From the NCBI RefSeq assembly GCF_017696055.1, contig NZ_JAAORG010000001.1, positions 496,001-560,000 of the forward strand: a DNA stretch of 64,000 nt. Direction: 5' to 3'. The translations under genes were made by a program, and so were the position numbers. The DNA comes from Prochlorococcus marinus XMU1406. GTDB lineage: Bacteria; Cyanobacteriota; Cyanobacteriia; PCC-6307; Cyanobiaceae. Shown here piece after piece: positions 1 through 64,000 of the stretch (position 1 is the stretch's first letter; each line of letters opens with the position of its first letter). The notes beneath the pieces are model-generated. The model saw nothing but the letters and a program-made list of their open reading frames with translations, made no database searches and had not been told where the DNA came from.

Positions 1-5
1 TCCAT
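1..5 (-). CDS. chlB: Probable first codons of chlB (cut by window edge)
   Basis: The first five bases read ATGGA on the minus strand. That is a start codon 6 bases after the chlN stop codon. ChlB proteins typically begin Met-Glu, and chlB follows chlN in related cyanobacteria, so this is probably the start of the subunit that pairs with ChlN. Only five bases are visible, so the call rests on position. Confidence 0.35.
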
Positions 6-11
6 ACTTTT

Positions 12-1277
<1,266 letters not shown>

Positions 1278-1278
1278 T

Positions 1279-1301
1279 CAAGAGCTTATATTTCAAGCTT
1301 G
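1279..1301 (-). promoter_or_regulatory. Bulged inverted repeat upstream of chlN
   Basis: CAA plus GCTT (1279-1281 and 1284-1287, with two bases bulged) pair with AAGCTTG (1295-1301) around a 7-base loop. The element ends 10 bases before the chlN start codon and lies within its leader. Its function is unknown, and a 7-bp stem can arise by chance in AT-rich DNA. Confidence 0.25.
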
Positions 1302-1426
1302 CATAAACTTTTAAATTTAAGAAAGTAATTAATAAGTTCTCTTACAAAACGTACACATTTAAAAAACTTATATGAATGTTTAAATACTTAAATGAGAATT
1401 ATAAAAAAAAACTTTTGGGGCGTATT

Positions 1427-1795
1427 TTAATTTCTGTAGAAGGAATTTCCTTGACTTGTTTTTGAAATCTTCCATACATTTCTAGCTATTTTGGTAGCTA
1501 ATAATCCTGCTCTTTCTAACTTAGATTTCCCGGGTTTTGCTCCAATTAAAGCTGTCACTTCTGAAGTAGTTAAAGGTGCTCCTGTATTTATAGCTAATTG
1601 CGTTAACTCCAATCTATCTCTAAGGTTTTTGAGATTTACTTTTTCAATTTTATCTTCTTCTAACCAACTAAAAGATGGGTCTTTCTGAGATAGTTTTTGC
1701 ATTAAACTTAGGCTAACTAATCCAAGAGTTTGATCAGGAGTTAATTCTTTTTCAGTCCCAGAAACATTTGGTTCTTTTTTTTGAGAAGTTCCCAT
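1427..1795 (-). CDS. Conserved hypothetical protein, likely picocyanobacterial
   Basis: I do not recognise a named family. The open frame extends further upstream, to 1846. The internal ATG at 1795 (MGTSQKKE) gives a more natural 122-residue protein, because the upstream extension (MHASHKTITSSIK) looks like untranslated leader. The product is soluble and charged. Its acidic N-terminal third is followed by a helical segment and then a conserved-looking stretch with LTTSEVTALIGAKPGKSKLERAG around residues 70-95. That stretch resembles a small helical DNA- or protein-binding fold, but this is only an impression. The gene sits between chlN and csoS1D and is divergent from csoS1D. Confidence 0.7.
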   Translation of the reverse strand: MGTSQKKEPNVSGTEKELTPDQTLGLVSLSLMQKLSQKDPSFSWLEEDKIEKVNLKNLRDRLELTQLAINTGAPLTTSEVTALIGAKPGKSKLERAGLLATKIARNVWKISKTSQGNSFYRN

Positions 1796-1892
1796 AAAAA
1801 TGCATATCTTTATACTTGAAGTTATCGTTTTGTGGGAAGCATGCAAGTAAATTTAATAGAAAAATGAACCCTTATCAGTTATAGTCGCGTGA

Positions 1893-2663
1893 ATGGAACC
1901 AACTTCTAGTTTAAACAGAGGGAACCGAAAAAAAGGGAGTTCTCTTGTCACAGGATCTGAGGTGCAATCTCAGGCCAGTGGTGCTAGCTGTTTTATTACA
2001 ACTGATTCAGAAAAGTCTTTGGTATCCAGACAAGCAAGTCAAGTTGAGCAAATTGAGTTAAGAACATATGTTTTTTTAGATTCTCTTCAACCTCAATTAG
2101 CTGCATATATGGGTACGGTTAGTAGAGGTTTTTTACCTATTCCTGGTGATTCATGTCTTTGGATGGAAGTTTCGCCTGGGATGGCCGTTCATAGAGTCAC
2201 TGATATTGCCTTAAAAGCAAGTAATGTAAGACTTGGTCAGATGATTGTAGAAAGAGCATTTGGTTCACTTGCTCTGTACCATAAAGATCAAAGCACTGTT
2301 TTACATTCTGGAGATGTTGTTCTAGATGCTATTGGAAGTGAAGTTAGAAAAAGAACAAAACCTGCAACAAGTTGGACTGAAGTCATTCGCGCGATTACTC
2401 CAGACCATGCTGTTTTAATAAATAGACAAAACAGAAGTGGATCAATGATTCAATCTGGAATGAGTATGTTTATATTGGAAACTGAACCTGCTGGTTATGT
2501 TTTAAAAGCAGCAAATGAAGCTGAAAAAGCATCTAATATAACTGTTGTTGATGTAAAGGCAGTTGGCGCTTTTGGTAGATTAACTCTCGCCGGGAAAGAA
2601 GGAGATGTAGAAGAAGCCGCAGCTGCTGCTATAAGAGCAATTGAAGAAATTTCAAATTATTGA
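1893..2663 (+). CDS. csoS1D: Carboxysome shell protein CsoS1D (tandem BMC domain)
   Basis: CsoS1D is a low-abundance alpha-carboxysome shell protein with two BMC domains. It forms pseudohexameric trimers that stack face to face, with a gated central pore thought to pass large metabolites such as ribulose bisphosphate. The 256-residue length matches the characterised Prochlorococcus MED4 protein. The gating pair Glu120-Arg121 is present at exactly those positions (IVERAFG). Residues 1-50 form a polar, low-complexity extension, and the two BMC repeats span about 52-150 and 155-256. The second repeat ends in the typical alanine-rich helix. The gene lies about 0.9 kb upstream of csoS1 on the same strand, separated from it by the oppositely oriented rdgB. 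Confidence 0.95.
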
Positions 2664-2685
2664 GAATTTTTTATTTAAACCTTTT

Positions 2686-3270
2686 TTAACTTAAACCTAT
2701 CTCTTTTTTTAAAAAAGGAGACATAATTTTTGCAGCTTTACCTCTACTACCTAATTTATTTAGTTGTGATTGTGAGAGCTCACCGTAAACACAATTAGCT
2801 TCCTTAACCCAAAAAATAGATTCGAATTCCCCATTAGGATATTTGGGGTTCTTAAGAATTTCTCCCCAGCATATTCCTGTTGTATCTTTAACTAAGTTTC
2901 CTGAGGGATCGCACAAAACCATACAACTTATAAATCTTGCACTCCTATAAGGACTATCAGAAAGTTCATTAATTAATTTTTTAATTTTCTCATCATTATT
3001 TTTGGCATATCGAGCAGAATAAATTCCTGGTCGACCATCTAAAACATCTACTTCAAGACCCGAGTCATCAGCTAATGCCCAAGTTTTTGTCTCTAAAGAA
3101 GCTGCCTTGGCTTTAAGTAGTGCATTCTCAAAATATGTTTCCCCAGTTTCTTCGATATTTAAATATTCTGGTTGCTTCTCAACCTTTAAAGATAAAACAT
3201 CCAGCATCTCTGAAATTTCAGATACCTTTCTTAGGTTGCCACTTGCAATAGTTAGAACTGGAAGGTTCAA
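2686..3270 (-). CDS. rdgB: Non-canonical purine NTP pyrophosphatase (RdgB/HAM1)
   Basis: This enzyme hydrolyses dITP, XTP and ITP to monophosphates, cleaning the nucleotide pool of deaminated purines. The 194-residue product has the family length and signatures. These are ASGNLRKVSE at residues 9-18 (nucleotide and Mg binding), ALADDSGLEV at 65-74 with the catalytic acidic residues, and GRPGIYSARYA at 79-89. The gene is convergent with csoS1D (22 bases between stops) and divergent from csoS1. It therefore interrupts the carboxysome cluster without being functionally part of it. Its leader shares the 328-bp control region of the cso operon. Confidence 0.95.
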   Translation of the reverse strand: MNLPVLTIASGNLRKVSEISEMLDVLSLKVEKQPEYLNIEETGETYFENALLKAKAASLETKTWALADDSGLEVDVLDGRPGIYSARYAKNNDEKIKKLINELSDSPYRSARFISCMVLCDPSGNLVKDTTGICWGEILKNPKYPNGEFESIFWVKEANCVYGELSQSQLNKLGSRGKAAKIMSPFLKKEIGLS

Positions 3271-3318
3271 AATAATATAAAAAATTTATTGTGAATATTA
3301 TCTTACTTCAAAGCTTGA

Positions 3319-3378
3319 TACGGAGACAGGAAAGGTTGAACATTCCACACCTGTGTAGACAGGGCCTGTCTCGTACGG
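3319..3378. ncRNA. Candidate structured RNA in the csoS1 upstream region
   Basis: By my count, 32 of these 60 bases are G or C, in a surrounding that is strongly AT-rich. The block can fold as nested stems. The outer stem pairs TAC and GAGACAGG (3319-3321 and 3323-3330, with G3322 bulged) with CCTGTCTCGTA (3365-3375). An inner hairpin CCTGT-GTAG-ACAGG (3350-3363) sits inside. The 14-base word TTGAACATTCCACA (3336-3349) lies unpaired between the stems. The fold is nearly symmetrical, so either strand could form it. An alternative reading is a DNA operator, because AGACAGG-G-CCTGTCT (3357-3371) is a perfect palindrome. I did not recognise a known RNA family. Confidence 0.4.
3336..3349 (+). repeat. 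14-bp direct repeat, copy 1
   Basis: TTGAACATTCCACA occurs here and again, exactly, at 3567-3580. In both copies GTAGACA follows within a few bases (3355-3361 and 3592-3598). This suggests that a piece of the csoS1 leader was duplicated, or that the same binding site is used twice. Confidence 0.8.
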
Positions 3379-3446
3379 AAATAACATAATGTAAATTTTT
3401 TCTTAACACAACAGTATGTTTTGATGCACTAACTAATTCGCATAAG

Positions 3447-3462
3447 TATTGACATATCAATA
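3447..3462. promoter_or_regulatory. Perfect 16-bp palindrome, possible LysR-type operator
   Basis: TATTGA-CATA-TCAATA has six-base arms around four bases and contains the T-N11-A pattern of LysR-type regulators. The half-sites resemble the TCAAT-type arms reported for the cyanobacterial carbon regulators NdhR and CbbR. It lies about 140 bases upstream of csoS1. Which regulator binds, if any, is inferred only. Confidence 0.4.
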
Positions 3463-3566
3463 GTACCAAGGGTGATAAGTTTAACTTATGAATGATAGAA
3501 AAAACATTAATGGAGATTTTGTCGAAAACGCTTGACTTATAAGTACTTAATGAAGCATTCTTCGAA

Positions 3567-3580
3567 TTGAACATTCCACA
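3567..3580 (+). repeat. 14-bp direct repeat, copy 2, in the csoS1 leader
   Basis: This is an exact second copy of TTGAACATTCCACA. It ends 18 bases upstream of the csoS1 ATG, about where a ribosome would first contact the message. It could affect translation of the first carboxysome gene if it is bound by an RNA or protein. Confidence 0.8.
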
Positions 3581-3598
3581 TTTAGTATTTAGTAGACA

Positions 3599-3910
3599 AT
3601 GGCTACAGAAACAATGGGTATCGCTCTCGGCATGATCGAGACACGCGGACTTGTACCTGCAATCGAAGCAGCAGACGCAATGACAAAGGCAGCAGAAGTT
3701 CGCCTTATTGGTCGTGAATTCGTTGGTGGCGGTTATGTCACAGTATTAGTTAGAGGCGAAACAGGCGCAGTTAACGCAGCTGTAAGAGCTGGTGCTGATG
3801 CTTGTGAAAGAGTTGGTGACGGTTTAGTTGCAGCTCACATTATTGCTCGTCCTCATAGAGAAGTTGAACCTGCTTTAGGTAACGGTGAATTTCTTGGTCA
3901 AAAGGACTAA
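3599..3910 (+). CDS. csoS1: Major carboxysome shell hexamer CsoS1
   Basis: CsoS1 forms the hexameric tiles of the alpha-carboxysome facets, with a small central pore for bicarbonate and sugar phosphates. The 103-residue product is a single BMC domain. It starts with the short MATETMGIALGMIETRGL strand-helix unit, carries the pore-lining FVGGGYV segment at residues 41-47, and ends in a tail typical of the CsoS1A group (RPHREVEPAL). It is the first gene of the carboxysome operon, 69 bases ahead of rbcL. There is only one csoS1 copy here, whereas thiobacilli carry several. Codons are noticeably richer in strong-binding bases than in the neighbours, consistent with high expression. Confidence 0.98.
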   Translation: MATETMGIALGMIETRGLVPAIEAADAMTKAAEVRLIGREFVGGGYVTVLVRGETGAVNAAVRAGADACERVGDGLVAAHIIARPHREVEPALGNGEFLGQKD

Positions 3911-3919
3911 TTAATTAAA

Positions 3920-3939
3920 GCAAGATTTATAAATTTTGC
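3920..3939 (+). promoter_or_regulatory. Inverted repeat between csoS1 and rbcL
   Basis: GCAAGATTTA and TAAATTTTGC pair over ten positions, one of them G-T. In RNA the central bases would open to form the loop. It is weaker than the two hairpins farther down the operon, but it occupies the same kind of junction. Confidence 0.3.
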
Positions 3940-3979
3940 ACAATAATTATTTTCCCTATACAGACCTAAATTTATCCTT

Positions 3980-5395
3980 ATGAGTAAGAAGTATGACGCA
4001 GGGGTAAAGGAGTACAGAGATACCTACTGGACTCCAGAATATGTACCCCTAGACACCGATTTACTAGCCTGTTTCAAATGTACAGGTCAGGAAGGTGTTC
4101 CAAGAGAAGAAGTTGCAGCAGCTGTTGCCGCTGAATCTTCAACAGGTACTTGGTCAACAGTTTGGTCCGAGTTACTTACAGACTTAGAATTTTATAAAGG
4201 ACGTTGTTATCGAATCGAAGACGTTCCTGGAGATCCTGAAGCTTTCTATGCTTTTATTGCATATCCTTTAGATCTTTTTGAAGAAGGCTCAATTACAAAC
4301 GTATTAACATCTCTTGTAGGAAACGTTTTTGGATTTAAAGCTCTAAGACATCTCCGTCTAGAAGATATTAGATTCCCAATTGCTTTCATTAAAACTTGCG
4401 GTGGTCCACCAAACGGAATCGTAGTTGAAAGAGATCGACTTAACAAATATGGAAGACCTCTACTTGGTTGTACCATCAAACCTAAATTAGGATTATCTGG
4501 TAAAAACTATGGTCGAGTTGTATATGAATGTCTTAGAGGCGGTCTTGATTTAACGAAGGATGATGAGAATATTAATTCTCAACCATTCCAACGTTGGAGA
4601 GAAAGATTTGAGTTTGTTGCAGAAGCAGTTAAGCTTGCTCAGCGAGAAACTGGTGAAGTTAAAGGTCACTATCTAAATTGTACTGCTAACACTCCTGAAG
4701 AACTCTATGAAAGAGCTGAATTTGCAAAAGAGCTAGATATGCCAATCATCATGCATGATTATATAACTGGTGGTTTTACTGCAAATACTGGATTAGCTAA
4801 TTGGTGTCGTAAAAATGGCATGCTTCTGCATATTCACAGAGCTATGCATGCTGTTATTGATAGACATCCAAAGCATGGAATTCACTTCAGAGTTCTTGCA
4901 AAATGTTTGAGACTATCTGGAGGAGACCAATTACATACTGGAACCGTGGTTGGAAAACTAGAAGGTGATCGTCAAACAACTCTTGGTTATATTGACAACT
5001 TAAGAGAGTCATTTGTTCCTGAAGATAGATCTAGAGGTAACTTCTTTGATCAAGATTGGGGTTCAATGCCTGGAGTATTTGCAGTCGCATCAGGTGGTAT
5101 CCATGTTTGGCATATGCCTGCACTTCTAGCGATCTTTGGGGATGATTCATGCCTTCAGTTCGGTGGAGGAACACATGGTCATCCATGGGGTTCAGCTGCT
5201 GGAGCTGCAGCTAATAGAGTTGCTTTAGAAGCTTGTGTAAAAGCCCGTAATGCTGGTCGCGAAATCGAAAAAGAGAGTAGAGACATTCTTATGGAAGCTG
5301 CTAAGCATAGTCCTGAATTAGCTATTGCTCTAGAAACTTGGAAGGAAATTAAGTTCGAGTTTGACACTGTCGACAAGCTTGATGTTCAGGGTTAA
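3980..5395 (+). CDS. rbcL: RuBisCO large subunit, form IA
   Basis: The large subunit fixes CO2 onto ribulose-1,5-bisphosphate inside the carboxysome. The 471-residue protein has the full catalytic set: Lys167 in [12 protein letters not shown], the carbamylated Lys193 with Asp195 and Glu196 in TKDDEN, and the loop-6 segment [11 protein letters not shown] near residue 325. The N terminus ([17 protein letters not shown]) and the proteobacterial-type sequence mark it as form IA, the kind packaged in alpha-carboxysomes, not the form IB of beta-cyanobacteria. This reflects the known ancient transfer of this operon into marine picocyanobacteria. It is cotranscribed with csoS1 and rbcS, and a stem-loop follows the stop codon. 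Confidence 0.99.
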
Positions 5396-5406
5396 CTCAA
5401 GTTTCG

Positions 5407-5436
5407 AAGTTGAGGAGATTAATTCTCCTCAAACTT
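5407..5436 (+). promoter_or_regulatory. Stem-loop between rbcL and rbcS
   Basis: AAGT and TGAGGAGA (5407-5418) pair with TCTCCTCA and ACTT (5424-5436), with one bulged A and a five-base loop. That makes 12 base pairs, starting 12 bases after the rbcL stop. No T-run follows, so it is more likely an mRNA-stabilising or processing hairpin than a terminator. Confidence 0.6.
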
Positions 5437-5484
5437 ATTAAAATCTCGTTTTTACGAGTAATTACATTCACATTTTGATTAATT

Positions 5485-5826
5485 ATGCCTTTCCAGAGCA
5501 CAGTAAGCGACTATCAAACAGTTGCAACCCTGGAAACATTCGGTTTTTTACCACCGATGACCCAGGAAGAAATATATGACCAAATTGCGTACATAATTGC
5601 TCAAGGTTGGAGTCCAGTTATTGAGCATGTTCATCCAAGTGGATGTATGCAAACTTATTGGTCTTATTGGAAACTCCCATTCTTTGGGGAAAAAGATCTT
5701 AACTTGATCGTGAGCGAATTAGAGGCATGCCATAGAGCATACCCTGATCATCATGTAAGAATCATCGGATACGATGCTTACACTCAAAGTCAAGGAACAG
5801 CTTTTGTAGTTTTCCAAGGACGTTAA
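5485..5826 (+). CDS. rbcS: RuBisCO small subunit, form IA
   Basis: RbcS caps the L8 core to form the L8S8 holoenzyme. The 113-residue product has the usual form IA small-subunit pattern. It includes the conserved early segment ETFGFLPPMTQEEIYDQI (residues 18-35) and the HPSGCMQTYWSYWKLPFFGE stretch (around 51-70). The end VRIIGYDAYTQSQGTAFVVFQ forms the last strand. It lies 89 bases after rbcL, and a stem-loop stands on each side of the gene. That arrangement fits separate adjustment of RuBisCO and shell or scaffold protein levels. Confidence 0.98.
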   Translation: MPFQSTVSDYQTVATLETFGFLPPMTQEEIYDQIAYIIAQGWSPVIEHVHPSGCMQTYWSYWKLPFFGEKDLNLIVSELEACHRAYPDHHVRIIGYDAYTQSQGTAFVVFQGR

Positions 5827-5848
5827 AGCTACTTATTGTAGTTAATAT

Positions 5849-5876
5849 CTTTCTCCAAAAAATTTTTTGGAGAAAG
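5849..5876 (+). terminator. Perfect 28-bp palindrome between rbcS and csoS2
   Basis: CTTTCTCCAAAAAA (5849-5862) is followed directly by its exact reverse complement (5863-5876) and then by five Ts. As RNA this gives an 8-bp CTTTCTCC/GGAGAAAG stem that extends into A-U pairs, followed by a short U-tract. That is a plausible leaky terminator or 3'-end stabiliser for the csoS1-rbcL-rbcS part of the message. csoS2 starts 41 bases later with no clear promoter of its own, so readthrough would be needed. Confidence 0.6.
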
Positions 5877-5917
5877 TTTTTCAAAAAAGTTTTTAAAGAA
5901 TTTCAAACTTGAAGATT

Positions 5918-8206
5918 ATGTCAAAAAAAACCAGTAGAGAGATTGCACTTGAAAGAAGAAAGGCTATGAGTGATAGCGGTAAAAAAGCTGCTGCTTATTC
6001 TTCAACTACCAAAGATAGAGTTCGATCTTCTCAAGATATAAACATTTCTGGGACTCAGTCTTCTCTTAATAATATTTCTAAAACAGCTACAAAACATATT
6101 CCAAAAACTCAGGTAAACAGCAATTCTTCAACAACTTTATCTAGTAAAGAGTTAGTAATAGAGAGAAGAAAAGCAATGTCTACCCATGGGAAATCAGCTA
6201 TAACTTCATCCGATAGAACCCGTACTGATGTTAAAAAAGAAAGTCCTGTAAACATAGTTAAATCAACCATAAATAAAAATCAAGAAAGTCAGGATTCAAC
6301 TAGTACAGAATCTAAGTCTCTAAAACCCAATGTTAAGAGAAGAATTAATCAGAAGAGAAAGCCTATTACTAATACAAGCAGAGATATTGTTTTAGCGAGA
6401 AGAGAAGCTCAATCTAAGCATGGTAAATCAGCAACTAAACAAAATACCAGTGCCGCTTCTTTAGCTAGAAGGGGAGACCCAGATTTAAGTAGTAGAGAAA
6501 TTTCTCAGAGAGTGAGAGAGCTAAGAAGTAAAACTGGTGCTACAGGCAAAAAAGGTAATGGTAAATGTAGACCATGTGGTCCAAATAAAAATGGCGCCAA
6601 ACAAAATATTGCAGATGCTAGCTGGAAAGTTGGTAAAAGTGAAACTGATTCAGGTCAAATAGTGACTGGAACACAAGCTAATAGATCTGTAAAAACTACT
6701 GGTAATGAAGCAAGTACATGCAGAACAGTTACTGGCACCCAATACATGGGAGCAGAAGTTGTTGATCAATTTTGTCAAGATAGACCAAGTTATAAACAGC
6801 CACTTAGATCTACTGTTACTGCAACAACATCAGGAAATAAAGTGACTGGGAATGAAGTTGGTAGATCTGATAGGGTCACAGGCGATGAGCCAGGGACTTG
6901 TAAAAACCTTACAGGTACTGAATATGTATCTTCTAATCAATCACAGAAGTATTGTGGTGATGTTCCAAAAAATCCTTCAAAGGTTAAACACAGTACAACA
7001 ACCGATGGATTAAAAGTATCTGGATCACTTCCTGGTAGATCAACCCTAGTTACTGGAGATGAATCAGGTTCTGGACATCAGTTAACTGGAGATCAATATC
7101 TTGGCTCTGAGCCAAATCCAAAAGGTAAAGCATTTGAAAAAGTAGGTACTTACAACACTCTTAATGGGAATAATGTAACTGGTACAGGAGTTGGAAGATC
7201 AGACCATATGACAGGCAATGAACATGGGAGTTGTAAGAATGTAACTGGCGATGAGTACATAGGATCTCAACAATACGAGAAGTTTTGCGGTTCAAAACCA
7301 AAACCAGAAGCTAGAAAAGTAGGTTTAAGTCTTTCTTCAAAGTCAAATTTAATAAGCGGCACTATGACAGGAAGATCAGAAATAGTAACTGGAGATGAAC
7401 CAGGTTCATGCAAAGTGTTAACAGGAACACCATACGCAGGCTTAGATCAGATTAATGAAAATTGTAGTAATGAAATTTCTGAAGATATGAAATCCCGATC
7501 AACAGTTAATTCTGGAAATAATTCAAATGCCAGACTTACAGGACAGCAGCCAGGAATTGGCGGAGTAATGACAGGTGCTAAGAAAGGTGCTTGTAAAAAT
7601 CTAACTGGTACTCCCTATGTTGGTGGAGATCAGCTCTCACAAGCTTGTGATAATCCTCCACATGATACGGCTTATGCGAATCCGGAAAAGTCAGCAGGTA
7701 ACTCTTGGAAGGAATTCTCTGTTAAATCACCATCAAGAGATAAATACTCTGAAAAAAATACTCAAGGTGTTACTGGTAATGAATATGAAAATGGTTCGAA
7801 GGTGACAGGACCTTTTGATATGGCAGTTGATAAGGTCACTGGTACTGAAAAATTTAGATTTGAACCGAATAAAAATATTACTTATAAACAAAAAATGGAA
7901 ATTGAAGAGGCAGACCGGGCTGCAAAGACACCAGAAAAAAGAGTCGCATCAAGGATTACTGGTGAAGGACAATCAGTGGGAAACGTAACTGGTGACGATT
8001 GGGATCGCGGTGATAAGGTAACAGGTACAGAGGGAGCTTCTTCTAGAAAGAGAAATCCATCAAGAGCAGGATTCATGAGTGCAATGCCCCCTATGGAAGT
8101 AAAAAGAAATGACGAGACAGAAAAGCCAGATTTCTTGATAACCGGATCAAGTGGTAATACTCGTGAAGGTCAACTTGTTACCTTTTCAGGTGGTGCACGA
8201 GGTTAA
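5918..8206 (+). CDS. csoS2: Carboxysome scaffold protein CsoS2
   Basis: CsoS2 is the disordered scaffold that links RuBisCO to the alpha-carboxysome shell. I chose the ATG at 5918 over an in-frame TTG nine bases earlier, giving 762 residues. Four N-terminal repeats of the RuBisCO-binding type (S-R-E/D-I...RR..S..GK.A) start near residues 6, 75, 153 and 191. A basic linker with KCRPCG (about 214-219) follows. Six middle repeats with spaced VTG/LTG motifs run from about 236 to 575. Five of them carry two cysteines; the third (about 364-405) carries none. The C-terminal part has further VTG motifs and ends in the conserved shell-binding tail GNTREGQLVTFSGGARG. The gene is 3 bases from csoSCA. 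Confidence 0.97.
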   Translation: MSKKTSREIALERRKAMSDSGKKAAAYSSTTKDRVRSSQDINISGTQSSLNNISKTATKHIPKTQVNSNSSTTLSSKELVIERRKAMSTHGKSAITSSDRTRTDVKKESPVNIVKSTINKNQESQDSTSTESKSLKPNVKRRINQKRKPITNTSRDIVLARREAQSKHGKSATKQNTSAASLARRGDPDLSSREISQRVRELRSKTGATGKKGNGKCRPCGPNKNGAKQNIADASWKVGKSETDSGQIVTGTQANRSVKTTGNEASTCRTVTGTQYMGAEVVDQFCQDRPSYKQPLRSTVTATTSGNKVTGNEVGRSDRVTGDEPGTCKNLTGTEYVSSNQSQKYCGDVPKNPSKVKHSTTTDGLKVSGSLPGRSTLVTGDESGSGHQLTGDQYLGSEPNPKGKAFEKVGTYNTLNGNNVTGTGVGRSDHMTGNEHGSCKNVTGDEYIGSQQYEKFCGSKPKPEARKVGLSLSSKSNLISGTMTGRSEIVTGDEPGSCKVLTGTPYAGLDQINENCSNEISEDMKSRSTVNSGNNSNARLTGQQPGIGGVMTGAKKGACKNLTGTPYVGGDQLSQACDNPPHDTAYANPEKSAGNSWKEFSVKSPSRDKYSEKNTQGVTGNEYENGSKVTGPFDMAVDKVTGTEKFRFEPNKNITYKQKMEIEEADRAAKTPEKRVASRITGEGQSVGNVTGDDWDRGDKVTGTEGASSRKRNPSRAGFMSAMPPMEVKRNDETEKPDFLITGSSGNTREGQLVTFSGGARG

Positions 8207-8209
8207 TTA

Positions 8210-9739
8210 ATGCCTTTAAGAGGACTGGCAAAAGCCAAGAACTTTACATTGGGGCCTACAGCTCCAATGAAAACTTTTACGGAAAATATTCATATACAAA
8301 CTAAAGAATCAAATAATTTCGCAAATTCTGGAAAATCTCATAAATTAACTAATAATATCCAAAATGAGAATTTATATAAGTATGAAAGCAAAATAAAAAG
8401 TGATTTTGACGAAATTGTTCCAACTCTAAAGGAAATTGCTCGAATACAACATCATGAAGATTTTATAACTAAAGCTCAGATAATATCAAGAAAAAATTTG
8501 GGAATAGATCTGCCCCATCATGTATTAGATAAATCTTGGGTTAAACCTCTCGATATGAGAGCTCTATATGCATGGTGTGCTTTTAAACAACATGAGAAGC
8601 TTAGTGATAATTTTTTTAAAAATGATCCACTTGAGGGTGCTTCAGGAAGTAGAGGTGCGGAAGATTTTGAAAAATTTCTTTTAGATTGTGGAATACATTT
8701 ACTTGATATAACTCCTTGTTCAGATGGGCGATTAGCTCATTCAGTTGCTTATGTAATGAGAATACCTTTTAGTTCAGTAAGAAGAAGATCCCATGCTGGA
8801 GCACTGTTTGATATTGAAAATACCGTTAATCGTTGGGTAAAAACTGAACATAAAAGATATAGAGAGAATATCCCTAATGAAGCGCATAAAGATACCAGAT
8901 ACTTAAAAGTTGTAACTTATCATTTTAGTTCTGTAGATCCTTTGCATCAGGGATGCGCAGCTCATGGGAGTAATGACGAGTTAGCTGCAAAAGAAGGTAG
9001 AAACAAATTATATGCTTTCAAAGAAGCTGTAGAAAACAGCTTTTGCTGCGGAGCTTCTGTGGATTTAATGTTAATTGGACTTGATACAGACACTGATTCA
9101 TTAAAAATACATTTATCAACTAGCGATGGCCGTATAGATTTAGAAAAAACTATTTCTACATTAGAAATTTACAATTCAACAATAAATTTTTCAAAAGAGG
9201 ATGCGGAAAGAGAAATTTGCCAGACAATTGCTAAGCAATCTTCAAAAGATAAACTTAGTGGACTGGAAAAATTTACGTATAAATTAATTGTCAATAATAT
9301 TTCTCAAATTGATTATGTTAAGAGTTTTCATAATGGTTCTTATGAAGACATTGGACATGCAGAGAGGTTTATTGGAGTAGGTATAGGTTTTAAAGAAGTA
9401 CATCTCAGAAATTTAACTTATTTTGCTCATTTAGATACAGTCGAAGAAGGGGCCCCAGATTTAGATGTAGGAGTGAAGATTTTTACTGGATTAAATGTTT
9501 CTCAAGATCTACCTATTCCAGTAGTAATAAGATTTGATTACTCTGGCAAAGTACCTGGCGCAAAAGAGAGGGCAATAAATGATTGTGAAAGAGTTAATAA
9601 TGCGATATCAATTAGATATAAAAATTTAGTTGATCAAGGGTTGGTACATACTTGCTCTACTATTAGAGATAGGGACAATATTCATTCCGCCCAAATTATT
9701 GGAATGTCTTTAGATAAAAAAACAGAGGAGGCTCACTAA
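8210..9739 (+). CDS. csoSCA: Carboxysomal carbonic anhydrase CsoSCA (CsoS3)
   Basis: CsoSCA converts bicarbonate to CO2 inside the carboxysome and is a divergent member of the beta-carbonic anhydrase class. The 509-residue product shows the zinc ligands Cys170 (TPCSDGR), His238 (TYHFS) and Cys249 (HQGCAAHG). It also has the catalytic Asp172-Arg174 dyad. The 11-residue spacing from His238 to Cys249 matches the Halothiobacillus enzyme. Residues 1-60 are low-complexity and polar, as expected for the segment that tethers the enzyme to RuBisCO. The C-terminal domain (about 370-509) is the degenerate second catalytic fold. The start codon is 3 bases after the csoS2 stop. Confidence 0.97.
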   Translation: MPLRGLAKAKNFTLGPTAPMKTFTENIHIQTKESNNFANSGKSHKLTNNIQNENLYKYESKIKSDFDEIVPTLKEIARIQHHEDFITKAQIISRKNLGIDLPHHVLDKSWVKPLDMRALYAWCAFKQHEKLSDNFFKNDPLEGASGSRGAEDFEKFLLDCGIHLLDITPCSDGRLAHSVAYVMRIPFSSVRRRSHAGALFDIENTVNRWVKTEHKRYRENIPNEAHKDTRYLKVVTYHFSSVDPLHQGCAAHGSNDELAAKEGRNKLYAFKEAVENSFCCGASVDLMLIGLDTDTDSLKIHLSTSDGRIDLEKTISTLEIYNSTINFSKEDAEREICQTIAKQSSKDKLSGLEKFTYKLIVNNISQIDYVKSFHNGSYEDIGHAERFIGVGIGFKEVHLRNLTYFAHLDTVEEGAPDLDVGVKIFTGLNVSQDLPIPVVIRFDYSGKVPGAKERAINDCERVNNAISIRYKNLVDQGLVHTCSTIRDRDNIHSAQIIGMSLDKKTEEAH

Positions 9740-9741
9740 TT

Positions 9742-9993
9742 ATGTTAATTTGCAAGGTTGTAAAACCACTTGTTTCTACCAATAGGATTCCTGGTTTTGA
9801 ACATAAACATCTGCAGGTTGTATTAGATGGTTCTTCTAATAAAGTTGCAGTTGATGCTGTTGGCTGTAAGCCAGGAGATTGGGTTATTTGTGTAGGAAGT
9901 TCTGCTGCTAGGGAAGCAGCGGGAAGTAAATCTTATCCAAGCGATTTAACGATTGTTGGAATAATTGATCATTGGGATCCTGACAAGTCATAA
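9742..9993 (+). CDS. csoS4A: Carboxysome vertex pentamer CsoS4A
   Basis: CsoS4A belongs to the EutN/CcmL (BMV) family, whose pentamers close the twelve vertices of the shell. The 83-residue product begins with the family strand MLICKVVKPLVSTNRIPGFEHKHLQ. It then has AVDAVGCKPGDWVICVGSSAARE around residues 35-57, the hallmark VGAGxGDWV-like loop with GSSAAR. It starts 2 bases after the csoSCA stop, so it is probably translationally coupled. Its paralogue csoS4B follows 18 bases later. Confidence 0.97.
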   Translation: MLICKVVKPLVSTNRIPGFEHKHLQVVLDGSSNKVAVDAVGCKPGDWVICVGSSAAREAAGSKSYPSDLTIVGIIDHWDPDKS

Positions 9994-10011
9994 AAAAGGA
10001 GGATATAAATT

Positions 10012-10260
10012 GTGGAAATTATGAAGGTATTAGGAAGGATGGTATGCACTCAAAGAGTCGCTGGCTTAGGTCATATGAATTTACGAATTTTAGAAAATAA
10101 TAAAGGAAAGAAATTAGTTGCTGTTGATCCTGTTGGAGCTAGAGAAGGTAACTGGGTTTTCACTTCTAGTGGCTCTGCTGCAAGATTTGCATGCCCTAAT
10201 CCAGAAGTTCAAACCGATTTAACAATTGGCGGTATTATTGATTATTGGGAGAGTGACTAA
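10012..10260 (+). CDS. csoS4B: Carboxysome vertex pentamer CsoS4B
   Basis: This is the second BMV-family vertex protein, 82 residues long and colinear with CsoS4A. It has AVDPVGAREGNWVFTSSGSAAR at about residues 38-59 and ends in TIGGIIDYWE, where CsoS4A has TIVGIIDHWD. I kept the GTG at 10012 because an AAAGGAGG ribosome-binding site ends about 10 bases upstream. The ATG at 10021 would be too far from it. This is the last core shell gene, and a 73-base gap separates it from acRAF. Confidence 0.96.
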   Translation: MEIMKVLGRMVCTQRVAGLGHMNLRILENNKGKKLVAVDPVGAREGNWVFTSSGSAARFACPNPEVQTDLTIGGIIDYWESD

Positions 10261-10333
10261 AAATTTTAACTTCAAAATTTATTGTGAAACTTTATTGAAG
10301 GTATAGTGTAATTAGTCTTGATTAAAGAATGTA

Positions 10334-10573
10334 ATGTGGAATGAAAGAGAATCACCTTTAAGGATTGAAAAAAGATTTGAATTTGATCAATACTCAAAAA
10401 TTAGTAAATTCATGGGGGAGATTGAGAAATTATGTAAAGAAAGGGATATCTATCCAAATATCAGCTTCGGTAAGAATTTTGTAAGTCTTTCAATATTTTT
10501 AGATAATAAAGAAATATCAGACAAGGAAAAAGACTTCTCAATGGATATTGATAAATTTTATTTAGAAGATTAG
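10334..10573 (+). CDS. Alpha-carboxysome RuBisCO assembly factor (acRAF, PCD-like)
   Basis: acRAF is a small chaperone related to pterin-4a-carbinolamine dehydratase that helps form IA RuBisCO assemble. The 79-residue product matches in length, in the acidic and aromatic composition, and in its position right after csoS4B, which is standard in alpha-cyanobacteria. The sequence KRFEFDQYSKISKFMGEIEKLCKERDIYPNISFG follows the PCD-like helix-strand pattern, without the usual dehydratase histidine motif. It may have its own start site in the 73-base gap, where TATAGT at 10302-10307 resembles a -10 box. The identification rests on synteny plus fold pattern. Confidence 0.85.
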   Translation: MWNERESPLRIEKRFEFDQYSKISKFMGEIEKLCKERDIYPNISFGKNFVSLSIFLDNKEISDKEKDFSMDIDKFYLED

Positions 10574-10579
10574 TCCTTT

Positions 10580-10807
10580 TTAATAATTATTTGGCTTTGC
10601 AATATCTCTTTTGATTAAAGCCATTAAATATGTAGGTGCTTTATATCTACCAGGTAGACATCTATTTAAAGTTTCAAGATGACTCCAACACACTGTCTTT
10701 TCTATATCTTTCACTGAGTTCCCTTTTAAAATTAATAGTCTAAGCGCTTTGCAAAATAAAGGATAACCTGCTTCTAGTTCATCTATATTAAGCTTTGCTG
10801 CTGACAT
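10580..10807 (-). CDS. Small conserved cyanobacterial protein (DUF3136-like)
   Basis: The product has 75 residues with no membrane segment or signal. The core YPLFCKALRLLILKG (about residues 15-29), followed by TVCWSHLETLNRCLPGRYKAPTYL (43-66), looks like a compact helical domain. It resembles what I recall of DUF3136, a cyanobacteria-only family of unknown function; I could not check the match. It is convergent with acRAF, with 6 bases between stops. No function can be assigned. Confidence 0.75.
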   Translation of the reverse strand: MSAAKLNIDELEAGYPLFCKALRLLILKGNSVKDIEKTVCWSHLETLNRCLPGRYKAPTYLMALIKRDIAKPNNY

Positions 10808-10892
10808 AGATCAAAGATGAATTATCAACTAATAATCTATACAACCATGGTGCACAATTGGTTCATTTTTTAAATTTCTCAATAATTAGAAA

Positions 10893-11285
10893 TTAATCTA
10901 AAAATGCGACGCAATCTATTTCAACTAAAACTCCTTTTGGTAGAGATGAAACTTCCACACAGGCCCTTGCAGGAGGATTCTCTATATTAAAAAAATCACT
11001 ATATATTTTATTGACAATTTGAAAATTACTTAAGTCTGTTAAGTAAATAGTTGTTTTTATCACATCCTCTATTTTTGCTCCACCAGCTTTAAGAACCTCT
11101 GCGAGATTTTTTAAAACTTGAATAGTTTCCTTCTCTATGTCACCTAAACATGTTATTTCATTTAAAGCTGGGTCTATAGCAATTTGACCAGAACAATAGA
11201 TAAAATCCCCAGCTTTTATCGCTTGATTATAAGGTCCTACTGGATCTGGAGCCTTTGATGTTTTAATTACTTGTTTTGGGGACAT
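10893..11285 (-). CDS. ridA: RidA family enamine/imine deaminase
   Basis: RidA proteins hydrolyse reactive enamines and imines released by PLP enzymes such as threonine dehydratase. From the internal ATG at 11285 the product has 130 residues, the family norm. The frame could start 24 bases earlier, but that extension is not typical. Seen are PDPVGPYNQAIKAGDFIYCSGQIA near the N terminus, and PARACVEVSSLPKGVLVEIDCVA at the C terminus with the conserved substrate-binding arginine. It lies 24 bases downstream of gloB on the same strand. Confidence 0.95.
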   Translation of the reverse strand: MSPKQVIKTSKAPDPVGPYNQAIKAGDFIYCSGQIAIDPALNEITCLGDIEKETIQVLKNLAEVLKAGGAKIEDVIKTTIYLTDLSNFQIVNKIYSDFFNIENPPARACVEVSSLPKGVLVEIDCVAFLD

Positions 11286-11309
11286 TTGTTTAAAAAGATA
11301 CCTATCCAT

Positions 11310-12050
11310 TTAAACCCATAAATCTTTATTTGCTCTTAAAAAAGTAAATTCTTCTAAATTTTTTGCTCTTAAGAAAAGGTTTATTTTCATCTCTTCATTA
11401 AGTAAAAATGGAATTGTCAATTCATTAATAGAAAGTTTTTTTTCAACTTCCGAAAGTTTATTTTTTATTGCTTGATCTTTTGGCTTGAGATTCAATGCCC
11501 ACAATATATTTGCCTTTGTATATTCATGTGCACAATATATGAGAGTATTTTTTGGTAAAGATTTGATTCTTTCTAGTGAAGAATACATTTGTTGATAAGT
11601 TCCCTCAAAAATTCTTCCACAGCCTCCAGAAAATAATGTGTCACCAATAAAAAGAACGGGATTTTCCCCATTCAAAAAGAAGGCTATATGTGAGTTTGTA
11701 TGTCCTAATACTTCAATTATTTTTATTTCTTCACCTAAAATATTCAAAGTTTCTTCATCTTCTACAGATACATTCTGAAAAGGTATTCGCTTTTTTTCTT
11801 TGGAGGAAGCAATCACCTTTACATTTGGCCATCTTTCAATAAGAGACTTCGTCCCTCCAATATGGTCTGAATGATGATGAGTTTGCAAAATAGCTTCTAA
11901 GTGAAAATTGTTTTCATTTATGTATTTAATAACTGGTTCGTGAATAGATGGATCTACAACCACAACGGATTTATCTTTTACCAACAACCAAATGACGTTA
12001 TCACTTAAAACTTTAAGTCCGATTATTTTTCTAGCTTTATTAAATTCCAT
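11310..12050 (-). CDS. gloB: Hydroxyacylglutathione hydrolase (glyoxalase II)
   Basis: This metallo-beta-lactamase-fold enzyme hydrolyses S-lactoylglutathione to lactate and glutathione in methylglyoxal detoxification. The start at 12050 gives 246 residues, the family length. The longer frame would overlap hisG on the opposite strand. The metal motif [10 protein letters not shown] is at residues 57-66, with later ligands in [23 protein letters not shown] and YCAHEYT. It is divergent from hisG, with 40 bases between starts, and forms an operon with ridA. Confidence 0.95.
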
Positions 12051-12090
12051 TGTTAACTTAGAATGAATAATCCTTGGAAGAAATTGATCT

Positions 12091-12729
12091 ATGTTTACTA
12101 TAGCTTTACCAAAAGGAGCTCTGTTAAAAGATTCAATTTCAACTTTTAAAAAAGCTGGGTTAGATTTCTCTGATGCGTTGGACGAAAATAATAGATCATT
12201 AACCTTTGAATCAAATTGCAAACGGGCAAAAGCTTTATTAGTAAGGAATGGAGATGTGCCTGTTTATGTAAGTTATGGTCAGGCTGATTTGGGTATTGTT
12301 GGGTATGACGTTTTACGAGAATCTGAATTAAAAGTCGCAAAGTTATTAGATTTAGGATTTGGTGGTTGTCATATGTCGTTAGCGGTTAAGAAAAATAGCA
12401 ATTATTCAAAACCAACTGATCTTCCAGCGAATTGTAAAGTAGCAAGTAAATTTATAAAAACAGCAAGATCTTATTTTGAAGAATTAAATATTCCTGTAGA
12501 AATAGTTCATTTGACAGGATCAGTCGAGCTTGGTCCTATTACAGGTATGGCAGAGGCAATTGTTGATTTGGTAGCAACAGGAAAGACTCTTAAAGAGAAT
12601 GGTTTAGTTAAAATAGATGATCTTTATTACTCGACTGCAAGACTAATTGGAAATCCTTTATCTATGAGGTTAGATGATAATCATCTCAGAGATACAATTT
12701 TATCAATAGAATCAACTAATGCTTTATAA
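12091..12729 (+). CDS. hisG: ATP phosphoribosyltransferase, short form
   Basis: HisG catalyses the first step of histidine synthesis, joining ATP and PRPP. At 212 residues this is the short form, which lacks the regulatory C-terminal domain and works with HisZ, encoded elsewhere. It has the N-terminal [15 protein letters not shown] and the PRPP-binding segment [25 protein letters not shown] at about 150-175. It probably heads an operon with the ABC exporter 12 bases downstream, although the two are not functionally related. Confidence 0.97.
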
Positions 12730-12741
12730 AAGATTAACTAA

Positions 12742-14538
12742 ATGTTTTTTAAAGATTTTAGAAGGATTAAAAAGTTAGGTAAATATTTAACTAAAGATAA
12801 AAAAACAATCTATCTAATCTTGATAGTTTTGTTACCTGTTTCTTTCTCTGGAGCTATTCAACCATTATTAGTTGGTCAAGCAATTACTCTTCTAAAGAAC
12901 GAAACAACAGATGTTTGGCTAAGTAGAACTATCTTTGGGCAGTCAATAAATGCCATAATCCTAACTTTATTTATAACTGTATTATTCAGATTAGTTCTGC
13001 AGGGATATCAAACTTACAATATCCAAGCAGTTGGACAACGTTTGACAGCGAGAATAAGAAGAGAACTTTTTGATCATTCAATATCTTTATCTCTTAGGTA
13101 TCACGATAAAATGCCTGTAGGTAAATTATTAACGAGATTAACAAATGATGTTGATGCTTTAGCCGAGGTTTTTGGGAGTGGGGCAGTAGGAGTCATTGCT
13201 GACTTCGTTAGTCTGATAGTAATTTCTTTGACAATGCTGTCAATTGATCGAGGGCTTGCCATTTTATTACTTTTGACTCAAATCCCAGTTTCATATTTTA
13301 TTATTTGGCTTCAAAAACGTTATAGAAGAGCCAATTATCAAGTAAGGGAAGAATTGTCTCAACTCAACTCTGATTTTCAAGAGAATCTTCAAGGTTTAGA
13401 AGTCGTTCAGATGTTCAGAAGAGAGGCTTTCAATAGCAAGAAATTTTCCAATACTGGAGTTGCTTACAAGAAAGCAGTAAATGGAACAATATTTTATGAC
13501 AGTAGTATTTCGGCGTTTATAGAATGGATTTCTCTTGCCGCAGTTTCCTTGGTTTTGGCAGTTGGAGGATATCTTGTTACTTCTGGAAATATTGGTTTAG
13601 GAACATTAACAACTTTTATTTTATATTCCCAAAGACTTTTTGAACCTTTAAGGCAGCTTGCAGAAAGATTTACTCAGATCCAAGGAGGTTTAACAGCTGT
13701 AGAAAGAATAAATGAATTATTGGATGAAGAAATACAGATTAAGGACACTATTTCTGCAAAACGTTATTTAGAAAATGCTAAAAATGTAAATAAGAAATTT
13801 AAGGGCAAAATTGAGTTCAAGAATGTTAATTTTTTCTACAACGAGGGAGAACATATTATAAAAAATTTATCTTTCATGATCAATCCAGGAGAGCATGTGG
13901 CTTTCGTAGGACCAACTGGTTCAGGTAAGACTACCATAATAAGACTTTTATGTAGATTATATGAACCTCAATCAGGTCAGATTTTAATCGATGATATAGA
14001 TATAAAAGATATTCCTATAGCAACCCTTAGAAATATGTTGGGAGTAGTTCTACAAGATACCTTTATCTTTAGTGGCAATGTTGCTGATAATTTGAAACTA
14101 AATTCCAACATAGACAATCTTGAATTAGAAAATATTTGCCACGAATTAGGATTAGACAATTTGTTGAAAAAATTACCAGAAGGTTTGAACACCTTACTAA
14201 GAGAAAGAGGGGGGAATCTCTCTTCTGGAGAGAGACAACTTCTTTCAGTAGCTAGAGTAGCGATAAGAAATCCTATTGTTTTAATAATGGATGAAGCAAC
14301 AGCGTTTATGGATCCCTCTACAGAGGCTACATTGCAGAAAGATCTTGAGAGAATTCTGTCAAAAAGAACGGCATTAGTAATAGCTCACAGATTAGCAACT
14401 ATTGAAAGTTCTGATAAGATTTTAGTCTTAAAAGCGGGATCATTAGTTGAAGAGGGAACACATAGTGAATTGAGAATGAAAAAGGGTTTGTATTTTCAGC
14501 TTTCTGAGCTTCAACAAAAAGGATTCGCCAATTTTTAA
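12742..14538 (+). CDS. ABC exporter, fused membrane and ATPase domains (MdlB/MsbA-like)
   Basis: This is a half-transporter of 598 residues, expected to dimerise and export a lipid or hydrophobic compound. The transmembrane domain spans about residues 25-320 with six segments. The ATPase domain begins near 350 and has Walker A GPTGSGKTT (about 389), the signature LSSGERQL (about 492) and Walker B VLIMDEATA (about 513), followed by the AHRLAT switch. The substrate cannot be told from sequence. Its stop codon overlaps the start of the GNAT gene. Confidence 0.93.
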   Translation: MFFKDFRRIKKLGKYLTKDKKTIYLILIVLLPVSFSGAIQPLLVGQAITLLKNETTDVWLSRTIFGQSINAIILTLFITVLFRLVLQGYQTYNIQAVGQRLTARIRRELFDHSISLSLRYHDKMPVGKLLTRLTNDVDALAEVFGSGAVGVIADFVSLIVISLTMLSIDRGLAILLLLTQIPVSYFIIWLQKRYRRANYQVREELSQLNSDFQENLQGLEVVQMFRREAFNSKKFSNTGVAYKKAVNGTIFYDSSISAFIEWISLAAVSLVLAVGGYLVTSGNIGLGTLTTFILYSQRLFEPLRQLAERFTQIQGGLTAVERINELLDEEIQIKDTISAKRYLENAKNVNKKFKGKIEFKNVNFFYNEGEHIIKNLSFMINPGEHVAFVGPTGSGKTTIIRLLCRLYEPQSGQILIDDIDIKDIPIATLRNMLGVVLQDTFIFSGNVADNLKLNSNIDNLELENICHELGLDNLLKKLPEGLNTLLRERGGNLSSGERQLLSVARVAIRNPIVLIMDEATAFMDPSTEATLQKDLERILSKRTALVIAHRLATIESSDKILVLKAGSLVEEGTHSELRMKKGLYFQLSELQQKGFANF

Positions 14539-15068
14539 TGATTTTTAGAAACCAAGGATCGTTAACAAAACAATCAAACAGCATATCAAACGAAGAGCTG
14601 ATAGATCTCTATGGTTTAAATACTTATGAGTTTACTCAAACAAAAAAGGAAGAAATATTTGTATGTAGTAAAAATAAAGATTTAGATCTAATAGAACTAG
14701 ATCAACTTTTGCAAACTGTTGGTTGGAGTAGAAGACCTATAAGAAGAGTTAAAAGAGCTTTGGATTACAGTATTTTGGTGGTTGGGTTATGGCGTCATGA
14801 TGATAAATTCCCCAGATTAGTAGGATTTGCGAGATGCACTGGTGATGGAATTTTAGAAGCAACAGTTTGGGATGTGGCTATTAACCCTGTCTATCAAGGA
14901 CTTGGATTAGGGAAAGAGCTAATGAAATATATCCTGAAAGAATTAAAAAATGTTGGGATTTCTAAAGTAACCCTTTTTGCTGATGCTGAAGTGGTTTCAT
15001 TTTATAAAAGACAAGGTTGGGTTTTAGAACCAAGAGGCTCTAAATGCGCTTTTTGGTATGCAAATTAA
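14538..15068 (+). CDS. GNAT family N-acetyltransferase
   Basis: The 176-residue protein has a C-terminal GNAT fold. VWDVAINPVYQGLGLGKELMKYIL (about residues 112-135) is the acetyl-CoA binding A motif (Q-x-x-G-x-G/A). It is followed by VTLFADAEVVSFYKRQGW. The segment before it (VGWSRRPIRRVKRALDYSILVVGLWRHDD) resembles cyanobacterial and plastid acetyltransferases of the GNAT2/serotonin acetyltransferase type, as I recall them. The start shares one base with the exporter's stop (TAATG), so translation is coupled. The target substrate or protein is unknown. Confidence 0.88.
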   Translation: MIFRNQGSLTKQSNSISNEELIDLYGLNTYEFTQTKKEEIFVCSKNKDLDLIELDQLLQTVGWSRRPIRRVKRALDYSILVVGLWRHDDKFPRLVGFARCTGDGILEATVWDVAINPVYQGLGLGKELMKYILKELKNVGISKVTLFADAEVVSFYKRQGWVLEPRGSKCAFWYAN

Positions 15069-15752
15069 TCATTTTTTGTAGTAGTCAAAATATATAGATT
15101 TTAATGATTCGCCTTTTAACCATCTTCTTCTAAAGTGCCAGTTCTTAATTGCTTGGAGAAAAATATTAGTTTTTTCCCATTTCCTTGAACTTATAAAAAT
15201 AGGTGAATTTAATTCTTTTAAATCTTTTTTATTATTTAATCTCCTTAAAAAATCTACATCTTCCATCAAAGGTATCTTTCTAAAACCATTATTCTTGAAA
15301 TAGGTAGTTCTATGAATTATTAAACCTTGATCACCATAAGGTTGTTTAAAATATTTACTTCTAAAATTTACAAGAATTTCGAGGACTCTATAAATTTTCT
15401 TTTTGTGATCAATTTTAAATTTAAAATAGTAAATACTATTCTTATTTCCCTTTAAAAGTAGATTTGTTTTTCTAAACCAATCATGAGTTAATCTTGTGTC
15501 TGCATGCAAAAATATGAGCCAGTCTCCTTTTGAATTCCTAGCTCCAATATCTAATTGTAAACCTCGATTCCTTTCTTTGGATATAAATAGTTTCGCTCCA
15601 TAAATATTTGCTATATCAATAGTTTTATCTTCACTACCACAGTCAACAATAATAATTTCTCCGTCTTTATGAATAGTCGACAAGTCTGAAAGTAATAATG
15701 GCAAATTATTAGCTTCATTGATAGTTGGGATGATAATTGAGATTTTAGACAA
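15069..15752 (-). CDS. Family 2 glycosyltransferase (TIGR04283-like)
   Basis: The product is a 227-residue GT-A fold enzyme. It has the N-terminal ISIIIPTINEANNLPLLLSDL nucleotide-sugar motif, GEIIIVDCGSEDKTIDIA, and the DxD-type HADTRLT (about residue 80). It lacks membrane segments. The short form and its pairing with the DUF2064 gene just upstream match the TIGR04283/TIGR04282 pair, named for co-occurrence with a radical SAM/selenodomain protein. No such partner is visible here. Its stop directly abuts that of the GNAT gene on the other strand. Confidence 0.88.
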   Translation of the reverse strand: MSKISIIIPTINEANNLPLLLSDLSTIHKDGEIIIVDCGSEDKTIDIANIYGAKLFISKERNRGLQLDIGARNSKGDWLIFLHADTRLTHDWFRKTNLLLKGNKNSIYYFKFKIDHKKKIYRVLEILVNFRSKYFKQPYGDQGLIIHRTTYFKNNGFRKIPLMEDVDFLRRLNNKKDLKELNSPIFISSRKWEKTNIFLQAIKNWHFRRRWLKGESLKSIYFDYYKK

Positions 15753-15757
15753 GTCGA

Positions 15758-16393
15758 TTACTTTCTATTTTCAATATCAATAATTGTATCTATATCTATT
15801 TTTTTATCTAAAAACTTAAATTTCAATTTTGTAGAAGCAAAATTATCAATTGTATTTTGAAGAACATTTTCTGTCCCCCACTTAATGTTGATAAAAGGTA
15901 AATATATATGCGATGACATTATTTTTTTTGATAAACCAATAAGCCAATATCCTCCATCATTAGATGGTCCTAAAATAAGATCATTTTGTTGAAGCTCTTT
16001 TAGAGTATTCAATAAATCTTGATGGCATAAATCTGGAAGGTCAGTACCAATAAAAATAATATTTTTGATCTTATTTCTAGCAAAAAATTTTTTGTTGATA
16101 ATTATTTGCCTTTTCATTTTTTCTCCCAAGCACCCTTTACCCTGTAAATTAAATTTTTTGATGCCTAATTCTCTAGACCACCTTTTACAATTACCTACCC
16201 CCAAACCAGATATAGCAATAGAAATATCAAGTAGTTTATTTTCTTGGAGAAATTTTGCGACTGAAATAGTGTGTTTGGTCATCACACTTTGTACTTTTGC
16301 AGAATTACTTTTACCTATATCTTTTGATAATCTTGTTTTGCATCTTCCAAAACCATGCCATTTTGCCATGATAACAAGTAATGCTTTATCCAA
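15758..16393 (-). CDS. DUF2064 / TIGR04282 glycosyltransferase-like protein
   Basis: The 211-residue product has the nucleotidyltransferase-like start ALLVIMAKWHGFGRCKTRLSKDIG. It also has FIGTDLPDLCHQDLLNTL and LGPSNDGGYWLIGLSKK, all typical of DUF2064 (related to CofC and MobA folds). It lies 5 bases upstream of the family 2 glycosyltransferase in one operon. The pair may make a sugar or nucleotide modification, but the reaction is not known. It is divergent from dnaA across a 169-base gap. Confidence 0.88.
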   Translation of the reverse strand: MDKALLVIMAKWHGFGRCKTRLSKDIGKSNSAKVQSVMTKHTISVAKFLQENKLLDISIAISGLGVGNCKRWSRELGIKKFNLQGKGCLGEKMKRQIIINKKFFARNKIKNIIFIGTDLPDLCHQDLLNTLKELQQNDLILGPSNDGGYWLIGLSKKIMSSHIYLPFINIKWGTENVLQNTIDNFASTKLKFKFLDKKIDIDTIIDIENRK

Positions 16394-16534
16394 GACTTTA
16401 GTGAGATTTAAAATAATTATATGCCTATTAAAAAATATAAAATTTTTCTTTATAAATTTAGTTTATGCTTTGTTAAGTAATTTTAAATTTGTCGTGATCT
16501 TGTGATTTGATAATGGCCAATTATTAAATTCCAA

Positions 16535-16551
16535 CTAGATTAATAATCTAG
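16535..16551 (+). promoter_or_regulatory. Perfect palindrome just upstream of dnaA
   Basis: CTAGATTA-A-TAATCTAG has two 8-base arms around one base. It ends 11 bases before the TTG start of dnaA, over the ribosome-binding region. It does not resemble a DnaA box, and I saw no TTWTNCACA-like box in the 169-base upstream gap. It could be a repressor site or a hairpin that limits translation. Confidence 0.45.
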
Positions 16552-16562
16552 ATAATAAAACT

Positions 16563-17957
16563 TTGCAAGTAACAAATCCTATTTGGGCGGAAGTTCAACA
16601 ATTACTCCAAAAAACTTTAAGTAAGCCTTCATTTGAGACATGGATAAGGCCTGCTAAATTTAACTGTTTTGAAAATGGCATATTGACCTTAATCGCTCCG
16701 AATACATTTTCCAGTGATTGGTTAAGAAAGAATTATTGTGAAACTATTGAAAAAGCTGCAAAAGAAATCTGCGGCCATGATGTAAAAGTTGTTTTTAAAT
16801 CTGAAACAAATATCAACAGCGATTTAACAAATGAAGAGAAACCTAGCGAACAGAACTCTAATCATAAAACAAGATCTTTTTCTAGTGTTAATCAAAATAA
16901 TCCTTCAAAAAATCAATTCAAAAATCCTAATGGTTTAAATTTACGTTACGTATTTAAAAGATTTGTTGTAGGTCCAAATAGTAGGTTGGCTCACGCCGCA
17001 GCTTTAGCCGTTGCTGAATCTCCTGGGAGAGAATTCAATCCATTATTTATTTGTGGTGGAGTCGGTCTTGGGAAGACTCATTTAATGCAAGCAATCGGCC
17101 ATTATCGAGTAGAAATAGATCCAGAAGCAAAAGTTAAATATGTATCCACTGAGACTTTTACTAACGATGTTATTAGTGGTATTCGTAGAGACGGAATGAC
17201 AGCTATTCGAGATAAATATAGAAATGTAGATTTGATTTTAATAGACGATATACAGTTCTTAGAAGGCAAAGAGTATACACAGGAAGAATTCTTCCATACT
17301 TTTAACGCTCTTCACGAATCGGGAAGTCAAATAGTTATTGCAAGTGATAGACCCCCAAATCAATTATCGGGAATTCAAGAGAGATTAATTTCTAGGTTTT
17401 CAATGGGTATGACTGCAGATATTCAACCACCTGACCTCGAGACGAGGACAGCCATTCTTCAGAAAAAGGCAGAACAAGAGAGGATGAGTCTTCCCAGAGA
17501 TTTAATTCAATTTATAGCAGGAAGATTCACTTCGAATATTCGAGAGTTGGAAGGAGCATTTACAAGAGCTGTTGCATTTGCATCAATAACAGGCTTGCCA
17601 ATGACAGTCCAATCAATTGCGCCAATGCTTGATCCGAATAGTGTTGGAGTAGTTGTTACTCCAGCACAAGTTATTAATAAAGTGTCAGATTTCTTTAAAG
17701 TTTCTACTGATGAATTGATTAGTTCAAGTAGGAGAAAACCAGTAAGTCAAGCCAGGCAAATAGGCATGTATCTTATGCGACATGGAACAGATCTAAGCCT
17801 ACCAAGAATTGGAGATGAATTTGGAGGCAAAGACCATACAACGGTTATGTATGCTATTGAACAAGTTGAAAAAAAATTGTCTATAGATCCTAATATTGCA
17901 AGTCAAGTTCAAAAAATAAGGGATTTACTTCAAATAGATTCAAGAAAAAATCTATAG
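16563..17957 (+). CDS. dnaA: Chromosomal replication initiator DnaA
   Basis: DnaA is an AAA+ ATPase that opens the replication origin. The 464-residue product has all four domains. The N-terminal helicase-loading domain spans about 1-85 ([21 protein letters not shown]), with a polar linker at 85-125. The AAA+ core has Walker A GGVGLGKT at 165-172 and Walker [11 protein letters not shown] near 225. The C-terminal DNA-binding domain carries the DHTTVMYA signature near 435. The start is TTG; a stop codon lies in frame just upstream and no ATG is available. dnaN is not adjacent, as in other cyanobacteria. Confidence 0.98.
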
Positions 17958-17965
17958 CTTTACTG

Positions 17966-19195
17966 TTAAATAGAAATAAAATTTCTTGGATCTTGATCAT
18001 ATCTATGCTTGAAAGGTATCTTATCTATTTCATTGATATCACTAAGCGATTCAATTTTATTTAATGATTGCCTTAATAACCTTGCTGAAATAATTGGCAT
18101 ATCTCTTGGAACTGAGATTCTATTTTTTAAGTATTTTAGAGAGATTCCTGAAAGTTTCTTAGGGATTAATACTTCACCTGTGATCATATGGGTCAAAGCT
18201 GATCTCAATGATTCCTCAAAGGATTCTTTATCGTATGGGTTTACTTTTAGTAAATTGTCTTTATGCTTCATAACTCTTTTAAGAGCAAATTTTGCGAAAT
18301 ATTTTGAATCATAATTTTTATTTAATTCATAATTACCTAGACCCTTCCCAGTATCTATTAGCTTAGAGAAAGTAATCTGTTGTTCATTGCTTTCTTTATA
18401 ACATCCTCCCATTTGTGGTGGTAAATCATGAGAATGAGTATGAAAATCTCCTTGAGTGCCTCTATAAGCACTTTTCCCTTCAAAAAGGGTAAGCCAGTTA
18501 TCTATATGACGGTAATTAGATCTTAAATTAAACCCTTTATAATAAATCAATGATGCATTCATTCTCTCCATATAGGGAATAAAAATTATATCTCCAACAC
18601 CAGGTTCTATATCACCAGTATTAGATACTGATGGATCAACAAACCCTGATTTTGATCTGCTTAAGATTTCATCGAGTTTAGAAATTGATTCTTTAAATCT
18701 TTTTTTTCTAAAAGAGTTATCTATAAAATTAAAGCTTTCTCGGCAAAGCCAATTACACCAGGATCTGAAAATTTCTCTTTCTAATTCTCGAATTTTAATA
18801 AGGTGACTAGATGTTATAAAAGATCCAAGTGCTCCAAATTCATTTTCTAAAAAAGCTATGATATCGTCGCTTTCAGTTATAACTTGGCCTTTAAATTCAA
18901 TTGCAGGTAATTTCCCCGATCTGACTTTTTCAAGAAACCAACTTTCTTTTTGACCGTAGCAAAACATATTTATTTTTTTGACTCTGTATGGAATTCTCTT
19001 AAATTCAAGCCATAACCATATCTTCTGACAGTAAGGACACCAAGAATGCCTATCCCTATATAGGGTAACTAATACATCATTTTCACTATGCCCAAATAAT
19101 CTTAAATTTGCGTAAGAATTATTTATACCATTGACTCTATCAAGATCTTCAACTTCAAATTTATTTAAATCATCCCATGTCAAAATCCCATTCAT
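17966..19195 (-). CDS. Glutathione S-transferase / glutaredoxin-like protein
   Basis: The 409-residue protein has a thioredoxin-fold N-terminal domain (about 40-120) with a CPYC active site at residues 53-56. The segments KLPAIEFKGQVITESDDIIAFLE and a helical C-terminal domain follow in GST style (about 130-260). The last 150 residues are an extension outside the usual GST length. The residues suggest glutathione-dependent redox activity, but the substrate is unknown. It is divergent from glutathione reductase across 36 bases, which supports a glutathione role. Confidence 0.85.
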   Translation of the reverse strand: MNGILTWDDLNKFEVEDLDRVNGINNSYANLRLFGHSENDVLVTLYRDRHSWCPYCQKIWLWLEFKRIPYRVKKINMFCYGQKESWFLEKVRSGKLPAIEFKGQVITESDDIIAFLENEFGALGSFITSSHLIKIRELEREIFRSWCNWLCRESFNFIDNSFRKKRFKESISKLDEILSRSKSGFVDPSVSNTGDIEPGVGDIIFIPYMERMNASLIYYKGFNLRSNYRHIDNWLTLFEGKSAYRGTQGDFHTHSHDLPPQMGGCYKESNEQQITFSKLIDTGKGLGNYELNKNYDSKYFAKFALKRVMKHKDNLLKVNPYDKESFEESLRSALTHMITGEVLIPKKLSGISLKYLKNRISVPRDMPIISARLLRQSLNKIESLSDINEIDKIPFKHRYDQDPRNFISI

Positions 19196-19231
19196 TTTTT
19201 GAATTAAAGCTATAAACTAACGTTATAATAA

Positions 19232-20611
19232 TTGATTAAAAAAGTCTTGGAATTTGAATTTGATTTAATTGTTGTTGGCGCTGGATCTGGAGGACTCGCG
19301 GCAGCTAAACGTGCGGCTAGTTATGGAGCAAAAGTGGCAATCATAGAAGTAAACCAAATAGGAGGAACTTGTGTGATAAGGGGATGTGTACCTAAAAAAT
19401 TGATGGTTTATGCGGCTAAAAGTAAAAAAAATATGGATTCTTCTGAAGGATATGGATTAAAAAATGAAGGTATTAATTTTGAATCAAATATTTTATTGAA
19501 GAATGTTAGAGAGGAGGTTTCTAGATTAAGTAATTTACATAGAAATTCTTTAGAAAAAATTAATGTAACTGTTTTTGAGGGATTAGGAAGATTTAAGACT
19601 CAAAATGAATTAGAAATTATTTGTCCAAAAACTGAGAAAATTAAAAATAGAATAAGTTCAAAGAAAATTCTTATTTCAGTTGGAGGTAAACCAAAGAAAT
19701 TGAATATTCCTGGGATAGATTTAGCATGGACTAGTGATGATATTTTTGAATTAGAGAAGTTTCCTAAATCATTATTAATAGTTGGAGGAGGATATATTGC
19801 TTGTGAATTTGCTTCTATTTTTAAGAATTTAGGTATTGAAGTAACACAATTAATTAGAGGTCAACATTTACTTAATGGTTTTGATGAGGATCTTTCTTTA
19901 TGCCTAGAGGAATCACCTACTTTTGCTGACATAAACATAATCTCCAATTCTCAATTAAAGTCTATCAAGAGAGTAAATGGAAATCTGGAATCTTCCTTAG
20001 ACTCAGGTGAGAAACTACTAACTAATAATATCCTTCTTGCTACAGGTAGAGAACCAAATCTTTTACCTTTAAATTTAGATTTTTTAAATTTAAAGATGGA
20101 TGGCCAATATTTAGATGTTGATGAACTTAATCAGACAAGCAACTCAAATATTTTTGCTGTTGGCGATATTATAAATAAACCAAACTTAACTCCAGTAGCA
20201 ATAGAACAAGGGAGAGTTTTTTCAGATAATTTTTTTAATGACCAAAAAAGAAAAGTAAATTATGAGAACATCCCTAAGGCCGTTTTTACTATTCCAGAAA
20301 TTTCATCAGTTGGCTTAAGTGAGAAAAAAGCTATGGAGATTTACTCTGAAAAAAATATAAAAATCTTCAAATGCAAATTTACCCCTATGTCTAATACTTT
20401 TAAAGAGAATAAATCAAAATGTATGTTGAAAATTGTAGTTCATAAGTTAACTGACAAAGTTCTAGGATGTCATATGTTTGGAGAAACATCATCTGAGATT
20501 ATTCAAATGGTATCAATTTCATTAAATGCAGGGATAACAAAAAAAGACTTTGATATTACTATGGCTTTGCATCCGACTATCTCAGAAGAGTTTGTGACTA
20601 TGTATGGCTAA
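19232..20611 (+). CDS. gor: Glutathione reductase
   Basis: This flavoprotein regenerates reduced glutathione with NADPH. The 459-residue product has the FAD motif GAGSGG (residues 16-21), the redox disulfide Cys47/Cys52 in GGTCVIRGCVPKK, and the NAD(P)-binding GGGYIACEFAS (about 184). The second FAD motif is FAVGDI, and the C-terminal HPTISEE contains the catalytic His-Glu pair. The start is TTG at 19232, which places the FAD motif at the expected distance. It is divergent from the GST-like gene. Confidence 0.95.
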   Translation: MIKKVLEFEFDLIVVGAGSGGLAAAKRAASYGAKVAIIEVNQIGGTCVIRGCVPKKLMVYAAKSKKNMDSSEGYGLKNEGINFESNILLKNVREEVSRLSNLHRNSLEKINVTVFEGLGRFKTQNELEIICPKTEKIKNRISSKKILISVGGKPKKLNIPGIDLAWTSDDIFELEKFPKSLLIVGGGYIACEFASIFKNLGIEVTQLIRGQHLLNGFDEDLSLCLEESPTFADINIISNSQLKSIKRVNGNLESSLDSGEKLLTNNILLATGREPNLLPLNLDFLNLKMDGQYLDVDELNQTSNSNIFAVGDIINKPNLTPVAIEQGRVFSDNFFNDQKRKVNYENIPKAVFTIPEISSVGLSEKKAMEIYSEKNIKIFKCKFTPMSNTFKENKSKCMLKIVVHKLTDKVLGCHMFGETSSEIIQMVSISLNAGITKKDFDITMALHPTISEEFVTMYG

Positions 20612-20613
20612 AA

Positions 20614-21693
20614 TTATGAATTAGAAAATTTTAATTTTTCTTGAGCAAATATAATTACTATAATTAGTGAAAAGTAAATAAATAAACCTATCCTTAATTC
20701 AGAAAGATAATTAAATCCATTCAAGAAAAGTATCTTATCGAGAATGTAAAAAATATAAAAATTAATCAAAATAAATCCTTCAATTCTGGTGATTTTCCCT
20801 TTGCTCCAGAAAATCGGCAAGCATGCAAAGGTAGTTAAAACCATAAAAGGTAAGTCAACTTTTATTAGACTTTGTTCAATTACTAAACCTTTAAATCCTG
20901 AAAAAATACTACAACTTCCAAGGATTAGTAGTTGATTGAGCAAATTACTTCCTATTACATTCCCAATCGCAAGATCTGTTTTGCCTTTAAATGCTGCAAT
21001 TATTGAAGTAACTAATTCTGGTAAAGATGTTCCGGTGGCGACGATAGTTAAACCAATAACAATTTCATTTACACCCAAAAGAGTAGCGAGAGTTTGCGAA
21101 CCATTTACTAAAATGTTTGATCCAAGGCTTAAAAGAATTATTCCCAATATTATCTTTAGTAAAATATTAAACTTCCCTTTATAGTTACCTTTAAATTCTT
21201 CTATCTCTGGTTCAGCATCTTTTGTCTCCTCTACTTGCTCATTGATGGTATTAATTTCCCAGATTGTATTTAAAATTAAACAAAATATTAGAAAGACCCC
21301 TGCTTGCAATGTTAATAAGCCTGTTGATGACATAGCCCAAACAGCACAAGAGATAGCCATCAATAGAGGCACATCTCTTCTAACTATTCTGCTTTTTACC
21401 TTAAGAGGTGTTATCAATGAGCTTATACCTAAAACAACGAGAATATTGAAAATATTGCTCCCAATTACATTGCTTGCCGCAAGCGAATCACTGCCTTTTA
21501 AAATTGAACTTAAACTTACCAACAACTCAGGAGAGCTTGTTCCAAGAGAAACTACTGTTAATCCAATTACTATTTGAGGTATTCCTAAAATTAAAGATAA
21601 AAATATGGCCCCTTGAATAAAAAACTCTCCTCCAGCAAAAAGTAGAACTACTCCTAAAATAATTTCTATTATTGGAAATAAAAAATCACTCAT
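20614..21693 (-). CDS. CaCA family cation/Ca2+ antiporter
   Basis: This is an integral membrane exchanger (359 residues, about ten segments) that probably swaps Na+ or H+ for Ca2+. It has the two internal repeats of the family. The alpha-1 motif GLTVVSLGTSSPELLVS is at residues 44-60 and alpha-2 GLTIVATGTSLPELVTS is at 214-230. An acidic cytoplasmic loop (about 150-172, rich in E/D) lies between the halves. It resembles YrbG-type proteins in length. It is convergent with gor, with 2 bases between stops. Confidence 0.93.
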   Translation of the reverse strand: MSDFLFPIIEIILGVVLLFAGGEFFIQGAIFLSLILGIPQIVIGLTVVSLGTSSPELLVSLSSILKGSDSLAASNVIGSNIFNILVVLGISSLITPLKVKSRIVRRDVPLLMAISCAVWAMSSTGLLTLQAGVFLIFCLILNTIWEINTINEQVEETKDAEPEIEEFKGNYKGKFNILLKIILGIILLSLGSNILVNGSQTLATLLGVNEIVIGLTIVATGTSLPELVTSIIAAFKGKTDLAIGNVIGSNLLNQLLILGSCSIFSGFKGLVIEQSLIKVDLPFMVLTTFACLPIFWSKGKITRIEGFILINFYIFYILDKILFLNGFNYLSELRIGLFIYFSLIIVIIFAQEKLKFSNS

Positions 21694-21768
21694 ATTTAGG
21701 CTTTTATTTGGATAATAAAAATTTTCATAATTGGTTTATTACTATCCTCGAATATCTATAATTTATTG

Positions 21769-21795
21769 TCAATTTTAATTTGCTGTTAAAATTGA
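21769..21795 (+). promoter_or_regulatory. Perfect 10-bp stem-loop upstream of pyrC
   Basis: TCAATTTTAA (21769-21778) pairs perfectly with TTAAAATTGA (21786-21795) around the loop TTTGCTG. It ends 16 bases before the pyrC start. The upstream gene points the other way, so this cannot be its terminator. It is a candidate leader hairpin or operator for pyrC. Confidence 0.5.
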
Positions 21796-21811
21796 TTAAA
21801 TAGAAAAAATT

Positions 21812-22861
21812 TTGAAGACTTTAACCATAATAAAACCTGATGATTGGCATTTACATTTAAGAGAAGGTCTTGTATTAAAAAATATTATTCATTTTACTTC
21901 AGAAATTTTTGGAAGAGCGATCGTTATGCCAAATACTAAAACCCCCATTACATCATGTGAAAGCGCTATTTCTTACAAAAAATCTATTGTTGAAGCTTTA
22001 CCAGAAAGTTCTAAATTTGAACCATTAATGACAATGTATCTTACAGATGAGACTGATAAAGGCGAACTAATAAATGGTTTTAAAAATAATGTCTTTTTCG
22101 CAGCAAAATTATATCCTGCTAATGCTACAACAAATTCCAGCCATGGAGTTAGGAAAATAGAAAATCTATATAAGATCTTTGAATCAATGCAAGATTCTGG
22201 AATGCCTCTTTTAATTCATGGGGAAGTTACTGATTCTGAAGTAGATGTATTTGATAGAGAAGAAGTTTTTATAGATAAAGAACTCTCTCAAATAACTAAA
22301 AGATTCCCAAAATTAAAAATCGTTCTAGAACATATAACCACCTCTTATGCAGTGGATTTTGTTCAAGAAAATAATATTGGAGCTACTATCACTCCGCATC
22401 ATTTGCATATAAATAGAAATGCAATGTTTTTTGGAGGCTTAAATAGTGATTTTTACTGCTTACCAGTTGCTAAGAGGGAAAATAATAGACTCGCTTTAAG
22501 GAGAGCTGCAACAAGTGGAAAAGAATGTTTTTTCTTGGGAACTGACTCTGCTCCACATCTTAGAAAGTGGAAGGCTTTTTGCGGATGTGCAGGTATTTTC
22601 AATTCGCCAGTAGCAATAGAAAGCTATTTAACAGTATTCGAAGAGGAAGATGCTCTGGATAATTTTGAAAAGTTTGCAAGTTTGAATGGCCCTAATTTTT
22701 ATAATCTCCCCCCAAATAAAGAAAAATTAAAATTAGTTTCTAAACCTAATAAAATTAAGGAAATTATTGATGTTGTTGAGGAAAAAAATATTGTCGGACA
22801 AATAAAACCATTTCATGCAGGTGAAACTTTACAATGGCAAGTAGAAGGGATATTAAATTAA
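21812..22861 (+). CDS. pyrC: Dihydroorotase (class II)
   Basis: PyrC closes carbamoyl aspartate to dihydroorotate in pyrimidine synthesis. The 349-residue enzyme has the E. coli-type layout. Metal ligands are in DDWHLHLREG (residues 10-19), the lysine to be carboxylated is in FFAAKLYPANATTNSSHG (about 91-108), and later ligands are in LLIHGEV, LEHITT and GTDSAPH. The TTG start is required to include the first metal motif in the normal position. A 10-bp hairpin lies just upstream. Confidence 0.96.
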   Translation: MKTLTIIKPDDWHLHLREGLVLKNIIHFTSEIFGRAIVMPNTKTPITSCESAISYKKSIVEALPESSKFEPLMTMYLTDETDKGELINGFKNNVFFAAKLYPANATTNSSHGVRKIENLYKIFESMQDSGMPLLIHGEVTDSEVDVFDREEVFIDKELSQITKRFPKLKIVLEHITTSYAVDFVQENNIGATITPHHLHINRNAMFFGGLNSDFYCLPVAKRENNRLALRRAATSGKECFFLGTDSAPHLRKWKAFCGCAGIFNSPVAIESYLTVFEEEDALDNFEKFASLNGPNFYNLPPNKEKLKLVSKPNKIKEIIDVVEEKNIVGQIKPFHAGETLQWQVEGILN

Positions 22862-22911
22862 AAAAATTCAATTTAATCTGACAATTAAAAGTGTAAATAT
22901 TCCAATTTTTC

Positions 22912-22941
22912 TTGGTTAAATGTGTTTCTTTCGGCTACGAT
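22912..22941 (+). promoter_or_regulatory. Possible promoter of tRNA-Leu
   Basis: TTGGTT (22912-22917) and TACGAT (22936-22941) are separated by 18 bases and lie 20 bases before the tRNA. They fit a sigma-70-type promoter only loosely. Confidence 0.3.
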
Positions 22942-22961
22942 TGAATAGCGCAAATTACTTC

Positions 22962-23047
22962 GGGAGTGTGGCGGAATTGGTAGACGCGCCGGACTTAAAA
23001 TCCGTCGAGCGATTTAGCTCGTGGGGGTTCAAGTCCCCCCACTCCCA
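22962..23047 (+). tRNA. tRNA-Leu (UAA anticodon)
   Basis: The 86-base gene folds as a class II tRNA. The acceptor stem GGGAGTG (22962-22968) pairs with CACTCCC (23040-23046), and A23047 is the discriminator. The anticodon loop CTTAAAA has anticodon TAA at 22996-22998. The long variable arm CGAGCGATTTAGCTCG is typical of tRNA-Leu, and the T arm reads GGGGGTTCAAGTCCCCC. The 3' CCA is not encoded. The outermost anticodon-stem pair is a C-T mismatch. Confidence 0.97.
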
Positions 23048-23117
23048 TTATTTATTTTTAGTTCTGACGATAACTTCCAATAGTTGTTATGTTTTAACTA
23101 AGCAACCATAAATCACA

Positions 23118-23351
23118 ATGGAAAGTTTTTTCAATAATTCATTCGCCACTTTAATTGCTTATATTGGAATTTTTTCTATCTATTTATTGGTTATTCCATT
23201 ATTACTATTTTACTGGATGAATAATAGATGGAATTTTATGGGCAAATTTGAAAGATTAGGAATTTATGGCCTTGTATTTCTTTTCTTCCCAGGTTTAATT
23301 TTATTTTCTCCATTTTTAAATCTCAGACTAAAAGGAAGTGGTAAAGGGTAA
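23118..23351 (+). CDS. ndhL: NDH-1 subunit L
   Basis: NdhL is a small membrane subunit of the photosynthetic NAD(P)H dehydrogenase-like complex, needed for cyclic electron flow and CO2 uptake. The 77-residue protein has two membrane helices (about 11-33 and 47-66), joined by [16 protein letters not shown], as in other NdhL proteins. It is followed 4 bases later by the DUF3007 gene and then trpA, an order I recall from other cyanobacteria. Confidence 0.93.
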
Positions 23352-23355
23352 ATAA

Positions 23356-23676
23356 TTGACTAAAGGTAAAGTTATACAAATAGGTTTATTTATTTCATTA
23401 ATAGGATTAATTAGTTATAAATTTGCAACGCAAATTGATATCGATAATTTTACATCAACTACTCTCTCAAGTTGTATCTTGATTCTGATTGTTATTACTT
23501 GGGTAGCATCTTATGTTTATAGAGTTGTAAATGGAAAAATGACTTTTATGGAACAAAGGAAGCGTTATAGAAAAGAGTATGAAAAAGTTGTAAATGATAA
23601 ACTAGAAACCAAATTCAATGCATTGTCAAAGGAAGAGCAGCAAAAACTAATGGAAGATTTAGAAAAAAATCCATAA
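23356..23676 (+). CDS. DUF3007 membrane protein
   Basis: The 106-residue protein has two membrane helices (about 6-24 and 37-56) and a charged C-terminal tail (VNGKMTFMEQRKRYRKEYEKV...). It matches the DUF3007 family of cyanobacteria and plastids, of unknown function. The start is TTG, 4 bases after ndhL, which suggests coupled translation. The constant pairing with ndhL hints at a role near NDH-1 or the thylakoid membrane, but that is inference. Confidence 0.85.
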   Translation: MTKGKVIQIGLFISLIGLISYKFATQIDIDNFTSTTLSSCILILIVITWVASYVYRVVNGKMTFMEQRKRYRKEYEKVVNDKLETKFNALSKEEQQKLMEDLEKNP

Positions 23677-23704
23677 ATTTTTCATAGAAAAAAATCCAAA
23701 AATC

Positions 23705-24547
23705 ATGAAAGATAACAAAATGCAAATTATTAAAAATGAATCTTTATCTAAGGTAGATGAGAAGTTTTGTGAGTTAAAAAAAAATAAAAAATTAGCTTTG
23801 ATGCCTTTCATAATGGCTGGGGATCCTAATATTGAAATAACATCTGAGATCTTATTAAAGTTACAAGAAAATGGAGCTGACCTTATTGAATTAGGCATCC
23901 CATATAGTGATCCACTTGCAGACGGACCTGTTATTCAGGTGGCTGCCTCTCGCGCCTTGAAAGCAGGTACTAACTTAAGGAGAGTAATTACACTTTTAGA
24001 GTCTTTAAAAGGTAAATTAAAAATACCTATCATACTTTTTTCATACCTAAATCCTTTACTATGTTTTGGCTTTGAACAGTTTTGTGAGATGGCATCTAAT
24101 GCTGGAGTTTCTGGACTAATAATTCCTGATCTACCTTTAGAGGAGGCTAATGAATTTTCTAAAAAAGTTAGTGACCATTCTATGGATTTGATTTTATTGG
24201 TGGCTCCAACTACTCCCTTTGAAAGAATGAAGAAAATATCCAATAATACAAAGGGCTTTACTTATTTAGTAAGTGTTACAGGTGTCACTGGTGAGAGAAA
24301 CAAAATGGAAAGTAGATTAGAAAATCTTATTGCTAAATTAAAAAGAATAAACTCTAATCCAATTGCTGTTGGTTTTGGGATATCCACCCCTGAACATGTT
24401 AATAGAGTTCGTGAGTGGGGAGCAGATGGAGTAATTATTGGTAGTGCATTTGTAAAACGAATTTCTAGTTCAAGTAAAAAAGATGTTGTTGATCATGTGG
24501 GTGAATTTTGTAAAGATATGCGTTTAGCTGCTGATCAAAAAAAATAA
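23705..24547 (+). CDS. trpA: Tryptophan synthase alpha subunit
   Basis: TrpA cleaves indole-3-glycerol phosphate to indole, which is passed to TrpB. The 280-residue TIM barrel has the catalytic Glu in DLIELGIPYSDPLADGP (about residues 60-76) and the second catalytic Asp in FGFEQFCE/IIPDLPLEEA. The phosphate-binding end is GFGISTPEHV and GVIIGSAFVK. It could also start five codons later (ATG at 23720). It follows ndhL and DUF3007, with no other trp genes nearby. Confidence 0.96.
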   Translation: MKDNKMQIIKNESLSKVDEKFCELKKNKKLALMPFIMAGDPNIEITSEILLKLQENGADLIELGIPYSDPLADGPVIQVAASRALKAGTNLRRVITLLESLKGKLKIPIILFSYLNPLLCFGFEQFCEMASNAGVSGLIIPDLPLEEANEFSKKVSDHSMDLILLVAPTTPFERMKKISNNTKGFTYLVSVTGVTGERNKMESRLENLIAKLKRINSNPIAVGFGISTPEHVNRVREWGADGVIIGSAFVKRISSSSKKDVVDHVGEFCKDMRLAADQKK

Positions 24548-24624
24548 ATATAAAGAGAATATATTGATAAAAAAAACTAATTAGGAATTTAAAAAATTGA
24601 GTATAAGACTTATTTTTATTCTCA

Positions 24625-24981
24625 CTAAGATTCCTCTGTAGGTAATAATCTTATTTGTTTTTTCCCAAGTTTAATTTCAAATTCATCGCCAGCTTTTAAA
24701 TCTAAAAGTGCTGTATATGCTTTCCCAATCAAAAGATTTCCGTTTCCTTGAACTGTTGCGATATAACTTAGTTTTCTTCCGCCTTTGCCAATACCTACAG
24801 CTCCAGAGTCACCAAGATTAACTCCTTTTGCTTCTAGAAGTGCTTCATAAAATGCGGTAAAATTTAGGCGTTCACCCCCATTTTTCTTAGTAGAAACATA
24901 TCCACAAGCTCGAACAAGGTCAGACTTGCTAACATCACCAAGCTCTTTAACTTTTGAAAGAAGATCACTACCAGTGAGCAT
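24625..24981 (-). CDS. Cyanobacterial AbrB-like regulator (cyAbrB)
   Basis: cyAbrB proteins are DNA-binding regulators of carbon and nitrogen balance in cyanobacteria. In this group the AbrB-type domain is C-terminal. The 118-residue protein has the conserved N-terminal half (LTGSDLLSKVKELGDVSKSDLVRACGYVS). It is followed by the basic swapped-hairpin domain (about 62-115: GIGKGGRKLSYIATVQGNGNLLIGKAYT...). It is convergent with trpA. A 13-bp inverted repeat with one bulge overlaps its ribosome-binding region, which suggests feedback control. Confidence 0.92.
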   Translation of the reverse strand: MLTGSDLLSKVKELGDVSKSDLVRACGYVSTKKNGGERLNFTAFYEALLEAKGVNLGDSGAVGIGKGGRKLSYIATVQGNGNLLIGKAYTALLDLKAGDEFEIKLGKKQIRLLPTEES

Positions 24982-24983
24982 AA

Positions 24984-25012
24984 TTAATTAAAAGAAAGTT
25001 CTTCTTAATTAA
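24984..25012 (-). promoter_or_regulatory. Inverted repeat at the cyabrB start
   Basis: TTAATTAA and AAGAA (24984-24996) pair with TTCTT and TTAATTAA (24999-25012), with one bulged C. The element lies 2 bases upstream of the start codon at 24981. In the message it would hide the ribosome-binding region; in DNA it is a symmetric AT-rich site of the kind AbrB proteins can prefer. Confidence 0.5.
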
Positions 25013-25079
25013 GATAGCAATTTGTGTGTAATATATGCAATTATTGAGAATGTATTTACTCTATTATTTATCTTTAAGA

Positions 25080-25349
25080 ATGGAAAAGTTTGTAGTTTTT
25101 GGAAAGTATTGTGAAGATGCAATCATAAAAAGGACTCCATTTCGTGAACAACATCTTAGTAGACTTAAAAAATTAAAAGATCGCGATATTTTAGTTACTT
25201 TAGGACCAACAAAATGTACTAAATATTTGTTTGGAATTTTTCAAGCTAATGATAAAAATGAATTAATTGATTTGATTGAGGAAGATATATATTGGGAAAA
25301 AGGTATATGGACTAATTATGATATTTACCCCTGGATTCAGGCTTTTTAA
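25080..25349 (+). CDS. YCII-related small protein
   Basis: From the ATG at 25080 the product has 89 residues (MEKFVVFGKY...). The frame extends upstream, but that part (MQLLRMYLLYYLSLR) looks untranslated. It has the YCII-family layout: a first strand, then FREQHLSRLKKLKDRDILVTLGP, then IFQANDKNELIDLIEEDIYWEKGIWTNYDI. These ferredoxin-like proteins are often putative hydrolases or dehydratases of unknown substrate. The usual His-Asp pair is not evident, so an enzymatic role is uncertain. Confidence 0.8.
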   Translation: MEKFVVFGKYCEDAIIKRTPFREQHLSRLKKLKDRDILVTLGPTKCTKYLFGIFQANDKNELIDLIEEDIYWEKGIWTNYDIYPWIQAF

Positions 25350-25580
25350 ATATAATTAATAATATTTTTAGTATTTTATATTATTTATAAAAGTAAATTT
25401 ATTTAAAAGAAAGTTTATAAAAATATTTTTTATTTGTAAGTTAATTTTTGATTATGTATAGATATTAAAACGATATTTATTAGTTAAAAGGTTAGTTTAT
25501 AGGAGTGATATATTTCTTTGGAATCTCTTTGTTAACTTAGAAGATTATTTTTTATAAAAAGAGAATGTTTTAGTAAATTT

Positions 25581-25901
25581 TTATTTATTAGTGTCCTGAT
25601 TTATCTGATTTACTAAAGAGTCTATATCTAATTGATTATATGGTGGTGCTTGCTTTGTCTCTGGATAATCATTTTTGATATTGTTTAACCAATTTTGTTC
25701 AATCTTTATAAGATTTTTTGCAATGTTGAACATACCACCTTTTTTATGTAATTCTTTGATTTTGAGAATAATCTCAGAGGTTCTGCTAGATTTAATATCT
25801 AATTCATTTGCTAAATCTTTTTGGTTTAATCCATGAGATTTCAACCAATCTTTAATGAAGGAGATGAGTTTTTTTTCTTCTTGTTGAGATAATTTACTCA
25901 T
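25581..25901 (-). CDS. Small helix-turn-helix protein, putative regulator
   Basis: The 106-residue protein has a likely helix-turn-helix at about residues 25-50 (LNQKDLANELDIKSSRTSEIILKIKEL), similar to XRE-type folds. A helical linker follows, then a polar tail rich in Asn and Asp. It probably binds DNA. Its ATG directly follows the stop codon of the DUF1232 gene (TAA-ATG, no gap), so the two are translated together. Upstream of that operon is the sigma factor gene on the same strand. I cannot name the family. Confidence 0.75.
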   Translation of the reverse strand: MSKLSQQEEKKLISFIKDWLKSHGLNQKDLANELDIKSSRTSEIILKIKELHKKGGMFNIAKNLIKIEQNWLNNIKNDYPETKQAPPYNQLDIDSLVNQINQDTNK

Positions 25902-26270
25902 TTAATAAAAAGGGAATAACTTATTAAGCTTTTTCTCTGCTCTTGCTCTTATTGAAGGAGTCATATATTTGCTCCATATACTAAGTACTGCCGTGAGGGC
26001 GACAAAATCATCACTAAAGCCAACTAATGGCATAAAGTCAGGGAAAAGGTCAAATGGCATTATTAAATAAGCAAGAGCAGCCATCAAGGAAACTCTTACT
26101 TGTGCTGGAGTAAAAGGATCTATAGCCATTTCCAAAACCTCTAAGGCGGGCTTGGCAATTGTTCTTCCTGCTTTAATAAGAATCTTGATTATGATATTCT
26201 CATCAAATGTAGAGCTTTCTAAAACTTCAGCATCATAAATTTTTTCTTTGTTTTTGTAATTCTCTATCAT
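25902..26270 (-). CDS. DUF1232 (YkvA-like) membrane-associated protein
   Basis: The 122-residue product contains the DUF1232 core QVRVSLMAALAYLIMPFDLFPDFMPLVGFSDDFVALTAVLS (about 57-97). Its family hallmark PxDxxPDxxPxxGxxDD is nearly complete. The function is unknown, and these proteins are thought to sit at membranes. It is the upstream partner of the HTH gene with zero spacing and lies 35 bases downstream of the sigma factor gene. Confidence 0.88.
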   Translation of the reverse strand: MIENYKNKEKIYDAEVLESSTFDENIIIKILIKAGRTIAKPALEVLEMAIDPFTPAQVRVSLMAALAYLIMPFDLFPDFMPLVGFSDDFVALTAVLSIWSKYMTPSIRARAEKKLNKLFPFY

Positions 26271-26305
26271 CCTTATTTATATAATTTAGATTTCTTAAGG
26301 TATTT

Positions 26306-27229
26306 TTAGCTAATGCTATCAACTAGTCCATTCTGTATTCCTGCTTTTCTAAGTTTTCTTAAGGCACGTTGAACGACTTGTCGGCAATATTCCCTACTAC
26401 AACTCATATGTCTTGCCACTTCAGCTAAAGTTCTCCATTCATTAGAACCGTCTAAACCAAATCTCAGGCTTACTATCTTTCTTTCTTTTTCTGTTAAGTT
26501 TGCTTTATCTAATAACTTCCAGGCTGAGGCTGTCCTTTCGGCTAATTCGGCTAATTCCATTGGGGGAGTCTGATCACTTGGAAGAATATCAACTAGCTCA
26601 GAGGGATCCGACTTTGATTTAACAGTACCCTGGAGACTTACAGTAATGCTTCTTAATTCACAAGAAAGGAGTTCATCAATTTCCTCCTTAGTTATTTTCA
26701 TTTCTTCAGCTAGCTCAACAGAGGTGGGTGGAATGCCCTTAAGTTGCATAAGCTTTGATTTTGCTGATCTTAATTTTGTAAGTTTTTCATTAATATTTAC
26801 AGGTATTCTTATGGTTCTACTTTGAGTTGATAATGCTCTATTTAATCCCTGCCTGATCCACCAATAAGCGTAGGTAGAGAATCTGTGCCCCCTAGAGGGA
26901 TCATATTTTTCTACAGCCCTTGTAAGGCCTAATGTCCCCTCCTGAATTAAGTCCAGCAATTCTAGTCCTTTACCTTGGTATCTCTTTGCAAGGTTAACAA
27001 CTAGTCTTAGGTTGGCGGTTATCATTTCATTTTTGGCCTTTTCACCAATTCTGATCTTTTTCCTTTCATCATCGGAATATTCACAAGCGGAACCTTTCCC
27101 ACCTGCTTCTTGACATCTATTTATAAGAACAACCATTTCTTGGACTTTTCTGCCCATAGTGAGTTCTCTCTCGGGAGTCAAAAGTTGATGACGTCCTATT
27201 TCACCAAGAAAATCGCTTAATGAACTCAC
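26306..27229 (-). CDS. RNA polymerase sigma factor, group 2 (RpoD family)
   Basis: The 307-residue protein is a sigma-70 family member without the long N-terminal region of the principal factor. It has region 1.2 (SDFLGEIGRHQLLTPERELTMG) and region 2 (NLRLVVNLAKRYQGKGLELLDLIQEGTLGLTRAVEKYDPSRGHRFSTYAYWWIRQGLNRAL). Region 3 and region 4 with its HTH (EWRTLAEVARHMSCSREYCRQVVQRALRKLR) follow. It therefore belongs to the non-essential group 2 factors used under stress or in circadian control. An AT tandem repeat and a short palindrome lie in its leader. Confidence 0.95.
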   Translation of the reverse strand: MSSLSDFLGEIGRHQLLTPERELTMGRKVQEMVVLINRCQEAGGKGSACEYSDDERKKIRIGEKAKNEMITANLRLVVNLAKRYQGKGLELLDLIQEGTLGLTRAVEKYDPSRGHRFSTYAYWWIRQGLNRALSTQSRTIRIPVNINEKLTKLRSAKSKLMQLKGIPPTSVELAEEMKITKEEIDELLSCELRSITVSLQGTVKSKSDPSELVDILPSDQTPPMELAELAERTASAWKLLDKANLTEKERKIVSLRFGLDGSNEWRTLAEVARHMSCSREYCRQVVQRALRKLRKAGIQNGLVDSIS

Positions 27230-27242
27230 GATTTACCTCTTT

Positions 27243-27257
27243 GTTGATATATTCAAC
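27243..27257 (-). promoter_or_regulatory. 15-bp palindrome upstream of the sigma factor gene
   Basis: GTTGA-TATAT-TCAAC has five-base arms, lies 13 bases before the start codon and contains a T-N11-A-like spacing. It may be an operator or a short hairpin. Confidence 0.3.
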
Positions 27258-27290
27258 TTATAGTTAATTTATTAATAAGCCATACATGTA

Positions 27291-27336
27291 ATAATTAATT
27301 AATAATTAATTAATAATTATTAATTAATTAATTAAC
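27291..27336. repeat. AT-only tandem repeat between hisIE and the sigma gene
   Basis: ATAATTAATTA is repeated twice (27291-27301, 27302-27312), and related TAATTAAT units continue to 27336. Nearly all bases are A or T, and the tract is self-complementary. It lies in the promoter region of the sigma factor gene, about 60-105 bases upstream of its start. Its length may vary between strains. Confidence 0.75.
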
Positions 27337-27383
27337 ATTTTTTTCTCATATTTTTAGATTAAAAAAATTAAAAACTCTAAATT

Positions 27384-28049
27384 TTAATTATTTTTTTTTC
27401 TTCTTGATTCTAGAACAGCAAGTACATCTCTCCACTCAACTCCTTTGTGCATAAGGGCTACCTGCAGATGATAAATTAAATCAGCAGCTTCATTTGAGAT
27501 TGAATTTTTATCATTATCTTTACAAGCCATTATAAATTCTGCAGATTCCTCTCCTATTTTTTTCAAAATAGTGTTACTGCCTTTTGTTAATAAATGATTT
27601 GTGTAACTTTTCTCTGAAGGATTTATTGATCTTTCGTTAATTGTATTAAATAATTCAGAACAAATATTTGAGAAGGGAGTTGTTTTTTTCTCTTTTTTAT
27701 CATTTTGATTGATTTGGATTGCGTTAAAAAAACAACTTTTCTCCCCAGTGTGACATGCACCTGAACCATTTTGTTTAATCAAAAGGATTAGGGCATCATT
27801 ATCGCAGTCGAATCTTATCTCCTTAAGTATTTGGGTACTTCCACTCGTAGCTCCTTTTCTCCAGATTTCGGATCTAGATCTACTCCAGTAATGTACGTTT
27901 TTTGTTTCAAGAGTCATTGACAATGATTCTTTATTCATCCAAGCAAGCATAAGAATCGACCCGTCTAGCCAATCTTGTGCTATTGCAGGGATTAAACCAT
28001 AATTATCAAAGCGTAGATCTTCTATCGAAAAATTAGTTGAATAAGTCAT
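27384..28049 (-). CDS. hisI: Bifunctional HisIE (PR-AMP cyclohydrolase / PR-ATP pyrophosphatase)
   Basis: This fused enzyme performs the second and third steps of histidine synthesis. The N-terminal HisI domain (about 1-115) has the metal-binding DCDNDALILLIKQNGSGACHTGEKSCFF. The C-terminal HisE domain (about 125-221) has KKIGEESAEFIMACKDND and NEAADLIYHLQVALMHKGVEW. The 221-residue length is normal for the fusion. It is transcribed away from the QueD-like gene across about 60 bases. Confidence 0.96.
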   Translation of the reverse strand: MTYSTNFSIEDLRFDNYGLIPAIAQDWLDGSILMLAWMNKESLSMTLETKNVHYWSRSRSEIWRKGATSGSTQILKEIRFDCDNDALILLIKQNGSGACHTGEKSCFFNAIQINQNDKKEKKTTPFSNICSELFNTINERSINPSEKSYTNHLLTKGSNTILKKIGEESAEFIMACKDNDKNSISNEAADLIYHLQVALMHKGVEWRDVLAVLESRRKKNN

Positions 28050-28112
28050 TATGTTTGCTATGTTAAATCCTATTCATTATGTCTTATCAAAAATCATCCT
28101 AACAGTTAATTG

Positions 28113-28583
28113 ATGTATCTTCATTCTCTAAAATTTTCATGCAGTAAGAGTTACGTGGATTTTCCCTGTTCACATAGACAATGGCGCCATAAAGGCCACT
28201 GCAGATTTGTGCATGGATATTCAAGATCATTCACCTTTTGGTTTACTGCAAAAAAATTAGACTTAAATGGTTTTGTTGTGGATTTTTCAAGTCTTAAGCC
28301 CCTTGAAAAAAAACTAAAGCAGCAATTTGATCATACTTTTTTGATAAATAAAGATGATCCTTTATTGAATTACTGGAAAAAATTAAATGACTTAGATGCT
28401 TTGGATCTAAGAATTATGAAAAATGTAGGAATGGAATTCACTTCTGAATTAATTTGGACATGGGCTAATGAATACTTACAGGATAAGGATAAGGGCAGAA
28501 CATGTTGTTGGAAAACAGAATCAAAAGAAAATAAATCTAATAAAGCAAGTTATGAGAAAATTCCTGAATGGTTCGAAACTTAG
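28113..28583 (+). CDS. QueD / 6-pyruvoyl-tetrahydropterin synthase-like protein
   Basis: The 156-residue protein (ATG at 28113; a TTG lies directly before it) belongs to the PTPS/QueD fold. This family makes 6-carboxytetrahydropterin for queuosine or pterin cofactors. Zinc-site candidates are His21 (CSHRQW) and His34 (FVHGYSR). The motif is usually HGHxY, so the third ligand is a tyrosine here. Later motifs are kept: FDHTFLINKDDP and the catalytic Glu in EFTSELIWTWANEYL. The altered zinc site makes the exact activity uncertain. It is convergent with clpB. Confidence 0.8.
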   Translation: MYLHSLKFSCSKSYVDFPCSHRQWRHKGHCRFVHGYSRSFTFWFTAKKLDLNGFVVDFSSLKPLEKKLKQQFDHTFLINKDDPLLNYWKKLNDLDALDLRIMKNVGMEFTSELIWTWANEYLQDKDKGRTCCWKTESKENKSNKASYEKIPEWFET

Positions 28584-28632
28584 ATGAAAGTTGTTAAATT
28601 TCGAGTCATATAAAATTCTTTAATTGGGATCT

Positions 28633-31215
28633 TCAGTCAACAATTATCTCTCCATTAACCAGATAAATATTAACATCGTCTTTATTAAGGTAATTATTAT
28701 TTAATATGTTGTTTGAAATTTTTGTCTCAATTTGTTTTTGAATAATTCTTTTTAAAGGCCTTGCACCATAAGCATTATCGAAACTATTTTGGACCAGTTG
28801 GTTAATTGCCTCATTTGTAATTCTTAAATTTAAGTTTTTTTTGTTAAGTCTGTTTTCTAAATTTTGAAGCTGGATTTTTGCAATTTCTTTTATATCGTTT
28901 AGTTCTAAATTATTAAAAATAACTATTTCATCAAGTCGATTTAAAAACTCAGGTTTGAAAAATTTTTTTAGTTCACTATCTACAATTTTTTGAATTTCAT
29001 TTGTATCTTCTTTTCTAACTGATAAATCACTTATTGATTGACTTCCCAAATTACTTGTGAGAACAATGATGGCATTTTTGAAATTGATTGTACGACCTTG
29101 ACCATCAGTAATAATTCCATCATCAAGAACCTGTAAGAGAATATCTAAGATATCTTTGTGAGCTTTCTCTATTTCATCTAGAAGAATCAATGAATAAGGA
29201 TTTTTGCGCACAGCTTCAGTTAATTGACCGCCTGATTCGAAACCTAAATATCCAGGAGGCGCACCTATGATTTTGCTTACTGAATGCTTTTCCATATATT
29301 CAGACATATCCAGTCTTGTAATTGAAGAATTTGAATCGAATATAATTTTGGCAGTTACTTTGCTCAGCTCTGTTTTCCCAACACCAGTTGGACCTAAGAA
29401 GAGAAAACTGGCTAATGGCTTACTTGGATCATTTAGACCAGTCCTTGATCTCTTAATGGAATCTGCAACAGCGCTAATTGCACTATCTTGACCAATAATT
29501 TTTTCTTTAAGGTTTGACTCTAGGCTCAAAAGTTTATCTTTTTCTGACTGGTTTAAGTTCTGTACTGGAATAGAGGTCCACTTTGAGACAACTTCTGCAA
29601 TATCATCAAAAGTAACCTCTTGCCTTAAAAGACTCGTCTCTCCGTTTTTGTAAGAATTAACTAGACACTCACTTTTTTCTTTCAATTTTTTTTGTAAAGA
29701 ATTTAAAGTTCCAAATTCTAATTCTGCTGCTTTGTTGAGGTCAAAACTCCTTTTGGCTTGATCTATTTGTAATTGAACAGATTCAATTTCTTCTTTTATA
29801 GTACTAACCTCATCAATTTCATCTTTTTCTTTTTTCCATTTAGCGCCTAATTCTGCCTGTTTATCTTTAAGGGATATAAGTTCATTATTGATTTTTTTTA
29901 ATCTTTCTAGAGAAAAATCATCTGTTTCTCTTTTTAAAGATAATTTTTCCATCTCAAACTGCAGAACTTTTCGATCAATTTCATCAATTTCTTCTGGTTT
30001 GGAAGTTATGATCATATTTAATCTTGAGGCTGCTTCATCGATGAGATCTATTGCTTTGTCAGGAAGAAATCTATCGTTAATATATCTCTCGCTAAGGGTT
30101 GCAGCTGCAACTAAAGCATTATCAGAAATTCTCACGCTATGATGAACTTCGTATCTTTCTCTCAATCCTCTTAATATTGATACAGTATCATCTATTGAAG
30201 GAGCATCAATTTTTATTTTCTGAAATCTTCTTTCTAGAGCAGGATCTTTTTCTATATTTTGTTTATGTTCATTAATAGTTGTAGCACCAATACATCTAAG
30301 TTCTCCTCTTGCAAGCATTGGTTTTAATAGGTTGCTTGCATCTAAAGAACCTCCGCTAGCACCAGCCCCTACAACTGTATGAATTTCATCAATAAAAAGA
30401 ATTATCTTACCGTCTGATTCCTTGACTTTCTTTAAGACATTTTTTATTCTTTCTTCAAATTCTCCACGATATTTTGCCCCAGCTATAAGTGAACCCATAT
30501 CTAATGAAATTAGTTGCCTATCTTGTAGCGCAGAAGGTACATCGCCATTAATAATTCTTTGAGCCAACCCTTCAACAATGGCCGTTTTACCAACCCCAGG
30601 TTCTCCAATAAGAACTGGATTATTTTTTGTTCTTCTACTCAATATTTGAATTGTTCTTCTTATTTCTTCATCCCTACCAATAACTGGGTCTAAAATTCTA
30701 TCTCGTGCAGATTGAGTTAGATCTATACCATATTTTCCCAAAGACTCATTAGAAGTATCAAATGCGTTTTTTAATGCTGGATCTGACTTCATTTTTTTTA
30801 TAGTTTCAAGAAATTCTGGAATACCTTTTTGATTTAAAATTTGAAATCCATATTTATCATCATAAGTGAAACCGTAAACTATGTGTTCTGTTGATATCAC
30901 TACATCATTTAAAGTATTTTTAATATCATTAGCTTTCAAAAATATTTTGTGAAGAGTATCTCCAATATATAAATTATCTTGTTTATTTTTCATTTTTGCC
31001 TTCAAATTTAAAGAAGACATTATTTCTTTCTCAATCTCTTTAATATTTACATTATTTTTTTTTAAGATTTTTTTTGTAAGGTTGTCTTGTTTTATAAGTG
31101 CTAAAAATAAGTTGTCAGAGTCTACGTTTTGTTGATAATTTTTATGAGCAATTTCTTTGGCCAAAATAAAATAGCTCCAAGCTGATTTTGAAAATTCGCT
31201 TGGAACTATTTTCAT
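28633..31215 (-). CDS. clpB: Hsp100 disaggregase ClpB-type ATPase
   Basis: ClpB pulls aggregated proteins apart together with DnaK. The product (about 860 residues from the second Met) has an N-terminal substrate domain (1-145). The first AAA+ domain has Walker A GEPGVGKT near residue 202. A coiled-coil middle domain spans about 395-515, and the second AAA+ domain has Walker A GPTGVGKT near 607. No ClpP-binding loop (IGF/IGL) is evident, which favours ClpB over ClpC. The N domain is more lysine/asparagine-rich and diverged than in the principal ClpB, so this may be a second paralogue. It lies downstream of petE. Confidence 0.92.
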
Positions 31216-31276
31216 CAATCAAGATCTAGGTATGACTGAAATAAGGTTTAAGAAAAAGAGCCTTAAATATGAAGAA

Positions 31277-31627
31277 TTATTCAACAACAACTTTACCTAC
31301 CATTCCAGCGCCTCTGTGAGGCTCGCAATAGTAATCATAAGTTCCTGCAGCATCAAATGTTTCTTCCCAAGACTCTCCTGGTGCAAAAGCAAGGTCTGCA
31401 TGACTTAATTCCTCATGGCCATCAAAAACAGCATTGTGAGGAGCTAATTTATTGTTAACAAATTTAACTGTATCACCAGTACTTATGGTTACTGTACTTG
31501 GTTCAAATGCAAGCATTCCAGCATCCGTTCCAAGTTTTACTTCAACAGTCTTCGCTGAAACTGTTGAAATTCCTAGACTTAGAGTTAAAACTATTGCGAA
31601 TAACCCTGCAAAGATTGAACGTAACAT
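31277..31627 (-). CDS. petE: Plastocyanin
   Basis: Plastocyanin carries electrons from cytochrome b6f to photosystem I in the thylakoid lumen. The 116-residue precursor has a signal peptide (about 1-25, cleaved after STVSA). It has type 1 copper ligands His64 (APHNAV), Cys101 and His104 (YYCEPHRG) and Met109 (GAGMVG). The acidic and tyrosine-bearing docking surface ([10 protein letters not shown]) is present. The gene has its own short leader (31628-31686) that separates it from the epimerase gene on the same strand. Confidence 0.97.
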
Positions 31628-31686
31628 AATTGAAATTTACTTATTTATATATATTACAAGGTTTTGGGAGACTATCCGTGAGAATT

Positions 31687-32670
31687 TTAATTGTTATTAC
31701 AGCTTGGTAACTTTGAAAACCTTAAAATTTCATTCAGTGACTTCGCATAACTTTTAAGTTTGAAAGTCTCAGGATTAGTGATGGGTGCATGATTAAAGTC
31801 ATATTTCTTGATACTGAAATAGTCCCAAGGGGTGGTTTGGATGGGGAGAATTCTTAATAATATTTTTAGAATTTTTTTTGTAAGGGGTATCGCAAAATAT
31901 CTCCTCATATTATTTCTTTTTAAAAGTGTAATGATGGCATGATCAATTGAAATAAATTTCTGACCTAGGACAAATTTTCTAAAGCCTTTGTATTGCTCTT
32001 GTTTATAATTTTTAATTAGAAATCCACAAATTTGAGCGATATCATTTGCATGTATAAAGTGAAATTTAGAATCGAGTTTAAAAAATCTTGCTAACCAAAG
32101 CCATTTTCCAATTTCTCTCAATCCACTAGTTAAATAACTCACAGGATATTTACTTTTTTTTTCAAGATTTCCTCCAAAAACCAAGGTAGGGAAAACAGCG
32201 AAAGTTTTTTCTGCAAATGAGCTTTCTCTAAGTCTCTGGAAACATTCATATTTTGTTTGAATGTACTCTGTTCCATAAATCAATGATTCCCTCATTAATT
32301 CTGTTTGGGTATCTAGAATGCTAGCTGTTGAAAAATAAATAATCTTTTCTAACTTGTCAATATCAAGCATCTCAAGTAAATCTTCAAAAGCTTTAATGTT
32401 TACTTCATAGGCTCTTCTTGGATCTCCCCAAGCTGTAGCAGTATGTATTAGGTAATTAATTTGACTAATTTCCTTTTTATACCTATTTGATTCCCTGATA
32501 TCACACACCATTAACTTGACTTTTTTATTTTCTTGAACAGAAATTGGTAACTTACTTTTGTCTCTTACCATGAGATAAAGCCTGAATTTTGTGTTTTTTA
32601 AAAACCAATCAACTAAATATTGGCCAACACATCCATTCGCACCTGTGATTAATAAGTTTTTATATGCCAA
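31687..32670 (-). CDS. NAD-dependent epimerase/dehydratase (extended SDR)
   Basis: The 327-residue protein has an N-terminal Rossmann motif TGANGCVGQYL (residues 9-19). It has the active-site pattern YIQTK around 135-139 and a C-terminal substrate domain of an extended SDR. The substrate cannot be told; sugar nucleotides and steroid-like or flavonoid-like compounds are all possible for this class. It begins 8 bases after the hemE stop on the same strand, so they may be cotranscribed, without an obvious pathway link. Confidence 0.88.
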   Translation of the reverse strand: MAYKNLLITGANGCVGQYLVDWFLKNTKFRLYLMVRDKSKLPISVQENKKVKLMVCDIRESNRYKKEISQINYLIHTATAWGDPRRAYEVNIKAFEDLLEMLDIDKLEKIIYFSTASILDTQTELMRESLIYGTEYIQTKYECFQRLRESSFAEKTFAVFPTLVFGGNLEKKSKYPVSYLTSGLREIGKWLWLARFFKLDSKFHFIHANDIAQICGFLIKNYKQEQYKGFRKFVLGQKFISIDHAIITLLKRNNMRRYFAIPLTKKILKILLRILPIQTTPWDYFSIKKYDFNHAPITNPETFKLKSYAKSLNEILRFSKLPSCNNN

Positions 32671-32678
32671 GACTTTGA

Positions 32679-33719
32679 CTAGTAAGTAAGTTTTTTTCCA
32701 TGTTCAAAAAATGTTTGAGCATTTTCTTCTGGAGTCCCAGGTAAAATCCCATGACCCAAATTAAGAATATATTTCCTGTCTTTAATTTTATTGAAAGTAT
32801 TATCTATCCTTTCTTTTATTGATTCTTTGTTTCCAAATAAAATGCCAGGGTCAACATTACCTTGAATTCCTATCCCACTAGGGATTCTTTTACAAGCTTC
32901 TTCAATGTCTACTGTCCAGTCTAATGAGATTATATCTACTCCAGTTTTTGCCATTCTTTCGATGACACCAGCACTTCCTGAAATATAAAGAATTACTGGT
33001 GTTTCAGGGTATTCCGCTTTTACAATGTCAACAACTTTTTTTTGATACGGTCCAGCAAAGGTATCGAAATCTTGTGGGCTTAGTTGACCTGCCCATGAAT
33101 CAAAAATTTGTACTACTTGCGCTCCAGATTTTATTTGATATTTAAGATATTCACCAATAGATTTTGCAAAATGATCAAGGAGTTTATGAAGTAAATCTGG
33201 CTCTCTAAAAGCCATTGATTTTATTAAAGAATAATTTTTACTGCTTTTACCTTCAACTACATATGCAGCAAGAGTCCAAGGTGCGCCAACAAAACCTAAA
33301 ACTGTTGCCTCATTATTCACATCTTTTTTTAGTGAAGAAAGAACTTGCCCAACAAAACTTAAACTCTCACTTGGATTTAATTCTTTTAAATTTCCTATCT
33401 GGTTAAGAGTTCTTATTGGGTCCTCAATTATTGGACCTTTACTTTCTATTATTTCAAAATTTATACCCATCCCTGGGAGAGGTGTGAGAATATCTGAAAA
33501 AAGGATCACACCATCCGGTTTGAAAGCATGAAAAGGCTGCATTGAAATCTCATATGAGAGCTCTGGATTTTCAGATCTTTCTCTAAAACTTGGGTAACGC
33601 TCCCTTAAATCTCTATAGATTTTCATATATCTTCCTGCTTGCCTCATCATCCATACTGGAGGCCTATTTACTTTTTTACCTAATGCGGCAGAAAGTAGTA
33701 GTGGTAGATCTTGACCCAT
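32679..33719 (-). CDS. hemE: Uroporphyrinogen decarboxylase
   Basis: HemE converts uroporphyrinogen III to coproporphyrinogen III on the route to haem and chlorophyll. The 346-residue enzyme has the N-terminal signature [21 protein letters not shown] (around residues 19-39). It also has the active-site aspartate in [15 protein letters not shown] and the C-terminal [16 protein letters not shown]. It probably forms an operon with the downstream epimerase gene. Confidence 0.97.
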
Positions 33720-33775
33720 TTTTCAATTCGATATGTTTTAAGAAAAAATTAAAATTCCAACTTAAAAATCTTACA

Positions 33776-33829
33776 ATGCAAAGCAGAGCAAAAGTGGTAT
33801 ATGAACATTTATATGAAGCACTAAGTTAA
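33776..33829 (+). CDS. Possible 17-residue small ORF between hemE and glgB
   Basis: ATG at 33776 opens MQSRAKVVYEHLYEALS and stops at 33827-33829. The peptide would be a short amphipathic helix. It is the only plus-strand frame in a 120-base gap between two minus-strand genes. No ribosome-binding site is evident. It may be chance. Confidence 0.2.
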   Translation: MQSRAKVVYEHLYEALS

Positions 33830-33839
33830 ATGAGCCTTA

Positions 33840-36104
33840 TTATTTTTTTGATTGATGTTTGAATATACTTACGCTTAATGGGGGCAAAGCAAGTTCTAGA
33901 GCATTTTGATAATCATGAATATTGTAATTTATAGTTTCTTTACCCCCCATATTTCCTTTGTTACTCCCCCCGTATCTAGAGCCATCTGAATTAAATATTT
34001 CTTTATAAAATCCTTCCACAGGAACACCTATTTTGTATGATCCATGAGTATTAGGTGTAAAGTTAGCAACAACAACAAGCCACTCATTGGTGTCGTTTTC
34101 TCTTCTCATGAAACTTATAACCGAATTAGATTTGTCATTACAATCAATCCATTGGAATCCATAAGGATCAAAGTCATTTTTCCATAACGCAGCTTCATTT
34201 TTGTAAAGTGCGTTTAGGTCATCAATCAAGTTTCTGATACCTTTATGAGGTTCAAATTCCAGTAACTCCCATTGTAGATCATCCCAAACATTCCATTCTT
34301 GCCTTTGTCCAAATTCCATTCCCATAAATATTGTTTTTTTACCAGGGTGGGTCCACATATAAGTGAGTAAAGCTCGAGTATTTGCATATTTCTTCCAGTC
34401 ATCTCCAGGCATTTTATGCAAAAGATGACTTTTCCCATGGACAACCTCATCATGACTAAGAGCAAGCATAAAGTTCTCTGTATAGTTATATGTTATTGAG
34501 AAAGTTACACTATTTTGATGGAATTGCCTAAACCAAGGATCTATCTCAAAATAATCGAGCATATCGTGCATCCATCCCATATTCCATTTTAAATTAAACC
34601 CTAACCCTCCCATGTCAGTTGGTTTGGTTACCATTGGCCAAGTTGTTGATTCTTCAGCGATAGAAAGTGCACCTGGGAAATGTTGGAAGAGTACATGATT
34701 AGCCTGTTGAAGAAATTGAACGGCTTCTATATTTTCATTCCCACCATTTTCGTTGGGTATCCATTCGCCATCTGGGCGTAGATAATCTCTGTAAAGCATT
34801 GAAGCTACAGCATCTACTCTTATGCCATCAATATGAAACTCTTCAAACCAATAAACGAGGTTGGCTACTAAGAAATTTCGTACTTCGTTTCTGCTGTAAT
34901 TAAATATTAGGGTTCCCCATTCTTTGTGTTCACCTATGCGTGAATCTCCATGTTCATAAAGATGACAACCATCAAAAAATGCTAAACCATGCTTATCTTT
35001 TGGGAAATGACCAGGTACCCAATCAAGAATTACACCTATGCCCTCTTCATGACATTTATTGACAAATTCCCTAAATTCATTTGGGGTGCCAAATCTACTT
35101 GTTGGCGCATACCAGCCTGTAACCTGGTATCCCCATGAACCATCAAAAGGATGTTCAGTTATTGGCATTAATTCAATATGAGTAAATCCTCTCTCTTTTA
35201 CGTAAGGGATGAGTTTTTCGGTTAATTCTGGATAAGTTAATAATCTTGTTCTAGGTTTTAAATCTGCTGCGGGCACTGGGTCTCTTGGCTCTCCATTGTC
35301 TTCAAGATATTTATTATCAGTTGATTCATGGAGCCAACTTCCTAAATGCATTTCATAAACTGAAATTGGCTTATTAATTTGACTAGATGAATCTCTATTT
35401 GAAATCCAAGAATTATCATTCCAATTAAAGTTTTTCAATTTTGAAACTATTGAACCATTTTGAGGTCTGATTTCATGAAGGAAACCATATGGATCAGCTT
35501 TCTCATAAATATGACCTTGTTGTGTTCTTATTTCATATTTATATGTGTCTCCCTCTTGCATTGTTGGCATGAATAGTTCCCAAATTCCCCCTAATCTTTT
35601 TTGCATTGGATGATGTCTTCCATCCCAAGAATTTATATCTCCAATGATCGAGATTGATTTTGCATTTGGAGCCCAAATGCAAAACATGACTCCTTTTTGA
35701 TTCTTTTCTTCAATGAGATGTGCTCCCATTTTTTCCCAAATATGATGATGATTACCTTCTGCGAAAAGATGCCGATCAACTTCTCCCATCCACTCTTCTC
35801 TATATGACCAAGGGTCACGTTGTGTATGTGTGATCCCTCCTCGTGAAATATTTATTTCGTAATTGGAATTTGGATTTTCAGGCAAGATTGCTTCAAAAAG
35901 CCATCTATGGTTTATGCTTTCGGCCTTGTAGGTATTATTTTTAAAATTTATTTTAACTTCTTCGGCTTCAGGCATCCATAGCCTTATTATCCATTGCTCT
36001 TTATAAAAGTGAGGACCTAATATTTTTAATGGATTATCATTGCAACAATTTTCTAGGTTGATAGCTTCTGATTTAATCCAGTCTGCTTGAATTGTCTCGA
36101 TCAT
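33840..36104 (-). CDS. glgB: 1,4-alpha-glucan branching enzyme
   Basis: GlgB makes the alpha-1,6 branches of glycogen. The 754-residue enzyme has an N-terminal CBM48 domain (about 110-210), preceded by a further N-terminal module of about 100 residues. A GH13 barrel carries the catalytic nucleophile Asp in [15 protein letters not shown], the acid Glu in [11 protein letters not shown], and the third Asp in [11 protein letters not shown]. The length equals that of the long bacterial form. With glgA at the right edge of the window, it gives two glycogen genes here. A bulged hairpin lies 16 bases upstream of the start. Confidence 0.97.
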
Positions 36105-36120
36105 GACTGGTAGATGTTAA

Positions 36121-36146
36121 GGATTAATAATATCAAATTATTAACC
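36121..36146 (-). promoter_or_regulatory. Stem-loop upstream of glgB
   Basis: GG, a bulged A, and TTAATAAT (36121-36131) pair with ATTATTAA and CC (36137-36146) around ATCAA. It ends 16 bases before the start of glgB (36104). On the coding strand the T-rich run comes before the hairpin, so it is not a usual terminator for the hydrolase gene upstream. Confidence 0.35.
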
Positions 36147-36156
36147 AAAAAAATAA

Positions 36157-37737
36157 TTATTTATTAAAAAAAGGGGTCATTTTCATAAATGTTTTAGTAA
36201 GGCTAAAACTTAGAGTGATAATTCTATGATTTGCTGAAGGCGCACCAACATTTCCCTCCCCAAATCCAGGATTAACTCCAATAGCGGGATAAGCTGCTGC
36301 AGAAATAGATAAGCGAAGCTTGCTATTTTTAATCAAACAAATATTTGTTGGTTGCATTGTTATTTGATAAGTGCATTCTTCATTTATTTTCGAGTTTTTA
36401 ACCCTTAAGAATCCAGTTGAAAATTGATTAACATTCTCATTACCTTCCTCAAGTAGAGATAAAGCAAGGCAGATATCGAAATTGGGCTGATCACTTTTTA
36501 CTATGATTTCTAATTTGGGGACTCCTGTTAAATGTTTATCTTCTTCAAAAGAATTGGTTTGAAAAACACCTACATCTAGGCGTTTATCAATAATACTTCT
36601 ATCTAACTTGCCTGGATTTGGACCTAAGTGGCCACCGTCAGATGGAGTAGGTCTCCATGGGTCATTAACAATTGTGAACCATCCTGATCCTTTTGAATTT
36701 ATGGTCAGACTTCCATCTTCAACCTCTACATTTGCTGTGCCATCGCTTTTGAGCCCAAAAATAAATTCGGGGTGAAATTTATTATCTAATTCCTCCCATT
36801 TATTTAATGAAATATTCCATATCTTTTTCTCCTCTTTTAAATTCTTAGAATTAAATTTCTCATCTGATTTTAAATGTTTGTCAAAAAATATTAATAAAGA
36901 TTCTTGTGATTCCTCCCACCAATTTAGATGTGTTGCATTCCCAATAATAATCTCTGGGCTTCCACCAGCTTCTTTAGACTTTTTATAAAGATCAAAGGCA
37001 CCTTTTAAATGTGGATCCCAAAGTCCTCCAATAATTAACATAGGTTGTTTAATCCATGTTGAAATTGGTTTAAATTCTTCAAATGGGGTAGCATTATTTA
37101 AATTTTTAAGCCATTCCAAAACAAAGCTATTAGGATCATATTTTTTTAAAATATCAATTCCTTCCCTTAAATAACTTTTATTTTCTAAGGCTAATCTTAT
37201 CTTTCCCCACACAAACAAATTATTTTCTCTTTTCATTTTTAGAGCAGCTATTTGAAGTCCCCATGCAATATTGTTATGCCACCAATAAGCTCCTCCATCT
37301 GAACACCAATGCTCCTTAATATTCATCCCAGTCATTGCTGGAGATAAACAATCGGGCGGCTTTGAATTTAATTCACCACTTAGTTGAGTAAATCCTTGAT
37401 ATGAAAAACCATATAAGCCAAGTTTCCCATCACATTCTTTTAGAGACCTTACCCATTCATGTGTTTCCGAAGTATCGCTAGCTTCTTGCGAAAAACCATT
37501 AAAAACACCTTCAGAAGAACCCATTCCTCTAACATCTTGAATTATTACCATATACCCCTTGGAGGCCCACCATTCAGGATGAGAATAGGTAATAGTTGAA
37601 GCTATTTCCCGGCCATAAGGTTGTCTCATTAATAAAGCAGGCCATGGGCCATTAGTATTAGGTAACCAAATCCTTGATATAAGTGTTACTCCATCTCTAA
37701 GTACTAGAGACTTGTCAAACCATCTTGTACCAGACAT
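36157..37737 (-). CDS. CocE/NonD family alpha/beta hydrolase
   Basis: This is a 526-residue serine hydrolase of the X-Pro dipeptidyl-peptidase/cocaine esterase class. It has the nucleophile Ser112 in GLYGFSYQGF, IQDVRGMGSSEG (about 66-77) as the oxyanion part, and a C-terminal galactose-binding-like beta domain from about 340. The LIIGGLWDPH segment supplies the acid of the triad, and NATHLNWW the histidine. The substrate is unknown: a peptide, ester or amide. It is transcribed toward glgB with about 50 bases between. Confidence 0.9.
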   Translation of the reverse strand: MSGTRWFDKSLVLRDGVTLISRIWLPNTNGPWPALLMRQPYGREIASTITYSHPEWWASKGYMVIIQDVRGMGSSEGVFNGFSQEASDTSETHEWVRSLKECDGKLGLYGFSYQGFTQLSGELNSKPPDCLSPAMTGMNIKEHWCSDGGAYWWHNNIAWGLQIAALKMKRENNLFVWGKIRLALENKSYLREGIDILKKYDPNSFVLEWLKNLNNATPFEEFKPISTWIKQPMLIIGGLWDPHLKGAFDLYKKSKEAGGSPEIIIGNATHLNWWEESQESLLIFFDKHLKSDEKFNSKNLKEEKKIWNISLNKWEELDNKFHPEFIFGLKSDGTANVEVEDGSLTINSKGSGWFTIVNDPWRPTPSDGGHLGPNPGKLDRSIIDKRLDVGVFQTNSFEEDKHLTGVPKLEIIVKSDQPNFDICLALSLLEEGNENVNQFSTGFLRVKNSKINEECTYQITMQPTNICLIKNSKLRLSISAAAYPAIGVNPGFGEGNVGAPSANHRIITLSFSLTKTFMKMTPFFNK

Positions 37738-37744
37738 TTAGACT

Positions 37745-38017
37745 TTAGATAATGTCTGGACAGTGCAGCCCAATAACGTAAATAGAAAAGATCTCTGCGT
37801 TAACGGGAGTTAATTTTTTTTGGTTTGATACATACTTTATAGCTTTATCTGAACTAGCTGAAATACCTTCTGAATTAAACTCTCTAAACTTATTACATAG
37901 ATTCCTTGCTTCTTTTGGATTCTTTTTTACACTTTCCAATAAGTTAGATTGACTAAAAACTGGGTATAAAAAGTTGGAAAACAAAAATAATAAGAATAAT
38001 AAAGGTTTCATCATCAC
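37745..38017 (-). CDS. Small secreted protein of unknown function
   Basis: The 90-residue product starts with a clear signal peptide (MMMKPLLFLLFLFSNFLYPVFS, about 1-22). The mature part of about 68 residues has two cysteines (NLCNKF and LHCPDII) that could form one disulfide. It is probably exported to the periplasm or thylakoid lumen. Three consecutive ATGs make the exact start uncertain. It lies 7 bases upstream of the CocE-type hydrolase on the same strand. I do not recognise a family. Confidence 0.7.
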   Translation of the reverse strand: MMMKPLLFLLFLFSNFLYPVFSQSNLLESVKKNPKEARNLCNKFREFNSEGISASSDKAIKYVSNQKKLTPVNAEIFSIYVIGLHCPDII

Positions 38018-38063
38018 AAACTTTTTCTAAATTCTACATTAAAAAAAATTTTTAACCAAGATT

Positions 38064-38471
38064 TCAAATAGATTTTTCTATTTGACTAGCTTTTTGAATC
38101 CATTCTTTTAAAATAATAAAAGTTGTATCTGTCTCATTTTTAACTCTAAGAGTTCTCTCTAATCTACCAATTTTGCGTTCTAATTCGTAAGGAGTAGATA
38201 GTGATAATGATTTAATAGATGATATACCGCAATGTAAAAGTAGATATGCTTGCGGTGGAGAAATTCCAATTTCTTTTTTAAAAATAGCTATAACTCTAAT
38301 TTTCTTTAGATTGTTCAATGTACATAGTGAAGACTTTCTTTGAATCTTATTTATATCTAGGTCCGAAAGATTACTTAATTTTTTAAAGTCATCTAGATTA
38401 TTCTGAATAAAAAAAGATTTCTCATGTCTAAAATTAGTTGGCAAAAAATCTAAAAAGGTTTTACTTTCCAT
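38064..38471 (-). CDS. DUF4332-like helix-hairpin-helix protein
   Basis: The 135-residue soluble protein contains a repeated helix-hairpin-helix-like pattern. One copy is NLDDFKKLSNLSDLDINKIQR and a second is FKKEIGISPPQAYLLLHCGISSIKSLSLSTPYELERKIGRLER (about 65-107). This resembles DUF4332, whose members are thought to bind nucleic acids or proteins. The family match is from memory. It sits between a small secreted protein and the Ycf51-like gene on the same strand. Confidence 0.7.
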   Translation of the reverse strand: MESKTFLDFLPTNFRHEKSFFIQNNLDDFKKLSNLSDLDINKIQRKSSLCTLNNLKKIRVIAIFKKEIGISPPQAYLLLHCGISSIKSLSLSTPYELERKIGRLERTLRVKNETDTTFIILKEWIQKASQIEKSI

Positions 38472-38482
38472 TGTTTAAAAGA

Positions 38483-38926
38483 CTAATTCATTTTGACATT
38501 TTTCTGAACTTCTCCTATAACCACTGGTTTACTTACACCATCAGAAATTTTTTCAAGTTTTCTTATCTTTATTTTTACATTCGCCCCGGATCTGCTACCT
38601 TTCTTCAAGTTTTCTGAAAATTGTTTTAAAGTTGGTTCAATAGATTCTTCTGGAAAGTCATTATCTGCTTTAGCAATAATCAAATCGAACCCATTGTCAT
38701 AAACAATTGGAACATATTTTGCACCTTCTATTACAACCTGTTCGGTGTAACTTTGTATAAATGCCCAACTACTCAAAGAAAGCAATAATGAAAAAATAGT
38801 TGCTCCAATTATTCGAAATTTAAAACCAAAATTAAATATAAAAGCTACGATGGTGCACATGAAAAGAAATATCCCAAATAATCCAAAAATTTTAGGTGTG
38901 TTCTCTAATAGTTCAAAAAAAGACAT
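38483..38926 (-). CDS. Ycf51-like (DUF2518) membrane protein
   Basis: The 147-residue protein has two membrane helices (about 10-29 and 33-53). A soluble C-terminal domain follows, with QVVIEGAKYVPIVYDNGFDLIIAKADNDF. The layout fits the Ycf51/DUF2518 family found in cyanobacteria and some plastids, of unknown role. It is divergent from tamB across 52 bases, with a bulged inverted repeat between. Confidence 0.8.
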   Translation of the reverse strand: MSFFELLENTPKIFGLFGIFLFMCTIVAFIFNFGFKFRIIGATIFSLLLSLSSWAFIQSYTEQVVIEGAKYVPIVYDNGFDLIIAKADNDFPEESIEPTLKQFSENLKKGSRSGANVKIKIRKLEKISDGVSKPVVIGEVQKNVKMN

Positions 38927-38990
38927 TTAGTGGCTTTGAGTTGATTAATTTCTTATATTTTGTAAGCCTACTCTATTTTTGGGCTCTAAC

Positions 38991-41900
38991 TTGAAAAAAA
39001 TTAGATCTCTAAATTTAAATACTAAGATTTTTATAGTAGGGATGCTTTTCCCCTTAGGTTTATTAGGCACTTTTTTATTAAATAATTTTTTAAAAGAAAC
39101 TTATAGTTCTAGGAAATTAGAATTAGAAGAAAGTATTGAGAATCTTTTAGATAAAAATGTTGATTTGGGTGATTATGTCGGAATTAGATTTCTAGGTTTT
39201 TCTTTAGGTAATTCAAAAATTAATGATAAAAAAGATATAGATTCTGAAATTAAAGCTAAAAATGTATATGTGGGCATTATGCCTTTGAGATCTTTTTTAA
39301 AACAAAAATGGATAGTTAAAATAAGTCCAGAGCAAGCTGCAATTCATATTGATAGAGATTTTTTTAAAAGGGATAATCCTTATGAAAAAGATAGAAGTAC
39401 AAAAAAATCAAAATTAAAATATGAATTGAACTTTAACTTAAATAAATATTCAATCCTTAAATTTAAAAAAGCAGGATTAAAAACAAAAGTAAAAGGTAAT
39501 TTTATCTACAAGTCAAGTAATAGACAAATCATTGCAAATGTAAAATCAAATTTTGATGAAAAAGGTTTTTTAAAATTTAAATTTAATACAAAATTAAATC
39601 AAGACTTTCTAAAACTGGATTTGTTTTCTAGAGGTTTAGATCTTGAGAATTCTGAATATATTATTGGGAATAGAAAAATTAGTTTTAAAAAAGGAAATTT
39701 TAAATCTAACTTTAAATTTAATAAATTACCAAATGAAACATTTTGCAAAGGAAGATTTTCTTTTACTAATTTAAAAATAAAATCGGAGGCTTTCTCAGAA
39801 AATATAAATTCAGATTCAACTAGTTTTTTTTGTAAAGATAATAATTTAATTGGTAATTCAGAAAAATTAAATTATGGAACTTTGACTTCGAATTTTAAAC
39901 TAAATGTGCCATTTGATAGAAGTTCCAATAATATTGATTTTAAAGGAAGTATTGGATACATTAATAGCCTCAATCCAGACATCCAATTATCGGGTAATAT
40001 GCCCTATTGGTTTGATAGAAGAGGTATTAATTTTGGTGATATAGATACTAGTTTTAAAATAAATAGAACTCAATTATCTAATTTAAATATTTTCCGAAAA
40101 AATGATATAAGGGGTTTCGTTACTGCTAAAGGAGAGTTAAAAGGAAAAATTACTGATCCTGATATTTCGATAAACTTTAATCTTGATTATCCTCACTTTA
40201 AAGGTATCCGTATTAGAGAAATATGGGAGGGAAATATTAAAAATGAAAATAATGAATTTCTGCTAAATATGAAAAATATATATACTCCAATCCCTTCATT
40301 TCTTTCAATCAAGTTTGATTCTGATCTTAAACTAGATAATGCAAATTTTATAAGAGTTTTTAACTCAAATAAAGGAACTATAGGAATAGTCAAACAGGAT
40401 GATAGTTATAATTGGCGGGCTGATAATTTTCCTCTTGATGAACTTGAATTATCTATAAACAAAAATCAATTCGATAGAATTGATGGAGTTATTAATGGTG
40501 AGGGATCGATTTCATCAGACCAGTCATACCTTGATGGGCGAATTGCTTGGAGTTTAGGTAAATATGGGAATATTAATCTAGCTAATTCATTATTTGATTT
40601 CAGCGTCAAAAATAATTCTTTTTATATAAACTCTTCATTGTATCCAATTGATGGAGGAATAATTGAAGTCGAATATGATTCAAGTAAAAATAATTTAATT
40701 AATTCAGAATTCAAGGATATAAGTACTAGTTGGACTATCCTTACTGCTGTTGATATTTTTAATTTTGATAATAAAAAAGTGATCCCTGTAAGTAAATCGA
40801 ATATTTTGGATGATTTGGAAATAAATAAAGATAATAAATCATTTAAAGAGAGGATCGATTTTATAAATAACTTTATTGAAAATAGTAATTTGCTAGAGGA
40901 TAAATTTAATTTGCAAAAATATTTAAATAAATTTAGAAGTAGATACAATGGGAAAATTACTATTCAGGGCGATAGCCCAGCCAATTACAAATTGAATGCA
41001 AAATTAAATGCCTTTCTTGATGTATCTAGAGATTACTATAAAAATAATAAAGAGGAATTTTCTATTGATTTGGAAGGAGGATTATTAACAGGGAAAGGTT
41101 CTTTAAGAATTAAAAAATTACCATTAAGTGCAGCAAATATCTTTTTAAATAAACAAAGAGATTTTCTTGGAGGGTTGGATATGAATTTATTTTATGATCT
41201 TGATACAAAATCTTTCTCTAGCGAAATTTTTTCCAATAATTCATTTATTAAAAACAATATAATAATATTTGATAAAGGACTAGTTGAGTTTAATAATTCT
41301 ATTTTTGATATTGATTTTTCCCTTATAATAAATGATTCTGAAATCCCAATTAATATTGAAGGCTCAATACCTATAAATAAATCTGATAACTTAGATCTAA
41401 GATTGATTGGTAATGGAAAATTTATTGAGTTAATAGATATTTTTGCTGATGAGTATTTTACCTTTAAAGAAGGTGATGTGAATCTTAGAGTAATTCTAAA
41501 AGGAACCTTAAATAAACCTCTATTAAATGGATTTGTCGTAGTTAAAGATTCTGAAATTAATTTTTTAAATAATATAATAAAAGATATTAATAGCACAATA
41601 ATTTTTGATTTTGATTCTTTAGAGGTCAATAATCTACAAGCAAAGACTGAAGATTCTGGAAAAATTTTCATAAAAGGATCTTTGCCTTTTTATAGTAAGA
41701 ATGATTCTGAGAAGTCAGAAATTAATTTGATAACGAATAGTTTTACTTTAAAGAAAGATAATTTTAATTTTTTAATAGATTCAGATGTCGATTTAAGTGG
41801 GTCTTTTGAAAGGCCTGTTCTAGGAGGTTCTTTATCCTTTAATAATGGATTTATAAACTTTAATAGTACTAATCAAAATAATAAAAAAGAAAATAATACT

Positions 41901-42938
41901 ATAAAAAAAGAGGATAAAAAAGATTGGCCAGAACTATATTGGAATAATAATCAAAATATTGAAATAATTTCAAATGAAACAATTTTGAATTCAGTTCTTT
42001 TAGGAGAAACTTTGCCTAATTATTTGGATAATTTGAGTTTTAATAATCTTAAATTAAAACTTGGTCCGGACTTTAAACTTCAATATTCAGAATTAGTTCA
42101 AGCTTATTTAGATACCAAATTAGACCTTAATATAAACGGAAAGGTAGGCAAAGATCTAAACGCTAGAGGTCTAATTTATCTTAAAAAAGGTAGAGCCAAT
42201 CTATATACTACTCCATTTAAACTTGATAAAAATAAAGACAATTATATTTTATTTGCATCAAGAAGTGGGGTTGTTCCATTTATTAATTTTTCTCTGGTTA
42301 GTAAAGTTCCAGATTCTATAATTCCTATAAGTGAAAATAATCAGGATTCAAACATCTCAGGAGATCTTAATGTAAATGCCACTTCTAGTGGTTTGGGATC
42401 ATTTGGAATTGGCAATTCGAGGCTTATCAAAATTGAAGCATCTTATGAAGGATTTTTAGATCAATTATCTTTTGCTGATGAAAATAGAAGAATTCAATTA
42501 AGGAGCACGCCAAGTTATAACAGATCACAAATAATTGGTTTGATTGGAGGTAACTCTGCAAATTTAATAAATAGAGCATTTATTTCTCAACTTAATAATG
42601 CTGATGCATTTAGTGAAAGATTTCAGTTATCTTTATATCCAGCGTTAATAGAAAAAAATGACTCATTAAATAATATTTTTTCCAATGAAAATTTAGATAT
42701 AGAAAATGATGGTCAATCCTCTTCTAATGAGGAATTTTCTTCTCAAGCTTGGGTAGCCGAAATAGGTCTTGATATTACTGATACCATAAATTTTGCCTTT
42801 CAGACCGTTCCAGGTAGAGATGATATTTCACCTTTAGGAATTTTGACTTTTCAGGCAAATCCAAACTTAGAATTATTAGGTTCTTATGATTCCAATGGTG
42901 ATTGGAAAAGTCAAGTTCAATTATTTTTTAGATATTAA
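38991..42938 (+). CDS. tamB: TamB-like (DUF490) envelope protein
   Basis: TamB-family proteins bridge the inner and outer membrane and help with outer-membrane assembly or lipid transport. The product of about 1315 residues has one N-terminal membrane anchor (about 11-31). It then consists of beta-rich repeated strands of the bridge type, and ends in the conserved C-terminal DUF490 region (about 1040-1315), closing with VQLFFRY. I chose the TTG at 38991 (MKKIRSLNLN); another TTG at 38979 is possible. No TamA/Omp85 gene is adjacent. This is the largest gene in the window and is very rich in Asn, Lys and Ile. Confidence 0.88.
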   Translation: MKKIRSLNLNTKIFIVGMLFPLGLLGTFLLNNFLKETYSSRKLELEESIENLLDKNVDLGDYVGIRFLGFSLGNSKINDKKDIDSEIKAKNVYVGIMPLRSFLKQKWIVKISPEQAAIHIDRDFFKRDNPYEKDRSTKKSKLKYELNFNLNKYSILKFKKAGLKTKVKGNFIYKSSNRQIIANVKSNFDEKGFLKFKFNTKLNQDFLKLDLFSRGLDLENSEYIIGNRKISFKKGNFKSNFKFNKLPNETFCKGRFSFTNLKIKSEAFSENINSDSTSFFCKDNNLIGNSEKLNYGTLTSNFKLNVPFDRSSNNIDFKGSIGYINSLNPDIQLSGNMPYWFDRRGINFGDIDTSFKINRTQLSNLNIFRKNDIRGFVTAKGELKGKITDPDISINFNLDYPHFKGIRIREIWEGNIKNENNEFLLNMKNIYTPIPSFLSIKFDSDLKLDNANFIRVFNSNKGTIGIVKQDDSYNWRADNFPLDELELSINKNQFDRIDGVINGEGSISSDQSYLDGRIAWSLGKYGNINLANSLFDFSVKNNSFYINSSLYPIDGGIIEVEYDSSKNNLINSEFKDISTSWTILTAVDIFNFDNKKVIPVSKSNILDDLEINKDNKSFKERIDFINNFIENSNLLEDKFNLQKYLNKFRSRYNGKITIQGDSPANYKLNAKLNAFLDVSRDYYKNNKEEFSIDLEGGLLTGKGSLRIKKLPLSAANIFLNKQRDFLGGLDMNLFYDLDTKSFSSEIFSNNSFIKNNIIIFDKGLVEFNNSIFDIDFSLIINDSEIPINIEGSIPINKSDNLDLRLIGNGKFIELIDIFADEYFTFKEGDVNLRVILKGTLNKPLLNGFVVVKDSEINFLNNIIKDINSTIIFDFDSLEVNNLQAKTEDSGKIFIKGSLPFYSKNDSEKSEINLITNSFTLKKDNFNFLIDSDVDLSGSFERPVLGGSLSFNNGFINFNSTNQNNKKENNTIKKEDKKDWPELYWNNNQNIEIISNETILNSVLLGETLPNYLDNLSFNNLKLKLGPDFKLQYSELVQAYLDTKLDLNINGKVGKDLNARGLIYLKKGRANLYTTPFKLDKNKDNYILFASRSGVVPFINFSLVSKVPDSIIPISENNQDSNISGDLNVNATSSGLGSFGIGNSRLIKIEASYEGFLDQLSFADENRRIQLRSTPSYNRSQIIGLIGGNSANLINRAFISQLNNADAFSERFQLSLYPALIEKNDSLNNIFSNENLDIENDGQSSSNEEFSSQAWVAEIGLDITDTINFAFQTVPGRDDISPLGILTFQANPNLELLGSYDSNGDWKSQVQLFFRY

Positions 42939-42966
42939 TTCAGAAAGAAATTTACTTTAAAGAATC

Positions 42967-42993
42967 GTTAATTTGAATTATTATTAAATTAAC
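42967..42993 (+). promoter_or_regulatory. Perfect 8-bp stem-loop upstream of proA
   Basis: GTTAATTT (42967-42974) pairs with AAATTAAC (42986-42993) around an 11-base AT-rich loop. It ends 11 bases before the proA ATG. No T-run follows, so a terminator for tamB is less likely than a leader element. Confidence 0.35.
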
Positions 42994-43004
42994 TAAAAAA
43001 TATT

Positions 43005-44315
43005 ATGGCTAATATCTTTGAAGTTCCTCAACCAGGTAATGATCTTCTAGAAAAAGCTGATAAAGTTCGTTTGGCATCAATAAAGATAAGTCAGACTGAA
43101 AATCAAAATCGAATCAAAGCCTTAAATATTATGGCTGATTATCTAGAAAAAAATTCTAAAGAAATATTAGAGGCTAATAATGCGGATTATTCGAGTGCAG
43201 AAAAAAAAGGTATTTCTAGGGCTTTACTTTCTAGATTAAAGTTATCAAAAGCAAAATTAAATATAGGAATTGAAGGAGTAAGAAAAGTTGGAGACTTGGC
43301 CGATCCTGTAAATCAAGTTCAAATAAAAAGAGAGCTTTCAAAGGGATTGATCTTAGAAAGAAAAACTGTGCCAATTGGAGTCTTAGGGGTTATTTTTGAA
43401 TCAAGGCCAGATGCCGTGATGCAGATTAGTTCATTAGCGATAAGATCAGGTAATGGCGTAATGCTAAAAGGTGGTAGTGAAGCAAATTTAACAAATACTT
43501 CAATAGTGAAAGCATTGCAAGAAGGTTTAAATGAATCAGGTTTTGATAAAAATGCAATATGTTTACTAACAAGCAGAAAAGATAGCATGGCAATGTTAAA
43601 TCTTGAGAAATATATCAATTTAATAATTCCAAGAGGAAGTAATGAATTAGTTAAATTTATTCAGGAGAATACAAGAATTCCTGTGCTAGGCCATGCTGAT
43701 GGAATTTGTCATTTATTTATAGATATTGAGGCAAATATAGAGATGGCTTTATCAGTCGCATTGGACAGCAAAATTCAATATCCCGCAGCATGTAATGCTA
43801 TTGAAACTTTATTAGTCCATAAAGATATCGCACCAGATTTTTTAGAAAGGGCCATCCCTTTGTTTAATTCTAATGATGTTAAATTAATTGGAGATGAGAG
43901 ATCAGTTGAATTAGGATTAAAGTATGAGGCTAGTCTAGAAGATTGGAAAACTGAATATTTGGATTTAATTTTATCGATAAAAATTGTTGATGATCTTGAG
44001 GATGCAATCGCACATATTCAAAAATATAGTTCAAAACATACAGATGGCATAATTACTGAAAATTCAAATACTGCCAATAAATTTATGAATGTAGTTGATA
44101 GTGCAGGTGTTTTTCATAATTGCTCTACTAGGTTTGCAGATGGGTTTAGATATGGATTCGGAGCTGAAGTTGGTATATCTACTCAAACTCTTCCACCAAG
44201 GGGACCTGTAGGTCTAGAAGGTTTGGTAACTTATAAATATTTTCTTAAAGGCGATGGGAATATAGTTGATGATTTTTCATCAGGAAAGGCTATCTATACA
44301 CATAAAGATCTTTAA
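43005..44315 (+). CDS. proA: Gamma-glutamyl phosphate reductase
   Basis: ProA reduces gamma-glutamyl phosphate to glutamate semialdehyde in proline synthesis. The 436-residue enzyme carries the family signature PVLGHADGICHLFID (about 226-240). The catalytic Cys is in KIQYPAACNAIETLLVHK (about 256-273), and the C-terminal RFADGFRYGFGAEVGISTQ is present. It lies downstream of tamB with a hairpin in between and heads a short run with folB and a lipase-like gene. proB is not here. Confidence 0.97.
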   Translation: MANIFEVPQPGNDLLEKADKVRLASIKISQTENQNRIKALNIMADYLEKNSKEILEANNADYSSAEKKGISRALLSRLKLSKAKLNIGIEGVRKVGDLADPVNQVQIKRELSKGLILERKTVPIGVLGVIFESRPDAVMQISSLAIRSGNGVMLKGGSEANLTNTSIVKALQEGLNESGFDKNAICLLTSRKDSMAMLNLEKYINLIIPRGSNELVKFIQENTRIPVLGHADGICHLFIDIEANIEMALSVALDSKIQYPAACNAIETLLVHKDIAPDFLERAIPLFNSNDVKLIGDERSVELGLKYEASLEDWKTEYLDLILSIKIVDDLEDAIAHIQKYSSKHTDGIITENSNTANKFMNVVDSAGVFHNCSTRFADGFRYGFGAEVGISTQTLPPRGPVGLEGLVTYKYFLKGDGNIVDDFSSGKAIYTHKDL

Positions 44316-44326
44316 AACTTTTAAAG

Positions 44327-44689
44327 ATGGAAACTTTTTTAAAAATTGAGAATATTAAACTTTGGGCTAGGGTTGGCGTTCTTGATGAAGAAAGGGAATT
44401 AGGACAACTATTTATTTTAGATATATTTTTGTGGACTGATTTTGAAAATTGTACATTAAATGATGATATTAAAAAAACAGTTGACTATTCAAAGTTAGTT
44501 CAAATTTTAAAAGTTCAATCAAAGAAAATATATTGCTTCACAATCGAAAAATATTCAAACGCTATTTTAGAAATCATAGATCAGGAATTTAAGCTTTCTA
44601 AAATTAAAATTATTTTGACAAAATGTAATCCTCCAATCACAGGTTTCGACGGAAAGGTTTCAATAGTAAGAATTCTTGAAAATAATTAA
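44327..44689 (+). CDS. folB: Dihydroneopterin aldolase
   Basis: FolB cleaves dihydroneopterin in folate synthesis. The 120-residue protein has the N-terminal IKLWARVGVLDEERELGQLFILDI, with the conserved Glu, and VDYSKLVQILKV. The catalytic Lys is in KIILTKCNPPITGFDGKVSI (about 93-112). It starts 11 bases after proA, and its last 14 bases overlap the start of the lipase-like gene. Confidence 0.93.
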   Translation: METFLKIENIKLWARVGVLDEERELGQLFILDIFLWTDFENCTLNDDIKKTVDYSKLVQILKVQSKKIYCFTIEKYSNAILEIIDQEFKLSKIKIILTKCNPPITGFDGKVSIVRILENN

Positions 44690-45287
44690 AGTATTGGCAA
44701 AAAGAAATCCCATTATATTGATTCATGGTCTTTGGAATACTTCAAGTATTTTTTCTTCTATTACCTCAAAACTTGATGATATTGGTATTGAATATTTTGC
44801 CCCAACTCTTAAGCATTCATATGGAATGACTTCAATTCTGGATTTGACTTATAAATTAAACGGATTAATTTTAGAGAAATATGGTTTAGAAAAAGAAATA
44901 GATATTTTGGGATTTTCTATGGGAGGAATAATTGGCAGGTACTGGCTTCAAAAATTTAGTGGATATAAAAGAACAAGAAGATTAATATCTATAGGTTCGC
45001 CTCATAAAGGAACTTTTATGGCTCAATTAATACCTAAATACCCTTTTAGAGGAATATCAGAAATGAAAATAAATAGTAAGTTTTTAAGAGGACTCGCAAA
45101 TAATGATTATTTTCTTGATGACATCGAGTGTATAAATTTCTTTACTTATTGGGATCTAATGGTTTTCCCTGGCTGGTGGACAAATTTAAATTTTGGAAAA
45201 AAAATATCAGTAAAAGTATATAAACATAGAAATCTTGTAAGAAATAAATCTGTGGTTGACAAAATAATCGATGAAATTATTATGTAG
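44676..45287 (+). CDS. Alpha/beta hydrolase, lipase-like
   Basis: The 203-residue protein has the oxyanion segment NPIILIHGLWNTSS (residues 11-24) and the nucleophile elbow GFSMGG with Ser81. A GSPHKGT segment follows, as in triacylglycerol lipase and EstA-type enzymes. The substrate is unknown. The start is TTG at 44676, overlapping folB by 14 bases; TTG at 44694 is an alternative. Its end overlaps prlC on the other strand by 8 bases. Confidence 0.82.
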   Translation: MKIIKVLAKRNPIILIHGLWNTSSIFSSITSKLDDIGIEYFAPTLKHSYGMTSILDLTYKLNGLILEKYGLEKEIDILGFSMGGIIGRYWLQKFSGYKRTRRLISIGSPHKGTFMAQLIPKYPFRGISEMKINSKFLRGLANNDYFLDDIECINFFTYWDLMVFPGWWTNLNFGKKISVKVYKHRNLVRNKSVVDKIIDEIIM

Positions 45288-47367
45288 CGCCAGATAGACC
45301 CAAGTGCCTTATTAATGAATCTGTTTGTGGCTCTCTCCCCCTGAAAAGTTTAAATATTTCTAATGGAGGTAAGCTTCCACCCAGACTAAGTATTGTATCT
45401 TTAAATTTCTTACCTATTAACTTTAAATCTTCAGAGTTTTCTAGATCAGCTTCTTCGAACATTGAAAACGCATCAGCACTTAGAACTTCAGCCCATTTAT
45501 ATGAGTAATATCCTGCAGAATATCCGCCTGCAAATATATGACTAAAACAACAAAGAAATTGATCTTCTTGAATTGGTTCAATAACAGTAGTTTGTTTTGC
45601 AATTTCTCTTCTTATTTCATCTGGTGTTTTACCTTCGTTGTTATCAATAGTACTATGTAATCTGAGGTCTGTTAGCGCGAAATGTAGTTGCCTAAGAGTA
45701 GCCATACCACAATTAAAAGTTCTATTCTTTAGGAGCTTTTCAAAATTTTCGTCGGATAATTTTTCCCCTGTTTTATAGTGCTTAGCAATATTCAAAAGTG
45801 TGTTTTTATGGAAACACCAGTTTTCCATGAATTGACTTGGAAGTTCGACTGCATCCCATTCAACATTATTGATACCAGCTGCTTGAGGAAGGTTTACAGT
45901 AGTAAGCATGTGTTGGAGACCATGACCAAATTCATGGAACAGTGTCTGAACTTCTTCAAAACTCATCAAACTTGGTTTGTCTTTTGATGGGGGAGTCTGG
46001 TTACAAACAAGATAGGCTACAGGGAGAGTCTTTTTACCGATATTATTTTTATTCAAACATTCATCCATCCAAGCTCCTCCTCTCTTTGATTCAGGTCGAG
46101 AATATGGGTCGAGGTAAAAAGATGCTATTTTGTTATTTTCTTTATTGAGGATATTAAAAAACAAAACATCATCATTCCACAAAGGAGCCTCATCAGTTGC
46201 CTCTACCACTTTAATTTCAAAAAGCTTTTCGCTTAATTTAAATAAACCTTTCAAAACATCATTTAGTGGGAACCAAGGTCTCAAAGACTCTTGATCCAAA
46301 TTAAACTTTTCCTTTCTAAGAAGTTCTGACCAATAACTAATATCCCATGGCTCAATATTCTGTGATTTTGGAAATCCATTGGCTTTAGAAAACTTATCAA
46401 GCGTTTCTAATTCAATTTTTGCGGTTTTGAATGCTGGTTCTCTCAATTCCTCTAAAAGGTTTTCAACATTTTTAATTTCTTTCGCCATTTTCGTTGACAA
46501 ACTTAATTCAGCCCAACTTTTATAACCGAGAAGATCAGCCTGTTTAGTTCTAAGAGATAATATCTCTTCGATGATTTGAGAATTATTTTTTTCTCCTTGA
46601 GACGCTCTACTAACGAAAGCCTTATAAAGTTTCTCTCTAAGGTTACGGTCGTTGGCATATGTCATAAATGAAGTGTAGGTTGGTATATCTAGACTTAATT
46701 TCCAAGGACCATTTTTAATATCAACTTCTTCGTCTTTTTTTAAGTGATTGTGTGCAGAAATTGCCATCAATTCAAGTACTCGTTCAGGAAGACCTTCAAC
46801 TTCAGATTTTTTATTTAGTATCAAAAACCATTTATTAGTGGCATCTAGAACATTGTTGCTGAAATCTGTTGATAGCTTTCCAAGTTTTTCTGAAATTTTG
46901 TTGAAATTTTCTTGATCATTTTTTTGTAGTGAGATTCCTCTATGTTGCATCTCAAGAATTTCTTTATCTAAAATTCTGTTTCTGATTTGATCAAAATTGT
47001 TTGTTTCTTTAAGCTTGACTAAAGAATTGTAAATTATTTTACTTTGTCCGAATTTATTACTCAAGCTAATAATCTCGGGAAGAAATTTTGAATAAATATC
47101 TCTAAGACTTTCAGAATTATTTACAGCATTTAGATGACTTATTACTCCCCAACTCCATCTAAGAATTTCATTGAATTCATTTAACGGATTTATTACCTTA
47201 TCCCAATTTAAATTATTTTGAATCAAATAATTAGATAAATTTTTCTCAATGTTTTTAAAATCTCCGGCTAATTTTTCTAGTACTACTGGAAATTGGTTAC
47301 TGATGTTTTCGGGAGTAAATTTTTTAAATTCTGGTAATTCTCCATATCTAAAAATTGATGTATCCAT
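45280..47367 (-). CDS. prlC: Oligopeptidase A (M3 metallopeptidase)
   Basis: PrlC degrades short peptides, including cleaved signal peptides. The 695-residue enzyme has the zinc motif HEFGH (around 475, in LFHEFGHGLQHML) and the third ligand Glu in GINNVEWDAVELPSQFMENW. The helical N-terminal half and C-terminal YKWAEVLSADAF are usual for the family. It lies 13 bases downstream of ndhD on the same strand. Confidence 0.96.
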   Translation of the reverse strand: MDTSIFRYGELPEFKKFTPENISNQFPVVLEKLAGDFKNIEKNLSNYLIQNNLNWDKVINPLNEFNEILRWSWGVISHLNAVNNSESLRDIYSKFLPEIISLSNKFGQSKIIYNSLVKLKETNNFDQIRNRILDKEILEMQHRGISLQKNDQENFNKISEKLGKLSTDFSNNVLDATNKWFLILNKKSEVEGLPERVLELMAISAHNHLKKDEEVDIKNGPWKLSLDIPTYTSFMTYANDRNLREKLYKAFVSRASQGEKNNSQIIEEILSLRTKQADLLGYKSWAELSLSTKMAKEIKNVENLLEELREPAFKTAKIELETLDKFSKANGFPKSQNIEPWDISYWSELLRKEKFNLDQESLRPWFPLNDVLKGLFKLSEKLFEIKVVEATDEAPLWNDDVLFFNILNKENNKIASFYLDPYSRPESKRGGAWMDECLNKNNIGKKTLPVAYLVCNQTPPSKDKPSLMSFEEVQTLFHEFGHGLQHMLTTVNLPQAAGINNVEWDAVELPSQFMENWCFHKNTLLNIAKHYKTGEKLSDENFEKLLKNRTFNCGMATLRQLHFALTDLRLHSTIDNNEGKTPDEIRREIAKQTTVIEPIQEDQFLCCFSHIFAGGYSAGYYSYKWAEVLSADAFSMFEEADLENSEDLKLIGKKFKDTILSLGGSLPPLEIFKLFRGREPQTDSLIRHLGLSGAT

Positions 47368-47380
47368 TTATCAAAGCAAT

Positions 47381-48922
47381 TTAATTAACAAAAGTTGGAA
47401 TTAATCCTACTAATTTAGCTAAAGTAAGTTGCTGACTGAGAGCATTGGTTGAAGATTCGTATAAATTTATGGCGATTTTTGGCCAAAAACCTATCACTAA
47501 AGTAGGCAACAACAAACTGAAACCAATTGTCAATTCTCTACCACTCATCTCTTTAACAGTAGCAAGTGCAGGAATTCTAGGGCCAAAGAATACTCTTCTA
47601 CACATTGAAAGTAAATATATTGGAGTAAGGACCAGACCAATAGCTGCAATAAGAATCGTGATTGATCTAAAAAGAGAGCTGAATCCTTCTTGACTAGTGA
47701 TACCTAAAAACACAGTTATTTCACTAATAAAACCGCTCATCCCAGGTAATGCTAGAGAGGCTAAAGAGCTCGCCAAGAAAAAAGCAAAAGTTATTGGCAA
47801 GACCTTTGCTAAACCCCCCATATTTGGGATGGATAAAGTATTTGTTCTTTCATAGAATGAACCAGTAACAAAAAACATAGCTGCTGCGATAAGCCCGTGG
47901 CTTATCATTTGGAGCATTGCTCCACTAATCCCTAGAGCATCCACTGCTCCAATTCCTAATAGGACAAAACCCATATGACTCACTGAGCTGCATGCAATTC
48001 TCCTTTTGACATTATCTTGAGCAAATGCATTAAGTGCTCCGTAAATTATATTAATAATTCCAAGAATAATTAGTGCAGGTGCAATTTGTAGATGTACTTC
48101 AGGTAGTATTTGAACATTGAATCTTAGGAGAGCGTAGCCTCCCATTTTTAAAAGTATTCCAGCGAGTAACATTGAAACTGGCGCATTAGCCTCTCCATGT
48201 GCATCAGGTAACCAAGTATGTAATGGAAAGATTGGAAGTTTTACTCCAAAACCAATTAGAAATCCCAGGTAAGATAACAATGCTAGGCTACCTGACACGT
48301 GTTTATTAGTTAAATCGGTGATATTTAAAGTAAAGGTATCGCCACTCAAGGCAAGTGCTAACCCACTTATGAGGATTAATAAAGAAGCTAAAGCTGTATA
48401 AAGAATAAATTTAGTAGCTGCATATAATTTCTTTTTTCCTCCCCAAATTGCAATAAGAAGATATACCGGAACTAATTCAAGTTCCCAGGCCAAGAAAAAT
48501 AATAGGAAATCCTGAGAAAGGAAAACTAGTGCCTGTGCTGATGCTTGGACTAATAAAAGAGCAAAATATAAATTAGATTTTTTCTTAATTTTCCAACTTG
48601 CGGCAGCTGATAAAAATGTAATTAACCCGCTCAAAGCCACTAATGGAGCAGATAACCCATCAACTCCTAAAGACCACTCTAAGCCTATTGAAGGTAACCA
48701 TGACGCTCTTTCTATAAGTTGCAAAGAGCTATCTGTAGTATTAAATTTTTGGAAAAGTACGCCGATTATTAGTATGAAATCTATAAATAAAAAACTTAAT
48801 GAGATATTTCTAGGGAGTGTATTATCTTCTCCTTCCTTTGAACTTAAGAAAGGCATTATTAATGCCCCAACTAGAGGCAGAAAAACAATAGATGATAGCC
48901 AAGGAAAAGATTCTAGATTCAT
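47381..48922 (-). CDS. ndhD: NDH-1 subunit 4 (NdhD)
   Basis: NdhD is a proton-pumping membrane subunit of the NDH-1 complex. The 513-residue protein has about 14 helices. Family motifs include [19 protein letters not shown] (Glu at about 144) and [40 protein letters not shown] with the channel lysine (about 229-268). Cyanobacteria have several NdhD paralogues; which one this is, respiratory/cyclic (D1/D2) or CO2-uptake (D3/D4), is not settled here. The D1/D2 type is more likely. A short hairpin lies 9 bases upstream of the start. Confidence 0.95.
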
Positions 48923-48931
48923 TTATGGAAT

Positions 48932-48948
48932 GAATAATTTTTTTATTC
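48932..48948 (-). promoter_or_regulatory. Stem-loop upstream of ndhD
   Basis: GAATAA (48932-48937) pairs with TTATTC (48943-48948) around five Ts. It ends 9 bases before the ndhD start codon. The stem is only 6 bp and AT-rich, so it is a weak candidate. Confidence 0.25.
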
Positions 48949-49001
48949 TAGTTGAAGTTGTACTAGCTTGAGACTATAACATTAAAAATGTCTAAGTAAA
49001 A

Positions 49002-49949
49002 CTACTTACCAGAGATATTGCTAAATTGACTTCCTTTTGTTTGAACATTTAAGAATGGTGCTCTGCTAGCTACACCTACCTTCTCCCATGCTTTTACCAT
49101 GGCTTGACTAACGATTTTACCATTTTCTTTTTTACACAAAGCTAGGATACTTGGTCCAGCGCCACTAATTGCGCATCCTAGAGCACCTGCATCTAGTGCG
49201 GCATCTTTGACTTCTAGTCCGCCTTTGATAAGTTTCCATCTGTAGGGTTCATGTAATTTATCAAACATTCCCTCTTTTATTAATTCTTCATTTCCTGCTT
49301 TTAAGCCATTTAGTAACAAAGTAAGTGCCCCCATATTTGTTACTGCGTCGGATATTAGTACATTTTTGGGCATAACTTTTCTTGCTTCACTTGTGCTTAG
49401 ACGAATAGCAGGTATTGCAACAACAGCTTTAATGGAATCGTGCCAATCACATCTAATGATTCTCCATCTTTGAGAAGACGACCTGGCAGTCAAACAGAGC
49501 CCGCCTAGGAGGGAGGGAACTACATTATCAGGATGACCTTCTATATCAATGGCAAGTTCAAGGAGTTTTTCTTTAGACAATGGCGAGTTCATTATTGCAT
49601 TTGCTCCGATTAGTCCAGCAACTATTGCTGTAGCACTACTTCCAAGACCGCGTGCAGGCGGCACTGCCAACTTAACTCTTGCTTCAAGTGCAAAAGGGTC
49701 CATATTGGCGTTCTCCCATACTTTCTGAGCCGCTCTAAAAACTAAATTTTCAGGTCCTCCTCTTAAATGATTACCATCTGCACTCTCCATTATTAAATCA
49801 AATCTATCTCCACCACCTTCTATTCTTGTAAAAATAAACTCATTATATAAATCTAATGCTGCTCCAAGGCAGTCAAAACCAGGACCTAAATTGGCAGTTG
49901 TGGAAGGGACTGTTACTTTTATTTTTTTACCTACTTCAGGAATATACAT
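49002..49949 (-). CDS. thrB: Homoserine kinase
   Basis: ThrB phosphorylates homoserine for threonine synthesis. The 315-residue GHMP kinase has the substrate segment VPSTTANLGPGFDCLGAAL (about 14-32), the ATP loop PPARGLGSSATAIVAGL (about 96-112) and the C-terminal ALGCAISGAGPSILAL. It lies 3 bases after glk on the same strand, in a run glk-thrB; thrS and trpS lie upstream. Confidence 0.96.
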   Translation of the reverse strand: MYIPEVGKKIKVTVPSTTANLGPGFDCLGAALDLYNEFIFTRIEGGGDRFDLIMESADGNHLRGGPENLVFRAAQKVWENANMDPFALEARVKLAVPPARGLGSSATAIVAGLIGANAIMNSPLSKEKLLELAIDIEGHPDNVVPSLLGGLCLTARSSSQRWRIIRCDWHDSIKAVVAIPAIRLSTSEARKVMPKNVLISDAVTNMGALTLLLNGLKAGNEELIKEGMFDKLHEPYRWKLIKGGLEVKDAALDAGALGCAISGAGPSILALCKKENGKIVSQAMVKAWEKVGVASRAPFLNVQTKGSQFSNISGK

Positions 49950-49952
49950 TTT

Positions 49953-50990
49953 TTACTTAGTTTTTAAAAGCATTTTTGCTCTGCAGGCTGCACTAAAAAG
50001 TCCAAACTCTTCATCTAAAATTACTTTCAGAGGTATAGTTCTAAGAATATCTTTTAATCTTCCTTTATCAAAAAATTGTTTCATAAATAAATCCGATTTA
50101 AAGTTTTTGAAATGTTTTGGTGCAGTTCCTCCGGAAATCCATAACCCACCAAAACACAATTCTTGAATAGCAATATCGCCCAATAAAGAGGCATAAGCGC
50201 CTAACCAAATCCTTTCAACTTCAATCATTAGCTGATCCCCTTCTTTAGAAAGGTTGCAAATTTTTTGGGGCAGCTCTTTTCTCAAACTATCAGAAATTTT
50301 AATTTCTCTAAAAAATTTTTGTAGAGGATGGTTTTTGGCATCAGATTTGCTAAGTCTCCATTCAGCAATTCTTGATAAACCATTGCCGCTAATAATCCTT
50401 TCACAAGATATCCTCTCAATCTTTAAAGAATTTTTGAGCCAAGTCTTTAAGTCCCACTCTAATTCTGACTTTGGAGAGTATTCAACGTGCCCCCCTTCGC
50501 TGGCTAAAACTTTTACTTTATTTCCTGATATAAGACCTCTTGCAATGCCCAAACCAGTACCGGATCCAACAATGGCATGCAAATCATTGTTAGTACCTTC
50601 AGATTGTGATCCATTCTGAATAGTTGAATATTGATTTTTTTTTAAGAAAGGAATTCCATAAATTTGTACTGCAAAATCATTTATTAGCTCGCATTGTTCA
50701 AATTTAAATTTATTTTTTAATTTATTTCCTGAAATATTCCATGACAAGTTCATGATTTTTGCGTTGTTATTAGATAAAGGACCAGCTACAGCGAAACATG
50801 CAGAAGAAGGATGAGCAAAATTTTTGCATTCATTTTTGAGAAAATCTTCTAGGATCAGTTCAAAAGAATCCCAATCAGAAGATATATATTTCTTCTTGAA
50901 TAACAATTTAGGCGAATTATCGTTTATTACTCTTTCGAATATTCCCAGTAGAACCTTGGTCCCTCCTAAATCACAAGCCAGAAAATTCAT
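49953..50990 (-). CDS. glk: Glucokinase
   Basis: Glk phosphorylates glucose with ATP, feeding glycolysis or the oxidative pentose phosphate pathway at night. The 345-residue protein belongs to the Glk family. It has the phosphate loop LACDLGGTKVLLGIFE (about 4-19), the glucose-contacting NLSWNISG and INDFAVQIYG, and GSGTGLGIARGL (about 142-153). It lies 10 bases after thrS and 3 bases before thrB in a compact operon. Confidence 0.93.
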   Translation of the reverse strand: MNFLACDLGGTKVLLGIFERVINDNSPKLLFKKKYISSDWDSFELILEDFLKNECKNFAHPSSACFAVAGPLSNNNAKIMNLSWNISGNKLKNKFKFEQCELINDFAVQIYGIPFLKKNQYSTIQNGSQSEGTNNDLHAIVGSGTGLGIARGLISGNKVKVLASEGGHVEYSPKSELEWDLKTWLKNSLKIERISCERIISGNGLSRIAEWRLSKSDAKNHPLQKFFREIKISDSLRKELPQKICNLSKEGDQLMIEVERIWLGAYASLLGDIAIQELCFGGLWISGGTAPKHFKNFKSDLFMKQFFDKGRLKDILRTIPLKVILDEEFGLFSAACRAKMLLKTK

Positions 50991-51000
50991 CTATTAAAAA

Positions 51001-52917
51001 TTATTCTGTTCTCCCTTTTTTTTCTATTAATTCATCCATTAATTTGTATAGATTAGGTAGGTCAAAAATTCCTAAATTTGTTCCATCCAAAGCTCTTAAT
51101 GCGACTGAATCAATTTCCTCTTCTTTATCTCCAATAACTGCAATTAAAGGAACTCTCCCGAGAGTTGCCTCTCTTATTTTATATCCTATTTTTTCATTCC
51201 TAACATCAACTTTTGATCGGTAACCATTATTATTTATTAATTCATTAAACTTTAAACACTTTTGAATATTTCTATCAGTAATGCTCAATAAAATTATTTG
51301 ATTAGGCGCAAGCCAAATTGGGAATTTTGCCTCATATTGTTCAATTAAGATTCCGATAAATCTCTCAAATGATCCTAAAATTGCTCTATGAAGCATAACT
51401 GGATTTCTTTTCTCATTATCAATATCTACATAAGTTGCATCCAATCTAATAGGCATTGAGAAATCAACCTGAATAGTACCGCATTGCCAAACTCTATTAA
51501 GACAATCTTTTAAGGAGAATTCTATTTTGGGACCATAAAAAGCCCCCTCGCCTGGTTGCAGTTCCCATTTTAGGTTCTTATTATCGAGAGCTTTGGTAAG
51601 AGCCTCCTCTGATTTATCCCAAATCTCTTCACTACCTACCCTTTTTTCAGGACGGGTTGATAATTTGATAATAATTTCATCAAAACCAAAAGTTTTATAA
51701 ACCTCGAAAACAAGATCTATAAAAGTTGATACTTCTTCTTGAATTTGCTCTTCTGTGCAGAATATGTGCGCATCATCTTGAGTAAAGTTTCTTACTCTCA
51801 TTAAGCCGTGTAGTGCACCAGAGGGCTCATTTCTGTGACAAGAACCAAATTCAGCAAGACGAATAGGTAAATCCTTATAACTTTTTAAACCTTGATTAAA
51901 TACTTGAATATGGCATGGACAATTCATTGGTTTAATTGCATAAGTTCGATTTTCTGATGCAGTAGTGAACATATCGTCTCTAAACTTTTCCCAATGACCG
52001 GATTTTTCCCAAAGAGATTTATCAACAGCTTGTGGGGTTTTAATTTCTAAATAATCATTTTTTTTGAGTATTTCTCTTATGTACTTTTCCAGTACTTGGT
52101 AGATTGTCCATCCATTTGGATGCCAAAAAATCATTCCTGGAGATTCTTCTTGTATATGAAATAGTGAATGTTTTTTACCAAGTTTTCTATGATCCCTTTT
52201 TTCCGCTTCTTCAATTCTTGTTAAGTAGTCATTGAGTTCTTTTTCTTTTGCCCATGCAGTTCCATATATTCTCTGTAATGATTCATTCTCACTATTCCCT
52301 CTCCAGTATGAACCTGATAATTTAAGTAATTTAAAGTGTCTCAAATGTCTAGTATTGGGCACGTGAGGCCCTCTGCACATATCTATATATTCTTCGTGTT
52401 TGTATAAATTGATGAGACCTTTTTCAGGAATTTCTTCAATTATTCGTAATTTAAAAGTCTCATCTCTTTCTTTAAAAGCTTTAGTTGCCTCTTCTTTAGA
52501 AACTTGTAAAATTTCAACGTCATAGTTTGTTTTTATTAATTTATTAATTCTATTTTCGATTTTTATTAAATCTTCAGGAGTAAATCTATATTCAGAAAAA
52601 ATATCGTAATAAAATCCATCTTCAATTACAGGCCCAATCGCCATTTTAATATCAGAATAAATTTGTTTAACTGCATGACCAATAAGGTGAGCAAAGGAAT
52701 GTCTTATTATTTCAATTCCTTCTTTATCTTTTGATGTAATGATTACAACTTCGGAATCTTCATTTATAGGAATAGTTGCATCAAGAAGAACATCATTTAC
52801 TTTCCCAGCAATTGTTGCTTTAGCTAAGCCAGCGCCTATACTCTGGGCAATTTCTAGAATAGTTACAGATTTTTCGAAAACCTTTTTTGAACCATCAGGT
52901 AAGGTAATTACTGGCAT
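51001..52917 (-). CDS. thrS: Threonyl-tRNA synthetase
   Basis: ThrS charges tRNA-Thr. The 638-residue enzyme has the N-terminal TGS domain (1-60) and the editing domain with [11 protein letters not shown] and the [10 protein letters not shown] zinc site. The class II core carries motif 2 ([34 protein letters not shown]) and motif 3 ([21 protein letters not shown]). The anticodon-binding domain follows. It begins 3 bases after the trpS stop. Editing and aminoacylation sites look intact. Confidence 0.97.
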
Positions 52918-52920
52918 AAT

Positions 52921-53937
52921 TTATTTCTCCATTTCAAAAAATCCCAATTTTGATTTAACTCTTTTTAAAGTTTGATTTGCTAGATCTTCAGCTTTTTCCT
53001 TCCCTTTATCAAGGATTTTATTTAATTGATAGGGATCATTAATTAATAATTTATATTTTTTTTGAATAGGTTCAAGTGATTCAATAAGTTGTTCTGTAAT
53101 TAATTTTTTAAATGTCCCCCATCCAGTCTCCGAGAAATCATTTTCACATTGAGAAATTTCTTTTCCTGATAATATTGAATAAATCATCAAAAGATTTTTA
53201 GATTCTGGTCTCTCAGGGTTGTTAAATTCAATTCCAATAGAACTATCACTTTTTGCTCTTTTTATTTTTTTCGTAATTATTTCAGGAGCATCTAATAAGT
53301 TAATACGACTGCCCTCATTAGGATCACTTTTGCTCATCTTTTTTGAACCATCAATTAAACTCATTATTTTTGATCCGTTCTTCATGATTATTGGTTGAGG
53401 GATTTTTAAAATATTTTTATCCTTACTAAATCTGGCATTAATTCTCTGTTGTGCAATATCTCTGGCAAGTTCAAGATGTTGTTTTTGATCCTCACCTACT
53501 GGTACAAAGTCAGCGTCATATAGAAGAATGTCTGCAGCCATTAGGATCGGATAGTCAAATAATCCAATGGATACATTATTTCCCTGTTGTATGGATTTTT
53601 CTTTGAATTGAATCATTCTTTCCATCCAATTCATTGGGGTCATGCAATTTAATATCCAACAAAGTTCTGAATGTGCAGAAATCTGACTTTGGACAAAAAT
53701 TGAGCATATATTGGGATCTATTCCACAAGCGACGTACAAAGCAGCAGTAGAGATAGTATTCTGAGATAATTCTTTAGGATTATATGAAGCTGTGATTGCG
53801 TGCAAATCAACTACACATAGAAATGTTTCATATTGCTCTTGAAGCGTAACCCAATTATTTATGGCCCCAAGCCAATTCCCAATATGTAAATCACCAGTTG
53901 GTTGCACTCCCGAAAGAATTCTTTTTTTATTTGCCAT
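52921..53937 (-). CDS. trpS: Tryptophanyl-tRNA synthetase
   Basis: TrpS charges tRNA-Trp. The 338-residue class I enzyme has the HIGH-like motif GDLHIGNWLGAI (residues 15-26) and the KMSKS motif (GSKKMSKSDPNEGSRI, about 197-212). AADILLYDADFVPVGEDQKQHLELARDIA is also present. The first 11 bases overlap the end of the Arg/Gly-rich gene upstream, so translation is probably coupled. Confidence 0.97.
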   Translation of the reverse strand: MANKKRILSGVQPTGDLHIGNWLGAINNWVTLQEQYETFLCVVDLHAITASYNPKELSQNTISTAALYVACGIDPNICSIFVQSQISAHSELCWILNCMTPMNWMERMIQFKEKSIQQGNNVSIGLFDYPILMAADILLYDADFVPVGEDQKQHLELARDIAQQRINARFSKDKNILKIPQPIIMKNGSKIMSLIDGSKKMSKSDPNEGSRINLLDAPEIITKKIKRAKSDSSIGIEFNNPERPESKNLLMIYSILSGKEISQCENDFSETGWGTFKKLITEQLIESLEPIQKKYKLLINDPYQLNKILDKGKEKAEDLANQTLKRVKSKLGFFEMEK

Positions 53938-54349
53938 CCTCTTCTACTTCGCTAGATTGGATCTCTTCAGTTGATGTACTTTTTACTGGTCTTGCAAAGG
54001 GGTCAGGAGCTGTTTTTGTCTTTTCTTCATAAGGATTTTGTGATTGTCTATTCGGAGAGGAGTTTTTATTGTTTTTTGCATATTCTTTGATTGATTCAAT
54101 CAATTTCTCGTCTTTGATCATTTCGCTAAGAGTTCTAACAGAGAAACCTAAAACTGCAACGGTAGAACTTAATTGAAAGGTCTCCTGTATTGATTTAACA
54201 GCTTTCATTTCGTTATCACTTAATCTTATGCGAAATCCTCCTCCATCTCTCCTGCCCCCTGGTCTATCTCTGAAATTAGATCTTTCATTATTAGAACGAC
54301 CTCTGTAATTTTCTTGCCCAGGATTATTGCTGAAATTTGAATTAGACAT
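53927..54349 (-). CDS. Arg/Gly-rich protein of unknown function
   Basis: The 140-residue protein has a disordered N terminus (1-40) rich in Arg, Gly and Asn. RGRSNNERSNFRDRPGGRRDGGGFR resembles RGG RNA-binding tracts. A helical middle follows (RLSDNEMKAVKSIQETFQLSSTVAVLGFSVRTLSEMIKDEK, about 42-82), with an acidic, polar tail. The function is unknown. Its last 11 bases overlap trpS on the same strand, and it heads the trpS-thrS-glk-thrB run. RNA or nucleoid binding is inferred from composition only. Confidence 0.75.
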   Translation of the reverse strand: MSNSNFSNNPGQENYRGRSNNERSNFRDRPGGRRDGGGFRIRLSDNEMKAVKSIQETFQLSSTVAVLGFSVRTLSEMIKDEKLIESIKEYAKNNKNSSPNRQSQNPYEEKTKTAPDPFARPVKSTSTEEIQSSEVEEDGK

Positions 54350-54514
54350 CTTGATGTTTCTTAGGTTATTTAAATAGTTTATTAACTTAGCATCTTGTTA
54401 TGCAATAAGTCTTTTTAAATGCCTTAAATTTTTATCTATTGATTAACGACTTATGTAATTTTGCTTTTCTCATTCACAACTTGCATTAAAATAAAATTAG
54501 AGAATTAAAGCATT

Positions 54515-55849
54515 GTGTTTGATATTAGTAAAGACAACCTTTTAAAGGATTTCATAAAGTTTCCAAAAAAAAATCTTCTTATTATTTTATTATTACTAGG
54601 TTTTGGAGAATGGTTTGTCAGTGACTTAATTCATTTTGCAGGAGGCTCAATAGGATTTTTTGCGTTGTGTTTGGGGGGATATTTTTACTTGAAGACTGAT
54701 AAGCCTAAATTTAATGAGCCAAATAGTTTAGATGGTTGGATAAATCTATGTAATGAAGATTTAAATTTTTTTGAAGAACTTGAAGCAACAAATGAATTAG
54801 AGAAACAGAATTCAAAAAGACAAAAAATACTTGAATCTATTCTTAATAGGTGTGAAAAAGAAAAAATAAGTTGTATTGGACCAAAACATTATCAAAGTTG
54901 TCAGTCTGTTTTAAAAAGTTATTTTAAATCAGATAAGTTTGACTTTGATTTATTCGAAAAACTGCCTAAATATAATTCTTCTGAAATTATTCCAGAAGAA
55001 GCTTTGAATAGTGATGCAATCTTGTATTTTATAAACTTGCCTTTGTCGGCAAATGATTTTTTGTGGTTGGAAAAGTTTCCTAAAAATATGCCAATCTGGT
55101 TGGTGGCTTTAACTTCCAACGATATAGACGCCAAAAATCAGATTGAAGACCTAAAGTCCCAAATTTCACATGATTTTATAAATAAAATTATTACTTTTGA
55201 TGTGAATAAGAATGAAATAACAAATATACCTTTTTCTTTAAGGAGGTTTTTCATAAGTTCATCCAAAAATATTGAAAATACAAAAAAAAGGCTCTTGAAA
55301 GAACTTCATGTTGCCTGGCAAACTGAAATTGAAGGTATAAGAAGAATCCAGTTAAAAGGGATACAAAGAAAAAATCAAATTCTTGTAGCGTCAACTGTTT
55401 TCTTATCCCCTATACCCTCAATTGATGTTATGGCAATGACAGTACTAAATTCTTTAATGATTAAGGAAATTAAGTCTATATGGGGATGTAATTGGTCTCC
55501 TGAAATTTTAGATAAGGTATCTAAAGAGATTTTAAAGACTGCAATCGCTCAGGGAGTTATTGAATGGAGTGGACAGACTTTAATTGGCATAACAAAATTA
55601 CATGGCCCAAATTGGCTTGTCTCTGGAACATTTCAGGCTGTTAGTGCTGCTTACTTAACAAGAGTAGTATCCAGTTCTTTGGCTGATTTTATGGCAATAA
55701 CAAAAGGAGTAGAAGAACCTGATTTGGATTTTATAAAGAAAAATTCTGAGAAAATTGTTGAAAAAGCTTTTGAAAAAGAAAAAATAAATTGGAAAGGATT
55801 TATTTCTGATATTAGAAAACCACTTATGAAACTATCTTTTGGTTCTTAA
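54515..55849 (+). CDS. DUF697 membrane protein
   Basis: The 444-residue protein starts at GTG and has two N-terminal membrane helices (about 18-55). The central region is soluble and lacks P-loop motifs. The C-terminal DUF697 domain (about 275-420) is of the type found in the YcjF and EngA-like GTPase-associated families: IRRIQLKGIQRKNQILVAS, PIPSIDVMAMTVLNSLMIKEI, and QAVSAAYLTRVVSSSLADF. The role is unknown. It is divergent from the Arg/Gly-rich gene across 165 bases. The manganese transporter genes start 22 bases downstream. Confidence 0.82.
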   Translation: MFDISKDNLLKDFIKFPKKNLLIILLLLGFGEWFVSDLIHFAGGSIGFFALCLGGYFYLKTDKPKFNEPNSLDGWINLCNEDLNFFEELEATNELEKQNSKRQKILESILNRCEKEKISCIGPKHYQSCQSVLKSYFKSDKFDFDLFEKLPKYNSSEIIPEEALNSDAILYFINLPLSANDFLWLEKFPKNMPIWLVALTSNDIDAKNQIEDLKSQISHDFINKIITFDVNKNEITNIPFSLRRFFISSSKNIENTKKRLLKELHVAWQTEIEGIRRIQLKGIQRKNQILVASTVFLSPIPSIDVMAMTVLNSLMIKEIKSIWGCNWSPEILDKVSKEILKTAIAQGVIEWSGQTLIGITKLHGPNWLVSGTFQAVSAAYLTRVVSSSLADFMAITKGVEEPDLDFIKKNSEKIVEKAFEKEKINWKGFISDIRKPLMKLSFGS

Positions 55850-55871
55850 TCTCAATAATAAATATTAAAGT

Positions 55872-56771
55872 ATGAGAAAAAATATTCTTTTTTTAAGTTT
55901 GTTACTTCTGCTTTCTATTGCTTCAGGCTCATGCAAGAGAATATCAAATAAAAATGAAAGTAAAGAAGTAATTCTGGCAAGTTTCACTGTTTTAGCGGAC
56001 ATAATTAGCAATGTTGCTAAAGATGATTTTATTGTTAGATCAATAACGAAACCTGGAGTTGAAGTTCATGGCTACCAACCAACTCCAAGCGATTTGGTAA
56101 ATGCCTCTAGTGCTTTTGTTTTTATTGATAATGGATTTGGATTTGAATTATGGGCTGAAAAATTTGTTTCTAATTTAAAAGTTAAAAGAATTACTGTCGC
56201 GGATGATTTAGATCCTATTTTTATCAGTGAAGATTTTTATAAAGGGAAACCAAATCCTCATGCCTGGATTTCTCCAAAAAGAGGGATCCTATACGTAGAT
56301 ATTCTCGTGGATTCTTTATCAGAATTGAGGCCATCCAAAAGGGCATTGTTTGAGAGAAATGCAAAAATTTATAAAGATAAACTCTCTAAAATAGATAAAG
56401 AATTTTCACTTTTTATTAATAACTTAAATAAAGACAGGAGGTATCTAGTAAGTTGTGAAGGTGCTTTTTCATATTTAACAAATGATTATGGATTAGATGA
56501 AGTTTATTTGTGGCCAGTTAATGCTGAGAGTCAAATTACTCCCAAAAGAATGACAAGAACAATTTCACTAGTTAAAGAAAAAAATGTCCCATCTGTATTT
56601 TGTGAAAGTACTGTAAGTAACGAATCACAAATGGTTGTTGCAAACGAAACTGGGGCTAATTTTGGAGGAAATCTTTTTGTTGATTCATTATCTGATGATA
56701 GTGGGCCTGCCAGTTCCTATATAAAAATGCTTGAGCATAATCTGGATTTAATTAAAAAAGGGCTTTTTTGA
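55872..56771 (+). CDS. mntC: Manganese ABC transporter, substrate-binding lipoprotein
   Basis: This is a cluster A-I metal-binding protein of 299 residues with a lipoprotein signal (SGSC, lipidated Cys21). Metal ligands by alignment to MntC are His66 (EVHGYQP), His130 (PNPHAWISP), Glu196 (SCEGAFSYL) and Asp271 (FVDSLSD). Glu rather than His as third ligand favours Mn over Zn. The order binding protein-ATPase-permease matches mntCAB of Synechocystis. Mn is needed by photosystem II. The gene is 3 bases from mntA. Confidence 0.9.
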   Translation: MRKNILFLSLLLLLSIASGSCKRISNKNESKEVILASFTVLADIISNVAKDDFIVRSITKPGVEVHGYQPTPSDLVNASSAFVFIDNGFGFELWAEKFVSNLKVKRITVADDLDPIFISEDFYKGKPNPHAWISPKRGILYVDILVDSLSELRPSKRALFERNAKIYKDKLSKIDKEFSLFINNLNKDRRYLVSCEGAFSYLTNDYGLDEVYLWPVNAESQITPKRMTRTISLVKEKNVPSVFCESTVSNESQMVVANETGANFGGNLFVDSLSDDSGPASSYIKMLEHNLDLIKKGLF

Positions 56772-56774
56772 ATT

Positions 56775-57539
56775 ATGGAATCAATCAATTATCAAAACTT
56801 TAGGATTGATGCAGAGAATATTTGCGTAGATTACAACGGTAAGGTGGCTTTGTATGATGCCAATTTAAGATTGAAACCTGGCCAGATTTGTGGATTAGTA
56901 GGGATGAACGGTGCTGGTAAAACAACTTTTTTTAATGCTTTAACTGGCTTTGTAAATATTTCAAAGGGAAAAATTAGAATAAATGGAGAGTCTGTAAGAT
57001 CTGCACAAAAAGATCAGACAATTGCTTATGTCCCTCAAAATGAGGGAATTGATAGTCAATTTCCAATAAGTGTTTGGGATGTAGTGATGATGGGAAGATA
57101 TGGTTCGATGAATATTTTTAGGTGTCCAAGAGAGTCTGATGTTCATGCGGTTAAAGATGCTATTGAGAGAGTTGATCTTACTGATCATTTATCTACACCT
57201 ATTGGAAACTTATCTGGAGGTCAGAGAAAACGAACTTTTTTAGCTAGAGCAATTGCGCAAAGAGCGTCAATTTTACTTCTTGATGAGCCTTTTTCAGGTG
57301 TTGATATAAGAACTGAGAAACTTATCTCGGAATTATTTATTCAATTTAAAAATGAGGGGAAAACTATATTATTATCAACCCACGATATGATTCATGTCCG
57401 TGAATTTTGTGATTTGGTTCTTTTAATAAATAAAACTGTTGTAGCTTATGGTGAGACCTCTGAAGTGTTTACCCCTGAAAATATTACAACCACTTTTGGA
57501 GGGATATCACCTGATTTCTTGTTTGGACCTGAATCCTAA
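56775..57539 (+). CDS. mntA: Manganese ABC transporter, ATPase
   Basis: The 254-residue ATPase has Walker A GMNGAGKTTF (about 43-52), a Q-loop (YVPQNEGID), the signature LSGGQRKR (about 146-153), Walker B ILLLDEPFSGVD (about 165) and the H-loop STHD. It belongs to the ZnuC/MntA metal group. It starts 3 bases after mntC and ends 12 bases before mntB, so all three are cotranscribed. Confidence 0.93.
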   Translation: MESINYQNFRIDAENICVDYNGKVALYDANLRLKPGQICGLVGMNGAGKTTFFNALTGFVNISKGKIRINGESVRSAQKDQTIAYVPQNEGIDSQFPISVWDVVMMGRYGSMNIFRCPRESDVHAVKDAIERVDLTDHLSTPIGNLSGGQRKRTFLARAIAQRASILLLDEPFSGVDIRTEKLISELFIQFKNEGKTILLSTHDMIHVREFCDLVLLINKTVVAYGETSEVFTPENITTTFGGISPDFLFGPES

Positions 57540-57551
57540 ATTTTATATTAT

Positions 57552-58424
57552 ATGGAGCTCTGTTCTTTTTTAACTTTAGATTCATTCATAACAGATCCTT
57601 TAACTCATGACTTTATGAGAAAAGCACTTCTTATGAGTTCATTGGTTGCAGCTGTTTGTGGTTTCCTATCAAGTTATTTAACTCTTAAAGGATGGGCTTT
57701 AATGGGAGATGCAGTATCTCATTCAGTAATGCCTGGGGTTGTGGTTGCTTATGGATTAGGTCTTCCTTTCTCATTAGGGGCATTTATTTTCGGAGTTGGT
57801 TCTGTAGCATTGATAGGGTTTATTAAGCAGAAATCTAGAGTTAAGGAAGATACTGTTATTGGGTTGGTATTTACTGGATTTTTCGCTCTTGGAATAGTAT
57901 TGGTTTCTAAGATTAAAAGTAATATTGATCTGCACTCTATTCTTTTTGGTAGTCCATTAGGAATATCACTTTCAGATGTAAAACAAACCATACTCATTTC
58001 TTTATTGGTAGTAATCCTCTTATCAATTTTTAGAAAAGATTTAATGCTTTATTGTTTTGATCCTAGGCATGCAAAAACAGTTGGGATTAACGTATTTTTT
58101 CTTCATTATTTACTCCTTACATGCTTATCTTTAGCAGCTGTTGTGGGCTTGCAGTCTGTTGGAATTATTTTGGTAGTTGCAATGTTGATTACACCAGGGG
58201 CTACAGCATATTTACTTACGGATAAGTTTGATAATATGACAGTAATTTCAGTATTAAGTGCAATTATCTCAAGCCTAATAGGAATCTATGTAAGTTTTTG
58301 GTTTGATCTTGAAACAGGAGGATCAATTGTCTTGGCACAAACTTTTATATTTTTATTTGCTTTTTTATTCGCTCCAAGATATGGAATATTTAAGTTAAAG
58401 AAATTATTTGCTGGCTACAAATGA
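57552..58424 (+). CDS. mntB: Manganese ABC transporter, permease
   Basis: The 290-residue permease of the ABC-3 (ZnuB/MntB) family has about eight helices. LKGWALMGDAVSHSVMPGVVVAYGLG (about 45-70) is the family hallmark, and VGLQSVGIILVVAMLITPGATAYLL (about 200-224) carries the second core region. It overlaps the DUF4336 gene by four bases (ATGA), so that protein is translated together with the transporter. Confidence 0.93.
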   Translation: MELCSFLTLDSFITDPLTHDFMRKALLMSSLVAAVCGFLSSYLTLKGWALMGDAVSHSVMPGVVVAYGLGLPFSLGAFIFGVGSVALIGFIKQKSRVKEDTVIGLVFTGFFALGIVLVSKIKSNIDLHSILFGSPLGISLSDVKQTILISLLVVILLSIFRKDLMLYCFDPRHAKTVGINVFFLHYLLLTCLSLAAVVGLQSVGIILVVAMLITPGATAYLLTDKFDNMTVISVLSAIISSLIGIYVSFWFDLETGGSIVLAQTFIFLFAFLFAPRYGIFKLKKLFAGYK

Positions 58425-59593
58425 TAGTGCTGGAAGAAACTTTAAATAAAAAGTGGAATTGGTGGCCATTATTCCCCTTATATCCTTATGGAAAAAAGAA
58501 AACAATTTTAAGAGAATTAATTCCTGATCAAATATGGTCCTTGGAACAAATACAGGGACTTTATTATGTTGCGGTTCCAATAAGAATGACGGTAATAAAG
58601 GTTGATAATGGATTGATGCTAATAAATCCACTGCCTCCGACAAAAGAATTAATAAATGAGTTAGAAAAATTAATTGCGATTCACGGCAACGTAAAAACAA
58701 TTATTCTACCGAGTGCCTCTGGACTAGAACATAAAATCGGACTGCCAGCTCTTTCAAGAGTTTTTAAAGATGCAGAAATTTGGCTTTGTCCTGGACAATG
58801 GAGTTTCCCCATAAATCTACCACTAGATTTTTTAGGAATTCCATCAAAAAGATCAAGAATACTGTTTGAGGAAGGTACTCCACATACAAACTTCTTTAAA
58901 TGGTCTTCATTAGGCCCACTGAATTTAGGACTTGGAAGATATCAGGAGATTAGTTGTTTCCATTATCCTACAAAAACTCTTCATGTAACAGATGCAATAG
59001 TTGGAATAGACTCCACACCACCTGAGATATTTAATTTTGATCCAACTCCACTTCTTTTTCATTCTAGAGAGAGAGGAGATGAACCTTTGATTGACTCCAT
59101 CGAACAAAGAAAAAAAGGATGGAAAAGGTTAGTCTTATTTTCATCTTTTTTGAAACCAGGTAGATTAAATATTCCACCCTTAAAAAAAATATTTAAGTAT
59201 GCTTTCAAAAAAGATCTTAGAAATTGGAGATCTCATTTCGGTATTTATCCCTTTTTATGGGACGAAGATTGGGAATCCTCTCTTGATGAATTAATGGGTA
59301 AAGATAATCCTAAGATTCAAATTGCACCAGTTCTACAAAAATTAATTTTTCCGCGTTCAAAAGAAGTTTTACTTAAATGGTTAGAAAATATCAAATCTTT
59401 TGAAGATATGGAATATTTAATTCCAGCTCATTTTACGGCGCCTATAAAATTTACAATAGAAGATTGTCAAAAATTAATTAATGAAATTAATTCACAAAAG
59501 TGGGACAAACTTCCTGAGGATAATAAATTTTTGATGGGTTTATATAAAAAGTTGTTTGAACTAGGAATAATTCCTGAAGAAGTAAATTTTTAA
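58421..59593 (+). CDS. DUF4336 protein coupled to the Mn transporter
   Basis: The 390-residue protein matches DUF4336, thought to have a metallo-beta-lactamase-related fold. The N-terminal part (MTVIKVDNGLMLINPLPPTKELINELEKL, about 50-80) and ILPSASGLEHKIGLPALSRVF follow that pattern. Few of the usual metal histidines are present, so it may not be a metal hydrolase. The ATGA overlap with mntB is good evidence of coordinated synthesis. A link to manganese handling is inferred from this position alone. Confidence 0.8.
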   Translation: MIVLEETLNKKWNWWPLFPLYPYGKKKTILRELIPDQIWSLEQIQGLYYVAVPIRMTVIKVDNGLMLINPLPPTKELINELEKLIAIHGNVKTIILPSASGLEHKIGLPALSRVFKDAEIWLCPGQWSFPINLPLDFLGIPSKRSRILFEEGTPHTNFFKWSSLGPLNLGLGRYQEISCFHYPTKTLHVTDAIVGIDSTPPEIFNFDPTPLLFHSRERGDEPLIDSIEQRKKGWKRLVLFSSFLKPGRLNIPPLKKIFKYAFKKDLRNWRSHFGIYPFLWDEDWESSLDELMGKDNPKIQIAPVLQKLIFPRSKEVLLKWLENIKSFEDMEYLIPAHFTAPIKFTIEDCQKLINEINSQKWDKLPEDNKFLMGLYKKLFELGIIPEEVNF

Positions 59594-59599
59594 AAACTA

Positions 59600-59935
59600 T
59601 TATTCTTCAATGGACATGTTTTCATCATTTTTAAGAGTTTGTTCTAGCTCTTTTCTTTGCTCCATTTGCCTTAAGAAATATCCTGTCATCATTGCAGAAG
59701 ATAATAAATTAGCAATGTTGTCTTTTGAAGATGTTATTTTTACATCAAATTGATCTGAAGGAAGCATTCCAAGAAGACCTTGAACATTATGTCTAATAAT
59801 TTCTTGAATATCTTCACTGGCTGATTTTGCTACTCTTTGCAAAACTTCTGGAGATTGTTTTTGTAAATACTGGATTAAATCATTCTCATCGTTTGGATCA
59901 TTATTTTCAGTAGCAAGAAATTCTGGATTAAACAT
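59600..59935 (-). CDS. DUF760 protein
   Basis: The 111-residue soluble protein has the DUF760 core DLIQYLQKQSPEVLQRVAKSASEDIQEIIRHNVQGLLGMLPSDQFDVKITSSKDNIANLLSSAMMTGYFLRQMEQR, covering nearly its whole length. The family is common in cyanobacteria and plant chloroplasts and has no settled function. It is convergent with the DUF4336 gene (6 bases) and lies 45 bases downstream of lepB on the same strand. Confidence 0.88.
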   Translation of the reverse strand: MFNPEFLATENNDPNDENDLIQYLQKQSPEVLQRVAKSASEDIQEIIRHNVQGLLGMLPSDQFDVKITSSKDNIANLLSSAMMTGYFLRQMEQRKELEQTLKNDENMSIEE

Positions 59936-59980
59936 TTCTACAACTTCAAGATATAAAAACCCTACAACATCACGTACCCA

Positions 59981-60565
59981 TTAATTTAAATTATTAAGGG
60001 CAGGGAACCGAATAGGTCCAATTTTATTAAAGGGCCAATATCTAAAAATAGCTTTACCAATAACCTTTTCATAGGGTAAAAATCCCCAAATATGAGAGTC
60101 CATACTGTTATTTCTGTTATCTCCCATCACCCATAATGACTCTTCTGGGACAATAAAAGGCCCTATGGAATAATTAATATTTTTGTCGAAAACGTAATTT
60201 TTTTGAGCGATATCATTTAAGTAAAGATTACCTTCTCTTACTTCTACCTTGTCTCCAGGTACTCCAATGACTCTTTTTATTAGTGCGGTATTTGCATCAT
60301 AACCAGCATTAATTAATTGTTCCGGAACGTTAAAAACAACTATTTTGTTTTTTAATTTTGAAAGATTTGATTTGGATGTGATTTTGGGGGTTACTTTCTC
60401 AACAAGAATTTTATCTTGTATTTGAAGAGTTGGAAGCATTGAACCAGATGGAATCCATCTTGGCTCTATAACCTGCCATCGTATAATTAAAGCTATAGAT
60501 ATCCATATTAAAAGATTTTTAAAATCCTTTAGTATTGTATTTCTTTTTTCTTGAGTTGTAGACAT
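59981..60565 (-). CDS. lepB: Signal peptidase I
   Basis: LepB removes signal peptides from exported proteins. The 194-residue protein has a single membrane anchor (about 17-33). The catalytic Ser42 (PSGSMLPTL) and Lys97 (ALIKRVIGVPGD) form the Ser-Lys dyad, and box E is VPEESLWVMGDNRNNSMDSHIWGF. It is the cyanobacterial/plastid-like short form. It is divergent from menD across 49 bases. Confidence 0.96.
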   Translation of the reverse strand: MSTTQEKRNTILKDFKNLLIWISIALIIRWQVIEPRWIPSGSMLPTLQIQDKILVEKVTPKITSKSNLSKLKNKIVVFNVPEQLINAGYDANTALIKRVIGVPGDKVEVREGNLYLNDIAQKNYVFDKNINYSIGPFIVPEESLWVMGDNRNNSMDSHIWGFLPYEKVIGKAIFRYWPFNKIGPIRFPALNNLN

Positions 60566-60614
60566 GTTTTATTTAATTCATTTATAAGGAAAATCCAAAG
60601 CATTTATATAAATT

Positions 60615-62378
60615 ATGACATCATCTATTGAATGCAAAAATTTTCTTAGAAGTTTACAACTTTTGAATCTTCTTTTAAAAATAGGAGTTCAAAATTTAAT
60701 ACTATGTCCTGGTAGTAGATCAGCACCTTTAGCAATAGCTGCTGGAGAATTAAATAAATTAGGACTAGTAAATATTTTTAATTCAATAGATGAGAGATCT
60801 GCGGGATTTCACTCTCTTGGGATTTCTGCTGCATCAGGTAATCTTTCTCTAGTTATTACTACTTCTGGGACTGCCGTAAGTAACTTATTGCCAGCAGCAG
60901 TTGAGGCAGACCGATCTTGTAAGGGTATTATATTTCTTACTGCTGATAGACCCTTAAGATTAAAGGATTGTGGTGCTAATCAAACAGTAAATCAAGAAGA
61001 TTTTTTGAGTTCAGTCTGCAGAAGGGTTTTAAGTACAAATCTAAATGGACTTCATGAAACGCAAGAAAATGAAATCTTAAATTTAGTTCGAATTACTGAT
61101 AAACAAATATCAACATTCCCTGGTCCTATTCATTTAAATATTCCTATTGATAAGCCTTTAGATATTTCATTTTTGAATAAAAAAAATGTTTTAGAGGTTT
61201 TTCAGAGAATATATTTAAAGAAAAAATATATATTTCAGGAAGTTGAAATAAAGTCTGATAAAAACAAATTTTTAGAAATTTCAAAAAGTTTAAATTTAGA
61301 TGAATCCGGCATTATTTTGGTAGGTCCCTATCAAGGTTCCATAAATGATTTATCTTCTTTCAATAAATCTTTAGAACGATTACAGGAAATTACTGGTTGG
61401 CCAGTATTTGCTGACCCTGTTTCAGGTGTTTATTCTGATTTAAGAGGATTAGTTGTGAATTGGGAATTAGTCTTAAGAAAAAATAAAAATTTAATAAATT
61501 GTCATCAACTTTTGAGACTTGGCCCTATGTCATCCTCAATTGATTTGGAGAAGTTTTTAATAAACTTCGAAGGGATTCAAATTCTTATAAAAGAAAAAAA
61601 CTTTAGAAAATTGGACCCTATAAAAAAATCATTTGAATACGATTTTGGGCTATCAAATTTTACTGCTCTATTGTTAGAAGAATTATCAATTGACGAAAAA
61701 AACAAAAAGTCTCTTACTCCGATGGCTCTAGATCTAATAGAGGAAGGCGAACAGATTAAAGAAATTTTAGGAGAGGAAATTACTCAAGATAATCAAATTA
61801 CTGAGTATATGCTTGCAAATCTTGTTCCGAAAATTTGGCCAGCTGAAAATCCTATAATGCTTTCTGCGAGTAGCCCGATTAGAGATTGGCTTACATTTTC
61901 TGAAAATGGTACTTTAACAAGAAATTGTTTCAGCTTTAGGGGAGCTTCTGGAATAGACGGTACTTTATCTCTTGCATTAGGTATTTCTAGAATTAAAAAA
62001 CCTCTACTTCTTGTTACTGGAGATTTGGCTTTTATTCATGATATAAACGGTTGGCTGATTGAAAATTCAATCGACATGAATTTAACAATTCTTCTGATAA
62101 ATAATAATGGCGGAAATATATTTAATCGTATTTATAAAGAAAATTTAAAAGAAGATGAATTAAAAAAACTTTTTCTTATGCCAAAAGATATAAACTGGCC
62201 AAAACTCGCAGAGGGCTATCAAGTAAATTTTAAAAGTGTGACAAATTTTAAAAAATTACGAGAGGCATTCGATTGGAGCATTTCTATCCAAAAATCTGTA
62301 ATAATTAAAGTTGATATTGATCCAGAAAATGAAATTTTTGAAAAAAATGCCCTGCTAGAAAAAATAATTGGCGGTTAA
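60615..62378 (+). CDS. menD: SEPHCHC synthase MenD
   Basis: MenD is a ThDP enzyme that joins 2-oxoglutarate and isochorismate in phylloquinone synthesis, the quinone of photosystem I. The 587-residue protein has the N-terminal [18 protein letters not shown] (about 30-47) and the [15 protein letters not shown] segment. The ThDP/Mg motif [13 protein letters not shown]...[12 protein letters not shown] lies at about 470-500. It is followed 35 bases later by menB. Confidence 0.96.
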
Positions 62379-62413
62379 ATTTATCATTTTCTATCTTTAA
62401 ATAATTAGGTTTC

Positions 62414-63271
62414 ATGAAAGTATTACCTGGTAAAACAACTTTAAATTGGTCAGAATGCAAATCTTATGAGGATATATTGTTTCACAAATCAGATGAGGGA
62501 ATTGCGAGAATTGCAATTAATCGGCCTGAAAAAAGAAATGCATTTAGGCCACAAACTGTAGATGAACTCATTAATGCATTTAATATCGTAAGAAATGACG
62601 AAACTATTGGCGTAGTTCTCTTTACAGGTGCGGGACCTGACAAGAAAGGAATTTATTCTTTTTGCTCTGGAGGTGATCAGAGTGTAAGAGGTGAAAATGG
62701 ATATAAAAATGATGAAGGGAAGCACAGATTGAATGTACTTGAACTTCAAAGATTAATAAGAAGTTTGCCTAAAGTGGTTATTGCTTTAGTTCCTGGTTTT
62801 GCAATTGGAGGAGGCCAGGTACTTCATTTAATTTGTGATCTCAGTATCGCCTCTGAAAATGCAATATTTGGTCAAACAGGTCCAAGAGTTGGTAGTTTTG
62901 ATGCGGGTTTTGGATCTAGTTATTTGGCAAGACTTGTTGGGCAAAGAAAAGCAAAAGAAATTTGGTTTTTATGTAGAAAATATAATTCCAAGGAAGCTCT
63001 TAAGATGGGCTTGATAAATGCAATTACAAAGATTGAAGAATTAGAAGCTGAGGGTGTAATCTGGGCAAGAGAGATTTTACGAAATAGTCCAACTGCTATT
63101 CGTATTCTTAAAGCTTCATTCAATGCAGAGAATGATGGTATTGCGGGTATTCAAGAATTATCTGGATACACAACTCAATTATTCTATTCGACTGAAGAAG
63201 CTCAAGAAGGGAGAGATGCCTTTCTTGAAAAGCGTCCACCAGACTTTTCTGACTATAAGTGGACACCCTAG
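62414..63271 (+). CDS. menB: 1,4-dihydroxy-2-naphthoyl-CoA synthase
   Basis: MenB is a crotonase-family enzyme that closes the naphthoate ring in phylloquinone synthesis. The 285-residue product has [19 protein letters not shown] (about 37-55). It has the oxyanion segment [10 protein letters not shown] and the active-site [42 protein letters not shown] (about 119-160). It follows menD on the same strand and precedes glgA by 35 bases. Confidence 0.97.
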
Positions 63272-63306
63272 TTAATTTTCAAAAGAACTTTTTTAAATAA
63301 TTATCA

Positions 63307-64000
63307 ATGAGAATTCTTCTTGCCGCTGCTGAATGTGCTCCAATGATCAAAGTTGGAGGTATGGGAGATGTGGTTGGTTCGTTACCTCCATCTTTGATAA
63401 AACTTGGTCACGATGTAAGGGTAATAATTCCAGGATATGGAAAATTGTGGAGTCTTTTAGAGGTATCAAATGAACCAGTTTTTAGAGCAAATACGATGGG
63501 CACTGATTTCGCCGTATATGAAGCAAAACATCCCATTCATAATTATGTGATTTACCTAGTGGGTCATCCAACATTTGACTCTGACCAAATATACGGAGGC
63601 GAAAATGAGGACTGGCGCTTTACATTTTTTGCTAGTGCCACTGCAGAATTTGCTTGGAATTGTTGGAAACCTCAAGTTCTCCATTGCCATGATTGGCACA
63701 CTGGAATGATTCCTGTGTGGATGCATCAGGACCCCGAAATTAGTACTGTCTTCACAATTCACAATTTAAAATATCAAGGACCTTGGAGATGGAAGCTTGA
63801 AAAAATGACTTGGTGTCCTTGGTATATGCATGGAGACCACACAATGGCTGCGGCAATGCTGTATGCGGATAGAGTTAATGCTGTTTCTCCGACTTATGCA
63901 GATGAAATTAAAACCCATGAATATGGGGAAAGCCTTGAAGGATTACTTAATTACATTTCAGGTAAATTAAGGGGAATTCTTAATGGCATAGATCTTGATG
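63307..64000 (+). CDS. glgA: Glycogen synthase GlgA (5' part, runs off the window)
   Basis: GlgA adds glucose from ADP-glucose to glycogen. Only the first 231 residues lie inside the window. The protein begins [30 protein letters not shown]. The segment IKVGGMGDV carries the ADP-glucose-contacting region, KxGGL in most homologues but MGD-flavoured here. Next come [15 protein letters not shown] and TIHNLKYQG (about 119-160), then VSPTYADEI and the [10 protein letters not shown] segment near the edge. It pairs functionally with glgB at 34-36 kb. The 35-base spacing from menB suggests possible cotranscription. Confidence 0.95.

Follow-up and report, generated by a model that had tools for sequence, protein, structure and literature searches.

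A conserved folded element between rdgB and csoS1 as a candidate antisense regulator of the carboxysome-Rubisco operon in Cyanobiaceae

The rdgB-csoS1 spacer and its folded element

We analysed a window of 64,000 nucleotides of the Prochlorococcus marinus XMU1406 genome, which, judging from its nearest named relatives, is of the high-light type. In this window the minus-strand gene rdgB/ham1 and the plus-strand gene csoS1, which is followed by the genes of both Rubisco subunits, are separated by a spacer of 328 nt. The features of this locus are as follows.

2686-3270, minus strand: rdgB/ham1 (Ham1 family by Pfam), on the same strand as the element and downstream of it
3318-3376, minus strand: predicted folded antisense element, defined by a covariance model and by covariation; outer stem formed by 3365-3376 with 3318-3330
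3350-3363, minus strand: inner hairpin of the element, 5 bp, with arms 3350-3354 and 3359-3363 and loop 3355-3358
3336-3349, minus strand: predicted antisense stretch, whose RNA sequence, TGTGGAATGTTCAA, is the complement of part of the csoS1 leader
3473-3491, no strand assigned: TGATAAG-N5-CTTATGA, resembling a palindrome, ahead of the predicted csoS1 promoter; judged by eye to be conserved in the alignment
3599-3910, plus strand: csoS1 (BMC-domain shell protein by Pfam), with its ATG at 3599
3980-5395: Rubisco large subunit gene, after csoS1
5485-5826: Rubisco small subunit gene

The palindrome at 3473-3491 may be an operator through which a LysR-type regulator (RbcR) acts on the cso promoter.

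The original prediction had singled out a GC-rich, foldable stretch in this spacer, and 32 of the 60 bases at 3319-3378 are indeed G or C, in a window whose GC content is 32.3%. Its proposed 11-bp outer stem and 5-bp inner hairpin agree with the fold that we found, in which the outer stem of the window sequence consists of 8 bp (3323-3330 with 3365-3372) and, beyond one bulged base, gains three further pairs on the plus strand, or four on the minus strand if G-U is included (3318-3321 with 3373-3376). Covariance model R2 matched positions 3375-3319 of the minus strand with 55.1 bits. As a single sequence, the element folds only modestly better than shuffled sequence, with -16.8 kcal/mol for the minus strand (z -1.21; 25 of 200 shuffles as good) and -20.6 kcal/mol for the plus strand (z -2.40; 3 of 200 as good), and because of this modest fold the evidence was weighted toward comparison across genomes. 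A weak second match of the model in the window (59148-59209, minus strand, 22.1 bits) is AT-rich, lies antisense within a 390-aa open reading frame and was rejected as probably due to chance.

As had been noticed before, the 14-mer TTGAACATTCCACA occurs exactly at 3336-3349, within the element, and again at 3567-3580, where it ends 18 bases before the csoS1 ATG. We found no further exact copy in the window, and four sites with at most two mismatches, against 0.98 expected. A direct repeat of at least 14 nt arose in the 328-nt spacer in 2 of 2000 dinucleotide shuffles.

Distribution, covariation and strand of the element

With a covariance model trained on 28 diverse copies, the element was detected in 273 of 400 Cyanobiaceae genomes, representing 44 of 59 genera; by our own reading of the list, five of these 273 genomes have two matches and the others one. 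Recognisable versions occur in low-light Prochlorococcus, in marine Synechococcus and in the LaPlata MAG. In a class-wide search of 242 genomes, 24 genomes of the family had a match; two from outside it had marginal ones (E 0.0055 and 0.009), which we treated as chance. Among 114 loci of close relatives (some genomes counted twice, two loci incomplete), both 14-mers were exact in 98. The 15-mer GGTTGAACATTCCAC was also present in 34 stretches of viral contigs, in 21 of them within a frame that stays open for ~150 nt on each side; the model gave six weak matches, the best with E 0.0021, among these stretches, which had been preselected for containing the 15-mer. By eye none of the stretches has an element-like fold, and they were rejected as elements.

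RNAalifold reported no structure for the first alignment, in which rows of differing hairpin length were probably misaligned, and we used instead a hand-written structure, followed by a covariance model and realignment. Covariation of the stems had been proposed as a check of the original prediction, and compensatory changes were found: in alignment A2 (92 distinct rows), whose fitting to the structure model favours covariation counts, 12 of 14 pairs showed changes on both sides, compared with 7.0 in shuffles, and there were 103 compensatory cells compared with 18.2 (score 0.278 versus 0.161; 0 of 500 shuffles as high). Two short partial rows of A2 are matches to csoS1 leaders, not elements, and after their removal the same 12 pairs and 103 cells stood against 7.1 and 17.7 (0 of 200 shuffles as high). 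Sliding the partners by one to three columns reduced pairing in A2 from 92.2% to 36-63%, and entire stems have been replaced, as in GAGACAGG/CCTGTCTC, GCAGCGG/CCGCTGC, GAAACGG/CCGTTTC and GAGCCGG/CCGGCTC. This pattern of change indicates that the element acts as a structured RNA.

We evaluated its strand by the direction of wobble pairing and by its putative promoter. The minus-strand model contained 80 G-U cells and 22 A-C cells, the latter corresponding to G-U in a plus-strand reading; the outer helix alone gave 33 and 16, and the MAFFT alignment A1, which predates any model, gave 35 and 18. Consensus scoring across loci placed a putative promoter ahead of the outer stem.

3406-3411, minus strand: predicted -35 of the element, TTGTGT
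3383-3388, minus strand: predicted -10 of the element, TATGTT, after a 17-nt spacer, with the RNA start at ~3376, at the base of the extended outer stem

The minus-strand score for a sigma-70 type promoter averaged 6.80 of 12 over 91 loci, and none of 200 base-shuffled sets scored as high (2.96, sd 0.29); the plus-strand control gave 3.46. Kinship is ignored in these comparisons. Among the 57 loci that scored at least 7, the spacer was 17 nt in 43, and the -10 ended 6-8 nt before the stem in 46. A promoter scan of the window under a stricter rule returned no promoter-like site in 3200-4000. Together, the wobble pairs and the conserved -35 and -10 favour transcription from the minus strand, with a predicted start at the outer stem; against it stands the better fold of the plus strand in the window's own sequence.

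The csoS1 leader word and alternative explanations

The second copy of the 14-mer lies just downstream of a putative csoS1 promoter that we recognised by eye.

3532-3537, plus strand: predicted csoS1 -35, TTGACT, conserved by eye
3556-3561, plus strand: predicted csoS1 -10, CATTCT, after an 18-nt spacer, with the mRNA start at ~3567-3569 (by eye)
3567-3580, plus strand: target word TTGAACATTCCACA, lying where the csoS1 mRNA is predicted to begin

Because the word comes after a conserved TTGAC and, ~18 nt further on, a CAnnnT-like box, we expect the csoS1 mRNA to begin with it, and a minus-strand RNA from the element would thus be complementary to the first bases of that mRNA. The complementarity between element and csoS1 leader in the window extends over 17 nt when G-U is allowed, and the predicted duplex has -31.3 kcal/mol, compared with -10.9 (sd 2.7) for shuffled leaders. 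Over 87 loci, many of them close kin, the longest complementarity of an element with its own leader (G-U allowed) averaged 14.18 nt; with permuted partners it was 12.90 nt (sd 0.14; 0 of 10000 as high) and with shuffled leaders 8.0, kinship being ignored in these comparisons. The two words mostly do not drift independently, which was the other check that had been proposed. At the sequence level, covariation, the direction of wobble pairs, the putative promoter and the coevolution of the words thus support the earlier suggestion of a minus-strand RNA with a loop that complements the csoS1 leader.

Changes matched between the copies were seen directly: GAACATCCC occurs in both copies at two loci (L122 and L186), CATTCC in both copies at two others (L245 and L262), and CACA in the high-light strains is a further clade-specific change shared by the copies. 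The full word GAACATTCC was absent from the longest match in seven of the 87 loci (L109, L122, L129, L135, L186, L215 and L246), of which L122 and L186 share their changed word; the loop of L097 has one mismatch, and that of L208 is changed. The pattern used to find the csoS1 start missed 27 loci, in which the gene is absent or differently spelled. Among the high-light strains, conservation of the words barely exceeds that of the remaining spacer (identity of 99.9% and 99.3%, compared with 90-99% elsewhere in the spacer and 100% in the csoS1 -35).

In three genera that we take to be Cyanobium-like (g45, g49 and g61), the element is separated from csoS1 by 1532-2463 nt in the 24 genomes for which both positions are available, and GAACATTCCACCCC is exact in all 26 csoS1 leaders counted (L264-L289; L290-L293 were left out). 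In both of the loci with an insertion that were read, L167 and L169, sbtA and sbtB lie between rdgB and csoS1 (Sbt_1 and P-II by Pfam in L167), and the element has remained beside rdgB. With the genes of a bicarbonate transporter and its P-II-like partner inserted between the element and csoS1, the predicted promoter of the RNA is divergent from sbtA. HAM1, sbtA and sbtB are named as neighbours in the main text of PMC4499774.

The csoS1 word also tracks the presence of the element. From the 127 of 400 genomes in which the model had no match we drew 22 with no element or a degenerate one; these belong to a hand-chosen set of 30, in which six others had model hits and two had an element by eye (G219 and G222) and were excluded. 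The word GAACATTCC was intact in 84 of 87 loci with an element, compared with 6 of 22 without (Fisher 1e-11; kinship ignored), the altered forms in element-less genomes being GAACCTCC, GAACTTCC or similar. The six genomes that keep the word with no detectable element are G288, G166, G197, G177, G236 and G156. A second model, applied to 40 genomes that included these 22, gave marginal matches in 12 (E 0.02-0.09); those in G177 and G222 fall at the element locus, and G231, G273, G315 and G340, which also had matches, are genomes in which the position of csoS1 was not located.

As rdgB lies downstream on the same strand, the element might instead be its structured 5' leader, a cis-acting switch or stabiliser, with the match to csoS1 having some other cause. 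This reading is consistent with the synteny and with the position of the rdgB IASGN motif, which was found in 81 of 91 loci at a median of 91 nt after the stem (range 60-257); with the scarcity of terminator-like sites after the element (8 of 81 loci, compared with 2.05 in shuffles); and with the retention of the element beside rdgB in L167 and L169. However, it leaves unexplained why the csoS1 word tracks the loop, why substitutions are matched and why the word has mostly decayed where no element was found, and we consider it improbable as a complete explanation; a role as rdgB leader is, moreover, compatible with pairing to csoS1. In the same region a CA(C/A)AATGG-like word, with at most one mismatch, occurs in 43 of 81 loci, compared with 3.65 in shuffles, mostly ~40 nt past the stem on the minus strand (for example in L130, L242 and L225). 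This word is perhaps the rdgB -10 or the loop of a second hairpin. In several loci it sits in the loop of a small hairpin.

The word is found elsewhere in the genome, where GAACATTCCA has nine occurrences and the full 14-mer occurs twice more, across the 3' end of an ABC-transporter gene and in the predicted leader of a sigma-70 factor (by Pfam), which is probably the principal sigma factor.

L171 1499-1512 (G000:C1:452535-452548), minus strand: 14-mer at the predicted mRNA 5' end of the sigma-70 factor gene, with predicted promoter -35 TTGCCG, 17 nt, -10 TAGTAT

Of the 51 genomes of the genus with a match, the closest 30 were examined; two loci were unreadable, and this copy was exact in the other 28. 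In other genera, 49 of 58 sigma-factor loci were scanned and none had the 13-mer with fewer than three mismatches, and we rejected the sigma-factor leader as a family-wide target; given this absence, it would be a recent target, if a real one. Eleven of those loci (L398, L399, L403, L405, L406, L412, L413, L417, L420, L422 and L442) have a leader that can be recognised by eye as homologous; where the word would stand, these leaders seem to begin with a conserved stretch of their own, TTG(A/G)(A/G)CAG, after which comes a GGCTG-like partner.

The position of the word at the predicted +1 of both csoS1 and the sigma-factor gene would also suit a DNA operator, with GAACATTCC bound by one factor at the csoS1 +1, at the rdgB-side promoter and at the high-light sigma-factor gene. 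Such an operator predicts neither compensatory stem changes around one copy, nor an excess of G-U over A-C, nor the clade-specific extension of the match, and we judge it slightly less probable still than a leader acting on rdgB alone. Far less probable is cotranscription of the element with csoS1 from the plus strand, as part of its upstream leader, although the single-sequence fold is better on that strand: the predicted csoS1 -35 and -10 come only after the element, the plus-strand promoter score (3.46) is close to that of shuffled sequence (2.96), the direction of the wobble pairs opposes it, and in other genera 1.5-2.5 kb separate the element from csoS1. The related suggestion of the original prediction, that the two words are paired protein sites within the csoS1 transcript, is likewise unsupported, given the same position upstream of the predicted promoter, and because in the RNAs the words would be complementary, not identical. 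Lastly, although repeats this long do arise in shuffles, a chance repeat or functionless trace of duplication is largely refuted, unless the alignments are wrong, by the element's presence in 44 of 59 genera, its covariation and the tracking csoS1 word, and a leader duplication as originally envisaged does not explain conservation on either side of inserted genes, which leaves this reading with almost no probability.

A candidate antisense RNA and its relation to known systems

We consider it likely that the element is a base-pairing antisense regulator of the carboxysome-Rubisco operon, expressed either as a small RNA or as the leader of rdgB/ham1. According to this model, an RNA of at least ~60 nt would start at ~3376 on the minus strand, as the conserved promoter suggests, and its outer stem would enclose the hairpin and an exposed antisense stretch, GUGGAAUGUUCAACC. 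This stretch would pair with the 5' end of the csoS1 mRNA (GAACAUUCCAC...), from the predicted +1 to ~+14 and upstream of the ribosome binding site, and the pairing could extend into the strand of the hairpin that also matches the leader. The csoS1 leader is ~30 nt long, which puts a duplex formed by its first 14-16 nt within reach of the ribosome. Such a duplex would most likely block loading of the 30S subunit and reduce the synthesis of CsoS1, the product of the first gene of the operon. Alternatively, the duplex might shield the 5' end of the mRNA from RNase E; from the geometry of the leader we lean slightly toward repression of initiation over such protection. The RNA could be a separate sRNA or the 5' leader of rdgB, which begins tens of nucleotides downstream.

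The element (3318-3376) does not overlap the predicted start of the csoS1 mRNA (~3567), as a cis-antisense RNA would. Its arrangement is that of a trans-encoded sRNA, with 231 nt between the words in the window and complementarity that coevolves across 87 loci (kinship ignored). RblR, an antisense RNA of a Rubisco gene, overlaps rbcL in cis. The element RNA would be like RblR of Synechocystis, as PMC5306279 describes it, in acting on a carbon-fixation gene, but unlike RblR it has no overlap with its predicted target. It would also be like Yfr1, Yfr2 and Yfr10 of Prochlorococcus, which the main text of PMC6778093 presents as short structured RNAs that pair with mRNAs through a conserved, exposed segment. 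It differs from these in its conserved word and its locus, in being mostly single copy and in lying near its target. Some mRNA leaders double as trans-acting antisense RNAs, and the element may be of this kind, as rdgB follows on the same strand.

In the Rfam search of the window only tRNA reached the gathering score, and the two hits in 3200-3700 had E values of 6.4 and 7.1, so the element matches no family described there. We take csoS1 of MED4 to be at ~0.52 Mb. The MED4 ncRNAs listed in Table 1 of PMC2518516, which does not include Yfr1-Yfr7, lie away from this position. Literature searches and the main texts of PMC6778093, PMC2518516, PMC7368042, PMC5069720, PMC5607370, PMC4499774 and PMC3898218, as far as covered by term, passage or section, gave no RNA at the locus of the element; the transcript may all the same have been recorded earlier, for example in supplementary data such as the RNAz candidate lists of PMC7368042 or the five ncRNAs of PMC3898218. 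A pull-down with Yfr10 enriched the csoS1 and csoS2 mRNAs, according to the main text of PMC6778093, and the csoS1 mRNA was thus already suspected of being an sRNA target.

More speculatively, a family-wide antisense RNA might set the output of the alpha-carboxysome-Rubisco operon in marine picocyanobacteria, with high-light Prochlorococcus having recruited the sigma-70 mRNA as a second target; we regard this wider proposal as possible but doubtful. If true, carbon fixation and global transcription would be connected through one small RNA in a phototroph that is very abundant.

Prochlorococcus and marine Synechococcus account for a large share of ocean carbon fixation and have few protein regulators. 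The element RNA and the start of the csoS1 mRNA seem to have coevolved, and this suggests that an RNA switch acts on marine carbon fixation. With its compact fold and clear predicted target, the element lends itself to tests in vitro or in a tractable Synechococcus. If the proposed regulation is true, it would add a new and directly testable layer of control to carboxysome output.
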